Origin: Betaproteobacteria bacterium
Lineage (GTDB): Bacteria; Pseudomonadota; Gammaproteobacteria; Burkholderiales; Methylophilaceae
Direction: 5' to 3'
Assembly (NCBI GenBank): GCA_016867975.1
Contig: VGIC01000003.1
Span: 1-64,000, forward strand
DNA length: 64,000 nt
Shown here: piece by piece, positions 1 to 64,000 of the stretch
How the letters are laid out: each line of letters starts with the position of its first letter
How positions within the stretch are numbered: position 1 is the first letter of the stretch
Position numbers and translations under genes: made by a program
The notes under the pieces: model-generated
Told to the model about the DNA's origin: nothing
Seen by the model: only the letters and a program-made list of their open reading frames with translations
The model's database searches: none

Positions 1-126
1 TTCTTGAAAGAATGCGAGTTTAGGTTTAACTATGGAACACCAAAGCAACAACTTGCAACACTTAAAAAATGGTCTGATTTATAATCAGTTTTTACTAACA
101 AAATTCGGCTAATCTACTACAGCCCC
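1..126 (+). mobile_element. 3' end of an IS1595-family insertion sequence (partial)
   Basis: Positions 1-84 are the last 27 codons and stop (TAA 82-84) of a transposase cut by the window edge. The residues LKECEFRFNYGTPKQQL resemble the C-terminus of IS1595-type (ISXO2-like DDE) transposases. The stop is followed at 107-126 by GGCTAATCTACTACAGCCCC, whose reverse complement begins GGGGCTGTAGTAGATTAGCC, the typical IS1595-type terminal inverted repeat. The element therefore ends at about 126. The left end lies outside the window, so I cannot tell whether the copy is intact. Family identity is from memory of the motif, not a search. Confidence 0.75.
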
Positions 127-191
127 ATTAAAAATGACAAGAAAAAACTTCGTTTAAATAAAAGCTCACTCGCGCCTTGTCTGACCTTTCG

Positions 192-227
192 CACCAATCT
201 CGCCGCTTTAGCGGCTTTAGATTGGTG
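192..227. repeat. Perfect nested stem-loop upstream of purT
   Basis: CACCAATCT (192-200) pairs with AGATTGGTG (219-227), and inside it GCCGCT (202-207) pairs with AGCGGC (210-215) around a TT loop. It abuts the dispersed repeat at 231-303. No T-run follows on either strand, so it is not an obvious intrinsic terminator. The stretch 127-454 holds only this hairpin and the repeat; I see no gene in it. Confidence 0.6.
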
Positions 228-230
228 GTG

Positions 231-303
231 ATGCCCTTTCACACTTTGCTTGCCAGTTTACTGACTTAGCAAATTGGGAAAGCCAAGTACTGGCTTACGG
301 GTA
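231..303 (+). repeat. Dispersed two-hairpin repeat, copy 1
   Basis: This ~73-nt sequence runs from ATGCCCTTTCACACTTTGCT to GGCTTACGGGTA. It is nearly identical to 2124-2195 and related to the inverted, internally deleted copy at 60207-60258. It contains two inverted repeats: TTTGCT...AGCAAA around a GCCAGT-type core, and AGCCA-AGTAC-TGGCT. Together with copy 2 it brackets purT and the hemoglobin gene in direct orientation. Intergenic location and double-hairpin form suggest a REP/BIME-like element. Confidence 0.7.
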
Positions 304-454
304 GTAATTTGAATTGATAGAAATGCTCTGTAGATTAATGGCATTGTCGCGTTCGTGCGGCTAATACACTCAAGCTACGTTTTTGCACTCTTCAAATTTC
401 TTAAAACACCCTCGCATGGTATTATGGAAGCAATTGATTCATCGAAGGTATCTC

Positions 455-1654
455 ATGTTAATTGGAACCCCATTAAGTCCTAATGCTACGCGCGTCATGC
501 TACTGGGAAGTGGCGAACTGGGTAAAGAAGTCATCATTGCGCTACAGCGGCTAGGTGTTGAAGTGGTTGCGGTCGATCGTTATGCGAACGCACCGGGTCA
601 TCAGGTGGCGCATCGTGCCTATGTGATTGACATGACCAATGATCAAGCCCTGCGAGAGCTGATCGCCAAAGAAAAACCGCATCTCATTGTGCCCGAGATC
701 GAGGCCCTGAATACAGCAACATTGGCGGATATCGAGTCGACCGGCATTGCCACGGTCATCCCGACCGTTAAAGCGGTGCAACTGACGATGAACCGTGAGG
801 GTATTCGCCGTTTGGCGGCAGAAACACTCAAGCTGCCGACCTCACCTTATGCTTTTGCCAAGAGCGAGGCTGAGTTGCAGTCGGCGATTGACAGTGGTAT
901 AGGCTACCCTTGTTTCATTAAACCAACCATGTCTTCATCCGGAAAAGGACAGTCGCGGATCACGCAAGTGAGCGAAGTTAAGGCGGCTTGGGATTATGCC
1001 GCCTCTGCCGGCCGAGTGAACCAAGGGGTGGTGATTGTGGAGGGTCAAATCGATTTTGACTACGAAATCACCTTGCTCACGGTACGTGCGAAGAATGCGC
1101 AGGGCGAGGTGATGACCTATTTCTGTGAGCCGATAGGTCATGTACAGGAAAAAGGGGATTATGTCGAAAGCTGGCAGCCTCAGCCCATGACTTCCAAAGC
1201 CATGGAGGCGTCTAAACGTATTGCCAAGGCGGTAACGGATAGCCTGGGCGGCTTAGGTCTGTTTGGCGTGGAGTTGTTCATTAAGGGGGATCAGGTTTGG
1301 TTCAGCGAGGTTAGCCCTAGACCGCATGATACTGGCATGGTGACCATGGCCAGCCAGCGCTTCAGTGAGTTTGATCTACACGCCCGTGCCATTCTCGGCT
1401 TGCCGGTGGATGTGGCGTTGCGTGATGCGGCTGCTAGTGCCGTCATTTATGGCGGTCATGAAACCAATCAACTGGCATTTGAGGGGGTAGAGGCGGCATT
1501 GGCTGTGCCTAGCGCTGATATTCGATTGTTTGGTAAGCCGGTGTCTTTTGTGAAGCGTCGTATGGGCGTGGCGCTGGCGATCGGTCAAGATGTGAATGAA
1601 GCAAGAGGGCGTGCAAAGTTGGCTGCAACGCTTGTGAAACCTAAGGTGTGCTGA
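455..1654 (+). CDS. purT: Formate-dependent phosphoribosylglycinamide formyltransferase (PurT)
   Basis: PurT is an ATP-grasp enzyme that uses formate and ATP to formylate GAR in step 3 of purine synthesis. The protein (399 aa; E. coli about 392) opens with [15 protein letters not shown], the N-terminal nucleotide-fold loop, has the ATP-grasp stretch [12 protein letters not shown] near residue 165, and has the [13 protein letters not shown] signature in the C-terminal half. I chose the ATG at 455 rather than the upstream in-frame ATG at 383, because GAAGG lies 6 nt before it and the family starts just before LIGTPLS. Formate-dependent GAR formylation fits a methylotroph that produces formate through the Fhc pathway encoded further on. 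Identification is secure. Confidence 0.96.
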
Positions 1655-1658
1655 TTCG

Positions 1659-2078
1659 ATGTTGGATAGAGTTGAAGAAGTTGGCAGTGACAAGCGCACT
1701 TTCTTTGAGCTGTTGGGGGGTGAAGCCGGTGGCATCGATAAGATTCGCCAGCTGGTCGAGATGTTTTATGACATCATGGATACGGATCCCAAGGCGGAAG
1801 GTATTCGCAAGATGCATCAAGCCGATTTAACCGCGGCACGTGAAAAGCTATTCATGTTTCTCACTGGCTGGACAGGGGGGCCGCAGCTGTATGTCGAGCG
1901 GTATGGTCACCCGATGTTGCGCAAGCGCCATTTGCCGTTTCCGATTGATGAGTCTGCCAGAGACCAGTGGATGTATTGCATCATCAAGGCGATGCATCAG
2001 TTAGATTACGATGAAGACTTGATGAAATCGTTAGCCACGCAGTTGTATGGAGTGGCTGATTTTATGCGCAACCAGTAG
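1659..2078 (+). CDS. Group II truncated hemoglobin
   Basis: This 139-aa protein has the layout of a group II (trHbO/YjbI-like) truncated hemoglobin. FFELLGGEAGGIDKIRQLVEMFYDIM matches helices A-B in two adjoining pieces. FLTGWTGGPQLYVERYGHP carries the conserved W and the F-helix region, and HPMLRKRHLPFPI with the following DQWMYC carries the G8 Trp. These proteins bind O2 or NO with peroxidase-like or NO-handling roles, but the role here is not shown. It starts 4 nt after the purT stop, so the two genes are probably co-transcribed. The pair has no obvious pathway link. A dispersed repeat follows the gene. Confidence 0.9.
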   Translation: MLDRVEEVGSDKRTFFELLGGEAGGIDKIRQLVEMFYDIMDTDPKAEGIRKMHQADLTAAREKLFMFLTGWTGGPQLYVERYGHPMLRKRHLPFPIDESARDQWMYCIIKAMHQLDYDEDLMKSLATQLYGVADFMRNQ

Positions 2079-2123
2079 GGCGCTCTATAAAATGCGTTCT
2101 TTGAGCGCATATATTCCACGGAT

Positions 2124-2195
2124 ATGCCCTTTCACACTTTGCTTGCCAGTTACTGGCTTAGCAAATTGGGGAAGCCAAGTGCTGGCTTACGGGTA
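2124..2195 (+). repeat. Dispersed two-hairpin repeat, copy 2
   Basis: This is a near-identical direct copy of 231-303, here with compensated pairing. TTTGCT-T-GCCAGT-T-ACTGGC-TT-AGCAAA folds as an almost perfect hairpin, followed by AAGCCA-AGTGC-TGGCTT. It lies between convergent genes (hemoglobin and rhlE), where such a structure could act as a bidirectional 3'-end element. That role is inferred. Confidence 0.75.
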
Positions 2196-2236
2196 ACACC
2201 GCATCTCAAATTCTACATTTATAGAAGCGCCCAGAG

Positions 2237-3604
2237 TTATTTGAACAAGCCACCTAGCAACGCTGCCACAGGTTTTTTCTTTTGGAGAGCAGTTTGAGGG
2301 AGCGGCTTGATTGTGCTGGCTGACATGCCGGAGGGTTCGTACGGTTTATAGAACCATGGGTCATCGGACATTCTTTTGGCTGGAGCACGTCTAGGCATGT
2401 TGTCTTCAGCTGTTTTGTCACCGTAACTTGTACCGCGCGCCCTTCTGATAGGTTTCTCAACAACTGCCACTTCTTTGTTGATTTGGCGCTTGATGAGTTT
2501 CTCAATTTCAGCCAGGTATTTTTCTTCCTCTTTACAGACCAAAGAGATTGCAATGCCCAATGCGCCAGCACGTCCGGTTCGACCAATGCGGTGCACATAA
2601 TCCTCTGGTGCCGTTGGAATTTCGTAATTGATCACCATCGGCAGTTCGCTGATATCCAAGCCGCGTGCGGCGACATCAGTGGCCACTAGGGCTGTGACTG
2701 TTCCCGCTTTGAAGGCATCCAAGGCTTTAATGCGCTCTTGCTGTGTCTTGTCGCCATGAATCGCATCTGCAGCAATGCCGGCGCGTGTTAGGCTACGACT
2801 CAGGCGGCTGGCAGCAAGCTTGGTTTTGGTAAAAATGATCACTTGCTTGGCATTTTCTTCGTGCAGCAGTTGGGTGAGAAATACTTCCTTGTCCGACTGC
2901 TCGACCGAGTAGACCTTCTGCGTCACGTTGTCATTGGTGGCGTTGCTGCGCGCTACTTCGATGAGTTGTGGTTTGGTTAAGAAATCATCCGCCAATTTCT
3001 TAATCTCGTTTGAGAATGTGGCCGAGAACATCAGGTTCTGACGCTGCTTAGGCAGCAGTGCCAGAATGCGCTTCAAGTCTGGCATGAATCCCATATCCAG
3101 CATCCTGTCGGCTTCATCCAATATCAGCATTTGAACCTGATTGAGTTGTAGCGTCTTTTGCTCAACATGATCCAATAGACGGCCTGGGGTTGCTACTAGT
3201 ACCTCAACCCCGGCTTTCAGACTGGGTGTCTGTGTCTTGATATCGACCCCTCCAAAAACCACCAGTGAGCGTAGCATGGTGTGTTTTGCATAAGTCTTGA
3301 CGCTTTCTTCCACCTGAATGGCTAATTCGCGTGTGGGCGTTAGAATCAATGCCCTGATAGAGTGTTTTGCCGGTGAGGTGCTGTTGTTGGACAGTGGTAA
3401 CAGTTTCTGCAGAATGGGTAATGAAAATGCCGCAGTTTTTCCGGTGCCTGTTTGCGCGCCGGCCATGAGATCCGCCCCCGACAAAGCAACAGGGATAGCC
3501 TGCGCTTGAATCGGAGTCGGTGTGGTATAACCAGACTCAGTGAGTGCGCGCAGGAGTTCGGGTGCGAGCCCCAAAGTGCTGAAGCTTGTTACAGTGTTGG
3601 TCAT
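2237..3604 (-). CDS. rhlE: DEAD-box ATP-dependent RNA helicase, RhlE type (downstream paralogue)
   Basis: A 455-aa DEAD-box helicase with motifs in order: Q motif (TPTPIQAQAIP, ~28-38), Walker A AQTGTGKT (50-57), PTRELA, TPGR, Walker B LDEADRMLDMGF, SAT, then ARGLD and HRIGRTGRAG in the second RecA domain. The basic C-terminal tail is short and ends PVAALLGGLFK. RhlE-type helicases remodel rRNA and mRNA in ribosome assembly and cold adaptation; the exact substrate is unknown. It lies 24 nt downstream of a second DEAD-box gene on the same strand, probably in one transcript. The two share the RhlE core but not the tail, so they are tandem paralogues. Confidence 0.92.
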   Translation of the reverse strand: MTNTVTSFSTLGLAPELLRALTESGYTTPTPIQAQAIPVALSGADLMAGAQTGTGKTAAFSLPILQKLLPLSNNSTSPAKHSIRALILTPTRELAIQVEESVKTYAKHTMLRSLVVFGGVDIKTQTPSLKAGVEVLVATPGRLLDHVEQKTLQLNQVQMLILDEADRMLDMGFMPDLKRILALLPKQRQNLMFSATFSNEIKKLADDFLTKPQLIEVARSNATNDNVTQKVYSVEQSDKEVFLTQLLHEENAKQVIIFTKTKLAASRLSRSLTRAGIAADAIHGDKTQQERIKALDAFKAGTVTALVATDVAARGLDISELPMVINYEIPTAPEDYVHRIGRTGRAGALGIAISLVCKEEEKYLAEIEKLIKRQINKEVAVVEKPIRRARGTSYGDKTAEDNMPRRAPAKRMSDDPWFYKPYEPSGMSASTIKPLPQTALQKKKPVAALLGGLFK

Positions 3605-3628
3605 GTGTCGGCGCTATCTCAAAATCAA

Positions 3629-5248
3629 TTAAGCAAAATTACGTGAGCGGCGAGGGGCACCGTGTCCCGCGCCATGATTTGCATTCGCAAAGTGGCGAGA
3701 GCGCTGATGTTGATCAGCTTGCCTAGGGGCGCGTCCTTCGCTACGGTTGTCGTGGCGATGAGTTGTTTTGCCATTGCCATTGCGGTTGCCACGACCTTCG
3801 CCGCGTTGATCTTCACGCATAAAAGGTTTTTTACCAAATGCCGCTTGTTCGCCAAAGCCTCCGCGTGTACGTTCGTTAAAGCCACGATCTGAACGGTTGA
3901 ACTCGGTACGTGGAACATAGCTCATAGAGTTGCCATTGACGTCCCGTGGGGTCTGCTCGCGGTTGCCGCGGTTATCTGCACGCGTATCAAATTTTTCGTT
4001 GCGGTTGCCATGACGCTCAGTATCCATGCGCTCGCTACGTGGTTTGAAACCGCTACGATTGCCGGGTTTATGTGCATCACGACGTCCGCTAGGGCCGTCC
4101 ATCTTGATAGCACGTTTTGGCTCGAAGCCCTCAATCACAATCGGCTCCATACGGTTACCGGTGAATTGCTCGATTTTGCGCAGTAGGTGTTTGTCCATAT
4201 TGGATGCGAACGAGATGGCAATTCCAGTGTTGCTGGCGCGACCAGTACGACCGATACGATGCACGTAGTCTTCTGCAAACTTAGGCAAGTCGTAGTTGAT
4301 GACATGGCTAATGCCATGAACATCAATGCCACGTGCGGCAACGTCTGTTGCTACTAACACTTTGACATCGCCATGACGCAGTTTTGTCAGAGTGCGATTG
4401 CGTGCACCTTGGGTCATGTCGCCATGTAGCGCGGCGGTTTTGTGACCGGCCGCATAAAGATCTTCAGCCAATACATCAGCATGACGCTTGGTGCTGGTGA
4501 AGATGATGGCCTGATTCACTTCAGGAGCAATCAATAGATGTTCCAGCAATTTGTTCTTGTGGGTCATGTCATCCACAAAGTGCAGACGTTGCTCAATGTT
4601 GGCGTGTTTTTCGCGTTGAGCGGCGATTTGTATGGTCTTTGGGTTTTTCAGGATCTTGCTGGCAATGCGTGCGATATCGCCATCCAGTGTTGCTGAGAAT
4701 AAAAGTGTTTGACGCTCTGTAGAGAGCTGCTCGCAAATGCGTTCAACATCTGGCAAGAAGCCCATGTCCAGCATGCGGTCTGCTTCATCCAGCACCAGCA
4801 TTTGCAGACGAGAAACATCAATACGGCCACGCTCAAGGTGATCGATGAAGCGGCCTGGCGTTGCGACTAGAATATCTAAAGGTTGTGACAACAGCTTGTT
4901 TTGCAGTGGGTAGGGCATGCCACCCACGATGCTGACTGTGCGGGCGCGGATAAATTTGCCGTATTTGCGTGCGGCATCGTTGACCTGAGTCGCCAGTTCG
5001 CGCGTAGGGACCAACACCAAAATGCGTGGGCCGCGACTTTTTAACTCATGTGGCTTTGCCAGTAGGTTCAATGCGGGCAACATGAAAGCGGCAGTTTTTC
5101 CGGTACCGGTTTGTGCCGACGCCATCAGGTCATGGCCTTCGGTTACGACCGGAATCGCTTGCGCTTGGATCGGTGTTGGGCTGGTGTAACCTGCTTCGGT
5201 TAAAGCACGTAGGATTGTAGGATGTAGGTTGAGTGATTCAAAAGACAT
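3629..5248 (-). CDS. rhlE: DEAD-box ATP-dependent RNA helicase, RhlE type (upstream paralogue, long Arg/Gly/Asn tail)
   Basis: A 539-aa RhlE-type helicase. Walker A AQTGTGKT is at 45-52, followed by VPTRELATQ, LDEADRMLDMGF, FSATLDG, DVAARGID and HRIGRTGRA. After about residue 370 comes a ~165-aa low-complexity tail rich in R, G, N, D and H, expected to be disordered and RNA-binding. AGGGA precedes the ATG. It heads the two-helicase unit and is driven by a consensus promoter about 260 nt upstream, leaving a long leader. Such leaders are common for cold-induced RNA chaperone genes, so cold regulation is plausible but not demonstrated. Confidence 0.92.
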   Translation of the reverse strand: MSFESLNLHPTILRALTEAGYTSPTPIQAQAIPVVTEGHDLMASAQTGTGKTAAFMLPALNLLAKPHELKSRGPRILVLVPTRELATQVNDAARKYGKFIRARTVSIVGGMPYPLQNKLLSQPLDILVATPGRFIDHLERGRIDVSRLQMLVLDEADRMLDMGFLPDVERICEQLSTERQTLLFSATLDGDIARIASKILKNPKTIQIAAQREKHANIEQRLHFVDDMTHKNKLLEHLLIAPEVNQAIIFTSTKRHADVLAEDLYAAGHKTAALHGDMTQGARNRTLTKLRHGDVKVLVATDVAARGIDVHGISHVINYDLPKFAEDYVHRIGRTGRASNTGIAISFASNMDKHLLRKIEQFTGNRMEPIVIEGFEPKRAIKMDGPSGRRDAHKPGNRSGFKPRSERMDTERHGNRNEKFDTRADNRGNREQTPRDVNGNSMSYVPRTEFNRSDRGFNERTRGGFGEQAAFGKKPFMREDQRGEGRGNRNGNGKTTHRHDNRSEGRAPRQADQHQRSRHFANANHGAGHGAPRRSRNFA

Positions 5249-5620
5249 GAAGTCCCTTTCAAAAACAGTTTCTTAAAAAGGGCGCGAGCAAATATATGTT
5301 TCAGCAATGGCGTACTGTAAAACAGTAACAAAGCAATGAATTAGACTTCCATTTACCAGCGCACGGGCAAAGCCGCTAACCAGTAAAGATAGATTGAACA
5401 AGCAATCTAAAAGAGTGTCACTACAAAACTTCACGAGTGACCAAGGGTCAGGGCAATGAATCTAAAACCTAGTGACCTGTATCAAGATCACATAAAGTTT
5501 TAACTTGCGCGCATTATAGGCATTAATTGAGCGTTGTCAAAGGTTTATTGTTAAAAGTTAAATTTTTATGATACCGAGTGTGTTAAAATCGCCGCCTTTC
5601 AATGAACCGGTAGCAACACA
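5249..5620. other. Divergent intergenic region with long rhlE leader
   Basis: This 372-nt stretch between the divergent helicase and typA genes contains no gene I can support. About 255 nt of it is the predicted 5' leader of the helicase transcript, including a small hairpin at about 5312-5326 (TACTGT-AAA-ACAGTA). The typA promoter must also lie here; AT-rich sequence at 5545-5590 (TATGAT at 5567-5572, TTAAAAT at 5583-5589) offers candidate -10 elements but no convincing -35. Confidence 0.5.
5513..5540 (-). promoter_or_regulatory. Consensus sigma-70 promoter for the tandem rhlE genes
   Basis: Read on the minus strand, the sequence gives TTGACA (5535-5540), a 16-nt spacer and TATAAT (5513-5518). 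Both hexamers match consensus exactly. Transcription would start near 5505, about 255 nt upstream of the helicase start codon at 5248. It is the strongest sigma-70 promoter I see in the window. Confidence 0.85.
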
Positions 5621-7429
5621 ATGTCACGCAATTTAAGAAATATCGCCATCATCGCTCACGTTGACCATGGTAAAACCACCATGGTGGATAAGCTGTTACA
5701 GCAATCAGGTACTTTTTCATCACACCAAGTCGTTTCTGAACGCGTGATGGACAGTGGTGATATTGAAAAAGAACGCGGTATTACTATTTTGGCTAAAAAC
5801 ACAGCGCTGACTTATGAGGGGACGCACATTAATATCGTGGATACCCCTGGCCACGCCGATTTTGGCGGTGAGGTAGAGCGCGTATTGGGGATGGTGGATG
5901 GTGTGGTGCTGCTGGTCGATGCGGTTGAAGGCCCAATGCCACAAACCCGATTTGTGACTAAGAAAGCCTTGGCTTTGGGACTGAAGCCGATTGTGGTGAT
6001 CAATAAGGTTGATCGTCCTGGTAGTCGCACGGATTGGGTGATTGATCAGACATTTGACCTGTTCGCCAACTTGGGGGCAACTGATGAACAATTAGATTTT
6101 CCTGTGGTGTATGCGTCTGCGTTGAATGGCTTTGCAACCTTGGACATGAAAGCGCCTAATGACAATATGCGGCCATTGTTCGAAACAATCTTGAGTCACG
6201 TAGAGCCACCCAAAGGCGACAGTAATGCCCCCCTGCAAATGCAGATTTCTGCACTGGATTATTCAACCTATACCGGCCGTTTGGGTGTAGGTCGTGTGCA
6301 TAACGGCCGTATCAAACCAGGTCAAGTGGTGGCGGTCATGAAAGAAGACCAGCAGATTGCTCAGGGTAGGATCAATCAGGTATTGGGATTTAAAGGCTTG
6401 GAGCGGGTTCCGGTAGATGAAGCGGAAGCGGGTGATATTGTGATTGTTTCCGGTCTTGAAGACATCGGTATCGGCTTTACTATTTGTGACCGTGACAATC
6501 CTAAAGGTCTGCCGCACCTTGGCGTGGATGAGCCCACCTTGACCATGGACTTTATGGTGAACACTTCACCATTGGCGGGTACGGAAGGCAAGTTTGTTAC
6601 ATCACGTCAGATTCGTGACCGCTTGACTAAAGAGTTGCTGGTAAACGTAGCGTTGCGTGTTGAAGATACGCAGGATGCGGATGTGTTCCGCGTTTCTGGT
6701 CGCGGTGAGTTGCATCTGACCATTCTTTTGGAAAATATGCGACGTGAAGGTTTTGAGTTGGCAGTGGGTAAACCGCGTGTGGTTTACCGCGAAATCGATG
6801 GTGAGAAATGTGAGCCTTATGAGGTTCTGACTGTGGATGTGGAAGATGAGAACCAAGGCGCTGTGATGGAGGAGTTAGGCCGTCGCCGTGGTGAGATGCA
6901 AAACATGGAGTCTGATGGTAATGGCCGTACCCGTTTAGAGTACAAGATTCCTGCCCGTGGTTTGATTGGTTTTCAGGGAGAGTTTTTGACGCTGACACGT
7001 GGTACTGGCTTGATGTCTCATATTTTTGATGAGTATGCTCCGGTGAAGTCTGATATGCCAGGTCGCCGTAATGGGGTGTTGATTTCAGCAGAGCATGGCG
7101 AAGCGGTTGCCTATGCTTTATGGAAATTACAGGATCGTGGCCGTATGTTTTCTGTGCCAGGAGACCGGTTATATGAGGGGATGATTATTGGTATTCATAG
7201 CCGAGATAATGATTTGGTGGTGAATCCGATCAAAGGTAAGCAGCTTACCAATGTGCGTGCTTCTGGTACCGATGAGGCTGTGCGCCTGATTCCACCCGTG
7301 GCACTATCGTTGGAATCCGCAGTCGAGTTTATCGATGATGATGAGCTGGTTGAAATTACGCCAAAAAACATCCGTATCCGTAAACGTTTCTTGTTGGAGC
7401 ACGAGCGCAAGCGAGCTGCTAAGGAATAA
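5621..7429 (+). CDS. typA: Ribosome-associated GTPase TypA/BipA
   Basis: A 602-aa translational GTPase, full length for TypA/BipA. The G domain shows AHVDHGKTT (12-20), [10 protein letters not shown] (switch I), [14 protein letters not shown] (G3) and NKVDRPGSR (G4). EF-G-like domains follow, then the TypA-specific C-terminal domain ([18 protein letters not shown], later [19 protein letters not shown]). BipA binds the ribosome and supports 50S assembly and stress or cold growth. It stands alone on the plus strand, divergent from the helicase pair, and all three gene products act on ribosome biogenesis. Confidence 0.97.
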
Positions 7430-7448
7430 CCTATTGCGCAGCACGAAT

Positions 7449-7544
7449 ATGCAGGAACGCTTGAACGAGGAAATCAGAAGGCGCGAGCAAGTGTTCGCAA
7501 AAACAACAGCAGATGATGGCAAGGTGATCGCGATTAACGGCTGA
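7449..7544 (+). CDS. Possible 31-aa small protein downstream of typA
   Basis: An ATG 19 nt after the typA stop opens a 31-codon frame (MQERLNEEIRRREQ..., ending VIAING). It is charged and helix-like, but no clear Shine-Dalgarno precedes it and I do not recognise it. It could be a small protein, a decayed 3' remnant or chance. Confidence 0.25.
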   Translation: MQERLNEEIRRREQVFAKTTADDGKVIAING

Positions 7545-7627
7545 GTGGAAAAAGATTTACTAAGTCGAATTTACAGCACATTTTGGACTTGATCTGTGTT
7601 GGACTTAAATATCTGTTGACATGGCCA

Positions 7628-8053
7628 ATGGAAACTTGTATGAAAGCGGCTCTGAAAAAGCATCCGGGAGAAGTGCTTTCCGTAGAAGCGGAAATTGAAA
7701 AAGGTCGTGGCGCGATTTACGAATTTGATATTAAAGGCGCTGATGGTAAGGAGTGGGAAGTAGAATGCGAAGCTAAATCTGGTAAAGTTTACGAGGAAGA
7801 AGTTGACGTAGACGCCTCTAACGATGAATTTAAATCGAAAGCGAAAGTAACGCTAGAAGATGCGAAGAAAGCTGCATTAGCAAAATTTGCTGGTGAAGTT
7901 ATCAGCATTGAGTATGAATTAGAAAACGGCAACCCAGTATACGAATTTGATATTAAAACGGCGTCTGGCAAAGAAATGGAAGTTGAAGTTGACGCTGTGA
8001 CAGGTAAAGTGGGTGAAGCCGAAGAGGAAGTTTACGAAATCGGTAAAGACTAA
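7628..8053 (+). CDS. PepSY-domain protein (two repeats)
   Basis: The protein holds two PepSY repeats: residues ~5-60 (ALKKHPGEVLSVEAE... then EFDIKGADGKEWEVE) and ~75-140 (AALAKFAGEVISIEYELE... then EFDIKTASGKEMEVEVD). It is very acidic. PepSY modules are found in secreted or periplasmic proteins; some inhibit peptidases, and the role here is unknown. The start is uncertain: relatives I recall carry a signal peptide before the PMxxC segment, but no clear one is visible here. The frame stays open upstream with only TTG candidates (7583), and no good ribosome site precedes the ATG at 7628. A strong terminator follows the gene. Confidence 0.75.
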   Translation: METCMKAALKKHPGEVLSVEAEIEKGRGAIYEFDIKGADGKEWEVECEAKSGKVYEEEVDVDASNDEFKSKAKVTLEDAKKAALAKFAGEVISIEYELENGNPVYEFDIKTASGKEMEVEVDAVTGKVGEAEEEVYEIGKD

Positions 8054-8096
8054 TTTCAATACCACCTAGAGTGCTTCTGGGTGAGTGAGAAATGAA

Positions 8097-8127
8097 AGGC
8101 AGACTTTGTAAAGAGTCTGCCTTTTTT
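8097..8127 (+). terminator. Rho-independent terminator after the PepSY gene
   Basis: AGGCAGACT (8097-8105) pairs with AGTCTGCCT (8114-8122) around an 8-nt loop and runs straight into a T6 tract. It ends the PepSY transcript 44 nt after its stop. Confidence 0.92.
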
Positions 8128-8297
8128 ACATTCTAGCGCGACGAAACCAAACGTAATTTGCAATCAACAATAAGACGGCTATTTAGAGTAAATTGGGAGC
8201 CATTAAAAATAGTCAGTTAAATAGCGGTTGATCATTGTTTGCGTTCATCCTTTCATGGATTTAGCCTAAAACAGGTAGAATATTAAGCTATCTTTTT

Positions 8298-8332
8298 CCT
8301 AAGTTATTTTCCCCTAAGTTATTCCTAAGTTA
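8298..8332 (+). repeat. Three copies of CCTAAGTTA just before mutL
   Basis: The 9-mer CCTAAGTTA occurs at 8298-8306, 8313-8321 and 8324-8332, ending 5 nt before the mutL ATG. This occupies the place where a Shine-Dalgarno would be expected, and none is visible. It may be a local slippage duplication or an operator; function unknown. Confidence 0.6.
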
Positions 8333-8337
8333 AGTGT

Positions 8338-10143
8338 ATGTCGATTCATTTATTAACAGATCAACTTATCAGTCAGATCGCTGCAGGCGAGGTGGTGGAG
8401 CGACCAGCTTCGGCATTGAAGGAGTTGCTGGAGAATAGCCTGGATGCAGGCAGTACCGATGTGCAGGTGTCGTTGTTGCAAGGCGGCATCAAGCAACTGC
8501 GCGTTGCAGATAATGGGGCAGGAGTGGCAAAAGAGGAGCTGGTACTGGCGCTGACGCGACATGCGACCAGTAAAATTTCAAATCTGGAAGATTTGGAGTC
8601 GGTGGCCAGTTTAGGTTTTCGTGGCGAGGCGCTGGCAAGCATTGCTTCCATTTCCCGCACGCAACTACTAAGCCGCCAGGGGGGCAATAAACACGCATGG
8701 CGCATCGCGTCTGAGGGGGGCACAATGTCAGCGATTGGGCCAGCTGCATTGGATGCGGGCACGATTGTTGAAGTCACAGATTTGTATTTCAACACGCCTG
8801 CAAGGCGTAAATTTCTGAAAACAGAAGCAACCGAGTTTGGGCATTGCGAAGAAGCCTTTAACCGGATTGCGCTGTCACGACCTGATGTGGGTTTTATGCT
8901 ACAGCATAATGGGCGTGCATTGAGCCGATTTGTGGCAGGCCAGCCAGAGCGCAGATTTGTCGATGTGCTTGGCAGTGAGTTTTCGGCTGAGGCGTTGAGT
9001 GTAGATGAAACCAGTGCTGGCTTGCGTTTGTGGGGAATGGCGGCCAAGCCGACTTTTAACCGCAATACGCGCGACACGCAATATGTGTATGTGAACGGCC
9101 GCTTTGTGCGCGATAAACTTATTTCGCATGCGATTCGTCAGGCGTATCAGGATGTGTTACATCATGATCGTCATCCGGCATTTGTGCTGTTCTTGGAGTT
9201 GGATCCCACTTTGGTCGATGTGAATGTGCATCCGGCAAAAACAGAGGTGCGATTTAGGGATGCTCAGGCTATTCATCGTTTTATTTTTCATGCGCTTCAT
9301 AAAGCATTGGCGGCACCTACAGGTGCCTCTAATGCGGTAACCGCGGGGCAGGCGGGCTACAACCCATTTGCGCCATTGGTATCCAATGCGTCCATCAACT
9401 ATCCAACATATCAATCGCAAATCAATTTAAGTGCGAATGAAAGCCCAAATTTTTACCCAACGTTATTTGGAAACATTCAAAATACTACCGAAACCCATGC
9501 CCTGCAAGCCAATATTCATGCGCCTTCTGGCGATGCTGACTTTTCAGTGGAGAGGCATGCGCTTGGTTTCGCTGTGGCGCAGATTCATGGCATTTACGTG
9601 TTGGCGCAAAATGCACAAGGCTTGGTGGTGGTGGACATGCACGCCGCGCACGAGCGCATCATGTATGAAAAGCTTAAAAATGCGCTGGATAAGCAAAGCG
9701 TTTCCATGCAGCCTTTGCTGCTGCCGGTGAGTTTTAATGCGGATAAACTGGAAGTGGCAACAGTGAATGAAGCCGTTAAGGACGGCAACCTGCAGCAGTT
9801 AGGCTTTGATATCGCGGTGCTTTCACCCACCACACTTGCCGTGCGCGCTGTGCCTACGATGTTGCAACATGCCGATGCCGTCACGCTAGCGCGTGATGTG
9901 TTGCGTGATTTGCGTGAATATGGCGCTTCACGAGCGCTCACGGAGCGCCGTAATGAGCTATTAGGCACCATGGCCTGTCACGCCGCAGTGCGGGCGAATC
10001 GAAGCCTGACGATTCCTGAAATGAATGCTTTACTACGGGATATGGAAGCCACTGAGCGCTCCGGGCAATGCAACCATGGTCGTCCTACTTGGTTTCAGGT
10101 AAGCCTGAGCGATTTGGATAAGATGTTTATGCGGGGCAAGTGA
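8338..10143 (+). CDS. mutL: DNA mismatch repair protein MutL
   Basis: A 601-aa MutL with the GHKL ATPase N-terminus: IAAGEVVERPASALKELLEN (motif I), DNGAGV (motif II), TRHATSKI and GFRGEALASI (motif III). A proline/asparagine-rich linker (~335-400) leads to the C-terminal dimerisation domain. That domain carries DMHAAHERIMYE, close to the endonuclease motif DQHA(X)2E(X)4E, plus ACHAAVRAN and CNHGRPT. E. coli MutL lacks this set. The enzyme therefore probably nicks DNA itself, as in MutH-less repair systems. Translation signals are weak: no evident ribosome site, and three CCTAAGTTA repeats directly upstream. Confidence 0.96.
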   Translation: MSIHLLTDQLISQIAAGEVVERPASALKELLENSLDAGSTDVQVSLLQGGIKQLRVADNGAGVAKEELVLALTRHATSKISNLEDLESVASLGFRGEALASIASISRTQLLSRQGGNKHAWRIASEGGTMSAIGPAALDAGTIVEVTDLYFNTPARRKFLKTEATEFGHCEEAFNRIALSRPDVGFMLQHNGRALSRFVAGQPERRFVDVLGSEFSAEALSVDETSAGLRLWGMAAKPTFNRNTRDTQYVYVNGRFVRDKLISHAIRQAYQDVLHHDRHPAFVLFLELDPTLVDVNVHPAKTEVRFRDAQAIHRFIFHALHKALAAPTGASNAVTAGQAGYNPFAPLVSNASINYPTYQSQINLSANESPNFYPTLFGNIQNTTETHALQANIHAPSGDADFSVERHALGFAVAQIHGIYVLAQNAQGLVVVDMHAAHERIMYEKLKNALDKQSVSMQPLLLPVSFNADKLEVATVNEAVKDGNLQQLGFDIAVLSPTTLAVRAVPTMLQHADAVTLARDVLRDLREYGASRALTERRNELLGTMACHAAVRANRSLTIPEMNALLRDMEATERSGQCNHGRPTWFQVSLSDLDKMFMRGK

Positions 10144-10307
10144 TGATGAGAGATAAGTGATGATGCCTTATCAAGGCAATGTGATTGAGTGGTGTTGCTC
10201 AATTACTTTTCAGCCAAGCTTCCCATGGCGCCGCAACGTCAGAAAGGGTTGAGTGGAGCGGACGCCGCTTTGAACAGGGAGGCTGTTTCTAGGGGAATAC
10301 AAGCCCC

Positions 10308-12005
10308 TTAAATTTTAGTCGTGATGCTTTTGAGCCAGCGCCAGACAAAGCTGTTAGGCATGTCAATGCCGTCTATGATGTAGCTAAGCGTTTTGTTGTT
10401 ATTCAAGGTATTGAATAGGGCAGACTTGGCTTCGGGCGTGGCACAAAGTAAGATCTGATCACCTTCCATCAGCGGGGTGTCCAGATTCGGGATCAGCGTA
10501 TTCTGATTGTTGCGGGAAAGCATCAGCGGAACAAGCGCGAGATGTTCATCACGGTTAGTCGGGTCTTGCGTCAGGTGTCTCAGTGTGACGATGACATTGC
10601 GTGCAGTCAATTCACTGATGGCATAAGTCTCTTCTTTACTCACCTTGATCGACCAAGTCTCAGGGACATTTTCGCCAACGATGGCTACCAGATGGCTGAT
10701 GAGATTATTTGACCATTCATTCGTCTGGCTGCGTACCAGCACCAGGAACTGTGCTAATAGCGGAGTGACCATGTGTGCCAGACATTCGTGGGCAATGATG
10801 TCGGTGGGCTGCATCGTGATGTTGGCATTAAAACGCTTGAACAATTCACCGTTATGCCGTTTGTTCTTTCTGATTACGACGAACAGGTTAGGATTTAGTT
10901 CGTAGGCGGTCATCACGATAGAGAGATTGTTAATGTCGTTATCAGTGCCAGCGACAAGCCCGGTGGCATTCATAATGTCAGCCTCTAGCAATGTTCTCGC
11001 TTCAGCACCGCTGCCGACAATGCAGTTGTCACAGCCAGTGAGTTCGGGGTCGGCCTCAATGATGGTTGTGGTGATCTGCTCTCGCGTTAAATTATCGACC
11101 ACCGACTTTCCAAATCGACCATATCCACAAACAATCCATCTGCCCCTTGGAGGGTACTCCGGTGGAGGGAGCTGATCGCCGGGGGTATCCGTGAGCCATT
11201 CATGCAGAATAAAACTGCCGATGGCATGTACGCGCATGACCAATTGCTCACCAAACAAAGTATAGGGGTTGATGATATGGTCGGTTCCGAAAGAGGCCAT
11301 GTTGGCAGCGATATCGTTACGCTCTGCGCGGGCAAGCACCGGTAGATCAGGCGCCATCAACTTCACTGCAACGGCAATGGCAAGGTTAGCCTCATCATTA
11401 TCCGTCAGCGTCACTACACCACTGCAGAAGCGGTGCAGGATACCCGCACGAATCAGGTTTTCTGGCAATTTGGCATCAGCGCAAAGGTGGGGAATGGCAT
11501 TGTGGCTGTTGCTGAGTTCTAGCTGATCGATACGTTCTTGCAGCGTTTCGATTACCACGACACGCATGCCTTTCTCATCGAGCGCTTTGGTTAATAGGCT
11601 GGCTGATTCGCCATAACTACATAAAATATAAAAAGGTTCTTGCAGTGCTTGGACTACATTCGCAAATCGATTGGTAATGATGGCGCGACGTAAGCCATCA
11701 TCCTGCAACAGGGCGATAATGCGCCCAATCGCATAGAACCAGGCGGTGACCGTCATGAAAATCGAAAAAATCATCCACAACCGCTGAGCATGGTTGAATG
11801 CGTAGGGAATCTCGCCAAAACCGATGGTGGTGGCGGTGTAGCTTACCACGTAAAAAGCATCAAAGACGCTCATTTGCCAAGGGTTTCCCTCAGCGTCAAC
11901 ACCAGGTATTAGGGTAAAGCCTAAAACGGATATGGCAAAACTGATAATAATCAGATTGATTGGCAAGCGCAGACGGCGCAGGATCAGAAAGAGAATGCTA
12001 TCCAT
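10308..12005 (-). CDS. Potassium channel with two RCK/TrkA-N domains
   Basis: The 565-aa protein begins with a two-helix pore module: TM1 ~15-34, selectivity filter TTIGFGE at 59-65, TM2 ~72-95. Two tandem RCK (TrkA-N-like) modules follow. The first has a degenerate nucleotide loop (CSYGESAS); the second has an intact one (CGYGRFGKS). Tandem RCK modules gate channels such as MthK or bind nucleotides in K+ transport. I chose the ATG at 12005 over an upstream in-frame start at 12065, because the latter overlaps the preceding gene and adds no family sequence. It follows a small membrane protein gene by 31 nt and probably shares its transcript. Confidence 0.85.
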   Translation of the reverse strand: MDSILFLILRRLRLPINLIIISFAISVLGFTLIPGVDAEGNPWQMSVFDAFYVVSYTATTIGFGEIPYAFNHAQRLWMIFSIFMTVTAWFYAIGRIIALLQDDGLRRAIITNRFANVVQALQEPFYILCSYGESASLLTKALDEKGMRVVVIETLQERIDQLELSNSHNAIPHLCADAKLPENLIRAGILHRFCSGVVTLTDNDEANLAIAVAVKLMAPDLPVLARAERNDIAANMASFGTDHIINPYTLFGEQLVMRVHAIGSFILHEWLTDTPGDQLPPPEYPPRGRWIVCGYGRFGKSVVDNLTREQITTTIIEADPELTGCDNCIVGSGAEARTLLEADIMNATGLVAGTDNDINNLSIVMTAYELNPNLFVVIRKNKRHNGELFKRFNANITMQPTDIIAHECLAHMVTPLLAQFLVLVRSQTNEWSNNLISHLVAIVGENVPETWSIKVSKEETYAISELTARNVIVTLRHLTQDPTNRDEHLALVPLMLSRNNQNTLIPNLDTPLMEGDQILLCATPEAKSALFNTLNNNKTLSYIIDGIDMPNSFVWRWLKSITTKI

Positions 12006-12036
12006 GTGTACCGAGAAGGTAGGGCATGCAGGGCGT

Positions 12037-12411
12037 TTATCTACGCTGACTGATGGTCTCAGCAATCAGCAGAATGACGGACACGATATTGGCCATCAGC
12101 GCGCCACCGGATAAAGAAACAATGTAAGTAATCAGGTCTGCGTCAGTCATTGTGCCAGCCAGTGTTGCCCACATGATAGCGGCCGCAATCAACTGTAAAT
12201 CAGCTGCTAGGCTGGTGGAGAGTAATATTGCCCCAACATGGGTGCGGTCGCCGAATTTCAACACGGTTGCGATCAGGCTGACGACGATTGCAGCGTACAA
12301 CTCATAAACATGGTGATGGTTAGGATTATCAATGTCACCGACAAAAAAACCAAAATTCAGTGTCATTGCCAGCACGATAAAAAAACCAAAGATTACTTTT
12401 TCCAGATTCAT
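12037..12411 (-). CDS. Small membrane protein, DUF6394-like
   Basis: A 124-aa protein with about four hydrophobic segments: VIFGFFIVLAMTLNFGFFVG, ELYAAIVVSLIATVLKFG, VGAILLSTSLAADLQLIAAA and a C-terminal helix. It resembles DUF6394 proteins, which I recall next to ion-channel genes; this assignment is from memory. The ATG at 12411 places start and hydrophobic segment as expected. It is first in a two-gene unit with the RCK channel and could be an accessory subunit (inference). Confidence 0.65.
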   Translation of the reverse strand: MNLEKVIFGFFIVLAMTLNFGFFVGDIDNPNHHHVYELYAAIVVSLIATVLKFGDRTHVGAILLSTSLAADLQLIAAAIMWATLAGTMTDADLITYIVSLSGGALMANIVSVILLIAETISQRR

Positions 12412-12507
12412 GTGTTTGCTCCAAACGGTGACCATTAACGGCGTTCAATGTCAATTAGCATAATAATTGCCTAATTACGGGTATTATACAAGCTACAAAT
12501 TTTGGTG

Positions 12508-12844
12508 TTAAGGAAGCACGGAACAAGTCTCCATGAACCACGTTGCAATAAATGAAGCGAAGCGTCATGCCAACAAATGGCAATTTGAGATGATTGCAAG
12601 GCGTGCGAGCAGAGCCTGCCCCCGAAAGTTTGAATCGGGGGGTGTAGTCATTCTACAAAGCCAAGGAGCACAACGAAGCAAGCGCGCAAATTTATTGCAA
12701 CCCTTATGGGCACAGGGTTTGCGGGCGGTCTGCTGTGTTAGACTTCTTGCGAAGGGAATGACCATTCGCTACAAAGTCTGCCGTACATCCCATCCCGCAA
12801 ACCTCATGTGCGTGGTCATGAGGACTTGTTCCGTGCTTCCTTAA
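12508..12844. mobile_element. 337-bp MITE-like element with perfect 22-bp terminal inverted repeats
   Basis: The left end (12508-12529) starts TTAAGGAAGCACGGAACAAG. Its exact reverse complement forms the right end (12823-12844), giving 22 of 22 matches. Imperfect pairing extends further inward (CCATGAACCACG against CGTGGTCATGAG). The interior holds no credible transposase, only a 103-codon frame of low-quality composition. This is the form of a non-autonomous MITE. A related, heavily deleted copy lies at 52264-52341. The ends read TTAA, so the target duplication could be TA or TTAA and cannot be separated from the repeat here. It ends 2 nt before the miaA start. Confidence 0.85.
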
Positions 12845-12846
12845 GT

Positions 12847-13812
12847 ATGCATCAACACCAATTACCGCCAGCGATTTTTTTGATGGGGCCGACTGCCAGT
12901 GGCAAGACAGGCCTTGCGGTTAAACTATACTCAGAGCTTCCATTGGACTCAAAGCTGTCGGTGGAGTTAATCAGTGTCGATTCTGCTTTGGTGTTTACCG
13001 AGATGAACATAGGCACTGCTAAGCCAGACAGCACAACCTTGGCGAATGCACCGCATCATTTAATCGATATTATTCCACCAACAGAAGCCTATTCTGCGGC
13101 GAATTTTAGAACGGACGCCTTACGTTTGATGGCTGATATCACGCAGCGCGGCAAGATCCCGCTGTTGGTGGGCGGCACCATGCTTTATTTCAAAGCGCTA
13201 CAGGATGGGTTGAGCAACTTGCCGGAAGCGAATCCTGCAATTCGCGAACAGATCGAGCACGAAGCTGCGCAGATAGGCTGGCCGGCGATGCATGCTAAGC
13301 TGGCTGTGGTTGATCCGCAAACGGCAGCACGCCTACAGCCTACGGATATGCAACGCATTGAACGGGCGCTGGAAGTTTACCAAATCAGCGGTAAAACGAT
13401 GACTGAATTACATCAGGCATCAACGGGGGAGGCGCTGCCATATCGTCTGTTGAAAATCGCTTTGCTCCCAGGTGACCGTCAAGTGCTGCATGCGCGAATT
13501 GCACAGCGGTTTGACCAAATGTTGGCAGACGGTTTTATTGATGAAGTGAAAGCGCTTAAAGCAAAATATCCGACACTGACACCTGATTCAACTGCTATGC
13601 GTTGTGTGGGCTATCGTCAGGCGTTAGAGCATCTGGCAGGAGCGTATGATTTAGCCGAACTCCGTGATAGAGGAATATTTGCCACACGGCAATTGGCAAA
13701 GCGACAGCTGACTTGGCTACGAGGAATGGATGATTTAGTCGAGGTGGATTGTCTAGATCCGGCCTTGCATGAAATGGTCAGGAATAAGATACTCGAGTTC
13801 ATGAGCGGGTGA
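12847..13812 (+). CDS. miaA: tRNA dimethylallyltransferase MiaA
   Basis: A 321-aa MiaA, which transfers a dimethylallyl group to A37 of UNN-reading tRNAs. It has the P-loop GPTASGKTG near residue 13, DSALVF...NIGTAKP (substrate loop), [12 protein letters not shown] and AMRCVGYRQ. The ATG at 12847 is the first that gives the usual short N-terminus; an in-frame GTG at 12808 lies inside the MITE. No Shine-Dalgarno is visible before the ATG, because the MITE right end occupies that place. Expression must rely on sequence supplied by the element. mutL and miaA are neighbours in many proteobacteria; here the channel genes and MITE separate them. Confidence 0.95.
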
Positions 13813-13857
13813 CAAGACGAAAAGCCGTGGACTCAAGCATGAAACGGTGTTGCGGTG

Positions 13858-15048
13858 TTAATAGTTTTGGCGGATACGATGCGCGGCTTCGATACACTCA
13901 TCGTAAGAGGCTACCAGTGCCATGCGCACAAAATTCTTGCCTGGATTAATGCCGTGCGCATCACGCGCAAGAAAGCTTCCTGGCAGAACGGTAATGTTCA
14001 AATCACGGTGTAGTTGCACTGCAAATTCGGTATCTGAAACATTCTGATTTTTGATTTTGGCCCAAAGGTAGAACGCGGCGTCTGGTAAGGCTACATCAAG
14101 CACATCGGTAAGTAGTGGCGTTACATCCTTAAACTTTTGTGTGTATAGTTTCCGGTTTTCTATCACATGTTGTTCGTCGTTCCATGCGGCGACTGAGGCA
14201 GCCTGCACCGCAGGATTCATCGCACAGCCATGATAAGTGCGGTAGAGCGCAAAGGCTTCGATGATGCGCTCATCGCCTGCGACAAAGCCGGAGCGCATGC
14301 CTGGCACATTGGAACGTTTCGACAGTGAGCTGAACACCACTAGGTTCTTGTAATCACGGCCCAGTTGATAAGCCGCTTGTAAGGCACCTAGTGGCGGATT
14401 CGATTCGTCGAAGTAGATTTCTGAGTAGCACTCATCCGCCGCGATCACAAAGCCGTACTTGTCTGATAACTCAAAAATGGTTTGCCACTGTGCCAGGCTC
14501 ATGACTTTGCCAGAGGGGTTGCCAGGACTGCATACGTAAGCCAGTTGCGTTCTCGCTAACACTTCTTCCGGTACGCTACTAAAGTCCATTTCATGGTTGT
14601 TTTGTGGTAGCGTGTTGATAAAATGAGGCGTGGCGCCAGCCAAGAGTGCTGCACCTTCGTAGATCTGGTAGAAGGGGTTGGGCGAGATGATTACAGGGTT
14701 GCTTTTGCTTTTATCGATGATGACCTGTGCAAATGCAAATAAGGCTTCACGACTCCCTGTTACGGGTAGAATGGCTTTCTCAGGATTCAATGCTGGTATT
14801 GCATAGCGGCGTGAAATCCACTGGGAAATGGCATTGCGCAATTCGCCAGAGCCAATTGTAGTGGGGTAATTGGCCAGCCCAGCCAGATTGTCCACTAGCG
14901 CATCCTTGATCAATTGCGGGGTTGCGTGCTTAGGCTCTCCGATGGAAAGGTTGATCGGTTTGTAGTCGGGGTTGGGCGTGATACCTTTAAATAGGTCGCG
15001 TAGACGCTGAAAAGGGTATGGCTGCAATAGAGTCAGATTAGGATTCAT
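13858..15048 (-). CDS. dapC: Succinyldiaminopimelate aminotransferase (DapC-type, PLP class I/II)
   Basis: A 396-aa fold-type I aminotransferase. It has NLSIGEPKHATP near the start, YPTTIGSGELR, NPFYQIYEGAA, CSPGNPSGKVM, ADECYSEIYF, and SSLSKRSNVPGMRSGF with the PLP-binding lysine. This residue set matches the betaproteobacterial DapC group in the succinylase branch of lysine/meso-DAP synthesis. No other dap gene is near, so substrate choice rests on family resemblance. It is divergent from the EamA transporter gene with 26 nt between them. Confidence 0.85.
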   Translation of the reverse strand: MNPNLTLLQPYPFQRLRDLFKGITPNPDYKPINLSIGEPKHATPQLIKDALVDNLAGLANYPTTIGSGELRNAISQWISRRYAIPALNPEKAILPVTGSREALFAFAQVIIDKSKSNPVIISPNPFYQIYEGAALLAGATPHFINTLPQNNHEMDFSSVPEEVLARTQLAYVCSPGNPSGKVMSLAQWQTIFELSDKYGFVIAADECYSEIYFDESNPPLGALQAAYQLGRDYKNLVVFSSLSKRSNVPGMRSGFVAGDERIIEAFALYRTYHGCAMNPAVQAASVAAWNDEQHVIENRKLYTQKFKDVTPLLTDVLDVALPDAAFYLWAKIKNQNVSDTEFAVQLHRDLNITVLPGSFLARDAHGINPGKNFVRMALVASYDECIEAAHRIRQNY

Positions 15049-15074
15049 AGCCGCATATTATATTAGGAAGCAAT

Positions 15075-15959
15075 GTGAGCAACAGCAATAACAGAAATTT
15101 TTTTGCGGTTTTTGGAGTGCTCTTTGGTGCGGTGTGTTGGGGCGTGATATGGTATCCCTACCGTTTGCTGGCCGAAAGTGGCATCTCCGGCGTAACCTCT
15201 AGTTTGTACACTTACGTGATTGCCAGCGTACTCGGCATGTTGCTCTACGCAGGGCAGTGGCGGGGTGTGGCTAGGTTGCCTCTAAGTGTTGCTTGGCTTG
15301 CCTTGGCGGCTGGCTGGACCAATCTGAGTTACGTGCTTGCAATCATTGATGGTGAGGTGATGCGGGTGATGCTGCTATTCTACTTGTCTCCTGTTTGGAC
15401 ATTGATACTGGCGCACTTTTGGTTGAAAGAAAAAACCCAGATTTCTGGATATGTGACGATCATTGTGTCTTTATTGGGCGCTACGGTGATGTTGCATGAT
15501 CCACAGACTGGTAGCTGGCCATTGCCGAGAGAGATGTCCGAGTGGTTGGCGCTCGGGTCGGGGATGGGATTTTCGCTGACCAATGTCATCACACGCAAAT
15601 CCAGTCATTTGAGCTTGCAGGCTAAAACACTATCAGTTTGGCTGGGAGTGATGTTTGTTTCAATACTGTTTCTCGCTTTTGATTCCTCTTGGTTACCTAA
15701 GGTATCAGATTTTAGTCCCCAGAATGTGCTACTGATGTCGATGATTGCACTTTGCCTCATGGCGGCCACACTGTTTGTACAATACGGAGTTAGTAGAATC
15801 GCCGCTACGAGTGCCTCTGTTTTATTTTTGTTCGAATTGGTGATTGCGGCAGTTGCTTCTTATTATCTGGCCCATGAGTCCATGTCTGCGCATGAGTGGC
15901 TGGGCGGCGCCTTGATTGTTGCTGCCGCAGTCTATGCAGCAACCACGCATCGTGATTAG
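15075..15959 (+). CDS. EamA/DMT-family membrane transporter
   Basis: A 294-aa protein with ten hydrophobic segments in two EamA repeats, e.g. FFAVFGVLFGAVCWGVIWYP at the start and FLFELVIAAVASYYLAHE near the end. DMT-family members export amino acids, metabolites or drugs; the substrate is unknown. The start is GTG at 15075, preceded by AGGAAG at 15065-15070. It is divergent from dapC. Confidence 0.85.
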   Translation: MSNSNNRNFFAVFGVLFGAVCWGVIWYPYRLLAESGISGVTSSLYTYVIASVLGMLLYAGQWRGVARLPLSVAWLALAAGWTNLSYVLAIIDGEVMRVMLLFYLSPVWTLILAHFWLKEKTQISGYVTIIVSLLGATVMLHDPQTGSWPLPREMSEWLALGSGMGFSLTNVITRKSSHLSLQAKTLSVWLGVMFVSILFLAFDSSWLPKVSDFSPQNVLLMSMIALCLMAATLFVQYGVSRIAATSASVLFLFELVIAAVASYYLAHESMSAHEWLGGALIVAAAVYAATTHRD

Positions 15960-16146
15960 CTTGAGAAAGTGCCGTTGGTGTTTGAGCCTTCAGCGGCAAA
16001 GCGAATCTTGAGCGACAGGTCATTGCGCGATCTGCATATGCTTGCACAAATTTTTCACGACATTTTTCAAAATTATGGTTGGAATAGAGTCATAGGAAGG
16101 ATATATGGATTTGAAACAGTGCCATGCCTCGTTCTTTTGTGCTGTA

Positions 16147-18867
16147 CTAATGTTTCCGATGTGTTGCTACTAATCGTTTAAGTTCTGGCACGCAAGAACC
16201 GCACTCGGTACCACATTTCAACTTGTTCTTTAAGGTTATCAAGTCTGCACCTAGTTGAATGTTTTCAATAATGTCGCTCTCAGCAACGTCCAGGCAGTTG
16301 CAGATTATTTTGCCACGACTGCGTTGACCGGTAGGTGGTGCACTCATCGGTGCAAGCGCCCAACGCCGTAGCTCTGAGCTAAATTCCCCTGTTACCATCA
16401 TTTCCTTGAGCCATGCAGTAGCGATGGTCTCTCCTACTAGGCGCACTCCAGTGACCTCTTGTTTTTCGGCAATATTTTCTACCCAAACGCGTTTGCAAAC
16501 ACCACGTTTAACATCATTGTAATGCAGTAAAGGGGTTTCTCCGGTAATTCCTAGTGCCTTGTCAATTTCCAAGATGAGCGATGAATCAGGGGCATGGGGA
16601 TGTGCTGCACGTAAAATGAGCATCCCAGCATGATGCTCGTTTGCCTTTCCGAATAATCCGCAACTTGCGTATTCAAAGTGATGCAAAAAGTCTCGGATTT
16701 TTTGTAGGGCATCGACATTGCTAAGTGTGCGCATGACGGTCATACGCCAAGGCAACGCTAGCTTTTCAATTTTAATGGTGGCATGTTTGAGTTCTGGTTG
16801 TTTAGAGCTTTTGTCAAAGCCTTCAGGCATGAGTGCATTGACCCCCAGACCATGCATAAATTGACTTCCCCAATGTATGGCCACAAACGTTTGAGAGGGG
16901 GGTATCTCTTTTGATGCTTGTACGGGCAATATCAGATGACCACGTTTATTGCTGATTTTCACGATGTCTCCATTGCTGATGGAGCGTCGCGCCATATCGT
17001 CGGCGTGCATGTAAATGACAGGTTCTTCAGCATGGTTGAACAGTTGCGCGACTGTGCCCGTGCGGCTCATGCCATGCCATTGGTCGCGTAGCCTTCCGGT
17101 GAGTAAATGCAGCGGATGACGGGCATCGGTTTTGTCAACGGTACCCTTGTATGCGGTGTTAATAAACTGCGCTTTTCCGTCAGGTTTCTGGAAAATGCCA
17201 TCAGTATATAGACGCGCCTTGCCAGTAGTGTTGCCGGTTACAAACGGCCATTGTTGCGGACCTTGTTTATCCAAGAGTGCGTAACTTAATCCTGTAATAT
17301 CTAAGTCTCGACCACGCGTAGTTTCGCGGTGCTCGTTAAAAATCTGCTCAGCACTGTTGTAAGGGAACAAGGTTTTAGCGACATCTTTTGCCAAACGTTT
17401 TTCTAGGCGCTGCGCGAAATCCACCATAATTGCCCAGTCATGGCGTGCTTCAGCAGGGGCTGTAATAGCAGGGAGTACGTGCGTAATCCGGCGCTCTGAA
17501 TTGGTCACTGTTCCTTCTTTTTCACCCCAGGTACTGGCGGGCAGAAGTACATCGGCATATTGGCAGGTATCTGTATTGGCGTAGGCGTCTTGCACAACTA
17601 CTAGCTCTGCGTGCTGCAAGGACGTTCTCACTTGATTCAAATTCGGCATGGAGTGTGCTGGGTTGGTGCAGGCGATCCAGATAGCTTTGATGCTGTCATT
17701 TTTCAAGGAATCAAACATCTCAACCGCAGTCTTGCCTGGAGTAGCGGGTACGCTTTCAACACCCCAGAATGTAGCGACTTCTTCCCGATGTTCTGGAATG
17801 GCTAAATCTCGGTGTGCTGAAAGTAAATTCGCCATGCCGCCTACTTCACGTCCGCCCATGGCATTGGTTTGGCCGGTGAGCGAGAAAGGCCCCGTGCCTG
17901 GTTTTCCGATTTGTCCGGTAGCCAAATGCAAGTTAATCAACGCGGAATTTTTCTCTGTACCATGAATGGATTGGTTAAGCCCTTGGCAGTACAAAGATAA
18001 GCTTGGTCCAGCGCCAAACCACTTGGCCGCGGTAATAATGTCAGATTCTTTGATGCCACAAATATCAGCTACCATTTTGGGCGTATATTCGCGGATGGTT
18101 TCTTTCAGTTCAGCAAATCCGTTGGTATGGGCGTTGATGTAGGCCATATCCAGCAAACCTTCCCATAATATGACGTGTAGCATGCCGTTAAATAGGGCGA
18201 CATCGGTGCCAGGCTGAATCGCTAGATGCAGATCGGCCGCCTCAGCCGTGTCAGTTCGTCTTGGGTCAACCACGATGATTTTTAGGTGGGGGTTCTTTTC
18301 TTTTGCAGCTTCGATGCGACGGAAGACAATTGGGTGTGCAAATGCGGTGTTACTGCCGGCGATGAACAAGCAATGGGTATGGTCGATATCTTCATAGCAG
18401 GCTGGCTGTGCGTCTGAGCCAAGTGTATCTTTGTAGCCAGTAACGGCTGAACTCATACATAACCTAGAGTTAGTGTCGATATTGTTGGTGCCAATTAGTC
18501 CTTTCGCCAGCTTGTTGAACACGTAATAATCTTCGGTCAATAACTGCCCAGAAATATAAAACGCAACAGAATCAGACCCATATTTTTCAATGGTCTGAGC
18601 GAATTTTTCAGTTAAATAATCGAGGCTCTCATCCCATGAAACTCGTTTACGAGGGGCTTCACGCGTGACACGCATCTCAGGGTAAAGTAGGCGATTATCG
18701 AGTTTAGCGGTGAGATGCAGGGTTGAGCCTTTGGTACATAAACGCCCAAAGTTGGCAGGGTGGTCGGGATCACCCTTTACATCAATGATTTTGTCGTTTT
18801 CAGTATGGATGATGACACCGCAGCCAACGCCGCAGTAACAACAGATGGATTTTATTTGGTTAAGCAA
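16147..18867 (-). CDS. nasA: Assimilatory nitrate reductase catalytic subunit NasA
   Basis: A 906-aa molybdopterin oxidoreductase. The N-terminus binds a 4Fe-4S cluster (C9-x2-C12-x3-C16, SICCYCGVGCGV, with LCTKG later), followed by bis-MGD domains (NTNSRLCMSSAV, QTNAMGGREVGG, TGRLRDQWHGMSRTG). A C-terminal BFD-like [2Fe-2S] module (CNCLDVAESDI, then CGTECGSCVPEL) makes it the long NasA form that takes electrons internally. There is no signal peptide, so it is cytoplasmic. It is the last gene of the nirB operon, 5 nt after nirD, and reduces nitrate to nitrite for NirBD. Confidence 0.95.
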   Translation of the reverse strand: MLNQIKSICCYCGVGCGVIIHTENDKIIDVKGDPDHPANFGRLCTKGSTLHLTAKLDNRLLYPEMRVTREAPRKRVSWDESLDYLTEKFAQTIEKYGSDSVAFYISGQLLTEDYYVFNKLAKGLIGTNNIDTNSRLCMSSAVTGYKDTLGSDAQPACYEDIDHTHCLFIAGSNTAFAHPIVFRRIEAAKEKNPHLKIIVVDPRRTDTAEAADLHLAIQPGTDVALFNGMLHVILWEGLLDMAYINAHTNGFAELKETIREYTPKMVADICGIKESDIITAAKWFGAGPSLSLYCQGLNQSIHGTEKNSALINLHLATGQIGKPGTGPFSLTGQTNAMGGREVGGMANLLSAHRDLAIPEHREEVATFWGVESVPATPGKTAVEMFDSLKNDSIKAIWIACTNPAHSMPNLNQVRTSLQHAELVVVQDAYANTDTCQYADVLLPASTWGEKEGTVTNSERRITHVLPAITAPAEARHDWAIMVDFAQRLEKRLAKDVAKTLFPYNSAEQIFNEHRETTRGRDLDITGLSYALLDKQGPQQWPFVTGNTTGKARLYTDGIFQKPDGKAQFINTAYKGTVDKTDARHPLHLLTGRLRDQWHGMSRTGTVAQLFNHAEEPVIYMHADDMARRSISNGDIVKISNKRGHLILPVQASKEIPPSQTFVAIHWGSQFMHGLGVNALMPEGFDKSSKQPELKHATIKIEKLALPWRMTVMRTLSNVDALQKIRDFLHHFEYASCGLFGKANEHHAGMLILRAAHPHAPDSSLILEIDKALGITGETPLLHYNDVKRGVCKRVWVENIAEKQEVTGVRLVGETIATAWLKEMMVTGEFSSELRRWALAPMSAPPTGQRSRGKIICNCLDVAESDIIENIQLGADLITLKNKLKCGTECGSCVPELKRLVATHRKH

Positions 18868-18872
18868 AACGA

Positions 18873-19187
18873 TTACTCTTTTAATTCTAGATACACGATG
18901 CCTTCTTCAACTTTTGTATTAAAGCAGGCGGTCTGACCAACATCAGGTTCTTCAGCCTTGCCGTCCACTAGGCTGATTTTCCAGCTATGCAGTGGGCAGG
19001 CCACTTTGTCACCGTAAACAATGCCTTGTGACAAAGGTCCGCCTTTGTGCGGACAGCTATTGTTGACAGCAAAAATGCGGTCGTCCTCGGTACGAAACAC
19101 CCCAATGTCTGTAGTTTTAGTGCGTACAACGCGTGCGCCTAATTTAGGGATTTCATTAAATGGCGCTACTTTTACCCAATTACTCAT
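18873..19187 (-). CDS. nirD: Nitrite reductase small subunit NirD (Rieske-like)
   Basis: A 104-aa Rieske-fold protein with the two [2Fe-2S] motifs CPHKGGPLSQG and CPLHSWKISL. This is the assimilatory NAD(P)H-nitrite reductase small subunit, partner of NirB. I start it at ATG 19187 rather than the GTG three codons earlier. Unusually, nirB and nirD are separated by the transporter and the PP2C-kinase gene, though all lie in one transcription unit. Confidence 0.94.
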   Translation of the reverse strand: MSNWVKVAPFNEIPKLGARVVRTKTTDIGVFRTEDDRIFAVNNSCPHKGGPLSQGIVYGDKVACPLHSWKISLVDGKAEEPDVGQTACFNTKVEEGIVYLELKE

Positions 19188-19202
19188 TCCAACCACCTTT
19201 GT

Positions 19203-20897
19203 TTAAGAAACTACCAATAAATATATTAATAAGAAATTCAGAACCAGCGAGAAAATCGCAATCCACTGCCACTTTACCAGTCTTGCACGTGCAATCAGTG
19301 GTGTACGGGCTGGTGCTAGAATTGGCTTGAGCTCTCCGCGTTCTAGGGCGATTAGCATTTCCTCTGCTGTTTCAAATCTATGTTTTACATCACGCGCAAT
19401 GGCTTTGAGTATGATGTTCTCCACCCAATAGGGAATGTCTGGTCTGTATCGGGTGGGCGGAATCGGTTCGCCAAATTTAGGATGCTGGAATGGCTCAATC
19501 TCTCCATACGGATATTTACGTGTCAGTAAGTGATAGAGCGTGACCCCCGCCGCATAAATATCACTTTGTGATGTTGCAGATTGCCCTTCATATAGCTCGG
19601 GTGCCATAAAGCTAGGCGTACCCGGATTCTGCGCTGTGTCCACAACGGCGACACTGCTACTCAATGCGACACCTAAATCTAAAATACGCAGACGCTGGTC
19701 AGTTGCTTGGTGCAGATTGTCTGGCTTGATGTCGCGATGCACAATGTTCAGTCTATGCAATGCGCCTATGCCGCGCATCATGTCTATGCCAATTTTGGTC
19801 GCTTCCGATATGGTAAAGTGATGCCCGTTATTTAAGTGCTGTTGGAGGGTGGCGCCCTCATGCCAGCTCATTACGTAATAAAGCTTGCTACGTTTTTCTA
19901 CCGAAACAGGAAACACCTGTGGCAGATATTTCGAAACCACGCGCTTGGCCAGCCATTCTTCATTGAGTAAGCCATTACAACTTTCTACATCATCCGCGAG
20001 TTGTGGCTGTAATGTCTTCAGAACAAATAGCTGACGACTCGTCATATGGCGCACTTTGTAAAGTAAGCTGGCGCGAGATTCATACAGGACTTCAACAAGT
20101 TCAAAGTCGTCGATACTGTCACCGACGTTTAGTTTATTCGGCACACTGAGATGCTTCCCGCCTGCTAGCAGTTCAGATAGCGTGTCTTCGCCAATTTGCG
20201 TGATTTTCACCACAACTGCGGTGGCGTTGTCCTGACTGCCTTTTTCAATGGCAGTTTTAGTCAGATGATCGCAAATCATCTGCGGACTATCATAAAGCCC
20301 AAGCGTTTTATGGATGGCTTGTTCGCCTAATGTCTCCCATACGCCATCGCTCATCAGGGCGAACAAATCATTCGTGTGTAGCGCTCCATCAGAAAAATCC
20401 ACTTCCAGATGCGTATCAAGCCCTACGGCACGTTTTAATACATGCCGCATATCAGGTCTATCCCAGACATGGTCAGTTGTCAGTTGTTTTAATTGACCAT
20501 TGCGCAATAGATAAATGCGGGTGTCACCTACGTGCGCTGAATAATAGCGCTGTCCGCGCAATACCAGCAACGATAGTGTCGTGGCCATGCCAGCCATATC
20601 GCGGTTGGCATTTGCCTGAGCAATTAGCCAGCGGTTAGCTGCAGTGAGTACTTTGTCGAGAGAAGTAAGCGGCTCCCAAGTATCCGGTGTGGCATAGTAG
20701 TCAGACGTTACTGTGCGCATGATCATTTCAGAAGCTTCGCCTCCGCCTGCATTGCCACTTACGCCATCTGCTACAGCAACCATGGCACCTTTAATGCTCA
20801 GTTGCTCGCTTACCGGGGTGACCACGCCTACATAATCTTCATTACGTGTACGTGGCCCGGTTAGGCTGGATTGACCGACTATGAATTGAAGTGACAT
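19203..20897 (-). CDS. Fused PP2C phosphatase / Ser-Thr protein kinase with C-terminal membrane anchor
   Basis: A 564-aa fusion. Residues ~1-235 are a PP2C phosphatase (RNEDYVGV, VAVADGVSGN, GDTRIYLLR, MSDGVWE, GSQDNATAV, i.e. all metal-binding Asp motifs). Residues ~270-535 are a Hanks-type kinase with catalytic HRDIKPDN (387-394), DLG in place of DFG, and APE. The glycine-rich loop is degenerate (ESRASLLYK), but the VLK lysine is present. A single helix (~547-563) anchors it to the membrane. Similar fusions sit in nitrate assimilation loci of pseudomonads. It may regulate the adjacent transporter or reductase; the target is unknown. Confidence 0.9.
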   Translation of the reverse strand: MSLQFIVGQSSLTGPRTRNEDYVGVVTPVSEQLSIKGAMVAVADGVSGNAGGGEASEMIMRTVTSDYYATPDTWEPLTSLDKVLTAANRWLIAQANANRDMAGMATTLSLLVLRGQRYYSAHVGDTRIYLLRNGQLKQLTTDHVWDRPDMRHVLKRAVGLDTHLEVDFSDGALHTNDLFALMSDGVWETLGEQAIHKTLGLYDSPQMICDHLTKTAIEKGSQDNATAVVVKITQIGEDTLSELLAGGKHLSVPNKLNVGDSIDDFELVEVLYESRASLLYKVRHMTSRQLFVLKTLQPQLADDVESCNGLLNEEWLAKRVVSKYLPQVFPVSVEKRSKLYYVMSWHEGATLQQHLNNGHHFTISEATKIGIDMMRGIGALHRLNIVHRDIKPDNLHQATDQRLRILDLGVALSSSVAVVDTAQNPGTPSFMAPELYEGQSATSQSDIYAAGVTLYHLLTRKYPYGEIEPFQHPKFGEPIPPTRYRPDIPYWVENIILKAIARDVKHRFETAEEMLIALERGELKPILAPARTPLIARARLVKWQWIAIFSLVLNFLLIYLLVVS

Positions 20898-20923
20898 ACG
20901 ATATTATATGCTGTGCCTTACAA

Positions 20924-22129
20924 CTAGACTTTAGCCGATGTTGCTACACCCCAAGTTGTACGCCAGCGGGTTTTAACCCCAGTCAGGCCTACCATGGCAA
21001 GCACTGCCAAGCCTGCAAAAATTATCAAGCCGATTTGATAACTTCCAGTGGCCTGCTTGAAATACCCCAAGCTTGCAGCTAGGTAGAATCCACCCACGCC
21101 ACCCGCCATGCCCACTAGACCTGTCATTACGCCAATCTCTTTACGGAAGCGTTGTGGTACCAGTTGGAATACCGCACCGTTCCCCATGCCTAATACCGCC
21201 ATGACAGGGATGATGATTGAGAGGGCCAGTTGATAAGTAGGTTGACCGAAGCTCATGACCAATAGCAGGGCAGCAGCAATGGCATACATCACGAGCAACG
21301 TGCGCACGCCACCAATGCGGTCTGCCACCATACCGCCAATAGGTCGTACCAGTGAACCTGCAAATACGGCCGCCGCGGTGCAATAGCCAGCTTTGACCGG
21401 ACCTAAGCTATATAAGTCATTAAAATAAATCGTGAGTGAAGAAGCTAAGCCGACAAAGCCGCCAAAAGTCACGCTATAGAAAAACATGAACCACCATGCA
21501 TCTTTGTCTTTCAGAATGGAAAGATATTGACTTAGCGATTTGGCTGGTGTGGCATCAGGGCTATCTTTAGCAAAGATCATATAGACAGCGAGTGCGATGC
21601 CCAACGGAATTAACGCTAGGCCAAAGACATTATTCCAGCCGTATGCAACAGCCAAGGCCGGCGCAAACAAAGCTGCAAAGACTGTACCTGAGTTACCTGC
21701 ACCGGCAATACCCAGCGCGGTACCTTGATGTTCAGGCGGATACCAGCGGCTGGCTAACGGTAAAGCGACAGCAAAAGCTGCGCCAGCAAATCCCAAACCG
21801 ATACCCAACATTAAAGACTGCTGGAAAGTTTCTATGCCATGTAACCAGGCAGTGAGTAGGCTGATAATAACAATCAACTGACCAATTAAACCTGCCATTT
21901 TTGGTTTAATCAGATCTACCAGTACGCCCATCACCATACGTAGTAGAGCACCTGCCAACACTGGTGTGGCGACCATTAAACCTTTCTGTGCCGGGGTCAG
22001 TTGCAAGTCGGTTGCAATTTGAACGGCTAGCGGGCCAAGTAAGACCCAGACCATAAAACTTAAATCAAAATACAAAAACGCAGAGAGTAGCGTGGGGGTA
22101 TGGCCTGCTTTCCAAAAACTAGATTTCAT
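20924..22129 (-). CDS. narK: Nitrate/nitrite transporter, NarK/NasA type (MFS)
   Basis: A 401-aa MFS protein with 12 predicted helices. It has the nitrate-porter signatures GxGNSGTVFAALFAP (GIAGAGNSGTVFAALFAP) in the first half and GMGNGAVFQLVPQRF in the second, with conserved Arg residues in RMVMGVLVDL and RPIGGMVADR. It lies 47 nt after nirB in the operon and would bring in nitrate. Closest to single-domain assimilatory NarK1/NasA porters. Confidence 0.92.
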   Translation of the reverse strand: MKSSFWKAGHTPTLLSAFLYFDLSFMVWVLLGPLAVQIATDLQLTPAQKGLMVATPVLAGALLRMVMGVLVDLIKPKMAGLIGQLIVIISLLTAWLHGIETFQQSLMLGIGLGFAGAAFAVALPLASRWYPPEHQGTALGIAGAGNSGTVFAALFAPALAVAYGWNNVFGLALIPLGIALAVYMIFAKDSPDATPAKSLSQYLSILKDKDAWWFMFFYSVTFGGFVGLASSLTIYFNDLYSLGPVKAGYCTAAAVFAGSLVRPIGGMVADRIGGVRTLLVMYAIAAALLLVMSFGQPTYQLALSIIIPVMAVLGMGNGAVFQLVPQRFRKEIGVMTGLVGMAGGVGGFYLAASLGYFKQATGSYQIGLIIFAGLAVLAMVGLTGVKTRWRTTWGVATSAKV

Positions 22130-22176
22130 TTGATTTCCTAAATTTAATTTGGGTTAATTAGGGTGTTCCTAAAAAT

Positions 22177-24615
22177 TTACACTGTGATCGTCTCGAACTC
22201 TTTGTGCTGATTACGTTTATGTACGCGGTCACTCCATGGGTCAACTGAACCTTGCAATGCATACAGTAGGCGCTCATAGGCGGCCTTGCGACCTTCAGCA
22301 TCTTCTAAAATGCGTTGTTTCACATATTCCAAACCGACACGTTCTACCCAATGCACAGTGCGATCTAAGTAGCGTGCCTCTTCTCGGTAGATTTGAATGA
22401 ATGCACCAGAATATTCCAGCACTTCTTCTGCCGTTTTTACCTTACAGAGAAATTGTGCGGCTTCGGTTTTGATGCCACCGTTACCTGCCACATAGATTTC
22501 CCAGCCAGAATCCACACCGATAATGCCAACGTCCTTAATGCCCGCTTCTGCACAATTGCGTGGACAGCCAGAAACTGCAAATTTCACTTTGTGCGGCGCC
22601 CACATATGATCAAAGGCTTTTTCAATATCAATGCCCATCTGCGTAGAGTTCTGCGTACCAAAACGACAGAACTCTGACCCAACACAGGTTTTCACAGTAC
22701 GAATGCTCTTGCCGTAGGCGTAACCGGAAGGCATATCCAAGTCGGCCCACATGTTAACTAGGTCTTCTTTCTTTACCCCGAATAAGTCAATACGCTGACC
22801 ACCTGTGACCTTTACCATGGGTACGGCATATTTATCCGCCACATCGGCAATCTTGCGTAACTGGTCTGGTGTAGTTACACCGCCGTACATACGTGGAACC
22901 ACAGAGTAGGTGCCATCTTTTTGGATGTTGGCGTGCACGCGTTCGTTAATAAAGCGTGATTGCGGGTCATCTTTAGCCTCATGCGGCCAAGTTGAAATCA
23001 GGTAATAGTTCAACGCAGGGCGACAGGTCGCGCAGCCGTTAGGCGTGCGCCAACCCATACCTTTCATCGCATCTGGGATATTCAGGTATTTGTGTGTGCG
23101 GATTTCAGCGCGGACTTCCTCATGATTTTTCTCAGTACAGCCACATACCGCTTTGCTGGTAGAAGGAGGGGCATATCCGCCACCCAAAGTTGAAGCCAGA
23201 ATCTGCTCTACCAAGCCCACACATGAGCCACAGCTGGAGCCAGCTTTGGTTTGCTTTTTTACATCATCAATGGTGAATAAGCCTTGATCCTGAATGGCTT
23301 TGACAATAGTACCCTTGCATACACCATTGCAACCGCACACTTCCATTTCATTGGTCATGACGGCGGCCTTGTTTTGTCCGGCATGACCTGTGTTACCAAG
23401 CGAGTCCTGTCCAAACATCAAGTGGTCACGGATTTCGTGAATCGCTTTACCATCCCTAAGCATTTGAAAATACCACGAACCATCCGTGGTATCCCCATAA
23501 AGCACGCTGCCAATGATTTTGTCATTTTTGATGACGAGCTTTTTGTAAACCCCGCCAACTGCATCGTGTAAAACTATTTCTTCGCGGTCGTCATCCACAT
23601 CACTGGTAAAGTCGCCTGCGCTGAACAAATCAATGCCGGTTACTTTCAGTTTGGTTGAAGTGACAGAGCCTTTATACAAACCAATGCCAAAGTTAGCTAA
23701 ATGTGTTGCACATACTTTCGCCATTTCAAATAATGGTGCGACTAGCCCATAAGAAATGCCTCGGTGCGCAACGCATTCACCCACCGCATAAATTCGCGGG
23801 TCATAGGTTTGCATGGTGTCATTCACCACTATGCCCTTATTGCAGTGGATACCAGCTGATTCAGCCAGTGCGAAATTGGGGCGTATGCCCACCGCCATCA
23901 CGAGTAAGTCTGCGGAAATTTCCAAGCCATCGGTAAAGCGCACCGCTTTGACACGACCGGCTCCATTGCCAATGATCAACTCCGTATTTTTCTTGAGCAG
24001 GAAGTTAAGGCCTTTAGCTTCCAGATTCTTCTGTAGCATCTTACCTGCGGTTTTATCCAACTGCTTATCTAACAACCACTCGTTTTTATGCACCACGGTT
24101 ACTTCCATGCCTTGAATTCTTAAGCCATTTGCGGCTTCTAGGCCCAGTAAACCGCCGCCAATCACCACCGCATGTTTATATTTCTTGGAGGCCGCTATCA
24201 TGTCATTGGTGTCTTTAATGTCGCGATAACCTAACACGCCATCTAATTCCTTGCCTGGAATTGACGGTATGAAAGGTTTAGAGCCCGTTGCGATTAATAG
24301 GCGGTCATATTCTGCACTGGTGCCATCTTCGGCATAGACTACACGGTTTTTGCGGTCAATTTTATTGATGCGCGCACTGGTGCAGAGCTTGATATTATTT
24401 GCCGCATACCACTCGCGGCTATTTAAGATGATGTCGTCAATGGTTTGCTCATTGGCTAAAACCGGAGACAGCATAATCCGGTTGTAGTTGGGGTAGGGCT
24501 CGTCACCAAAGATGGTAATGTCATAAATGTCGGGAGCAATCTTTAATAGCTCCTCGACGGTACGCATGCCTGCCATGCCGTTACCCACTACTACTAATTT
24601 CATTTTTTGCATCAT
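22177..24615 (-). CDS. nirB: Assimilatory nitrite reductase [NAD(P)H] large subunit NirB
   Basis: An 812-aa NirB. An N-terminal FAD/NAD module (VVVGNGMAGMRT, GGGLLGLEAANGL, AVGECVAH) is followed by BFD-like [2Fe-2S] motifs (CGCNGVCKG, GSSCGSCVG, VCGCTEKN). The C-terminal siroheme/4Fe-4S half has CVGSEFCRFG and SGCPRNCAEAG. It reduces nitrite to ammonium with NirD. First gene of the operon; AGGGA lies 7 nt before the ATG at 24615. Transcription is predicted from the sigma-54 promoter at 24672-24687. Confidence 0.97.
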   Translation of the reverse strand: MMQKMKLVVVGNGMAGMRTVEELLKIAPDIYDITIFGDEPYPNYNRIMLSPVLANEQTIDDIILNSREWYAANNIKLCTSARINKIDRKNRVVYAEDGTSAEYDRLLIATGSKPFIPSIPGKELDGVLGYRDIKDTNDMIAASKKYKHAVVIGGGLLGLEAANGLRIQGMEVTVVHKNEWLLDKQLDKTAGKMLQKNLEAKGLNFLLKKNTELIIGNGAGRVKAVRFTDGLEISADLLVMAVGIRPNFALAESAGIHCNKGIVVNDTMQTYDPRIYAVGECVAHRGISYGLVAPLFEMAKVCATHLANFGIGLYKGSVTSTKLKVTGIDLFSAGDFTSDVDDDREEIVLHDAVGGVYKKLVIKNDKIIGSVLYGDTTDGSWYFQMLRDGKAIHEIRDHLMFGQDSLGNTGHAGQNKAAVMTNEMEVCGCNGVCKGTIVKAIQDQGLFTIDDVKKQTKAGSSCGSCVGLVEQILASTLGGGYAPPSTSKAVCGCTEKNHEEVRAEIRTHKYLNIPDAMKGMGWRTPNGCATCRPALNYYLISTWPHEAKDDPQSRFINERVHANIQKDGTYSVVPRMYGGVTTPDQLRKIADVADKYAVPMVKVTGGQRIDLFGVKKEDLVNMWADLDMPSGYAYGKSIRTVKTCVGSEFCRFGTQNSTQMGIDIEKAFDHMWAPHKVKFAVSGCPRNCAEAGIKDVGIIGVDSGWEIYVAGNGGIKTEAAQFLCKVKTAEEVLEYSGAFIQIYREEARYLDRTVHWVERVGLEYVKQRILEDAEGRKAAYERLLYALQGSVDPWSDRVHKRNQHKEFETITV

Positions 24616-24671
24616 TCAATCATCCCTAAGTTGGATTATTTGTTAACCTTAATTTCAATGCTATGGTTATA

Positions 24672-24687
24672 AGCAACAAATGTGCCA
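24672..24687 (-). promoter_or_regulatory. Sigma-54 (-24/-12) promoter of the nirB operon
   Basis: On the minus strand the sequence is TGGCAC-ATTTG-TTGCT. This matches the sigma-54 consensus TGGCAC-N5-TTGCA/T, with the required GG-N10-GC spacing. It lies 57 nt upstream of the nirB start, facing the gene. Together with the NtrC-like sites upstream it indicates nitrogen-starvation control of nitrate assimilation. Confidence 0.88.
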
Positions 24688-24770
24688 TGTAAATAGTTGA
24701 TTTAAATTCAAACAGTTATTGAATGTTTTATACTTTTGGTGGAGGTGTATGCGCACTGATAAAGTGATCA

Positions 24771-24800
24771 TGCACCATAATGGCTATCCACGATGGTGCA
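24771..24800. promoter_or_regulatory. Pair of NtrC-like enhancer sites in a perfect inverted repeat
   Basis: TGCACCATAATGG reads TGCACCA-N3-TGG, the core of NtrC sites (TGCACCA-N3-TGGTGCA). On the other strand TGCACCATCGTGG gives a second site ending at 24800. The two face each other, so CATGCACCAT (24769-24778) and ATGGTGCATG (24793-24802) form a perfect 10-bp inverted repeat. The centre is roughly 100 bp upstream of the -24 element, a normal distance for an NtrC enhancer. The interval also serves the divergent DUF4202 gene. Confidence 0.75.
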
Positions 24801-24869
24801 TGTCTAATCATGTGTATTGATGATGCTATTGGTTACAATAGTGGCCTCGATTACAAAAAGAGGTAGCTT

Positions 24870-25484
24870 ATGACGCTCATATCAAATTCAGCCATATTTC
24901 AGCAAGCACTATCACGTTTTGATGCATTAAACGCGCAGGATCCAAACTCAGAGATGGTTGATGGAGCATCGTTACCCAAAGAGTTGCTATATGCACAGCG
25001 CATGAGTGATATGCTGCAACGTTATGCACCTCAAGCTTCTGAAGCACTGCGCTTGGCAGCGCGTTGTCAGCATGTCCAACGCTGGAAGATTCCACGACAT
25101 GATTATCCAATGACCAAGCCTGGCTATTATCAATGGCGTAACGCGCTCAAGAAATTACATGCAGAAATCGCAAGATCGGTGCTGACGGAGGTGGGTTATG
25201 AGGAGGCGCTGGTCAATCATGTCTGCGCCTTGGTGGGCAAGGCTTCCATGCATGCTGATGCAGAGGCGCAAATTTTGGAAGATGTCGTGGTGTTGGTGTT
25301 TTTGGAGAGCTACTTAGGTGACTTTGTGGCCAGTCATGCGGATTACAGCTTGGCCAAGTTCGAAGATATCTTGATCAAGACCCTCAGAAAAACATCTCCA
25401 CATGCGCGTGCTACTATGGCGACGCTGATTCATTTGCCCGCAGGGCTTGAGGACATAGTTCAAGGCGTTATGCAGAAAGCTTAG
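24870..25484 (+). CDS. DUF4202-family protein
   Basis: A 204-aa protein resembling DUF4202. It has the conserved segments NAQDPNSE near the start, PKELLYAQRMSDML, LRLAARCQHVQRWKIPR, YPMTKPGYYQWR and DAEAQILEDVVVLVFLE. The several His/Asp residues suggest an HD-like helical fold, but no function is established. It is divergent from nirB and shares its regulatory interval, so a link to nitrogen assimilation is plausible. AGAGGTAG lies upstream of the ATG; TACAAT at 24834-24839 is a possible -10. Its stop overlaps that of the convergent glycosyltransferase gene. Confidence 0.8.
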   Translation: MTLISNSAIFQQALSRFDALNAQDPNSEMVDGASLPKELLYAQRMSDMLQRYAPQASEALRLAARCQHVQRWKIPRHDYPMTKPGYYQWRNALKKLHAEIARSVLTEVGYEEALVNHVCALVGKASMHADAEAQILEDVVVLVFLESYLGDFVASHADYSLAKFEDILIKTLRKTSPHARATMATLIHLPAGLEDIVQGVMQKA

Positions 25485-27334
25485 CGGTCTCGATCGGTAT
25501 CCAGCATCTGCATGTAGATCTGCTCCAGATCTTGAGTGAAGCGTGCCGTGTCAAATAATGCCGAATTCCTTCTTTCGTTGAGTAATTGTTGTTTCAGCGA
25601 CATCAGCAGCTCAGGATTTTTGGCCAGATGAAGTGCTTGTTGTGTATAGGCATCCAAGCTGTGAGTGACCAGTTGCGGCAGTCCAGCAGCCTTTAGCAGA
25701 CTGCCTGCGACGCGAGCAGAAAAAGTACTTCCCGCACACGTCAGTACGGGGACCCCCATCCATAGGGCGTCACTGCATGTGGTGTGTGCATTGTAGGGTT
25801 GCGTGTCCAAGAACAAATCGGCATGCACGTGTCGTGCTAAATGCTCTGCAAGGTTGACCCGAGGTGCGAAAATGAGGCGGTGAGCCGAGATGCCGAGCGT
25901 TTCTGCCTTGCGAATTAAGTTTTGTTTAGCCCACGGATTACAGTCCAGCAGCCATAGTACGCTTTCAGGGATGATCTGTAGCAGGTGCATCCAAGCGGAG
26001 AATATTTCAGGCGTGATTTTGAATGACTGATTAAAACAGCAAAATACCAAGCCGTTATCGGGTAGCGCACAATCTCGGCGCGATGGTGTTTTGCCGATAG
26101 GACGTTGACGGTCATTGGGCTGATAAGCATGGGGTAATCGAGCCATTTTTTCAGCAATGTCGTGCGCAGAATCAGGCGGTGTGATGAATTCATCCGTCAG
26201 GATATAGTCGAACAAAGAGGTGTTAGCATCGCCGCCCATGGTGCCGGGAAACCCAAGCCAGTTGATGCTCACTGGGGTGGGGTGTAGGGCAGCGATGCCA
26301 CTGCGACTGGTTTGAGTGAAGCCGGTTAAATCCACTAATATGTCGATACCACAGGCATGAATCTTGTTGGCGGCATCCACTTCAGACAGCGTGCGGATAT
26401 CATGGAAGTGATCAAAAGCTTTTTCCAGCCTAGCTCTGGCGTTGGATTTGTCATTCACCCCGAATGAAAAGGCAACAATCTCAAATTTAGACCTGTCGTG
26501 CAGTTCTATCAGTTCGCTGATTAAAAAAGCCAATGGATGCAGGCGAAAATCGGAAGACAGATAGCCGATTCTGATTTTTTCACCGGCAGATTTTACTTGG
26601 TGATGGAACGGATGTGACTGGCCGTGTTCTATCAGTTTGGCATAGCGATTATGAACCCAGTTGTCCGCGCAGCGCTTTTGTTCTGCGGCGGTGGTGCCAG
26701 GCATGGCCAAAAAGGCAAAAGGTGAAATCTGTGCATCCGGCTTGGTGTTCACCCACTGGCGAATCTCATTCACATCGCTTTCCAGTGTGTCCCAGTCGCA
26801 GAGATGCTGCTGTTGGTGTACTAGATGCACTTTAGCATGATACAGCTGCGGGTTTAGCTTTAAGGCCTGCTGATAGTTTGCAATCGCTAAGTCCAGTTGG
26901 CCTAACTCACGTTGCACATTACCTAGATTATTGTAGGCGTCTGCGTCCTTGGGGTTAAGTTGGATCGCTTTTAGATAATGCTTTGCAGCTTCCGCTGGTT
27001 TGCCAAGCTCGCGCAGGGCATTGCCCTGATTGTACCAATACTCGGCATTATCGGGCTGGTATTGCAACGCTTCTGAGAAACAGGCCTCCGCCACGGCAAA
27101 GCGACCTAGGGCGTGGGCTTCATTCCCCAGTGCTTGCAGGGCATAACAAAGCGCATGAATAACGTCCTGATTGCCTTTAAGCACGCGCAGCAGGCGTCTG
27201 AAATAACCTGCGGCTTCTTCGTAACGTTTGAGTTCTACGCATAAATTGCCGCAGTTGATTTGTGCGCCCAAATCTTTGGGATTTTTTAGCAATATTTGCT
27301 GGAAATGTTTCAGATCATTTTCTAAGGTTTGCAT
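25481..27334 (-). CDS. TPR-containing O-GlcNAc-transferase-like glycosyltransferase (GT41)
   Basis: A 617-aa protein. Residues ~1-165 are tetratricopeptide repeats (e.g. AEYWYNQGNALRELGKPAEA and ADAYNNLGNVQRELGQ). The rest is the bacterial SPINDLY/OGT catalytic region: IRIGYLSSDFRLHP, ILVDLTGFT, VSINWLGFPGTMG, FCCFNQSFKITPE and LFLDTQPYNAHTTCSDALW. Such enzymes glycosylate proteins (flagellins, adhesins, EF-P-like targets) or remain unassigned. No target gene or sugar-nucleotide gene is adjacent. The 3' end overlaps the DUF4202 stop by 4 nt, convergent. Confidence 0.88.
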   Translation of the reverse strand: MQTLENDLKHFQQILLKNPKDLGAQINCGNLCVELKRYEEAAGYFRRLLRVLKGNQDVIHALCYALQALGNEAHALGRFAVAEACFSEALQYQPDNAEYWYNQGNALRELGKPAEAAKHYLKAIQLNPKDADAYNNLGNVQRELGQLDLAIANYQQALKLNPQLYHAKVHLVHQQQHLCDWDTLESDVNEIRQWVNTKPDAQISPFAFLAMPGTTAAEQKRCADNWVHNRYAKLIEHGQSHPFHHQVKSAGEKIRIGYLSSDFRLHPLAFLISELIELHDRSKFEIVAFSFGVNDKSNARARLEKAFDHFHDIRTLSEVDAANKIHACGIDILVDLTGFTQTSRSGIAALHPTPVSINWLGFPGTMGGDANTSLFDYILTDEFITPPDSAHDIAEKMARLPHAYQPNDRQRPIGKTPSRRDCALPDNGLVFCCFNQSFKITPEIFSAWMHLLQIIPESVLWLLDCNPWAKQNLIRKAETLGISAHRLIFAPRVNLAEHLARHVHADLFLDTQPYNAHTTCSDALWMGVPVLTCAGSTFSARVAGSLLKAAGLPQLVTHSLDAYTQQALHLAKNPELLMSLKQQLLNERRNSALFDTARFTQDLEQIYMQMLDTDRDR

Positions 27335-27343
27335 GGTGTGATT

Positions 27344-28555
27344 TTAGCCTAATTTAGCTAAACGTTTTAACCCGAGGCTGCGTAGCAAAAAGCGATTAGG
27401 ATTCATTAAACCGGCTATTTCAGCGGGCATAGGCAGTGCTTCATTGCAAATTAACGTCGCTAATAGTTCAGCGCACAATGGCGCACTGGTGAAGCCTTTG
27501 CTACCGTGTGCGATGCTCATATACAGCCCCTTCACCCACGGCAGACTTTCAACAGGGGAGCCTGCGCGTACAGGTGCAGACCTCAGTGCTTCACCGTCGA
27601 GTAGCCATCCTGCAAGTGGCCAGTAATCCATGCTGCTGCATCTTAGAGAGACGCGTCCTGCTGCCACATGGGTGTGTAAAGCCTGATGTAGCTGCGGTGA
27701 GAGGTGGTTGAGTTTAGTAAGATTGGTTAAGTGGTCTGTTGCGGTGACCTCCAGTGTTTCGCCCGATGTGTTGGAGAAAGTAGCGCCCAAGCAATGATGG
27801 GGGGCTGACTGGTAGAGATAGTTTGCTGGGCTCAGGTAGCCATCACTGCATAGAATGACCTTGACTGACTGACTGGTTTGCGTGGCCTTGAGTAGCGTCA
27901 CTTGCCCGCGCACGGCCTGGGTGTGCAGTGGCAGATGGGGAAAAAATCGTTGTGCGTCATTCGCGTTGGCAATCACGGCTATATCTGCGGCTGCGATTAA
28001 ATGTTGGTCGGCATAGACCTCAAACAGCCCTTGCTTGTTGGTGAGGCTAGTCACCTCATGTGCTGTGGTGATTGAGATGTTGGGGTGTTGCGTCAGACGC
28101 AGGCAAAGTTTGTGCGGGTTGACCCAGCCCGCGTGAGGAAAATACAGGGCATCATGCGCCACTTCAATGCCTGCAAGCGTGCTTGCTTCTTTTGAGTCAA
28201 CATACCTGACTACGTCTGTACGATGATGGAGTGCTGCGACTTTTTGGATGCGCTTCTGTTCTCTTGGGGTAAAGCCAAGCTGCAGCATTCCGCAACTGCT
28301 AAAATCGGCTGGCGGTAGCTTGAGTGATTGATATAGCGCTAAACTGTGTAAGTAACTCGCTAGTGCAAATTGGCTACTGGCTTCTTCACCGCTTAGGCGC
28401 GGATAGAGCATGGCCAATGGGTTGCCGGAGGCCTCGCTGGCGATGGTTGGGTTTCGCTCTATGAGCGTGACTTTCAGGCCGCGTTTTGCTAGGCCGTGGG
28501 CTGTGCTACAACCGGCAATGCCACCACCAATGATGATGGCGGTTTTAGCTATCAT
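27344..28555 (-). CDS. mnmC: FAD-dependent cmnm5(s2)U34 oxidoreductase domain of tRNA modification (MnmC C-terminal part)
   Basis: A 403-aa DAO-type flavoprotein matching the C-terminal half of E. coli MnmC, which removes the carboxymethyl group from cmnm5U34. It has the Rossmann loop IIIGGGIAGCSTAHGLAKRG, ASGNPLAMLYPRL, HAGWVNP and MSIAHGSKGFTSAPL. I start it at ATG 28555, with GGAG ~7 nt upstream; an in-frame GTG exists at 28579. It overlaps the 3' end of mnmD by 11 nt in another frame. The two halves of MnmC are thus separate but probably coupled. Confidence 0.9.
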   Translation of the reverse strand: MIAKTAIIIGGGIAGCSTAHGLAKRGLKVTLIERNPTIASEASGNPLAMLYPRLSGEEASSQFALASYLHSLALYQSLKLPPADFSSCGMLQLGFTPREQKRIQKVAALHHRTDVVRYVDSKEASTLAGIEVAHDALYFPHAGWVNPHKLCLRLTQHPNISITTAHEVTSLTNKQGLFEVYADQHLIAAADIAVIANANDAQRFFPHLPLHTQAVRGQVTLLKATQTSQSVKVILCSDGYLSPANYLYQSAPHHCLGATFSNTSGETLEVTATDHLTNLTKLNHLSPQLHQALHTHVAAGRVSLRCSSMDYWPLAGWLLDGEALRSAPVRAGSPVESLPWVKGLYMSIAHGSKGFTSAPLCAELLATLICNEALPMPAEIAGLMNPNRFLLRSLGLKRLAKLG

Positions 28556-29291
28556 TTTTTGCTCCGGCATATTGACCACAGATCATTTCACGCTTTTTGC
28601 CAAACCCTGTGCGTTTTTTGACTAGAAAGCCCGCTACGGTGAGACCACGCCTGACGAAGCCGGCACTGGTGAAGGTTGCCAAGGTTGTGGCAGGGTGTGA
28701 CAGTCGTGCCATTTGCTCGAACAGAGCAGGTTGCCACATGTCAGGATTTTTGGCAGGTGAGAAGCCATCTAAGAACCAGGCATCTGCCCGATGTTGTGCC
28801 TGGGTTAATTGTTCAGTTGCATCGCCAATCAGTAATGATAAACGTACCCGATGGTTGTATAACGCAATGCATTTTCCGTCCAAAAGGCATGAGTACTGAG
28901 CGAGTAGCTCGGTGTTGTAATTACTTAGCTCTGGCCACAAGGTGAGTGCGCACGAGATGTCGTGCAAAGTGAGCGGGTGTTTTTCTGTGCTGATGAAATG
29001 CAATATTGCTTGTGGTGGTGCTGTGGCCAGCCATAACTTGAGTGTGCAAAGAAAATTCAGACCGGTGCCAAAGCCCGTTTCTATGATGGTGAAGCTTTGC
29101 AGGTCAGGCTGTTGCCAGCGTTGGCGCAAATCATTGCCCTGCAGGAATACGTACTCGGTTTCTAATAGGCCATTTTCAGTTGAAAAGTAAACGTCTTGAT
29201 ATTCTGCCGAGTATGGCTGTTGGTTTTGCCAATCCAATACGGCTGGTTGATTTGGTGCAGGGGCGTTGGTTGTGATGTTGTCATGAGACAT
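28545..29291 (-). CDS. mnmD: tRNA nm5(s2)U34 methyltransferase MnmD (MnmC N-terminal part)
   Basis: A 248-aa SAM-dependent methyltransferase corresponding to the N-terminal domain of MnmC (DUF752 family). Motifs: IIETGFGTGLNFLC (SAM loop), WFLDGFSPAKNPDMW and ATFTSAGFVRRGL. It makes mnm5U34 from nm5U34. It is complete as a stand-alone protein, ending within the start region of the oxidoreductase gene. A single +/-1 shift in the overlap would join them into a classic bifunctional MnmC. Confidence 0.9.
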   Translation of the reverse strand: MSHDNITTNAPAPNQPAVLDWQNQQPYSAEYQDVYFSTENGLLETEYVFLQGNDLRQRWQQPDLQSFTIIETGFGTGLNFLCTLKLWLATAPPQAILHFISTEKHPLTLHDISCALTLWPELSNYNTELLAQYSCLLDGKCIALYNHRVRLSLLIGDATEQLTQAQHRADAWFLDGFSPAKNPDMWQPALFEQMARLSHPATTLATFTSAGFVRRGLTVAGFLVKKRTGFGKKREMICGQYAGAKNDS

Positions 29292-29297
29292 ATGGGA

Positions 29298-30443
29298 TTA
29301 CTCTTTTGCATGACCAGTAATGCCTAGAAACAATCTGATCATGCCATAGGCGATCCATGATGCCATACGTTTGAAGATGCTGGCGTGTTCCCATTCTTGC
29401 ACCGTGATCTTAGTGGCACCTTCCTTTATCAGGGTGTCCAATTCTTTTTTGAGCTGTTGAGAGAAGGCGCGGTTTTTCACTATGATATTGGCTTCATGCG
29501 CCATCAACAGGCTGAAGGGGTCAATGTTGGATGAGCCAACCGTTGCCCAGTTGCTGTCAATTACTGCGACTTTGCTGTGCATAAAACTTTTGCGGTATTC
29601 GTAAAGCTCAATGTGTTGGCGTAAGAATTCGTTGTAAAACGCATGGGTGGCGAACATTAAAAAGTACTCTTTTCGCCCCTGTAGCAGCAATTTTACTGTG
29701 ACACCACGTTTTGCTGCATCAATCAGCGCCCTGCGGAATCTCCAGCCGGGCACGAAGTAGGCGTTGGCGATGATGATCTCGGAAACGGCGTTGGTGATAG
29801 CTGATAAGTATGCATTTTCAATATCGCGCCGATGCAGGACGTTATCTCTGATTACGAACGCTGCATCCATGTCGCCTTCTGTCCTGATGTTGTAGTGATA
29901 GTGCGTTTGTTTGACTACATGCCATAAGTGAGTGAGTGCGACACGCCGCCACAGGTTACGTACATTATTCTCCATGCTATGCATGAGTGGCCCTTTGATT
30001 TGTACCGCATAGTCGATACGTGGTGGCGTTTGGTGCGGCGTGTTTTGATCATCAATGATGTTAATGCCACCAATGAATCCAATATGTCCATCAATCACTG
30101 CGACCTTGCGATGCATGCGTCTTAGGCGGTTCTTTTGCAGCGACCATGGAGATATCTTGGGTCGGTAGAACATGACACGGATGCCAGACTGCTCCAGTTC
30201 GTTGACGTATGCCTTGCTCAAATGCTTGCTACCAAAACCGTCAATCAGCAGATTGACCGATACATTACGTTGCACCGCTTGTTTCAGCGCATTCCCGATT
30301 TGGAGGCCGACGTTGTCAATTGCATAGATGTAGAACTGTAAAAATATCTCGTGTTTCGCGTTTTTAATGGCCAATAGCAGAGAGGGGAAGTATTCACTGC
30401 CGTTGCGTAAAAGGGTGATGTGATTGCCGCGCGTGTAGTGCAT
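29298..30443 (-). CDS. clsB: Cardiolipin synthase B-like phospholipase D family protein
   Basis: A 381-aa PLD-superfamily enzyme with two HKD motifs: HRKVAVIDGHIGFIGG (~100-115) and HSKVAVIDSNWATVGSSN (~290-307). It has no N-terminal membrane helices, matching ClsB/YbhO rather than ClsA. It follows a ybhP-like gene directly (start codon 1 nt after that stop), the same order as E. coli ybhP-clsB. I start at ATG 30443 because the upstream extension overlaps ybhP without family similarity. It would condense phospholipids to cardiolipin. Confidence 0.88.
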   Translation of the reverse strand: MHYTRGNHITLLRNGSEYFPSLLLAIKNAKHEIFLQFYIYAIDNVGLQIGNALKQAVQRNVSVNLLIDGFGSKHLSKAYVNELEQSGIRVMFYRPKISPWSLQKNRLRRMHRKVAVIDGHIGFIGGINIIDDQNTPHQTPPRIDYAVQIKGPLMHSMENNVRNLWRRVALTHLWHVVKQTHYHYNIRTEGDMDAAFVIRDNVLHRRDIENAYLSAITNAVSEIIIANAYFVPGWRFRRALIDAAKRGVTVKLLLQGRKEYFLMFATHAFYNEFLRQHIELYEYRKSFMHSKVAVIDSNWATVGSSNIDPFSLLMAHEANIIVKNRAFSQQLKKELDTLIKEGATKITVQEWEHASIFKRMASWIAYGMIRLFLGITGHAKE

Positions 30444-30444
30444 T

Positions 30445-31206
30445 TTATTTGTCCGGGCTACGTACCAGTGTCGCGGACAGTACCGCATGGTCGGATAGCT
30501 TGAAGAAATGGGTGCCTGAATTGACTGCTACATGCTTGATGTGAAAGCCGCGGGAATAGATGCGGTCTAGCCTTAATAGCGGTAGCCAGGATGGGAAGCT
30601 ACGTGCCGGCTTTCCGGTGTGCTGCTGAAATACTTCATGCAGATTTAATTGCTGGGCGAAACTCCTGCCGGAACGCAAGCTCCAGTCATTAAAATCGCCG
30701 GCAATGATCAGTGGTTCATTGGTTGGAATGTGGTTGTGAATGTAATTGGCTACATGGGAGAGCTGTTGGTGCCGCCAACGAGCGAATAAACCCAAGTGCA
30801 GGCAAATGGTGTGCAAAGGGCTATCCCAATTAGGTGGGCTGATGATGCTGTGCAGCATGCCTCGATCTTCGATACTGTGCGCTGAAATGTCGATATTGCT
30901 ATTTTTAATGATGGGGAATTTTGACAGCAGGGCATTGCCGTGATGACCGGCAGGGTAGATTGAATTTTTTACATAGGAATAATCTGTCCAAACTTGATCC
31001 GCCAGATATTCCATTTGACCGGCACTTGGCCATGCGTTGAAGCGTTTGCTATGCGTATGATGCACATTACGCACTTCCTGCAGGAATACGATATCGGCAT
31101 TGAGATTTCGCAGTAAATCACGTTGATGTTGCAGTGAAAAACTGGCATTAAAATGGGTCATGCCTTTGTGGATGTTGAATGTTGCAACGCGCAGGGTGTT
31201 ATGCAC
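30445..31206 (-). CDS. ybhP: Endonuclease/exonuclease/phosphatase family protein (YbhP-like)
   Basis: A 253-aa EEP-fold protein: RVATFNIHKGM (Asn), VFLQEVRN (catalytic Glu), LIIAGDFNDW (DxN) and LSDHAVLSA (SDH). These are all the metal-dependent phosphoesterase residues. The genetic link to clsB is the same as in E. coli, suggesting a role around phospholipid metabolism rather than DNA, though the substrate is not known. Confidence 0.87.
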   Translation of the reverse strand: MHNTLRVATFNIHKGMTHFNASFSLQHQRDLLRNLNADIVFLQEVRNVHHTHSKRFNAWPSAGQMEYLADQVWTDYSYVKNSIYPAGHHGNALLSKFPIIKNSNIDISAHSIEDRGMLHSIISPPNWDSPLHTICLHLGLFARWRHQQLSHVANYIHNHIPTNEPLIIAGDFNDWSLRSGRSFAQQLNLHEVFQQHTGKPARSFPSWLPLLRLDRIYSRGFHIKHVAVNSGTHFFKLSDHAVLSATLVRSPDK

Positions 31207-31238
31207 AGTAACTTTACTTTAAACTATAGCGGAGGTTA

Positions 31239-31511
31239 ATGATAAAAAGAGTAATCTTCAGCGCCATTGGTGATATTGATGCTACCGATCCAGTACTGGT
31301 AGCACTCGCGAATCGCATACAGGAATACCTGCTTGTTTTTCTTGAGCTGGATGAATGGTCGTTGTCATATGGAAACTGGGTGTTTTGTTATACGAGTGCT
31401 GATGTCGATATCCTTTTTAACCAATTGTTTCATGTCATCACGAGTATTTCACCATTGCCCTTGTATGCGGCATCCCCAACAAAACGTCTTACGCGTTGGG
31501 CATTCAGTTGA
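31239..31511 (+). CDS. Hypothetical 90-aa protein, convergent with and overlapping fhcC
   Basis: A 90-codon frame starting at ATG 31239 just after GGAGG (31231-31235, a tight 3-nt spacing). It begins MIKRVIFSAIGDIDATD and has protein-like composition in its first ~65 codons. The last 28 codons overlap the end of fhcC on the opposite strand. I do not recognise it. It fills what would otherwise be a 220-nt gap between ybhP and fhcC, which favours a real gene, but a chance frame is possible. Confidence 0.4.
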   Translation: MIKRVIFSAIGDIDATDPVLVALANRIQEYLLVFLELDEWSLSYGNWVFCYTSADVDILFNQLFHVITSISPLPLYAASPTKRLTRWAFS

Positions 31512-32236
31512 CTGAATGGTGTGTCGAGTCGAGAAAATGACTTGAACAGCAAGTTCAAGAAAGGCAATGTGTGCGTGCCGCAGTCTTGTATCGTCGCGTG
31601 CAAATGGGGTTGTTTTTTGAGTAGCAGCGTGCCGCGATGCATATTGAATGCAGTATAAGTGCCAAGATTGCCTAGCACGCCGATGGTGCCGGCAATCATA
31701 CGGCTGGCACAGTAATCGCCAGCATTGCCTTCAATGAGGATTAAGCCGCGGCGCATCTGGTCGCCCACGCGGTCACCTGCGTTTCCTTTTACAATCACTG
31801 TACCGCCTAACATCCCTTTGCGAGAGCCGTCTGTACCCGCGCCCAGGAAATCTCCAGTATTGCCATGAATCGTGATTAAGCCGCTACGCATTGAGCAGGC
31901 GACAAACGCTGCTGTATTGCCTTTGCAGTCGATTTTGCCGTTTTTGAGGTGATATCCTAAATATGCGCCGGCATCGCCCTCAACGGTAATCTGCCCGCTG
32001 GTCATGTTAGCGCCGATATAGTCGAGTTTGTCAGTAGCATTCTGAAAAATGATGTGCTCACAATCATTGCCGCTGATGTGAAATAACTCACCTGCTGTGA
32101 CGGAGCTGTTGCCGTATTCTAAGTTGATTTTCGCGATGTCTTGCGCCGACTTTCCTGCCAGTGTATTAGGTGTAAGCGGGCTGCAATTGACAGAGAATTG
32201 TGGCGTTTGTTTTAATTTAAAAGTGAGTGCGCTCAT
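31430..32236 (-). CDS. fhcC: Formyltransferase/hydrolase complex subunit C (FhcC)
   Basis: A 268-aa homologue of formylmethanofuran dehydrogenase subunit C. It is a right-handed beta-helix of GxGxxxG-type repeats (e.g. GQITVEGDAGAYLG, GLITIHGNTGDFLG, GTVIVKGNAGDRVG, GLILIEGNAGDYCA). In methylotrophic bacteria FhcC scaffolds the FhcABCD complex, which converts formyl-H4MPT to formate. It overlaps fhcD by 4 nt and ends the fhc unit. Confidence 0.94.
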   Translation of the reverse strand: MSALTFKLKQTPQFSVNCSPLTPNTLAGKSAQDIAKINLEYGNSSVTAGELFHISGNDCEHIIFQNATDKLDYIGANMTSGQITVEGDAGAYLGYHLKNGKIDCKGNTAAFVACSMRSGLITIHGNTGDFLGAGTDGSRKGMLGGTVIVKGNAGDRVGDQMRRGLILIEGNAGDYCASRMIAGTIGVLGNLGTYTAFNMHRGTLLLKKQPHLHATIQDCGTHTLPFLNLLFKSFSRLDTPFSQLNAQRVRRFVGDAAYKGNGEILVMT

Positions 32237-33141
32237 GATTGGCTGCTATTCAAAATATCACGCAGTTTGAAAAGGTGTGGACCTAGCTTGCCGCCATAAT
32301 TACCAGCTGAGATGCGTTTTACCCCGCTCGCTTCACCCAATTGGCAAATGGCTTCTATCCCCACTTTCATGGAGCGCGCGATATCTTCAAAGGTTAAACC
32401 ATCAATCACGATTTCCATTACGCTTTCAATTTCGGGGGATAGTTCGCTATGGGTTACGCCCTTTAGGGTCGGGCAGAATGCATCGTTGGTGGATGCGAAC
32501 ATGGTTTTGTATTGACTGCCGACTTTTGAGCCAGAACGCACTACACCGCCTGGAAATGGCATGATGACATTGCGAATCTGCTTCATGGCCTCGATTGCGG
32601 TTTCGGCTGCAGCCAGTGCTTCTGGCTGTGAAGTCGCTAAAATCAAAAAGTTGCCACCACCAATGGCACGCACCATGCCCGTGGTTTCCTCTGTCAGAAA
32701 TTCACCATCCATCACAGGAATACGCCAGTAGCGTTTGCCATCAATCAGCTTTGAGGTTTGGAAGCCATCACCGAAATAGCGCAGATGTTTACCTAGGCTG
32801 ATTTTGTCCTCAGAATCAATGCCTGCAAAAGCCGCAGCTGTCGGGCAGGTGAGGATACATTGCCCCATGCGGGTTTCCAGTTGTTGCATCAACACTTTGC
32901 TGCCCATAGCGAACATCAGGATGCTGATGCCAGGTCTTCCATCTGGTGTCTCTTCTGCAGACATTTCGCGCTCGATGCCCGCTTCAACGCCACAACCAAT
33001 GACGGAAGTTGCAAAGCCGGTCATGGCATTAGCGGCGTTGTAAGCCCATTTGTGATTTTGAGCGGTAATAATGACCCTTGTGCCACGCATATTGAATGCT
33101 TCAGCAAAGGTATCGTCGATTTGTATGCCGTTAATGATCAT
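32233..33141 (-). CDS. fhcD: Formylmethanofuran:tetrahydromethanopterin formyltransferase subunit (FhcD/Ftr)
   Basis: A 302-aa Ftr. Recognisable segments: TFAEAFNMRGTRVIITA, TGFATSVIGCGVEAGIE, TPDGRPGISILMF, GGGNFLILATSQ and ISAGNYGGKLGPH. It moves the formyl group from H4MPT to methanofuran within the Fhc complex. It overlaps fhcA by 4 nt (translational coupling). Together with FhcA, B and C it marks the H4MPT-linked C1 oxidation pathway. Confidence 0.96.
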   Translation of the reverse strand: MIINGIQIDDTFAEAFNMRGTRVIITAQNHKWAYNAANAMTGFATSVIGCGVEAGIEREMSAEETPDGRPGISILMFAMGSKVLMQQLETRMGQCILTCPTAAAFAGIDSEDKISLGKHLRYFGDGFQTSKLIDGKRYWRIPVMDGEFLTEETTGMVRAIGGGNFLILATSQPEALAAAETAIEAMKQIRNVIMPFPGGVVRSGSKVGSQYKTMFASTNDAFCPTLKGVTHSELSPEIESVMEIVIDGLTFEDIARSMKVGIEAICQLGEASGVKRISAGNYGGKLGPHLFKLRDILNSSQS

Positions 33142-34820
33142 GATTTTTTCTGGTTTGTAATGATTTTTCCACGGCCGTCGTCACTGATTTCATCGTCAGC
33201 AATCTTAAAGTTGCCAACTTGCATGGTCAGGTATTTGTCGAAGTAGCTTTGCAGGTCTTTCTCTATGGTGGTGTCGAACGATGGTTTTGCCGTGTGTGTT
33301 GCGCCCCATACCACTTTGCTGACTTTGCCGTCTTTTACGACCAGTTCGCCATTTTTGAATACATAATCAGGTTTGGCAAACATGGCCTCGCGGTCCGGTT
33401 GATCTGTGTAAACGGTGATGTCCGCTTGAGCGCCAAATCCAAGATGTCCGCAGTCATTCAGGCCAATCAGTTTCGCAGCACCGGCGCGTGTCATGATGGC
33501 AATCTCGTATAGAGTATATTCACGTTCCAGGCTGGTGAGGTTGCTCATTGCCTGCGCATCTAAATTCAGCTTGGCGAAGGCATCGTTTCTGAAGGTCTTA
33601 TCCATTAACAGGCGGATCAGATGCGGATAGCTCGTGAATGGCGCACCGTTGGGGTGATCGGTGGTTAAGAAGATGCGCCATGGGTCTTCTACGCTTAAGA
33701 ATAGCTCAAGGCCAATCGCCCATTGCAATGCGTTCACGTAATTCTGGTCGCGATATTTGAATGGCACCACGCCACAGCCGGCATCGCACTCGATGTCCAT
33801 GATCACTGATTTTTTCGGGTTGGCATGTTTGGCATTGAGGTGCTGCATCATGGTATCACCGGAAGCCGTCACGGTCTGGTTGAACAGAATCTGGCCGACA
33901 TCTGCTGTGATATGTTTGTTCTTATTCAATGCTTCAGCGATCTGCGCCGCAGCAGATGAGAATTTCTTGTCACCCTCAGTGCCGTAACTGTGAAACTGAA
34001 TGTGTGTCAGGTGCATTGGCAAGCCGTCGCTTGCGCCCATGGTATTCAGCGTGGTTTCAAAGTTACCAGCGACGCCCAAATTGTTGCAGTGTACATGCAG
34101 GGGCTTTGCAATCCCCAGTTCGTGTACGGCACGGCTCAGACGTTGTAGAATCTCGCGTGGGGAGACTTGGTAATGCACGTTGTTCTCATCCAAATCCTGC
34201 TTGCGCTGATTGAATTTGAACGCGTTGATGCCGCCAGGATTGACCACTTTGATGCCAATCGCCTGAGTGGCATGCAGTATCCATGCGACATAGTCATTGA
34301 TGGTTTTTTGGTCTGCTTTCTGGCTAATCAGTCGCAGGAAATAGTCATCATTCCCCAGCATGGCGTAACCACCCTTATCAATCATGGGGGTGTCGCCCAT
34401 TTCCAAGTGCGCCTGACGTGCATTTGCCGGTAATATGGCAGGTTCGAATGCAGCGGTATAGCCCATTTCAATGTATCTAAATCCTGTATCGGTGGCGCTG
34501 GGCACTGCGTGATGGCTGCAATGTGGCGTGCAGATATGTACTTCATGATCGGTTGAATTCTTGATTTCCTGCAGCTGTTTCTGTTGATACTCTGGCAACA
34601 TCATTCGGGCGATGTTCATCTTGCCACCACCGATGTGGCTGTGCATATCAATCGCACCCGCCATCACGACCTTTCCTTTGAGGTCATAGGTCTGGCTGAT
34701 TTTTGCCTCATCCATTGGTTTGGGAACGATGCGCCCTTGATGGATGTAGATATCTTCCACCACGCCATCTTTGACATGGGCTGGGTCATAAATCCTGCCA
34801 TTTTTCAGTAGGGTAATCAT
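33138..34820 (-). CDS. fhcA: Formyltransferase/hydrolase complex subunit A (FhcA)
   Basis: A 560-aa amidohydrolase-family subunit, homologous to FmdA/FwdA. Metal ligands appear in AIDMHSHIGG (HxH), HVHCNNLG and TTDHPNGAPF; VNPGGINAFKF precedes the active-site region. It hydrolyses formyl-methanofuran to formate. In bacteria this hydrolysis replaces the redox reaction of the archaeal enzyme. 46 nt separate it from fhcB. Confidence 0.96.
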   Translation of the reverse strand: MITLLKNGRIYDPAHVKDGVVEDIYIHQGRIVPKPMDEAKISQTYDLKGKVVMAGAIDMHSHIGGGKMNIARMMLPEYQQKQLQEIKNSTDHEVHICTPHCSHHAVPSATDTGFRYIEMGYTAAFEPAILPANARQAHLEMGDTPMIDKGGYAMLGNDDYFLRLISQKADQKTINDYVAWILHATQAIGIKVVNPGGINAFKFNQRKQDLDENNVHYQVSPREILQRLSRAVHELGIAKPLHVHCNNLGVAGNFETTLNTMGASDGLPMHLTHIQFHSYGTEGDKKFSSAAAQIAEALNKNKHITADVGQILFNQTVTASGDTMMQHLNAKHANPKKSVIMDIECDAGCGVVPFKYRDQNYVNALQWAIGLELFLSVEDPWRIFLTTDHPNGAPFTSYPHLIRLLMDKTFRNDAFAKLNLDAQAMSNLTSLEREYTLYEIAIMTRAGAAKLIGLNDCGHLGFGAQADITVYTDQPDREAMFAKPDYVFKNGELVVKDGKVSKVVWGATHTAKPSFDTTIEKDLQSYFDKYLTMQVGNFKIADDEISDDGRGKIITNQKKS

Positions 34821-34866
34821 GCTTTATACATACTCACCTTAATCTAGGCTCACTTTAAATCAGCGC

Positions 34867-36159
34867 TTACTTTTCAACACTTGAAAGTGCCGCTTCAATT
34901 TGGTGAATTACATCGCTCAATTTAGGCAGTTGGCTATCACGTAACTTTTTCAATGGCAGCGTGATTGAGCTATCCAGTCGGAACATCAGTCCGATATGGT
35001 CAATGCCCGGAACACCCACCGGAATGAACACCTCCGGCTGGCGCTCAAATTTTGTAGCAGGGTGGCCAATGACAATGGTCGGCGCGGTTGTTGCAGGCGG
35101 TGAATGTGGATTAAAGGTGCTGACCCACAGCAAGGCATCGCTGCTACTTGCTAATTTGTCGGTTGATAAATGATAGGTGTCATATTCCGGCTTGCCATCT
35201 ACATAACGGTTTCTGGTTGGGTAGCCACTTAGCCAGGTGCTGGTGTTGTTGACAGAAGAGTCACCATCGCCGGAGTTAAGCGGTAGGCCAGCTGCGCGTG
35301 TGCTTTCGTTCAGCAGGTTAATGAGCTGAGTGATGCTTTGAATCGTTAATTCAGCATGTGAGAATTTAAAACTGCTGGCTGACCAAACAATCACGGCATA
35401 TTTTGCCGCTTTTAATTGATTTACCAAAGCCATTAGTGTGGCAACACTCACGCCACCCGCAGATTCTTCTTTGATTTTTTTGTTATTTAACTTGTTGTTT
35501 AATAGGGCATTAAGCGCGTTGATGATTTCGGGAAGTTTGTCTGCGTTCGCATCAATCACGGTGGGCGCTGTGCCGTTTGGTGAAGTGCCAGCTTTGGTTT
35601 TTTCTGCGGGAACACCCAGGTAAATGACTTCTGGCGTTGGTTTGTGGAACAGGCTTTCAGTGTTCCAAACCGCTTTCTCAAAAAAGCGGGGGTGGCTGGT
35701 GGCGATGTCAGTACCAATGGCCAGAATCACATCGGCGCGATTTTTTACTTCAGCTAGTGTGGTGGTGAGCCAACCGTCATTTTGCATGGTTAAGGTGTTG
35801 CGCACGGTCGAGTCGCTGTGCATGTGGTCTAGTGTGGCGTTGGTTTTTTCTGCCAAATGCATCAGCGAACGCATGCCTTGCACCTCGGTGCCCAATCCTG
35901 CAAATAGTGCTGATTTGCTATTACTTAGCAGGTGGGCGGCCGCCTTGATTGCGGTGTCCAGATTACATGGCTTGCCAGCTAGGGTGGGTGATGCACCAAT
36001 ATTGTCATTAAAAGACTGCTCAAAGAATTGAATCGCTTTGCTGCAGCCATTTTTCACATTAACAGCAGTCTCGGCGTTGGGTATTATGTCGTCGCATAAC
36101 AAGCCGCAAGCAGGGCAGGTGGTGGTGGTTGGTAGGGTGGAGTTTGAGAGATTACTCAT
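34867..36159 (-). CDS. fhcB: Formyltransferase/hydrolase complex subunit B (FhcB)
   Basis: A 430-aa homologue of the molybdopterin subunit FmdB/FwdB. The N-terminus keeps TCPACGLLCDD, and NDGWLTTTLAEVKNRADVIL follows. Bacterial FhcB is described as structural, without the pterin cofactor; I do not see the full set of archaeal cofactor ligands. A ~25-residue linker rich in N and K (NKLNNKKIKEES) is unusual. It is first in the fhcBADC unit; the promoter must lie in 36160-36418. Confidence 0.93.
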   Translation of the reverse strand: MSNLSNSTLPTTTTCPACGLLCDDIIPNAETAVNVKNGCSKAIQFFEQSFNDNIGASPTLAGKPCNLDTAIKAAAHLLSNSKSALFAGLGTEVQGMRSLMHLAEKTNATLDHMHSDSTVRNTLTMQNDGWLTTTLAEVKNRADVILAIGTDIATSHPRFFEKAVWNTESLFHKPTPEVIYLGVPAEKTKAGTSPNGTAPTVIDANADKLPEIINALNALLNNKLNNKKIKEESAGGVSVATLMALVNQLKAAKYAVIVWSASSFKFSHAELTIQSITQLINLLNESTRAAGLPLNSGDGDSSVNNTSTWLSGYPTRNRYVDGKPEYDTYHLSTDKLASSSDALLWVSTFNPHSPPATTAPTIVIGHPATKFERQPEVFIPVGVPGIDHIGLMFRLDSSITLPLKKLRDSQLPKLSDVIHQIEAALSSVEK

Positions 36160-36210
36160 GTGGATGTCAGTATGCGCTTTCAGCCATTCTAATCATAATT
36201 TACCGGTACC

Positions 36211-36364
36211 ATACCATAAAAAGCTGGTTTATTTTAAGCGTTAAATAACGGAGTTTTTATACCTTTACCTAGAATTGCCGTAGGTCTTTATCATAAATTG
36301 GCGGTTTCTAGTAATAAACGCACTTATGTGCTGAGATACCTTAAAAGTCGGTTTATTTTAAGTG
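36211..36364. repeat. Imperfect ~30-bp direct repeat between fhcB and ndk
   Basis: Copy 1 (36211-36240) and copy 2 (36336-36364) share ATACC, TAAAA and the core GGTTTATTTTAAG. They are 125 nt apart in the divergent promoter region of the fhc operon and ndk. They may be duplicated promoter or operator sequence. No confident -35/-10 pair could be assigned to either gene. Confidence 0.55.
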
Positions 36365-36418
36365 CCAAAAATGGTATTTTATCGCCTTTTCAATGTGTTA
36401 ACTTTAAATGGAGTAATT

Positions 36419-36823
36419 ATGGCTGTTCAACGTACGCTTTCTATCATCAAACCTGATGCAGTTGCAAAAAATGTCATCGGGAAAATCTACACACGTTTTG
36501 AAAACGCTGGTTTGAAAATTGTGGCTGCAAAAATGGCGCAATTGACACAAGCTGAAGCTGAAGGTTTCTACGCTGTGCATAAAGAGCGTCCTTTCTTTGC
36601 TGATTTGGTTAAGTTCATGGTTTCTGGCCCAGTGATGATTCAGGCGTTAGAGGGCGAAAATGCGGTACAGGTTAACCGTGATTTGATGGGCGCAACTAAC
36701 CCTAAAGAGGCTGCTGCAGGGACTATCCGCGCTGACTTTGCTGAAAGCATTGACGCTAATGCAGTGCATGGTTCAGATTCAGCTGAGAATGCGGCGATCG
36801 AAATCAAATACTTCTTTGGTTAA
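36419..36823 (+). CDS. ndk: Nucleoside diphosphate kinase
   Basis: A 134-aa NDK that interconverts NTPs. It begins [18 protein letters not shown] and has the active-site region with the phosphorylated His in [17 protein letters not shown] and [13 protein letters not shown] are also present. GGAG precedes the ATG at 36419. It heads the long plus-strand block that continues with rlmN, separated by a hairpin terminator and a structured spacer. Confidence 0.97.
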
Positions 36824-36856
36824 TAATCCAATCTTCGTCATTATGCTTTGTTGCTT

Positions 36857-36909
36857 ACAAAAAATGATTTCCTTACATACTATCTGTATGCCGCGTCATC
36901 ATTTTTTGT
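36857..36909. terminator. Probable (bidirectional) terminator hairpin after ndk
   Basis: ACAAAAAATGAT (36857-36868) is perfectly complementary to ATCATTTTTTGT (36898-36909), with an inner CATAC/GTATG stem. The T6 within the right arm and the A6 in the left arm fit an intrinsic terminator usable in both directions. Confidence 0.65.
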
Positions 36910-36980
36910 GCGCGCCTAGCCTAATTTAGAAGCTTGAATTATTTAGATGGGCTTACCGTATTTCTAAGAATACCTAAAAA

Positions 36981-37165
36981 ATGCTTAATTCGAGATGCAA
37001 TGTCAGGCGCACGGAACACAGAAGCGAGAAAACCAACGTAGTGTTTCGGCGTAGGCTAATATCGCGAAGCGATGTTAAGCGTAGCGGCCAGAGCCACAGT
37101 ATGTGGTTATACGGCGAGGTTGCGAGTACCACGCAACGCAGCAGTGCGCTCAAAGTAAGTGTTTT
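36981..37165 (+). other. Structured spacer before rlmN, possible remnant or ncRNA
   Basis: Between the ndk terminator and rlmN lies ~250 nt without a supported gene. It holds three successive hairpins: GCTAATATCGC/GCGATGTTAAGC (37055-37080), CCACA-GTA-TGTGG (37094-37106) and GTTGCG/CGCAAC (37119-37137). A 67-codon frame crosses it but is Arg/Ser-rich and unconvincing. It could be an rlmN leader, a small RNA or a decayed repeat element. Confidence 0.45.
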
Positions 37166-37176
37166 GGAGGTGCTCT

Positions 37177-38280
37177 TTGGTTAATCTGCTCAACTTTAAT
37201 CAGCCCCAACTCGCTCAGTGGTTCGTGGAGCATGGCGAAAAGCCATTTCGCGCCAAGCAGTTGATGCGGTGGATGCACCATTTTGGGGTGCATGATTTTG
37301 AGCAGATGACCGATATTGCTAAAAGTCTGCGCGAGAAACTTGCAAAAGAGGCAGAGATTGTTCTGCCTATCGTGCAGCATGAACAAATATCCAATGATGG
37401 AACTCGCAAGTGGTTGATTGGCGCCGATGCTGCCAATAGCATCGAGACAGTGTTTATTCCTGAAGATGATCGTGGCACTTTGTGTGTTTCGAGTCAGGTG
37501 GGCTGTGCGCTGGAGTGTACGTTCTGTTCGACTGGGCGTCAGGGTTTTAACCGTAACCTGAGTGTCTCTGAAATCATTGGTCAGTTGGCCATTGCCGACA
37601 AGTCACTACGCCAGGAGGCGGGCTATGATATGCTGTCTGCCAATGACCGTATCATCAGTAATGTGGTGATGATGGGCATGGGTGAGCCCTTGGCTAATTA
37701 CGATAATGTTGTGACTGCCATGCAGATCATGTTGGATGACAGTGCGTATGGACTGAGTCGCCGCCGAGTGACGCTATCAACCAGCGGGCTGGTGCCAGCG
37801 ATGGATAGGCTGAAAGAAGATTGCCCTGTAGCATTGGCCGTATCGCTACATGCGCCCAATGATGCGCTACGTGATGTGATTGTGCCCATCAACAAAAAAT
37901 ATCCGCTTAAAGAATTGATGGCGGCATGTCATCGCTACCTTGAGAAAGCACCGCGTGATTTCGTCACGTTTGAATATGTGATGCTGGATGAGGTGAATGA
38001 TACCGTTGAGCATGCACATCAATTGCTGGAATTGGTCAAAAATGTTCCATGTAAATTTAATTTAATTCCGTTCAATCCTTTTCCTAATAGTGGTTACGAT
38101 GCATCGAGACCTAGTCATATACGCGTGTTTCGTGATATTTTGATGCAGGCGGGGCATGTGGTGACCATTCGCAAGACGCGAGGCGAGGATATTGATGCTG
38201 CTTGTGGTCAGTTGGCAGGTAAGGTGTTGGATAAAACAAAACGCAGCTCTAAATACATTGCAATTGAGGCTGTTGAATGA
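37177..38280 (+). CDS. rlmN: Dual-specificity rRNA/tRNA m2A methyltransferase RlmN (radical SAM)
   Basis: A 367-aa RlmN that methylates C2 of A2503 in 23S rRNA and A37 in some tRNAs. The radical-SAM motif is C-x3-C-x2-C ([12 protein letters not shown]). [34 protein letters not shown] and the C-terminal Cys in AACGQLAG, needed for methyl transfer, are present. I start it at TTG 37177, because GGAGG (37166-37170) lies 6 nt before it and [11 protein letters not shown] is the usual beginning. The stop overlaps the ATG of a 33-codon frame. Confidence 0.95.
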
Positions 38281-38378
38281 ATAAAACGAAAATGAGAGAC
38301 TTTTTCTTGGTTGTTCAAATTGAGCACGCAGTTGGCAATGACGGTGAGGTCTTGTTTGTAGGTCAGAGCGAGCGTTAG
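38277..38378 (+). CDS. 33-codon small frame coupling rlmN to rodZ
   Basis: An ATGA overlap with the rlmN stop opens a 33-aa frame ([17 protein letters not shown]..., ending GQSER). Its TAG stop overlaps the region of the rodZ start (TAGTGATG). In many relatives pilF sits between rlmN and rodZ; this does not resemble PilF. It may be a leader peptide, a replaced pilF remnant or chance. There is no independent ribosome site. Confidence 0.3.
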
Positions 38379-38380
38379 TG

Positions 38381-39397
38381 ATGGTGACGGCAGAGGATAG
38401 AGATGCAGCTGAGCAACCCATAGGTCAGGCGCAATCATTGGCGCCATTAGGCGAGGTGTTGTTGTCGGCGAGGCTGGCAAAAAAACTCTCGCTGAAAGAT
38501 GTTTCTGATAGCCTGCGTTATAGCGTACGTCAAATCGAGGCGCTGGAGAATAATGATTTTTCAACCTTGCCAGAACCGATGATCACGCGAGGTTTTATCA
38601 GAAATTATGCCCGCTATTTGGCTTTAGATGCGGAACCCCTATTGGCGAGCTACCGTGTTTGTGTGCCTGATGTTTTACATCATGAGGTTTCGGTTAAGTC
38701 CACGGTGAAAGGAGTGAGTTTCACTCGTGAAAGCCAGCCATGGATACGGTATATTTTATTAAGTAGTATCGTGGTGGTGTTTTTGATTGCATGGTTATTT
38801 TATGTAAACAATCCCCCTAAACCAGCCGATTCTGATGTTCCACAAGTGGCCCCACCTCCTAAAGCGATAGCTGAGCCGATGCCAGCCGCTGAAATGCAAC
38901 TGCCTGAACCGGCGCTACCGATGGCGGAGCGCATGGCTACAGAAGCAACGGTTGAAACAAATCAGGCGAACGCCCAGGGTGAGTCCGTGTCATCTAACGC
39001 TACAGAGGTTGTTTCTGAGGGCATTCAGCCAGTGGCATCGGCAGTAAGTAGAAAAGATACGCTCCCTGCTACTCAAACAGCGCAAATGCCAAGCCAATCT
39101 GCCCAGGAATCAGATATTTCGGCAGATCAGCCACCTTTAGATCTGGCTAGGGATGTGGTGAAAAAGAAAGTGAGCATTTCTGTTACGGAAAAGACCTGGG
39201 TTAGCGTTACAGATAGTTCAGGTAAAGTTGTGTTGGAAAAAATGCTTGTAGCTGGCTCGATGGAGAACTTTGACGCGACACCACCACTCAATGTGGTGGT
39301 GGGAAATGCAAAGGCGACAAAACTTACGTTTGCCACGCAGTCGGTTGATTTAACGACCCCAGCAGGAAGCAATGTTGCACGTTTGCGCTTGGAGTAG
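38381..39397 (+). CDS. rodZ: Cytoskeletal/cell-shape protein RodZ
   Basis: A 338-aa RodZ. An N-terminal HTH (~20-90: LGEVLLSARLAKKLSLKDVS, IEALENNDFSTLPEP) is followed by a basic juxtamembrane stretch, a single TM helix (YILLSSIVVVFLIAWLFYV), a long Pro/Ala/Ser/Gln periplasmic linker and a C-terminal DUF4115 beta domain. RodZ links MreB to the wall elongation machinery. ATG 38381 is the likely start; GTG at 38378 is an alternative. It is followed 3 nt later by ispG. Confidence 0.92.
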   Translation: MVTAEDRDAAEQPIGQAQSLAPLGEVLLSARLAKKLSLKDVSDSLRYSVRQIEALENNDFSTLPEPMITRGFIRNYARYLALDAEPLLASYRVCVPDVLHHEVSVKSTVKGVSFTRESQPWIRYILLSSIVVVFLIAWLFYVNNPPKPADSDVPQVAPPPKAIAEPMPAAEMQLPEPALPMAERMATEATVETNQANAQGESVSSNATEVVSEGIQPVASAVSRKDTLPATQTAQMPSQSAQESDISADQPPLDLARDVVKKKVSISVTEKTWVSVTDSSGKVVLEKMLVAGSMENFDATPPLNVVVGNAKATKLTFATQSVDLTTPAGSNVARLRLE

Positions 39398-39400
39398 AGG

Positions 39401-40702
39401 TTGAGTTTGTCTATCAAAAGTCATCCACGTCATACCCTTCAGGTGATGGTTGGTCATGTACCTGTGGGCGGGGGGCTTGCTGGTACACAGCCGGCGCCTG
39501 TGGTCGTGCAGAGCATGACGAATACCGATACAGCTGATGCGGAATCGACCATTAAGCAGGTTTATGAATTGTGGCAGGCGGGGTCTGAGGTAGTGCGTAT
39601 CACGGTCAATTCGCCAGAAGCGGCCGCACAAGTAGGTAAGATACGCCGTGGTTTGGATGCATTAGGTTGCAATGTGCCATTAGTGGGAGATTTCCATTTC
39701 AACGGGCATAAGTTGCTGGCTGCCTATCCTGATTGCGCGGAAGCCTTGGCAAAGTACCGTATTAACCCGGGCAACGTGGGTAAGGGCTCTAAGCGTGACG
39801 AGCAGTTTTTCGCCATGATTGAGGCGGCAATCCGTTATAAAAAAGCGGTGCGTATCGGGGTGAATTGGGGGAGTCTGGATCAGGCAAAAATGGCGCAAAT
39901 GATGGATGATAATGCTAAATCGGCTCATCCGTTGTCGGCCGATGCGCTCATGCGAGAAGCCCTAATTCAGTCTGCTTTAGAGAGCGCTCAGCAGGCCGTA
40001 GATATTGGTCTGTCGCCGAATCAGATTATTATTTCCTGCAAAGTTAGCGATGTGCAGGATTTAGTCAGCGTTTACTCTGATCTTGCAGATCGTTGCGATT
40101 ATCCACTTCATTTGGGGCTGACAGAGGCTGGAATGGGATCGAAAGGTATTGTGGCCTCTACCGCGGCATTGGCGATATTGTTGCAACAGGGAATTGGCAA
40201 TACCATACGCGTTTCATTGACCCCTGAGCCGAATGAGTCTCGAACTAAAGAGGTGGTAGTCGCACAAGAGATTTTGCAGACTATGGGGCTTCGTTCTTTC
40301 ACACCTTTAGTCACTGCTTGCCCAGGTTGTGGTCGTACAACTTCAACCTATTTCCAAGAGCTGGCGATGCAGATTCAGAGCTATCTGCGCCATCAGATGC
40401 CTGTCTGGCGCAATCAATATGCAGGAGTGGAGAATATGAGTGTGGCGGTGATGGGCTGTGTGGTCAATGGGCCCGGTGAGTCCAAGCTTGCCAATGTAGG
40501 CATCAGCCTTCCTGGAACCGGTGAAATTCCCGTTGCCCCAGTGTATGTCGATGGTGAGAAGACGGTGACCTTGAAAGGTGATCACGTCGCTCAAGAGTTT
40601 CAAGCGATTATCGAGGCGTATGTGCAAAAGAACTATGCTGAAGGTGGCAGGCTAAGGGTGGTTTCTGCTACAAAAACCATTTCAATTCAATCAGTTGGAT
40701 AG
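39401..40702 (+). CDS. ispG: 4-hydroxy-3-methylbut-2-enyl diphosphate synthase IspG (GcpE)
   Basis: A 433-aa IspG of the MEP isoprenoid pathway, with [25 protein letters not shown], the 4Fe-4S ligands CPGCGRT and [10 protein letters not shown], and the long proteobacterial C-terminus. The start is TTG: either 39401 or, with better spacing from AGAGG (39396-39400), the in-frame TTG at 39407. Its order between rodZ and hisS is the common proteobacterial one. Confidence 0.95.
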
Positions 40703-40715
40703 AATTTAAAATTTC

Positions 40716-41972
40716 ATGAGTAATAAATTTCAAAGTATTAAAGGCTTTTATGACATTTTGCCTGAAGCGACCCCACTTTGGTTCAAGTTGGAAGATACGG
40801 CACGGCGGGTGTTGGCCCAGTATGGGTATCAGAATATCCGCATGCCATTGGTTGAGCCGACTGAGCTCTATGTGCGTAGTGTGGGAGAGCACACCGACAT
40901 TGTAGAAAAAGAGATGTATGCGTGGGAGGATGCACTTAATGGCGATAAACTGGCCTTGCGTCCAGAGGGTACGGCGGGGTGTGTACGCGCTGTGGTGGAG
41001 CATAATTTGACCTACAATGGGCCGCAGCGGCTGTGGTATAGCGGCGCCATGTTCAGGCATGAGAACGTGCAAAAAGGCCGTCAGCGCCAGTTTCATCAGA
41101 TTGGCGTCGAAGCCTTCGGCTTCGATACACCAGAGGTGGATGCTGAGCAAATCGTAATGCTGTCTAGGCTATGGTCTGCATTGGGTATTGAAGACGTAGT
41201 GCTGCAAATTAACAGTATTGGTGATGCACATGAGCGTTTGGAGTATCGAAATCGACTGATTGCTTATTTTGAGCAGCATATGGACTTGTTGGATGAAGAT
41301 GCAAAACGTCGGCTACATTCTAATCCGCTTCGTATTTTGGATACTAAGAATCCTCGCATGCAAGCGATGTGTGAAGCAGCGCCGAAGTTGATCGATAGTC
41401 TGGGTGATGAAAGCCGATCACATTTTGAAGGCTTGTGTCAGTATCTGAGTGATGCAGGGGTTGGTTATCAAGTGAATCCACGTTTGGTGCGAGGACTAGA
41501 TTACTATAATCGAACCGTATTTGAATGGGTCACCACTAAGCTGGGTTCACAGGGTACGATTGCTGGGGGAGGTCGCTATGATGGGCTAGTCGAGCGCTTA
41601 GGTGGGAAGCCTACACCAGCCTGTGGTTTTGGCATTGGCTTAGAGCGTGTCTTTTTGTTGATGCAAGAGTACGGCGTAGTTGCGCAAGAGGTGCCCGATC
41701 TTTACCTGGTCAACGTTGGAGAACTTGCTGAGAAGCAGGCATTCGTGATTGCGGAGTCGCTACGCAAACATGGTTTGAGCGTGGTGTTGCATGCTGGTGG
41801 AGGTAGCTTTAAATCACAAATGAAAAAAGCGGACAGAAGTGGCGCACGTTATGCCGCCATTCTGGGAGATGATGAAGTGCAGGCGAATCAGATTGCCTTG
41901 AAGCCCTTGTTGCAGGCGGGTGAGCAGATAACGTGTAGCATAAATGATGCAGTGAAACTGGTAAAGACTTAA
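40716..41972 (+). CDS. hisS: Histidyl-tRNA synthetase
   Basis: A 418-aa class II synthetase. It starts MSNKFQSIKGFYDILP, has motif 2 (MFRHENVQKGRQRQFHQIG), the histidine-specific GLDYYNRTVFEW and GGGRYDGL, and the C-terminal anticodon domain. It is full length and lies 13 nt after ispG. Confidence 0.97.
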   Translation: MSNKFQSIKGFYDILPEATPLWFKLEDTARRVLAQYGYQNIRMPLVEPTELYVRSVGEHTDIVEKEMYAWEDALNGDKLALRPEGTAGCVRAVVEHNLTYNGPQRLWYSGAMFRHENVQKGRQRQFHQIGVEAFGFDTPEVDAEQIVMLSRLWSALGIEDVVLQINSIGDAHERLEYRNRLIAYFEQHMDLLDEDAKRRLHSNPLRILDTKNPRMQAMCEAAPKLIDSLGDESRSHFEGLCQYLSDAGVGYQVNPRLVRGLDYYNRTVFEWVTTKLGSQGTIAGGGRYDGLVERLGGKPTPACGFGIGLERVFLLMQEYGVVAQEVPDLYLVNVGELAEKQAFVIAESLRKHGLSVVLHAGGGSFKSQMKKADRSGARYAAILGDDEVQANQIALKPLLQAGEQITCSINDAVKLVKT

Positions 41973-42024
41973 TGCATAAAGTTTGTGCTGAGCTTTTGAT
42001 GATCTCTGTGCCTTTAAAATAATC

Positions 42025-42852
42025 GTGACTGATATTCTTAACATTAATCATCTGGTCATTACGCCTAAAAAACAGCCGGAACGCTGTTTGGTGAAAGCGG
42101 TATCGTTTGCACTGAGAGCAGGACAAACCACATGTATTGTTGGAGAGTCGGGCAGTGGTAAGAGCCTGACTGCTTTGAGCATCATGGGCTTGCTGTCGGA
42201 GCAGTTGCAGGCAAGTGGAAGCATTCAGTTTCACGGGCAGGAGCTGATGTCTTTGGACAATCAGGCATTGCAGCATATCCGTGGTGCTAAGATCGGGATG
42301 ATCTTTCAAGAGCCGATGACTGCTTTGAACCCCGTTTTGACGGTAGGTTATCAGATCGGCGAAAGCCTCACTGCGCATCTAGGGCTCAAAGGCGATGCAT
42401 TGAGAGCCAAGGTTGCTCATTTGCTGGAAATGGTGGGCATTCCGGCAGGAAGGGCGAATAGTTATCCGGATGAGTTGTCTGGCGGGCAGCGTCAGCGGGT
42501 GATGATTGCAATGAGTATCGCTTGCGAGCCAAGCCTTCTGATTGCAGATGAACCAACAACGGCTCTGGATGTGACCGTGCAGGCACAGATATTGAAATTG
42601 CTGGATGAGTTGAAAGTTCGCATGAATATGGCGATGTTGTTCATTACACATGACTTTGGCGTAGTGGCGGATATCGCTGATCATGTGTTGGTGATGTTTA
42701 GGGGTGAGGTGGTTGAGACTGGTACCAAGGAAGAGGTGTTAGGTAATCCGAAGCATCCCTATACCCAAGCTTTGCTGGCCTGCGTGCCGGATGCCGAGGG
42801 GAGAAAAACACTGAAGCCCATCGATTATAGCTGGCTGGAGGCTAGTGCATGA
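42025..42852 (+). CDS. Oligopeptide/dipeptide-type ABC transporter ATPase (DppD/OppD-like)
   Basis: A 275-aa ABC ATPase: Walker A GESGSGKS, GMIFQEPMTALNPVLTVG, signature LSGGQRQRVMIAMS, Walker B LLIADEPT, H-loop FITHDFG and the peptide-family C-terminal HPYTQALLACVPD. It starts with GTG at 42025 without a clear ribosome site. It overlaps the next ATPase gene by 4 nt. No permease or binding protein lies nearby, and the pair interrupts the usual hisS-yfgM order. Confidence 0.9.
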   Translation: MTDILNINHLVITPKKQPERCLVKAVSFALRAGQTTCIVGESGSGKSLTALSIMGLLSEQLQASGSIQFHGQELMSLDNQALQHIRGAKIGMIFQEPMTALNPVLTVGYQIGESLTAHLGLKGDALRAKVAHLLEMVGIPAGRANSYPDELSGGQRQRVMIAMSIACEPSLLIADEPTTALDVTVQAQILKLLDELKVRMNMAMLFITHDFGVVADIADHVLVMFRGEVVETGTKEEVLGNPKHPYTQALLACVPDAEGRKTLKPIDYSWLEASA

Positions 42853-43658
42853 GCGAGTGGATCTTGCAAGCAAACCATCTAGTCAAGACTTATCAGCAGC
42901 GTAGCGGCAAGTTTGGATTTAGTACGACACGGGTGAGAGCGTTGGATGATGTGAGTGTCCGTTTGCAATCAGGGACGACGCTTGCCGTGGTAGGCGAATC
43001 TGGTAGTGGTAAATCCACCTTGGCACGTTGTCTGTTACAATTGCATCCCTTGGACGAAGGGGAGGTGCTATTTGCGGGCCAGGATTTGGCTAAGCTTGAT
43101 GCGGCCAGCTTGCGTTCGGTACGTAAAAATTTGCAGATGGTTTTTCAAGATCCCTTTGCTTCGTTGAATCCGCGCATGCGGGTGGGCGAGCTAGTGGGGG
43201 AGGGCTTGTTGATTCATGATATGGGAAGTCGTACCGAGCAGCAGCGCAAAGTTATCGCTATGCTTAAACGGGTAGGATTGGGCGAAGCTGATATGCAGAA
43301 GTATCCGCACGAGTTCTCAGGTGGTCAGCGGCAGCGTATTGGAATTGCCCGGGCACTTGTGTTGCATCCCCAAGTGGTCGTGTGTGATGAACCGGTGTCT
43401 GCATTGGATGTTTCTATACAAGCGCAGATATTGCTGTTGCTAAAAGAGTTACAGCAGGAAATGGCATTAAGTTATATATTTATCAGCCATGATTTGAGGG
43501 TGGTGAGACATATCGCAGACGATATTGTTGTTATGCACCATGGCAAGGTTGTTGAGCAGGGTAAAGTGGCTGAAATCTATGATCAGCCACAACATGATTA
43601 CACTAAGCAGCTACTAGCAGCCATTCCAGGAAAGGGCGCTGCGAATGGCTGTGCGTGA
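42849..43658 (+). CDS. Oligopeptide/dipeptide-type ABC transporter ATPase (DppF/OppF-like)
   Basis: A 269-aa partner ATPase with Walker A GESGSGKST, MVFQDPFASLNPRM, FSGGQRQRIGIARAL, VVCDEPVSALDVS, ISHDLRVVRHIAD and DYTKQLLAAIPG. It overlaps the upstream ATPase gene, so the two are made together as the heterodimeric motor of a peptide or nickel-type importer (equivalent to the two halves of YejF). The membrane subunits must be encoded elsewhere. Confidence 0.9.
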   Translation: MSEWILQANHLVKTYQQRSGKFGFSTTRVRALDDVSVRLQSGTTLAVVGESGSGKSTLARCLLQLHPLDEGEVLFAGQDLAKLDAASLRSVRKNLQMVFQDPFASLNPRMRVGELVGEGLLIHDMGSRTEQQRKVIAMLKRVGLGEADMQKYPHEFSGGQRQRIGIARALVLHPQVVVCDEPVSALDVSIQAQILLLLKELQQEMALSYIFISHDLRVVRHIADDIVVMHHGKVVEQGKVAEIYDQPQHDYTKQLLAAIPGKGAANGCA

Positions 43659-43729
43659 ATGATTATGTTAGTGAGCGAGTTAGTGATTTTTAGAATTTAA
43701 GCAGTTGAATTGAACCAATAGGATAAAAC

Positions 43730-44353
43730 ATGGCATACGATTTAGAAGAACAAGAGCAGTTAGATGAATTAAAAGCATGGTGGAAGGCTAATGGCAAGTG
43801 GGTGACCAATGTCTTGGTGGGCGCGCTTGTGGCATTTGCAGCTTATCAAGGTTGGCATACCTATCAGAGTAAGCAATCCAATGAGGCTTCGACCGAATTC
43901 CAAGCATTGCAAGTCGTGGGTGAAAAAGACTTGAAGGCGATTCAGGCTAAGTCGGCTGTGTTGATGGATAAGTATTCGTCAACACCTTATGCCGCTCGTG
44001 CTGCGATTTTGGCTGCTAAGGCTAATTATCAGGCAAAAGAGGTTAAAAGTGCTAAAGCTCAACTGGAGTGGGCGGCCAAGAATGCCACAGAAAGTTCAGT
44101 GAGCGCGATTGCCACGCTTCAGTTAGCCAACATTCTGGCTGAAGAGAAAGATTATGAGGGCGCGTTAAAGCTACTTGATCATACGCATGATGCTGGGTTT
44201 GATGGTTTGTTTTCAGATTTGAAAGGTGACGTGTTGCTGGCACTAGGAAAGAAAGCAGAGGCGAAATCGGCCTACGAATACGCCTTGACTAAACTGGAGT
44301 CATCCGGCAAATATCGCGCATTGACTCAGCAGAAGCTGGATGCACTAGGTTAG
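43730..44353 (+). CDS. yfgM: YfgM-like membrane-anchored TPR protein
   Basis: A 207-aa protein with a cytoplasmic acidic N-terminus (YDLEEQEQLDELKAWWKANG), one TM helix (~25-42) and a periplasmic TPR-like domain with tail AYEYALTKLESSGKYRALTQQKLDALG. This is the YfgM family, an ancillary SecYEG/PpiD-associated chaperone. Its position before bamB and der supports the call. Confidence 0.9.
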   Translation: MAYDLEEQEQLDELKAWWKANGKWVTNVLVGALVAFAAYQGWHTYQSKQSNEASTEFQALQVVGEKDLKAIQAKSAVLMDKYSSTPYAARAAILAAKANYQAKEVKSAKAQLEWAAKNATESSVSAIATLQLANILAEEKDYEGALKLLDHTHDAGFDGLFSDLKGDVLLALGKKAEAKSAYEYALTKLESSGKYRALTQQKLDALG

Positions 44354-44426
44354 TGAGTGCAGGGCAGATTGAGAATCGGTTGTAGTGACCGTTTACCAGC
44401 CTTTATAGTGGATAGAACTCGCCAAG

Positions 44427-45623
44427 ATGACGTCATTTAAAACACTCTTTAGTACAGCACGATGCACATGGATGGCGTTGCTAGCCGTGTTTACACTATC
44501 GGCCTGCACTACTATCACCGATCTTCATAAAGATGTTTCTGAGCGCATCTTTGGGGCAGAGCCAGCTAATCCTCCTGAGGCGTTGACTGAGATTAAGCAA
44601 ACTGCCAGTGCTAAGCTACTGTGGCAATCCAAGGCTGGCGAGGCAGGCGCTTATGATTTTACTCCTGCACTCGAGGCTGGTTATGCTTACCTCACCAGTG
44701 CTGAGGGTGAGCTTGCCAAGTTGGATGTGAGCAGTGGTAGTCAGGTTTGGCGTGTCAGTGTGGGTGAGAAAGTAACGGGTGGGGTCGGTGTTGGCGGGAG
44801 TTTGGTGCTGGTCGGCACGCATCAGGGTGCTGTATATGCTTATGATGTTTCCGGTAAGCTACAGTGGAAGTCAAAACTCAATAGCGAAGTGTTGAGTGCG
44901 CCTAAATATTTTGATGGTATGATCATTGTGCGTACGGGTGATAGCCGTATTTATGGCATCAATGCTAATGATGGCAGCCGTAAATGGGTCTACGACAGAA
45001 CGACGCCAGCACTGACACTGCGTAGCAGCGCAGGGGTGGTGGTTGATGGGGGTGCTGTTTATGCCGGATTCGCTGGTGGAAAGTTGGCAGCGATTCGTGC
45101 TGATAATGGCAAGGTACTATGGGAAGCTTCGGTTGCTCAGCCCAAAGGCGTCACGGAAATCGAGCGTATCGCAGATATCACTAGCTTACCTTTTGTAGAC
45201 GGTCCATTGGTTTATGCGGTCGCTTATCAAGGTCGGGTGGCGGCAGTAGATCGTACGAATGGTCGTGTGGTGTGGAATCGTGATATTTCTAGTCTTACCG
45301 GTCTGAGCGCTGAAGATGCACGCATTTTTGTATCTCATGCTATGGGCTCAGTCTATGCGCTTGACTACACTACAGGTAAAACATTCTGGCGCCAAGGCGA
45401 CTTAAAGAATCGTCAGTTGACAGCACCAGTGCCGATGGGTAACTGGATCGCCGTTGGCGACTTAGAGGGGTATGTGCATTTCTTAAGTCGGGAAGATGGT
45501 TCTTTTTCGGCCAGAATTAAGGCTGCCGATAGTCCGATTTTGCCGCAAATGACGTTGGTAAGCGCTAATACGCTGCTAGCTCAATCTCGTCATGGCGGCA
45601 TTTACGCGATACAAATCAAATGA
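44427..45623 (+). CDS. bamB: Outer membrane assembly lipoprotein BamB
   Basis: A 398-aa lipoprotein with signal peptide and lipobox LSAC (Cys ~27), then an eight-bladed PQQ-like beta-propeller (repeats such as VYAYDVSGKLQWKSKLNSEV, IYGINANDGSRKWVYDR, LAAIRADNGKVLWEASV, VAAVDRTNGRVVWNRDI). It acts with BamA in outer-membrane protein insertion. The bamB-der order is typical. Confidence 0.95.
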   Translation: MTSFKTLFSTARCTWMALLAVFTLSACTTITDLHKDVSERIFGAEPANPPEALTEIKQTASAKLLWQSKAGEAGAYDFTPALEAGYAYLTSAEGELAKLDVSSGSQVWRVSVGEKVTGGVGVGGSLVLVGTHQGAVYAYDVSGKLQWKSKLNSEVLSAPKYFDGMIIVRTGDSRIYGINANDGSRKWVYDRTTPALTLRSSAGVVVDGGAVYAGFAGGKLAAIRADNGKVLWEASVAQPKGVTEIERIADITSLPFVDGPLVYAVAYQGRVAAVDRTNGRVVWNRDISSLTGLSAEDARIFVSHAMGSVYALDYTTGKTFWRQGDLKNRQLTAPVPMGNWIAVGDLEGYVHFLSREDGSFSARIKAADSPILPQMTLVSANTLLAQSRHGGIYAIQIK

Positions 45624-45655
45624 TCGCCAGCCCAAGTGTTTTTTAGAAGGCTTAC

Positions 45656-47110
45656 ATGATACCCACCATTGTTTTGGTTGGCCGCCCTAATGTCGGCAAA
45701 TCAACCTTATTTAACCGTTTAACAAAAACCAGAGATGCTCTGGTAGCAGACTTCCCTGGATTAACGCGTGATCGTCACTATGGTCGTGGTATAGGGGCTA
45801 GCCAGCCTTATTTGGTCGTGGATACGGGCGGTTTCGAACCTAATACTGATAATGGCATCCTTAAAGCGATGGCCAAGCAGACGCTGCAGGCGATCGATGA
45901 AGCGGACGCGATCATTTTCTTGGTTGATGGTCGCCAAGGGGTGACGCCGCAAGATATGGAAATTGCGAATCGTTTGCGAAGAAGCAGTTGCCCCGTGTTG
46001 TTAGCCGTCAATAAGACTGAAGGTATGCAAAAGGCGGTGGTGAGTGCCGATTTTCATGAGTTGGGTTTGGGTTATCCTTTGTCTATTTCGTCAGCTCATG
46101 GAGAGGGCGTTCGCGACATCATAGAGCTTGCGCTGGAGCATTTTAATGTAGAAAAGGATGCGCCAGTAACGGATTACACGGGTGGCAAAATACCTAAGGT
46201 AGCGATTGTCGGGCGCCCAAATGTCGGCAAATCCACTTTGGTCAATGCCTTGCTAGGCGAGGAGCGTGTGATTGCTTTTGATGAGCCAGGGACCACGCGC
46301 GACTCTATTCATATCGATTTAGAGAAGAATGGAAAACACTATACGCTGATTGATACCGCAGGTGTGCGAAAACGTGGCCGGATATTTGAGGCGATTGAGA
46401 AGTTTTCAGTCATCAAAACGATTCAGGCCATCGAGGAAGCCAATGTGGTGATTCTGGTGGTGGATGCGCAAGAAGGCATCACCGAGCAGGATGCACACGT
46501 GGCGGCTTATATCTTGGACGCTGGTCGCGCGCTGGTCGTGGGCATCAATAAATGGGATGGTTTGAAAGAGGATGAACGAGACTGGATCAAGCGTGAGATT
46601 GATCGTAAGTTACAGTTTCTAGATTTTGCCGAATTCCATTACATCTCAGCGTTACGAAAAAAAGGCCTTCCAGAATTGTTTAAGTCGGTTGATATCGCCT
46701 ACAAGGCTGCATTTGCAAAACTGGCGACACCACAACTAACCCGCGTTCTGGCTGATGCGATACAGCAGCATCAGCCTCCTATCAGCAAAGGCATACGCCC
46801 TAAATTACGCTATGCCCACCAGGGAGGGAGCAATCCACCCGTTGTGGTAGTCCACGGGAGTCATGTGGATGGTGTAAAGGATTCTTACACGCGCTTCTTA
46901 GAAAAGACTTTTCGTCGAGCATTCCAGTTGTCTGGTACACCCTTACGTGTGCAGTATAAACAAGGCGACAACCCGTTTGCCGAGACCGAGGACAAACGTA
47001 AACCAGGCGAGGGTATTGTGAGCATGCGTAGACGCAAGACCGCGCAGCGAGCCGAGTTGAAAGCCAAAAAAGATGCTGAAGAAAAGGCGAGAAAGGCCAA
47101 GAAGCATTAG
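45656..47110 (+). CDS. der: Ribosome biogenesis GTPase Der (EngA)
   Basis: A 484-aa protein with two tandem GTPase domains: GRPNVGKST at 9-17 and again near 184, DFPGLTRD and [14 protein letters not shown] and [13 protein letters not shown] and NKWD. A KH-like domain and a basic tail ([10 protein letters not shown]) follow. It acts in 50S assembly and is the last gene of the plus-strand block. Confidence 0.97.
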
Positions 47111-47154
47111 TGCCTTACATGACGCCTTGCTTCATAATCTAACTGTTCATGGAC

Positions 47155-47373
47155 TTAATTTACGCCAATCAGCTTATCTGTAGCGAAACCAAGTGACTTG
47201 CATGTGAGGTGGGCGTTGTTTAATCGGGTAGGCGGGCTGATGCGTGCGTAAAAGTATCCAAAGGTAGGATTGTCTAGACCGTCATATTGTCTGATGTCGC
47301 GCATAACGCTGCGAGCTAGATGTGCGGTTTCATACCAAGTGTCCAAGTATCGGTTGGCGTCAAAACTTTCAAT
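47155..47373 (-). pseudogene. blc: Remnant of a bacterial lipocalin (Blc-like), internally deleted
   Basis: Read on the minus strand, IESFDANRYLDTWYETAHLA matches the first strand of bacterial lipocalins (Blc: FDAKRYLGTWYEIARL). The tail GYFYARISPPTRLN...SLGFATDKLIGVN matches the lipocalin C-terminus (LWILSRTP... EGFDVSKFIWV). The ~100 residues between are missing. A TAG immediately precedes the first part and no signal peptide can be read. I take it as a decayed gene. The rest of 47111-47474 shows nothing else. Confidence 0.7.
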
Positions 47374-47474
47374 CTAAAAAAGCAGTTGAAACAGCAAGCT
47401 AGGCGCCAAGGGAAGTCGAGCAAGGCTTTTTCCTCACACTAGCTGGCGGAATTTAAACAGAGAATGAGTGGTCC

Positions 47475-49046
47475 TTAAGCGATTTCACGCGTTTCTAGGA
47501 ATTTGATATCTGGATAGCGTTCTTGCGCCATTTGCAGATTTACGCGATTGGGTGCCAAATATACATAGTCATCAGCCCCATCAAGGGCCACGTTAAAGCC
47601 GTATTTGTCTGCAATCGCTTTTAGGTCGGAGTCATGGCCCCGTAGCCAGCGTGCGGTGTAGCAGTCGTATGGCTCAAATACCATGTCCACGCCGTACTCA
47701 TGCTCTAAACGGTGGGCGACCACTTCGAACTGCAGCATGCCGACTGCGCCTAGAATCAGGTCGTTTGAAAGCAATGGACGGAATAGCTGGGCAGCACCTT
47801 CTTCGGCCAGTTGTTTCAGACCGATTTGTAGCTGTTTCATCTTCATCGGGTTCTTGATGCGCGCACGGCGGAAAAACTCAGGGGCAAATGAAGGAATACC
47901 AGTAAATTTGAGATTTTCACCTTCGGTGAACGTGTCCCCCAGTTTGACCGTGCCGTGATTGGGGATGCCGATAATATCACCAGAATACGCCTCATCCATG
48001 GTGGTGCGGTCTTGTGCCATAAAGGTGATGGCATTATTGATGCTCAAAGTTTTTCCAGAGGCGACTTGTTTGATTTTCATGCCTCGCTCAAAACGGCCAG
48101 AACAGACGCGCAGAAATGCAATACGGTCGCGGTGTTTTGGATCCATGTTGGCTTGGATTTTGAACACAAAACCAGAGAATTTTTCTTCATCTGCTGCCAC
48201 AGGGCGGCTGGCCGTGTTGCGCGATTGAGGGGGTGGTGACAGATCCACCACGGCGTCCAGTAGAGATTGCACGCCAAAATTATTGATGGCAGAGCCAAAG
48301 AACACCGGTGTTTGTTTGCCGTCTAAGTAACGTGTTTTATCAAAGCTGTGTGATGCGCCGCGCACGAGCTCTACGTCAATACGTAAGTCATCAGCCTGAG
48401 TGCCTAATAGTTCGTCCAGACGTGGATTATCCAGACCTTTAATGGTTTCGGAAGTGCCTTTTTCTGCACGTGGGTCAAAGAATGAGACTTCATCGTTGTA
48501 AAGATGATAAACGCCGCGGAATGTTTTACCCATGCCGATGGGCCAAGTCATTGGCGCACATTCCATTCCGAGGGTGGTTTCAATTTCGTCTAATAGTTCG
48601 ATGGGGAGGCGGCTTTCACGATCCAGCTTGTTGATGAATGTGATAATGGGCGTGTCACGCATACGGCAAACGTTGAGTAGCTTAATGGTTTGCGTTTCTA
48701 CACCGTTCACCGAGTCAATCACCATCACCGCAGAGTCTACTGCTGTGAGCGTTCTGTAAGTGTCTTCGGAGAAGTCATCGTGGCCGGGTGTGTCGAGCAG
48801 GTTGATCATGTGCTCGCGATAAGGAAATTGCATCACGGATGAAGTCACCGAAATGCCGCGTTGTTTTTCCAGTTCCATCCAGTCCGAGGTGGCGTGGCGT
48901 GCTGCTTTGCGACCACGCACCTCACCGGCTACCTGAATGGCACCGCCAAACCAAAGCAGTTTTTCAGTCAGCGTGGTTTTGCCAGCATCCGGGTGGGAGA
49001 TAATGGCAAAGGTGCGCCGGTGGGATATTTCATCGTGTAATGACAT
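47475..49046 (-). CDS. prfC: Peptide chain release factor 3
   Basis: A 523-aa RF3: [16 protein letters not shown] (P-loop), [22 protein letters not shown] (quoted in part: QRGISVTSS), [28 protein letters not shown], and the C-terminal domain with [19 protein letters not shown]. It recycles RF1/RF2. I start at ATG 49046 ([16 protein letters not shown]), as in the family; an upstream in-frame ATG at 49082 adds 12 unrelated residues. Confidence 0.96.
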
Positions 49047-49203
49047 GGGTGATAGCGAGTATTGAAAATACAAAGGCAGCATTCTACCCGAAAATATTTA
49101 GATCTCAGTAATGCATGTCCATCCCAGGGTATGCCATCACAAAAAAAAACACGCAAGGCGGTGATTCGCCATCTGCAGTAGTTTAACAAAGGTCTCTATG
49201 GGT

Positions 49204-49650
49204 TTAAAACATGCTACCCAGCACAAACCCGATGACAATACCGACAATCAGCGCAATGGTCACCGCACGATAAGTCAGTACGTCTTTAGAATAGCCACGC
49301 CTGATCGCCACATAGGCGACCAGATAACCAACGGCGTTGAGCAGCCAGATGATGGAAAGGCTTAGCACCTTGACCAGCAATGGCCCGATGACTGGTACCA
49401 GCATGATCATACCCAGTAGCCATGCAAAAGCGTGTGAAGCAAAGGCAATAATCACCGCGCCTGCGGTGACCGCTTCAGCATGCCAACCAAAATGCCATGA
49501 TACTGCAACTGCTAAACCCAGCAGCAGGGTGACTGGTAACATCCATTTCCAGGCGCCGCGTTTTGCTGGATCTTCGAGCACCTCTTCACTAAAAAGATGA
49601 TGTGTATCAATGTCACCCGCCTTGACATCATCCTCATGCAGAAGCTTCAT
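49204..49650 (-). CDS. Membrane protein of unknown function downstream of acnB
   Basis: A 148-aa protein. An acidic N-terminus (KLLHEDDVKAGDIDTHHLFS) precedes four hydrophobic segments (WMLPVTLLLGLAVAVSW, AVIIAFASHAFAWLLGMIML, VLSLSIIWLLNAVGYLVAY, AVTIALIVGIVIGFVLGSM). I do not recognise the family. The ATG at 49650 lies 10 nt after the acnB stop with GAAG upstream, so it is probably co-transcribed. Larger in-frame extensions overlap acnB. Confidence 0.75.
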   Translation of the reverse strand: MKLLHEDDVKAGDIDTHHLFSEEVLEDPAKRGAWKWMLPVTLLLGLAVAVSWHFGWHAEAVTAGAVIIAFASHAFAWLLGMIMLVPVIGPLLVKVLSLSIIWLLNAVGYLVAYVAIRRGYSKDVLTYRAVTIALIVGIVIGFVLGSMF

Positions 49651-49660
49651 CGGTGTTGCT

Positions 49661-52228
49661 TCAGACTGCTGCAATCGGGATGACTTTGCTCGCTCTTGCC
49701 ATGCTGTCCGCATAGTCGGCCATCTGATTGAAGTTGAGATATTGATAGATGTCCGCCGCATTGGTCAGCTTGTTGCCCACAGTTTCCAGATATTCTGCAT
49801 GCGTAGGCATACGACCTAGTTTTGCACAAACGGCCGCCAGCTCTGCCGAACCTAGATAAACGCGCGTATCTTTACCCATGCGATTATCAAAGTTACGGGT
49901 ACTGGTTGAGAATACCGTAGCCTTGTCCGCCACCCGCGCCTGATTGCCCATACAGAGAGAGCATCCGGGGATCTCCGTACGTGCGCCAGCCACGCCAAAG
50001 GTCGAATACACGCCTTCCTCACGTAGTTGCGCCTCATCCATGCGAGTTGGCGGTGCCACCCACAGGCGTGCAGGAATCCCACCTGCGCCTTCCAGCACTT
50101 TTGCTGCCGCACGATAGTGACCGATATTCGTCATGCAACTGCCGATGAACACTTCGTCGATCTTATCTCCCCCAACGGCAGACAGCGGTTTAATATCATC
50201 TGGATCATTTGGGCAAGCTACCAGTGGCTCTTTGATCTCGTTCAGGTTGATCTCAATGACATGCGCGTACTCCGCATCCGCATCGGGCTGTAGCAACTCC
50301 GGTTTCTCTAACCAAGCTTTCATGCTGGCGATACGGCGCTCCAAGGTGCGCGCGTCTTGATAGCCGTGATCAATCATATTTTGTAATAGCACAATGTTGG
50401 AATTCAGAAACTCGATTACCGGCGCTTTGTTCAATAACACTGTGCAACCATTGGCAGAGCGTTCGGCTGACGCATCCGCCAGCTCAAACGCCTGTTCTAC
50501 TTTCAGATCAGGCAAGCCTTCTATTTCCAGCACACGCCCGTTGAACACGTTCTTTTTACCTTGTTTGCCTACGGTCAAAGTGCCTTCTTGAATGGCTGCA
50601 TAAGGAATCGCATTCACGAGATCGCGCAGTGTGATGCCCGGCTGCATTTCACCTTTGAAACGTACCAGTACCGATTCCGGCATATCCAACGGCATCGCGC
50701 CTGTTGCGGCCGCAAACGCTACCAGACCTGATCCAGCAGGGAAAGAAATGCCGATTGGGAAACGCGTATGCGAATCCCCCCCAGTGCCAACTGTATCTGG
50801 CAGCACCATGCGATTCAACCATGAGTGGATTACGCCGTCACCCGGACGTAGGCTCACGCCGCCACGACTACTGATAAACTCAGGCAATGTATGCTGTAAC
50901 TTGATATCGACTGGCTTAGGATATGCCGCAGTATGACAGAAACTCTGCATCACTAAGTCACTGCTAAAACCCAAGCATGCCAGCTCTTTTAATTCATCAC
51001 GGGTCATACCGCCGGTGGTATCCTGAGAACCCACCGTGGTGGCTTTAGGCTCACAATAGGTCCCCGGGCGAACACCCGCCACACCACATGCACGCCCCAC
51101 CATTTTTTGTGCCAGCGTATAGCCCTTGCCTGTATCTTTAGCAGGGGTTGGCTTGATAAAGCATGTCGTTTCAGCCAGCCCAAGCGCCTTGCGTGCATTG
51201 GCAGTCAAGCCGCGACCGATAATCAGAGGGATACGTCCACCCGCGCGCACCTCGTCTGGCATGGTCGATGGTGTCAGATTAAACGTAGCAATCACTTCAC
51301 CCTGTGCATTCAACACTTCACCCGCATCTGGTTTAATGGTGATGATGTCACCCATTTGCATGTTTGAAACATCGCACTGAATGGGCAATGCCCCAGAATC
51401 TTCGGCAGTGTTAAAGAAGATAGGCGCAATCTTAGTGCCTAAAATTACCCCGCCCGTACGTTTATTGGGAATATTAGGAATATCCTCGCCCATGTGCCAC
51501 TGCACTGAGTTGATGGCCGATTTGCGTGATGATCCGGTACCGACTACATCGCCCACGTAAGCCAAAGGCAAACCTTTCTGCTTTAAGGTCTCGATCGTTT
51601 TCAGTCCATCTGGCATTTTGTTCACCAGCATCGCTTTAGCGTGCTGCGGAATATCTGGACGGCTCCAAGCCTCTTGCGCAGGACTTAAGTCATCGGTATT
51701 GGTTTCGCCATCCACCTTAAACACCACGACTTTGATCTCATTGGCTAGTTTAGGCGCGTTAGTAAACCACTCTGCCGCTGCCCAAGATTCCATCAACTTC
51801 TTGGCATGGGGATTACCAGCTTTCATTTTTTCATCAACATCATGAAACGCGTCGAACATCAAAATTGTGCGAGACAATGCCTGCACGGCAACATCTGCCA
51901 GCGGCGTGTCCAGCAAGGTCACAAGCGCCTGCACGTTGTAGCCACCCAACATGGTGCCCAGCAACTGCACCGCTCTTTCTGCACTCATTAAAGGGGTAGT
52001 CACCTTACCATTCGCCACGTCTGATAAAAATGCGGCTTTCACATAGGCAGCCTGATCCACGCCAGCAGGGATGCGATTTTCAAGCAGATTGATTAACACA
52101 GCCTCCTCACCGGCTGGCGGGGATTTTAGCAACTCTATCAGTTGAGCAACCTGCTCGGCGGATAATGGTAATGGGGGTAAATTTTGTGAAGCACGTTCTT
52201 GCACGTGCGCAGCATAGGCTATTAGCAT
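49661..52228 (-). CDS. acnB: Aconitate hydratase B (AcnB)
   Basis: An 855-aa AcnB. The N-terminal HEAT-like domain ([19 protein letters not shown]) is followed by the swivel domain ([16 protein letters not shown]) and the 4Fe-4S ligands in [10 protein letters not shown] and [11 protein letters not shown]. It interconverts citrate and isocitrate. A deleted MITE copy ends 36 nt upstream of the start. Full length. Confidence 0.97.
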
Positions 52229-52263
52229 GGCAGTTTTTCTAGGTTAAAAAATAATGGATATTA

Positions 52264-52341
52264 TAAAGGAAGCGCGGAGTAAGTATCCATGAACCACGTT
52301 GCGATTGTTGCAGCCATGTGAATTATTCCGTGCTTTTTTAA
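52264..52341. mobile_element. Internally deleted MITE copy (78 bp) upstream of acnB
   Basis: The left part AAGGAAGCGCGGAGTAAGT with CCATGAACCACGTTGCG closely matches the first ~38 nt of the MITE at 12508. The right part TTCCGTGCTTTTTTAA is its degenerate terminal repeat. Only ~80 of 337 bp remain. Its position mirrors the miaA case, close in front of a start codon (acnB at 52228, minus strand). Confidence 0.75.
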
Positions 52342-52382
52342 CTGGTCAAATCGCTAACATGCTGACCCTAGAAAGGTATTCG

Positions 52383-52694
52383 CTAGTTAGTCACAAATAA
52401 CTTGTTAGCAAAAGGCGTGCCGCAACTGCTGCCTTTGACTGACGCCTCGAATTTCTCCAGCAATGCGCTCTCGTAACCTTTGCCATGTTTTAACTCTAAG
52501 AAAGCGCGCACTTCGCTCGCATCAGCAAAACCATTCTTGTCTGTATCCATCGAAGTGACGTTATCTTCTACTGTTGGCCCCGTGTATTTGCCTGTTGCAT
52601 CAACCAAGTAATCGAGCGCATCCTCTGCCTGTACCTGAGCAGTAAATAACGATCCAGCCAACAACATGAGTTTTAGTCGTTTTTGCATATCCAT
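52383..52694 (-). CDS. Small exported EF-hand protein
   Basis: A 103-aa protein with a signal peptide (KRLKLMLLAGSLFTAQVQA) and one EF-hand calcium loop (MDTDKNGFADASEV, i.e. DxDxNGxxD). One Cys near the C-terminus (GSSCGTPF). ATG 52694 is preceded by AAGGAG. A second, degenerate EF-hand may precede it. Function unknown; probably periplasmic Ca2+-binding. Confidence 0.75.
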   Translation of the reverse strand: MDMQKRLKLMLLAGSLFTAQVQAEDALDYLVDATGKYTGPTVEDNVTSMDTDKNGFADASEVRAFLELKHGKGYESALLEKFEASVKGSSCGTPFANKLFVTN

Positions 52695-52821
52695 GCACCT
52701 TACTCCTTGCAATACTAGGGACTACAATACCTGTGATCAGTAGTAGAGTAAATAATTCAACTATTAAGACCTTTGCAAGAGTCTTCTAAAGTCGGAGTTT
52801 TAGTAAAAACCTCAAAAATCT

Positions 52822-52894
52822 GTCATTCTGAGCGTAGCGAATAATCCATGTAACTTGTTGATATTGATGGATTATTCGCTACGCTAAGAATGAC
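52822..52894. repeat. 28-bp palindromic repeat of the widespread GTCATTCTGAGCG type
   Basis: The left arm 52822-52849 begins GTCATTCTGAGCGTAGCGAA. It pairs with 52867-52894 at 27 of 28 positions around a 17-nt loop. Arms of this sequence family occur as intergenic palindromes in many unrelated bacteria. It lies in the 268-nt gap between fumA and the EF-hand gene, where it could end the fumA transcript. I see nothing else in 52695-52962. Confidence 0.8.
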
Positions 52895-52962
52895 GCTTCA
52901 TCGTGATTGCTGTTAAAGTAAGAATAAAAATGTTACCGTGCAAGGCTTTTCTGTTATGCGAC

Positions 52963-54468
52963 TTAACGCGCAATAGCGGTGATTTTTTTCCAATGTTGTG
53001 GCCCCAGTCGGTGTACGGATTCACCACGCGGCGTGACCGCTACAGTCACCGGCATATCGACTACCTCAAACTCGTAAATCGCCTCCATGCCCAAGTCTGC
53101 AAACGCCAGAACGCGGGATTTTTTAATGGCTTTACTCACCAAATATGCCGCACCGCCCACCGCAGTTAGATACACGGCCTGATGTTTCTGAATAGCGGCA
53201 ATTGCCTCATCGCCACGCTCGGCTTTACCCACCATGCCTATCAACCCCGTTTCTGACAGCATTAATTCAGTGTAGTCATCCATTCTGGTGGCAGTGGTCG
53301 GACCAGCCGGACCAACCGCTTCATCGCGCACCGCGTCCACAGGGCCCACATAGTAAATGAATCGGTTATTAAGGTCGACTGGTAACGGCTCACCTTTTTT
53401 CAACATGGTGGCCATACGTTTGTGTGAGGCATCGCGACCTGTGAGCAGTTTGCCGCTGAGCAACAGCGTTTCGCCCACTTGCCAGGTGGCGATTTCTTCA
53501 TGCGTGATAGCATCCAGATTGACCTGTCTTGACGAGCCACTTGCTTGCCACTGCACATCCGGATAGGCCGACCAATCCGGTGGAGCCAACTCCGCTACGC
53601 CTCGCCCATCCAGCTCGAAATGCACATGGCGTGTCGCTGCACAATTAGGAATAATCGCCACTGGTAAGCTCGCAGCATGTGTCGGATAGTCCAGGATCTT
53701 GACATCAAGCACGGTTGCTACCCCCCCCAATCCTTGCGCCCCGATGCCTAGATGATTCACTTTTTCAAATATCTCTAGACGCAGTTCTTCTAGCTTATTT
53801 TGTGCGCCTTTTGCTTTCAGCTCATGCATATCTATCGGTGCCATCAGGGATTCTTTCGCTAACAACATGGCTTTTTCTGCACTGCCTCCGATGCCGATGC
53901 CCAGTATTCCTGGAGGACACCAACCCGCCCCCATGGCGGGCACCACCTGCAATACCCAGTCTACGATGCTGTCATTGGGGTTCAACATGGCAAGCTGGGC
54001 TTTGTTTTCGCTGCCCCCTCCCTTGGCGGCAATACTGACCTCGACTTTATCACCAGCCACCAATGATACATGCACCACGGCGGGTGTATTGTCTTTGGTG
54101 TTGATACGCGTACCAGCCGGATCACTCACCATTGAGGCACGCAACTTGTTTTCTGGCAACAAATAGGCGCACCGCACCCCTTCATTGACCATCTGCTCGA
54201 CATCCAATTGGGCGTCCCAGCGCACATTCATGCCCACTTTCACAAATGCCACTACGATGCCCGTATCCTGACAGAGCGGGCGTTTGCCTTCAGCACACAT
54301 GCGGGAGTTAGTGAGAATCTGCGCTATCGCATCTTTGGCGGCTGGCGACTCTTCACGTTCATAGGCTGTTGCCAACGCATGGAGATAATCAGCAGGATGA
54401 TAGTAAGAAATATACTGCAAGGCATCTGCAATGCTTTGTATGAAATCTTCTTGTTTAATGATCGTCAT
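52963..54468 (-). CDS. fumA: Fumarate hydratase, class I (4Fe-4S)
   Basis: A 501-aa class I fumarase with N- and C-terminal domains joined. Cluster Cys residues are in RPLCQDTGIVVAF, IIPNCAATRH and GAGWCPPGILGIGIGGSAEKA; VGPAGPTTATRMDDY and MVGKAERGDEA are in the C-terminal domain. It hydrates fumarate to malate. It is oxygen-labile in well-studied relatives. It is divergent from purB. Confidence 0.95.
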   Translation of the reverse strand: MTIIKQEDFIQSIADALQYISYYHPADYLHALATAYEREESPAAKDAIAQILTNSRMCAEGKRPLCQDTGIVVAFVKVGMNVRWDAQLDVEQMVNEGVRCAYLLPENKLRASMVSDPAGTRINTKDNTPAVVHVSLVAGDKVEVSIAAKGGGSENKAQLAMLNPNDSIVDWVLQVVPAMGAGWCPPGILGIGIGGSAEKAMLLAKESLMAPIDMHELKAKGAQNKLEELRLEIFEKVNHLGIGAQGLGGVATVLDVKILDYPTHAASLPVAIIPNCAATRHVHFELDGRGVAELAPPDWSAYPDVQWQASGSSRQVNLDAITHEEIATWQVGETLLLSGKLLTGRDASHKRMATMLKKGEPLPVDLNNRFIYYVGPVDAVRDEAVGPAGPTTATRMDDYTELMLSETGLIGMVGKAERGDEAIAAIQKHQAVYLTAVGGAAYLVSKAIKKSRVLAFADLGMEAIYEFEVVDMPVTVAVTPRGESVHRLGPQHWKKITAIAR

Positions 54469-54604
54469 ATGCGGGATTTTTGTGATGTATTCGTAGACGG
54501 CATTTTACGCTTTATTGCCGCCTTGGGTTAAAATAACGTTTTTATTCAATAAGGAAGCACCGAGCCTTGAGCCTGTGCCCCACAAGCCCTTTGTAGAAAG
54601 TTAA

Positions 54605-56572
<1,968 letters not shown>

Positions 56573-56573
<1 letters not shown>

Positions 56574-57304
56574 TGACACTGATGAACCTAGCGGCCGAAG
56601 CAAGAAGATTTCTACGCAGTACACACAGTGGTCTACTTTCTACCCTATCATCCAAATTTGATGGTTATCCATTTGGCTCCGTCGCGCCATTTGTGCTTGG
56701 ACATGACTGCCAGCCGGTCATCCTGATCAGCAGTATTGCCGAACATACCAAAAATATCGTCAGCAATGCTAAGGTTTCATTGCTCGTTTTTGCTGGCGCT
56801 GAAGATTTGCAAGCCAACGCGCGTTTAACACTACTTGGCGAAGCGATAAAAATCGAGAAAAACGATGCAGACCTAAAAGCAAGATATCTGCGCTATTTGC
56901 CGCAAGCAGCCAGCTACTTTGACATGCATGACTTTGCTTTTTACCGTATCAATATCAGTCAGGTACGCTATATTGGCGGTTTCGGCAAAATGAGCTGGAT
57001 GTCCTCCAGTGAGCTATTGAGCCTGCCACCAGCAGATAATAACTTACTGGCAGGTCAGGAAACCTCCATCATCGCACACATGAATGCAGACCATATCGAT
57101 AGCCTGATCGCTTATTGTCAATATTTCCACCAAATCAACGCCAGCACAGCCACCATGCTCGGCATTGATACCGATGGATTTGATGTTAGGGTCATTGATG
57201 CCGACACCACTAAAATCGTGCGCTTTGAATTTGACCGGCCCGTTCAGGATGCCCAATCTGCACGCGTGGCATTGGTGCAAATGTCTAAAGTAGCGAAGCG
57301 ATAA
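56573..57304 (+). CDS. HugZ-like pyridoxamine-phosphate-oxidase-fold protein with DUF2470
   Basis: A 243-aa protein. An N-terminal PNPOx-like split barrel (THSGLLSTLSSKFDGYPFGS, RLTLLGEA, RINISQVRYIGGFGKMSW) is followed by a DUF2470-like C-terminal domain with IAHMNADHIDSL. HugZ members bind heme or flavin; the HMNxDH element fits a possible heme-related role. Translationally coupled to the wrbA-like gene. Confidence 0.85.
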
Positions 57305-57305
57305 C

Positions 57306-57650
57306 ATGGTAAGACAGCTACAACTAGGCGCATCCATCAGTCTGCTGGCCTTGATTCTGCTGACACTTGCATGGGAAACAGCCCTTGCCCCACTCAGGCC
57401 AGGCGGATCTTTATTGATGCTAAAAACACTACCGCTCCTTCTCCCATTGTTTGGGGTCTTGCATGGAAAGCGTTATACCTACCAATGGGCCAGTATGTTC
57501 ATCTTGCTTTATTTCACAGAAGGGGCGGTACGTGCTTGGTCAGAACATGGTCTTTCGGCAAAGCTTGCCTTGGCAGAGTGTGCAATTGCGTTTATATTTT
57601 TCTTCTGTGCCATCTTCTACGCTCGACTGGCGCGCTACAAAACATTATAA
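57306..57650 (+). CDS. DUF2069 small membrane protein
   Basis: A 114-aa protein with four hydrophobic helices (SLLALILLTLAWE, KTLPLLLPLFGVLHGKRYTY, ASMFILLYFTEGAVRAW, AIAFIFFFCAIFYARLAR), resembling DUF2069. In many betaproteobacteria it follows a wrbA gene, as here. Function unknown. Confidence 0.85.
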   Translation: MVRQLQLGASISLLALILLTLAWETALAPLRPGGSLLMLKTLPLLLPLFGVLHGKRYTYQWASMFILLYFTEGAVRAWSEHGLSAKLALAECAIAFIFFFCAIFYARLARYKTL

Positions 57651-57701
57651 AATCGCCATTTCTCCCGCGCTAAACATTACTTCTTCCACTATAATCCTAG
57701 C

Positions 57702-58442
57702 ATGAGAATTTTACTTTCCAACGATGATGGCTATTTTGCTCCTGGCCTTAATATCCTCGCCGAACACATCAGCAGGATTGCAGAGATTACGGTCGTAGCC
57801 CCTGAAAGAAATCGTAGTGGCGCCAGCAATTCACTGACATTAGACCGGCCGCTGAGCGTCAAAAAAGCCCATAATGGCTTCTTTTATGTGAATGGTACGC
57901 CGACTGACTGCGTTCATATTGCGCTGACTGGACTGATGGACACCATGCCAGATATGGTCATCAGTGGTATCAATGATGGCGCCAACATGGGCGACGACAC
58001 TATTTACTCAGGCACCGTGGCTGCGGCAATGGAAGGTTATCTGCTGGGCATTCCATCGCTTGCAGTCTCCATGTCACAACACAACTCGACGCACTTTGAA
58101 ACCGCTGCCAGAGTTGCAGTTGAGCTGATTCAGCATTATCAGAAAAACAATTTCAAATCACCTACGCTGCTCAATGTCAACGTACCGAACATCCCTTACG
58201 ATGAGTTGCAAGGTCGCGCTGTCACGCGTCTAGGTAAGCGTCACAAGGCAGAACCTGTGGTGCAGCTCAAAACGCCGCGCAATGAGACCGTGTACTGGGT
58301 GGGGGCAGCTGGTCAGCCTAATGATGGTGGCGAAGGCACCGATTTTTATGCGGTTGATCGCAACCAAGTATCCATCTCGCCGATTCAGGTAGATTTAACC
58401 AGTCACACACAACTGAATGACATTAAAGACTGGCTCAAGTAG
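57702..58442 (+). CDS. surE: 5'/3'-nucleotidase SurE
   Basis: A 246-aa SurE with [16 protein letters not shown] (metal-binding Asp pair), [25 protein letters not shown] and [19 protein letters not shown]. Stationary-phase survival phosphatase, first of surE-pcm-nlpD. Confidence 0.96.
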
Positions 58443-58455
58443 GGAAAAATAAACT

Positions 58456-59130
58456 GTGGCTTTAGTAAAATCTTCACAAACGGGCATTGGCATGACGTCG
58501 CAGCGCACACGTGACCGCATGCTTAATCGCCTGCGTGAGCAAGGCATTAAAGATGAGGTCGTCCTTTCCGCCATTGCTGGCATTCCTCGTCACATCTTTG
58601 TCGATGAGGCCTTGTCTATCCGCGCTTACGAAGATGTCTCGTTGCCGATTGGTTTTGGGCAGACCATCTCGCAGCCCTACATCGTGGCTCGCATGTCTGA
58701 ATTACTCCGCAATGGTCAGCCGCTAGGCAAAGTACTCGAGATTGGCACTGGTTGCGGCTATCAAACAGCTGTGCTTTCGAGAATTTCCCAGGAAGTCTAT
58801 TCAGTAGAGCGCATCCGACCGCTGGTCATGAAAGCGCGTGGCCATCTGCGCGAGCTTAAATGTGTGAACGTCAAGCTGGACCATGCGGATGGCAACATGG
58901 GGTTGTCACAATTAGCCCCCTTTGATGCCATTATGGTCACGGCAGCGGCCAGCCACATTCCGCAAGAGCTGCTGAATCAGATGACCATTGGTGGCAGGTT
59001 GGTGATTCCCGTGGGAACGGATGAGCAGATTTTGTGTTTGGTTGAGCGTCTCTCAGCTTCTGAATATCGTCAAACCAAACTCGAAACAGTCAAATTTGTG
59101 CCCCTGCTCGGTGGTACGAGCGCAACATGA
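58456..59130 (+). CDS. pcm: Protein-L-isoaspartate O-methyltransferase
   Basis: A 224-aa PCMT that repairs isoaspartyl residues: [49 protein letters not shown] (SAM loop) and LVIPVGT. The start could be GTG 58456 or ATG 58492; the longer form is common in betaproteobacteria. It overlaps nlpD by 4 nt (ATGA). Confidence 0.95.
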
Positions 59131-60146
59131 GGCTCGCCCACGCTGTATCCATCGCCACTTTAAGCTGCATATTGGCGGCCTGCAGCACTACTACCACTAC
59201 CGCTCCCATCATCGACCGGCCGCCAAGCAGCAAACCGGCCACCAGCAAAAACACCGCAACAAAAGCCTCCACCAAGATATCGGGCATTAAAAACAGCACT
59301 GATTGGCGCCCAGATAACTATACGGTTAAAAAGGGTGATACCTTATTCAGTATCGGACTTGAGCATGGCTATTACTATAAGGATATTGCTCAGGCTAATG
59401 ATATCAAATCACCGTACACCATCAAGGTGGGGCAAGTTCTGAAACTCATCTCATTAAAAGAGAAGCCAGCGACCTCCGAACCCAAGCAGGCTCAGGAACC
59501 CTCTGGCGATGTGACCACCTACCCGATGAGCAATGACGCAGAAGCGCCTGCTCCCAATACCGGTTTAGCAGAAGTGGTCTCCCTTTCCGAGCCTAAAGGG
59601 ATTCGCGAGCCCTACAGTGAGGAGGCATTCAAAAAAACCACGCTGGCCAGCAAGGCTGCAGACGAAAAACTCGTGAGCACTGAGAAACTGCCATCCGCTA
59701 GCACGGTGACTGATCCAAAAATAGAACCGAAGGCAGAGTCGAAATCTACCACTAAATCCAGTAGCGAATCAACCGATAATCTAGAGTGGTCTTGGCCTAC
59801 AAAAGGTAAGGTGATCGGTCACTTCAATGATGCCGGCAATAAAGGAATCGATATCGCAGGCAGCATGGGGCAAAGTGTTATGGCGGCCTCCACTGGTAAA
59901 GTCATCTATGCCGGCTCAGATTTACGCAGTTATGGCAAACTGGTGATTGTGAAGCACAATGCAAACTATCTCTCTGTGTACGCCCATAACAGCCAGATTC
60001 TGGTCAAGGAGGGGCAGCAGGTGAGTGCTGGACAAAAAATCGCTGAAATGGGCAATACTGATAGCAGTATAGTCAAGTTGCACTTTGAAATACGCCAGCA
60101 AGGGAAATCTGTAGATCCGGTTAAGTTCCTAGCCAGCAATGAATGA
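59127..60146 (+). CDS. nlpD: NlpD-like lipoprotein: LysM plus degenerate M23 domain
   Basis: A 339-aa lipoprotein: signal with lipobox LAAC (Cys ~19), LysM (~68-112, [20 protein letters not shown]), a Pro/Ser/Lys/Glu-rich linker, and a C-terminal M23 domain ([12 protein letters not shown] ... [11 protein letters not shown]). The usual first zinc histidine (HxGxD) is N in NKGID, so the peptidase is probably inactive and acts as an amidase activator like E. coli NlpD. No rpoS follows. Confidence 0.92.
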
Positions 60147-60206
60147 TACGCACGGTCGTCAAAGAAAACCCATCGTTGCCAAAATAGAGCCGAATAAATA
60201 TCCGTA

Positions 60207-60258
60207 TTGCCCATAAGCCAGTACTTGGCTTATCCAACTTACTCCCCATAAAGGGCAT
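60207..60258 (-). repeat. Dispersed two-hairpin repeat, copy 3 (inverted, internally deleted)
   Basis: Read on the minus strand it begins ATGCCCTTT and ends AAGCCAAGTACTGGCTTATGGGC, matching both ends of the repeat at 231-303 and 2124-2195. The central TTTGCT...AGCAAA hairpin is missing. It lies in the 284-nt gap between nlpD and the UPF0114 gene. Confidence 0.65.
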
Positions 60259-60395
60259 CACTACCCATCTAAAGTCGCTACAATGGTTTCAGCGGCTATC
60301 CCGATAAGCAGAATCTGGCAGAAGGCGATGGGCGGGTCAACGTGAAAACTGAAAACGAAGAGACCGTTGCCGTTCAATCATTTTCAGTGAAATAT

Positions 60396-60420
60396 GTACC
60401 CGCTCCTTCACAGCGGGTAC
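60396..60420. terminator. Perfect 9-bp hairpin at the 3' end of the UPF0114 gene
   Basis: GTACCCGCT (60396-60404) pairs exactly with AGCGGGTAC (60412-60420) around CCTTCAC. It lies 10 nt beyond the stop of the minus-strand UPF0114 gene. The following sequence is T-poor, so it may be a 3'-stabilising hairpin or weak terminator. Confidence 0.45.
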
Positions 60421-60430
60421 AGCGAATGTA

Positions 60431-60976
60431 TTAGTGTTGATTGGTTGTCGAATGCGACATCAATTTGTCGATGTAGGCAATAGATACAGCTGATAACACA
60501 AAGGCCATGTGGATGATGGTTTGCCAGATCAATACTTTGTCTGACAAGTTTTCGGCATTGATGAATGTTTTGAGCAGATGAATTGATGAAATGCCGATGA
60601 TGGCGGTTGCCAGTTTTACTTTTAACAGATTGGCATTCACATGCGAGAGCCAATCGGGCTCATCAGGGTGGCCTTCAAGGTTAAGACGGGAAACGAAAGT
60701 TTCATAGCCGCCAACAATGACCATAATCAGCAGGTTTGAAATCATCACTACGTCAATCAGCCCAAGCACGATCAGCATAATGTCAGTTTCTGCTAGCGAC
60801 GTTGCTTTGCCAACCATGTGGACGAGTTCTACCCCAAAGAAGAATACATAGACGGCTTGGGCGACAATCAGGCCTAAATAAAGCGGCAGCTGTAGCCAGC
60901 GGCTACCAAATAGGATGTTGGTCATAATGCTACTTTGTTTGTATTCTGTAGCGTGTGGTGTGTGCTTTTGAGCCAT
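60431..60976 (-). CDS. UPF0114 (YqhA-like) membrane protein
   Basis: A 181-aa protein of the UPF0114/YqhA family: WLQLPLYLGLIVAQAVYVFF, DIMLIVLGLIDVVMISNLLIMVIVGGYE with the family's conserved acidic and Asn positions, WLSHVNANLLKVKLATAIIGISSIHLLK and a final TM helix. Four TM segments. Function unknown. AAGG lies upstream of the ATG. Confidence 0.88.
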   Translation of the reverse strand: MAQKHTPHATEYKQSSIMTNILFGSRWLQLPLYLGLIVAQAVYVFFFGVELVHMVGKATSLAETDIMLIVLGLIDVVMISNLLIMVIVGGYETFVSRLNLEGHPDEPDWLSHVNANLLKVKLATAIIGISSIHLLKTFINAENLSDKVLIWQTIIHMAFVLSAVSIAYIDKLMSHSTTNQH

Positions 60977-61040
60977 TGCGTAAACCTTTTTTCAACGTCT
61001 GATAATGGTGGATATTGTACCAGCTAGAGGTGGATTTCTA

Positions 61041-61880
61041 TCAGGCAATGTTGTATTCCAACGAATAGTGAGCATCTTTATCCAATGCCAGTGTCTCGGT
61101 CAGCGCCGGCATTGCCTCTTCCAGAGTTTTAGGCAAGGTCCACGGTGGATTGATAATGAACATACCGCTACCGTGCATACCAAACCCTTCAGGAGAGGGG
61201 GTGTGGATACTCATGCTGACGTGTAACCAGTCAGTCATGTCTAAGTGCATGAGGTCATCTACCATCGCATCCGGCTCTGGGCGTTGCAGAATGGGGTACC
61301 ACACCAGATAGGTGCCAGTTGGGAAACGCTTCAGGCTATCCTTGAGCATGTGAAGCACATGCTGGTAATCTTGCTTGTCCTCATAAGGCGGATCAATCAA
61401 CACAACAGCCCGCCGTGGTGGTGGGGGCAGGCAGGATTTGATGCCAGAAAAGCCATTTTGCATCTCAACTTTCACCTGTTTTCTCGAGCCATCAAAATTT
61501 TGATTCAGCAGCTTGTAATCATTGGGATGCAATTCAAATAGACGCATTCTGTCATCGGCACGTAAATACTGCTGTGCCAGCATGGGAGAGCCGGGGTAGA
61601 ACGTCGCTCCTTGACTCAAGGCTTGGACATGGCTGACATAATCGGTCAGTGACTGCGGCAGGTGCTTGGCAGAATATAGCTTGGCAATGCCATCCTTGAA
61701 CTCTGCATTCTGAGTGGCATAACCTTCATCCAGACTGTATAAACCGGCACCGGCATGGGTGTCGATATACCAGAATGGTTTATCTTTCTTGACAGTGTGC
61801 TCCAGCACCAAACTGAGGATGTAATGCTTTAAAACATCGGCGTGGTTTCCAGCGTGAAAGGCGTGACGGTAACTCAGCAT
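61041..61880 (-). CDS. rlmJ: 23S rRNA (adenine(2030)-N6)-methyltransferase RlmJ
   Basis: A 279-aa RlmJ: MLSYRHAFHAGNHADVLKH, IDTHAGAGLY, FYPGSPMLAQQ and the N6-methyltransferase catalytic DPPYE (VLIDPPYEDKQDY). It methylates A2030 of 23S rRNA. Full length, monocistronic. Confidence 0.94.
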   Translation of the reverse strand: MLSYRHAFHAGNHADVLKHYILSLVLEHTVKKDKPFWYIDTHAGAGLYSLDEGYATQNAEFKDGIAKLYSAKHLPQSLTDYVSHVQALSQGATFYPGSPMLAQQYLRADDRMRLFELHPNDYKLLNQNFDGSRKQVKVEMQNGFSGIKSCLPPPPRRAVVLIDPPYEDKQDYQHVLHMLKDSLKRFPTGTYLVWYPILQRPEPDAMVDDLMHLDMTDWLHVSMSIHTPSPEGFGMHGSGMFIINPPWTLPKTLEEAMPALTETLALDKDAHYSLEYNIA

Positions 61881-62010
61881 AAGTAAAGAAAGTGTGAAAA
61901 TACTTGCGCCTATTATACGTTCATCTTCTTCTGATATAAGCGCTGGGTACGGACTAATTTTAAGGAGAACTTTTTGCTCACAACAGCCTTTTCAGTTAGC
62001 ATAGCCGAGT

Positions 62011-62667
62011 ATGAGCACACCACACCATCATTCGCATGATCACGATGATCATGATCATTATTTCATTCCATTTACCCTGATCTTTGTTTTTGCCGTAGTC
62101 GAGGTCGTGGGCAGTTGGTATACCGGTTCTTTAGCCTTGCTGAGTGATGCAGGGCACATGTTCTCAGACGTTGCGGCACTTGGCATGGCTTGGATGGCTG
62201 TACGCATGAGCAAAAAGCCCAACGTAGCACGCCATCACTCCGGGGTCAGCTACGCAGAATTGGCGGTGTCCATCATCAATGCGGCAACCATGTTGCTGGT
62301 AATTGGGTTGGTAGTGGCCGAGGCCATCAGCCGACTCAGCCATCCACATGTGGTCAAGGGAGCGGGGCTTACCATCATTGCCACGCTGGGTTTGATCGTG
62401 AATCTCATTGTGGCAAGACAATTACATCATCAGGCCGAACATCACGCTGAAAGTCTGAATAACCGCGCAGCATTTTTACACGTAATGGGTGATTTGCTCG
62501 GCTCGGTTGCGGCTGTGCTGGCTGGGGTGGTGATTTACTTCACCGGATGGATGCTGATCGACCCCATCCTATCCTTGTTTATCTCGATTTTGCTGTTGGT
62601 GCTCACCATCAATTTGATACGTGAAATTTTGCGCACAGTTAAAGGCGGAGCACGTTCACTGCATTAA
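62011..62667 (+). CDS. Cation diffusion facilitator, without C-terminal domain
   Basis: A 218-aa CDF-family metal exporter. A His/Asp-rich N-terminus (HHHSHDHDDHDHY) is followed by six TM helices with the metal site SDAGHMFSD (helix 2) and HVMGDLLGS (helix 5), as in ZitB/CzcD Zn2+ exporters. The protein ends right after helix 6 (LIREILRTVKGG), where relatives continue ~80 residues into a cytoplasmic dimerisation domain. This may be a natural short CDF or a truncation at the edge of the decayed region that follows. Confidence 0.85.
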   Translation: MSTPHHHSHDHDDHDHYFIPFTLIFVFAVVEVVGSWYTGSLALLSDAGHMFSDVAALGMAWMAVRMSKKPNVARHHSGVSYAELAVSIINAATMLLVIGLVVAEAISRLSHPHVVKGAGLTIIATLGLIVNLIVARQLHHQAEHHAESLNNRAAFLHVMGDLLGSVAAVLAGVVIYFTGWMLIDPILSLFISILLLVLTINLIREILRTVKGGARSLH

Positions 62668-62685
62668 CGAAATGGGTGCCATGCC

Positions 62686-62748
62686 TCAAAAGGCCATTGA
62701 TGCCTCTTCACCGTAGAGAATGAGTCGTTCGTGGATTTGTGCTGTCAT
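62686..62748 (-). pseudogene. N-terminal fragment of a hypothetical protein
   Basis: A well-formed start (AAAGGAACC before ATG 62748) opens only 20 codons, MTAQIHERLILYGEEASMAF, then TGA. The sequence looks like the start of a longer protein cut short. I cannot name the family. It belongs to the decayed region 62668-63700. Confidence 0.4.
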
Positions 62749-62806
62749 GGTTCCTTTCTGTGCGCCTAACGTCTTGGCTGTAAGTCAGTCCCGCTTGATG
62801 GATGAA

Positions 62807-63058
62807 TTAGGTTTTAGAGCGCAAAGGAAATGCACTAGGGTTGCGAATAGACTCTACCGACAAGTCAATATCAAGTAAAGGCCAATAAAGATGATTAGAT
62901 GACTGCTTTTCAACAGTCGTGACTGCTTCAAGAGTAGCACGTTGAAACCATGGGAACTCAGTAAAGGGTACAAACAACTCCTCTTCGTCCAGCAACAGCC
63001 AGAAACCTTTATTTGACGCTAAAGAAACCTCAACTTCCGAAATGGGTACGCCAAGCAT
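62807..63058 (-). CDS. DUF2442 protein (antitoxin-like partner of DUF4160)
   Basis: An 83-aa protein resembling DUF2442: ISEVEVSLASNKGFWLLLDE, ELFVPFTEFPWFQ, HLYWPLLDIDLSVESI. GGAG lies upstream of the ATG. DUF2442 genes are often paired with an upstream DUF4160 gene in toxin-antitoxin-like modules. Here the partner survives only as its 3' part, overlapping this gene's start by 29 nt. Confidence 0.8.
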   Translation of the reverse strand: MLGVPISEVEVSLASNKGFWLLLDEEELFVPFTEFPWFQRATLEAVTTVEKQSSNHLYWPLLDIDLSVESIRNPSAFPLRSKT

Positions 63059-63167
63059 TTAGCATCTCCTTATGATGCCCCTCAACTAATAATAGCGCTT
63101 CATTAAGTCTGAATTCACCGGACTGCGCGCTTTTGCGCAGCCCCACTTTCGCGTGTGAACAAAGTGC
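63030..63167 (-). pseudogene. 3' remnant of a DUF4160-type gene
   Basis: Upstream of and overlapping the DUF2442 start, the minus strand encodes SHAKVGLRKSAQSGEFRLNE and then EALLLVEGHHKEMLNAWRTH in continuous frame. This fits the C-terminus of DUF4160 proteins (AKxWL ... EGF ... ELxxI ... LLEAW). A TAA lies just before the fragment at 63168-63170, with no start codon or N-terminal half. The putative toxin partner is thus lost. Confidence 0.65.
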
Positions 63168-63248
63168 TTAAGCACTTATGTTTCACGGTGAAGCCCCTTG
63201 CGGTCTGAACGATGGGTTAGGGCAAAGCGTAACTTGAGAATGCAGGAA

Positions 63249-63314
63249 TCAATGGGGTTAGATAAAATAAATCGAGTCTGACCCCATTGATGTACTAACC
63301 CCATTGATGTACTA
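63249..63314. repeat. REP-like inverted and tandem repeats
   Basis: TCAATGGGGTTAGA (63249-63262) pairs with TCTGACCCCATTGA (63277-63290) with one mismatch around a 14-nt AT-rich loop. ACCCCATTGATGTACTA then occurs twice in tandem (63281-63297 and 63298-63314). Such AATGGGGTCAGA units commonly flank or descend from REP-associated or IS200-like transposase genes; no such gene is in the window. Confidence 0.7.
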
Positions 63315-63410
63315 CAAAAGATCAAATCATCAGGCACTCAAAACATCACTGTTCAGCACGTGCATGTGGAGGCAGGTGGTCAAGCCCTAGTGGGAAATGT
63401 GAATAAATGA
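63315..63410 (+). pseudogene. C-terminal fragment of a phage/island-type small protein
   Basis: The frame ending at TGA 63408-63410 encodes QNITVQHVHVEAGGQALVGN near its end. This resembles the conserved C-terminal HVHVxxGGQAxVG motif I recall in small hypothetical proteins of phages and genomic islands. Its 5' part is replaced by the tandem repeat immediately upstream. Function unknown. Confidence 0.45.
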
Positions 63411-63693
63411 GGGCATTTGGAAGTTGAATATGAACTCAGCTCCAATAAAAGGGACTCCTAGATATTTGCACGAGCAGAGGGAGCTTTTAAGGAAGGTGGA
63501 AAGTTAAGAGAAACAAAGAAAAGCAGACCTAAGTCGCATTAATTGGCTCGCTCAGTTTTGACACATATCACACAATTATTATAGAGTTAAGGCTAATCGC
63601 AAGATGATGAAGTTGGCTGTGTTAATCAATGCTCAATTGACAAGAGTCAACCTAAGCCTTCTCTTTTACTTGCAACATATAGGACTTTAATAC

Positions 63694-64000
63694 ATGAAGT
63701 TTCTTATTTTTATATTTTTTCTTTTACCTTTTTTAGCAAGAGCAGATCTTTCTGTAGAACAGATTTCACAACCGTCTGCCCCAAAAACTGTTTTAGACAT
63801 CAATATCACTGGGGAAATAAAAAAAAAATGATTTGGCTGATCTAAATGCCGCTCTTGCGAGATATACCACTCCTGAAGAATTTAACCCCGACAAATTATC
63901 TTTAGTAGTTAAACCCAATAGTACAGGAGGTAGTCTAGTAACTGCTATCGAAATAGGACGAGTGCTGAGGCGCTTCAATGCCATAGCCTTGCAGTTAGAA
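63694..64000 (+). pseudogene. Exported Clp/SppA-fold-like protein, frameshifted at A10, partial at window end
   Basis: ATG 63694 (AGGA upstream) starts a signal peptide (MKFLIFIFFLLPFLARA) and mature sequence up to ITGEIKK, then meets TGA (63829-63831) right after a run of ten A (63819-63828). In the next frame the protein continues without a stop to the window end: NDLADLNAALARY ... KLSLVVKPNSTGGSLVTAIE, then IGRVLRRFNA. SxGGSxxxAxxIGRxxR resembles periplasmic ClpP/SppA-like (COG3904-type) proteins. Nine A would restore the frame. This may be a true frameshift, a phase-variable or slippage site, or a sequencing error. The gene is AT-richer than its surroundings. Confidence 0.6.

Follow-up and report, generated by a model that had tools for sequence, protein, structure and literature searches.

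MITEs, a well-known kind of mobile DNA, are transposon relics that rely on the enzyme of another element. Bacterial type II MITEs share their ends with an insertion sequence (IS) and carry an unrelated interior; one that varies in size is Chunjie of Geobacter uraniireducens (PMC10969869). In the case of IS5, insertions prefer YTAR and typically come with a duplication of YTAR (PMC10359306). The Correia/NEMIS elements of Neisseria can be transcribed together with a neighbouring gene, and the helix formed by their terminal inverted repeats (TIRs) is cut by RNase III (PMC10969869; PMC2229807).

The element found directly before miaA in the stretch of DNA analyzed here ("the window," 64,000 nucleotides) compares with each of these systems in part. 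Like type II MITEs and Chunjie (to which it is likened by description), it is short, has TIRs and a duplication, varies in internal length, occurs also as partial and mini copies, and folds back on itself; unlike them, its family is low-copy and the parent IS is absent from the assembly. To IS5 (E. coli IS5A, IS5-group, NCBIfam NF033581) it is likened by its TIR, of which 14 of 18 positions are identical to the IS5A right end (GGAAGGTGCGAACAAGTC, K-12 record) and up to 17 of 18 to an intact IS5-group element described below, and by its 4-bp YTAR-type duplication. However, it lacks a transposase gene, measures 329 bp rather than ~1.2 kb, and has an interior without detectable relation to IS5. 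With Correia/NEMIS it has in common that it is a MITE that could be transcribed with the neighboring gene and is predicted to form a TIR helix, though the TIR, the target (TA in Correia/NEMIS) and the parent are different ones, and both the cleavage and the promoter are known from Neisseria, not from the miaA element. We consider it very probable that the locus represents an IS5-type MITE whose insertion at TTAA, a YTAR site, interrupted the short leader that separates the DUF6394–miaA promoter region from the miaA ATG (Table 1).

Table 1. Features of the miaA locus and a related miniature element, in window coordinates.
Feature	Position	Strand	Basis or remark
Divergent upstream gene, DUF6394 (PF19931)	12037..12435	-	Pfam
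Intergenic block GCATAATAATTGCC..TATTATACAAGC	12458..12493	.	Same place in congeners with DUF6394–miaA; candidate -10 sites on both strands
TTAA target-site duplication, left copy	12508..12511	.	Its four bases also begin the -35-like hexamer TTAACA of the - strand
Left TIR GGAAGCACGGAACAAGTC	12512..12529	+	Repeat search, end search
Element proper, 329 bp, without transposase gene	12512..12840	+	Terminal helix with two arms
Left arm	12542..12701	+	Closed by 12-bp inverted repeat 12542-12553 / 12690-12701
Extra 27 nt, hairpin CAGAGCCTGCCCCCGAAAGTTT	12609..12635	+	Missing in other copies of the element
Right arm	12716..12803	+	Closed by 10-bp inverted repeat GGTTTGCGGG / CCCGCAAACC
In-frame GTG, alternative start not supported	12808..12810	+	No Shine-Dalgarno pairing; ~25 kcal/mol to open
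Right TIR	12823..12840	-	Repeat search, end search
TTAA target-site duplication, right copy	12841..12844	.	Direct reading
miaA	12847..13812	+	TIGR00174, 318 bits; 321 aa, intact; start codon ATG 12847 conserved
70-bp miniature of the family, with two degenerate ends	52268..52337	+	Predicted hairpin, z -5.1

Direct reading of the sequence and a repeat search place a complete non-autonomous element, including its flanking duplication, at 12508-12844. Its inverted arms (12508-12536 / 12816-12844) are 29 nt long and 93% complementary, and their outermost 22 nt are perfect; by our own estimate, 64 kb of sequence should contain ~1e-6 perfect inverted pairs of 22 nt spaced within 400 nt. A preliminary description of this DNA took the 22 bp as the ends of the element. 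The perfect 22-bp match stands, but since TTAA is self-complementary, it is best read from the sequence as a perfect 18-bp TIR plus a 4-bp TTAA duplication, with TTAA taken as target site and not as part of the TIR because related elements have TTAG or TTTA on both sides. The left junction (12508-12529) is TTAA-GGAAGCACGGAACAAGTC and the right junction (12823-12844) is GACTTGTTCCGTGCTTCC-TTAA, followed by GT and the miaA ATG at 12847. The distance of 2 nt from the miaA start given earlier holds for the end of the duplication, whereas the element proper ends 6 nt before the ATG. Within the element, the longest frame (103 aa, stopping 2 nt before the miaA ATG) has no Pfam match to a transposase or other protein family, and an Rfam search of the element matched no family; perfect TIRs, TTAA on both sides and the lack of a transposase match in the longest frame all agree with the earlier view of a complete element without transposase. 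The predicted fold of the 329 bp is very stable (-152.6 kcal/mol as RNA, z -10; z -8.6 as DNA). Short length with TIRs, a target-site duplication, no transposase gene, several dispersed copies and presence or absence at orthologous sites place the element among MITEs.

Further copies emerged from a DNA search of the same genome (G000; 92.7% complete, 1.56 Mb in 44 contigs). At C1:90758-91037 lies a second full copy (272 bp, TTAA on both sides), which is 99% identical to the miaA copy over the last 205 bp and 96% over the first 46, and is predicted to fold like it; in the alignment, the main difference between the two is a pair of extra ~30-nt stretches in the left arm. The search also returned one partial copy in reverse orientation (C10:46230) and some weaker matches to the ends, and the genome holds a 105-bp miniature at C1:22561 together with solo ends, besides the miniature in the window (Table 1). 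At up to 3 mismatches, 10 sites match the 18-mer TIR (reversed control, 0). The genome-wide end search that had been proposed as a check thus yielded second full, partial, mini and solo-end copies. Because copy identity is high and the duplications are intact, the sequences indicate recent activity of the element family, consistent with the recent look that the insertion had been credited with. The alternative that an assembly artefact joined a repeat to miaA draws on the presence of repeated DNA in a draft assembly, yet it is extremely improbable: both full copies are embedded in large contigs (95.6 and 113 kb), and a mis-join would not create the perfect duplications on both sides and the differing internal lengths that these copies have.

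Among 61 genomes, clear relatives of the element were found only in G033, as two diverged copies at other loci, and G021 matched an extra 33-nt stretch only. The 27-nt hairpin at 12609-12635 is a nested repeat, and its motif CAGAGCCTGCCCYCGAA occurs eight times in this relative, G021. When 85,000 reference genomes were searched for the exact TIR next to YTAR, the one match was the G033 relative (HGW-Betaproteobacteria-22), and no autonomous parent with the exact 18-bp TIR was found among them. At miaA itself, a comparison with strains lacking the insertion had been suggested, and the element is absent in all of the ~29 congeners whose upstream region could be read; leaders vary from one congener to another, and the comparison shows absence, not the exact pre-insertion site. 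An empty site was found for an insertion in G033, where the copy on C2 starts at a TTAA containing an aminotransferase stop codon, and the aminotransferase orthologue in the window ends uninterrupted at 13858 (...CGCCAAAACTATTAACACCGC). TIR-like ends (≤2 mismatches) are present in 18/52 congeners, compared to 4 matches for the reversed control, and congeners carry paired short elements with similar ends and YTAR-like flanks. The flanks in related elements are TTAA, CTAG or TTAG, and some are divergent.

These comparisons bear on two outcomes that the preliminary description had named as speaking against its reading, a lack of other copies and conservation of the same 337 bp before miaA across distant relatives. 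Neither applies, given the further copies in the same genome, the diverged ones in G033, and the absence of the 337 bp in the congeners compared. They also leave it barely conceivable that the element is a conserved regulatory miaA leader, riboswitch-like or thermosensor-like, whose strong fold (z about -10) is its function: it is missing before miaA in all congeners compared, the same sequence stands at unrelated sites with TTAA duplications, no Rfam family matches it, and fold-back is expected of any MITE. While elements of this kind are well known, no prior description of this particular family was found in the literature, within a search of limited extent.

The link to IS5 is carried by the ends and the target. 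In genome G452, from another Burkholderiales family, L202:353-1518 is an intact IS5-group element of 1166 bp with TTTA on both sides, whose ends (GGAAGCACTGAACAAGTC and GGAAGCCCTGAACAAGTC) are 17/18 and 16/18 identical to the TIR. Its 318-aa transposase scores 331.8 bits with NCBIfam IS5 and is 54% identical to InsH of IS5. The miaA element has an IS5-like TIR and a 4-bp YTAR target (TTAA); descent of its interior from an IS5 transposase gene was not seen, the longest frame being without a Pfam match. As its interior could not be related to any transposase, the element is, as far as its sequence goes, IS5-type by its ends only, and a type II MITE that is not demonstrably a deletion derivative of IS5. 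A MITE of another transposase family would fit an interior unrelated to IS5 and a genome in which no transposase was found; however, ends so nearly identical to those of an intact IS5-group element (17/18 and 16/18), with YTAR-like duplications, make this very unlikely.

Neither an IS5-group transposase nor any other of PF01609 turned up when the same genome (92.7% complete assembly) was searched with PF01609 and InsH, so the check for an autonomous parent, which the preliminary description had also proposed, came back empty there. Multicopy IS are often lost from fragmented draft assemblies. Candidate parents in related genomes were rejected: in 12 congeners, most of them with many ends, 21 PF01609 loci had no matching ends, and among 187 genomes of the bacterial family the InsH relatives included one in G133 that is nearly a copy of E. 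coli IS5 and one in G121 that is 47% identical and TTAA-flanked but has less similar ends. The former (L135; G133:C13:148419-149393), flanked on either side by TTAG, is an IS5 whose product shares 97% identity with E. coli InsH, and reflects recent transfer or contamination.

A second group with similar ends, the 143-bp Type B elements (reference L128:800-942; G072:C156:13549-13691), resembles the miaA element in its TIR (16/18 identical), YTAR-like flanks and hairpin fold, but has an unrelated interior and is far more widespread. It was matched in 86 of the 187 family genomes, from 16 of 24 genera, in a search that scored about four candidates per genome, and the 86/187 therefore denotes presence, not copy number. 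An Rfam search of the 143-bp element gave no match. The genome of the window has copies at G000:C23:15535-15677, C4:47022-47145 and C12:36771-36894. In several genomes the core (positions 27-117) recurs without IS5-like ends (e.g., G007:C6:27740-27830, G024:C20:59475-59565), as if an independent repeat had gained IS5-like ends or the ends had decayed. Window positions 36991-37149 hold two short matches to this core (87% over 40 nt and 82% over 33 nt) and are probably a decayed copy, judging by these matches. Elsewhere in the genome, a solo element end (CTAG + GGAAGCACGGAACAAGTCCACATGACC) at L012:1500-1531 (G000:C15:10602-10631) fills the short rnfA–rnfB spacer and reaches the rnfB start codon. 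In 17 relatives this spacer is unrelated and rnfB starts one codon longer; the solo end may be the source of the rnfB leader and possibly of its first codons.

The preliminary description further held that the element replaces the promoter and ribosome site of miaA. The arrangement of DUF6394 and miaA is common to 15 genomes, with the motif TATTATACA present in 15/15 at ≤1 mismatch. Several of them share a more extended block, GCATAATAAT..TATTATACAAG, and in the window this conserved block (Table 1) is intact, 14 nt upstream of the TTAA duplication. More widely in the genus (L034-L060) the gene before miaA varies, being divergent DUF6394, mutL directly, a toxin-antitoxin-like pair, or others. 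A promoter scan gave a + strand candidate upstream of the element, TTAACG-18-CATAAT, whose 9/12 matches could be chance (0.7 sites expected), and a - strand candidate, TTAACA-17-TATAAT, the first hexamer of which includes the left TTAA. Inside 12508-12844 it found no + strand promoter-like site. We considered TTAACA as a conserved -35 of the divergent gene and rejected it, as TTAACA at the 17-nt spacing occurs in this genome only; we attach no meaning to its overlap with the duplication. Because the conserved block, which may act on either strand, is intact and no + strand site was found inside the element, the sequence argues that the leader is interrupted and the promoter region not replaced. 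That the element supplies a promoter now driving miaA, in the manner of Correia elements at some neisserial genes, is suggested by its position directly before the gene and by MITEs with known sigma-70 promoters (PMC10969869), but is rather unlikely in view of the intact block and of a scan whose two candidate sites are either upstream of the element or directed away from miaA.

Nor is the loss of a ribosome site supported. Congeners start MiaA at or near the residue matching ATG 12847, and in them, too, Shine-Dalgarno pairing upstream of the gene is nearly absent; in the window, a weak GGTG was nevertheless moved away from the ATG by the insertion. GTG 12808, in frame with miaA and earlier thought able to extend the protein, exists, and its frame is open into miaA; its use as a start finds no support (Table 1). 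Translation of a longer MiaA from this GTG or from TTG 12826, also within the element, has a parallel in the in-frame MITE fusions known in other bacteria (PMC2229807), yet must be judged quite improbable, given the GTG's lack of pairing and high opening cost, the weak Shine-Dalgarno pairing (-2.2) and 16 kcal/mol opening cost of the TTG, and the correspondence of congener starts to ATG 12847. For the ATG, the predicted opening cost (computed over -18 to +13, at equilibrium, ignoring coupling and proteins) is 31.4 kcal/mol with the whole element in the RNA, 8.3 kcal/mol when the RNA starts within 60-120 nt, and ~9-11 kcal/mol with the flanks joined, compared to 2-8 in congeners. If transcribed, the element is predicted to fold very stably, with the miaA start hidden in the fold.

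We propose that an IS5-group (DDE) transposase acted in trans on the two IS5-like ends, cutting and joining them, that it came from an IS5-group element which this assembly does not show, and that insertion into the TTAA (YTAR) of the miaA leader would have led to the 4-bp duplication. Most probably, transcription still begins at the upstream promoter region and runs through the element; the read-through transcript would then fold into an extended helix whose end lies 6 nt before the ATG, which is predicted to lower miaA translation. Should RNase III, or a transcription start inside the element, remove the helix, this effect would be relieved. A stronger version, in which miaA is translated conditionally, its start hidden in the TIR helix (~31 kcal/mol) until exposed by RNase III or by translation of the 103-aa frame, appears unlikely on these predictions; if true, a mobile element would act as a post-transcriptional switch on miaA, a global tRNA-modification gene.

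Although real and recent, the insertion is an ordinary one of modest interest, with an effect on miaA that is predicted only. It provides a clean example of a housekeeping gene whose leader was recently interrupted by a mobile element and corrects the idea of a replaced promoter. The family to which it belongs adds to the MITEs of a betaproteobacterial group and is tied to IS5 by its ends, and the widespread 143-bp element with similar ends may matter more than the miaA case.
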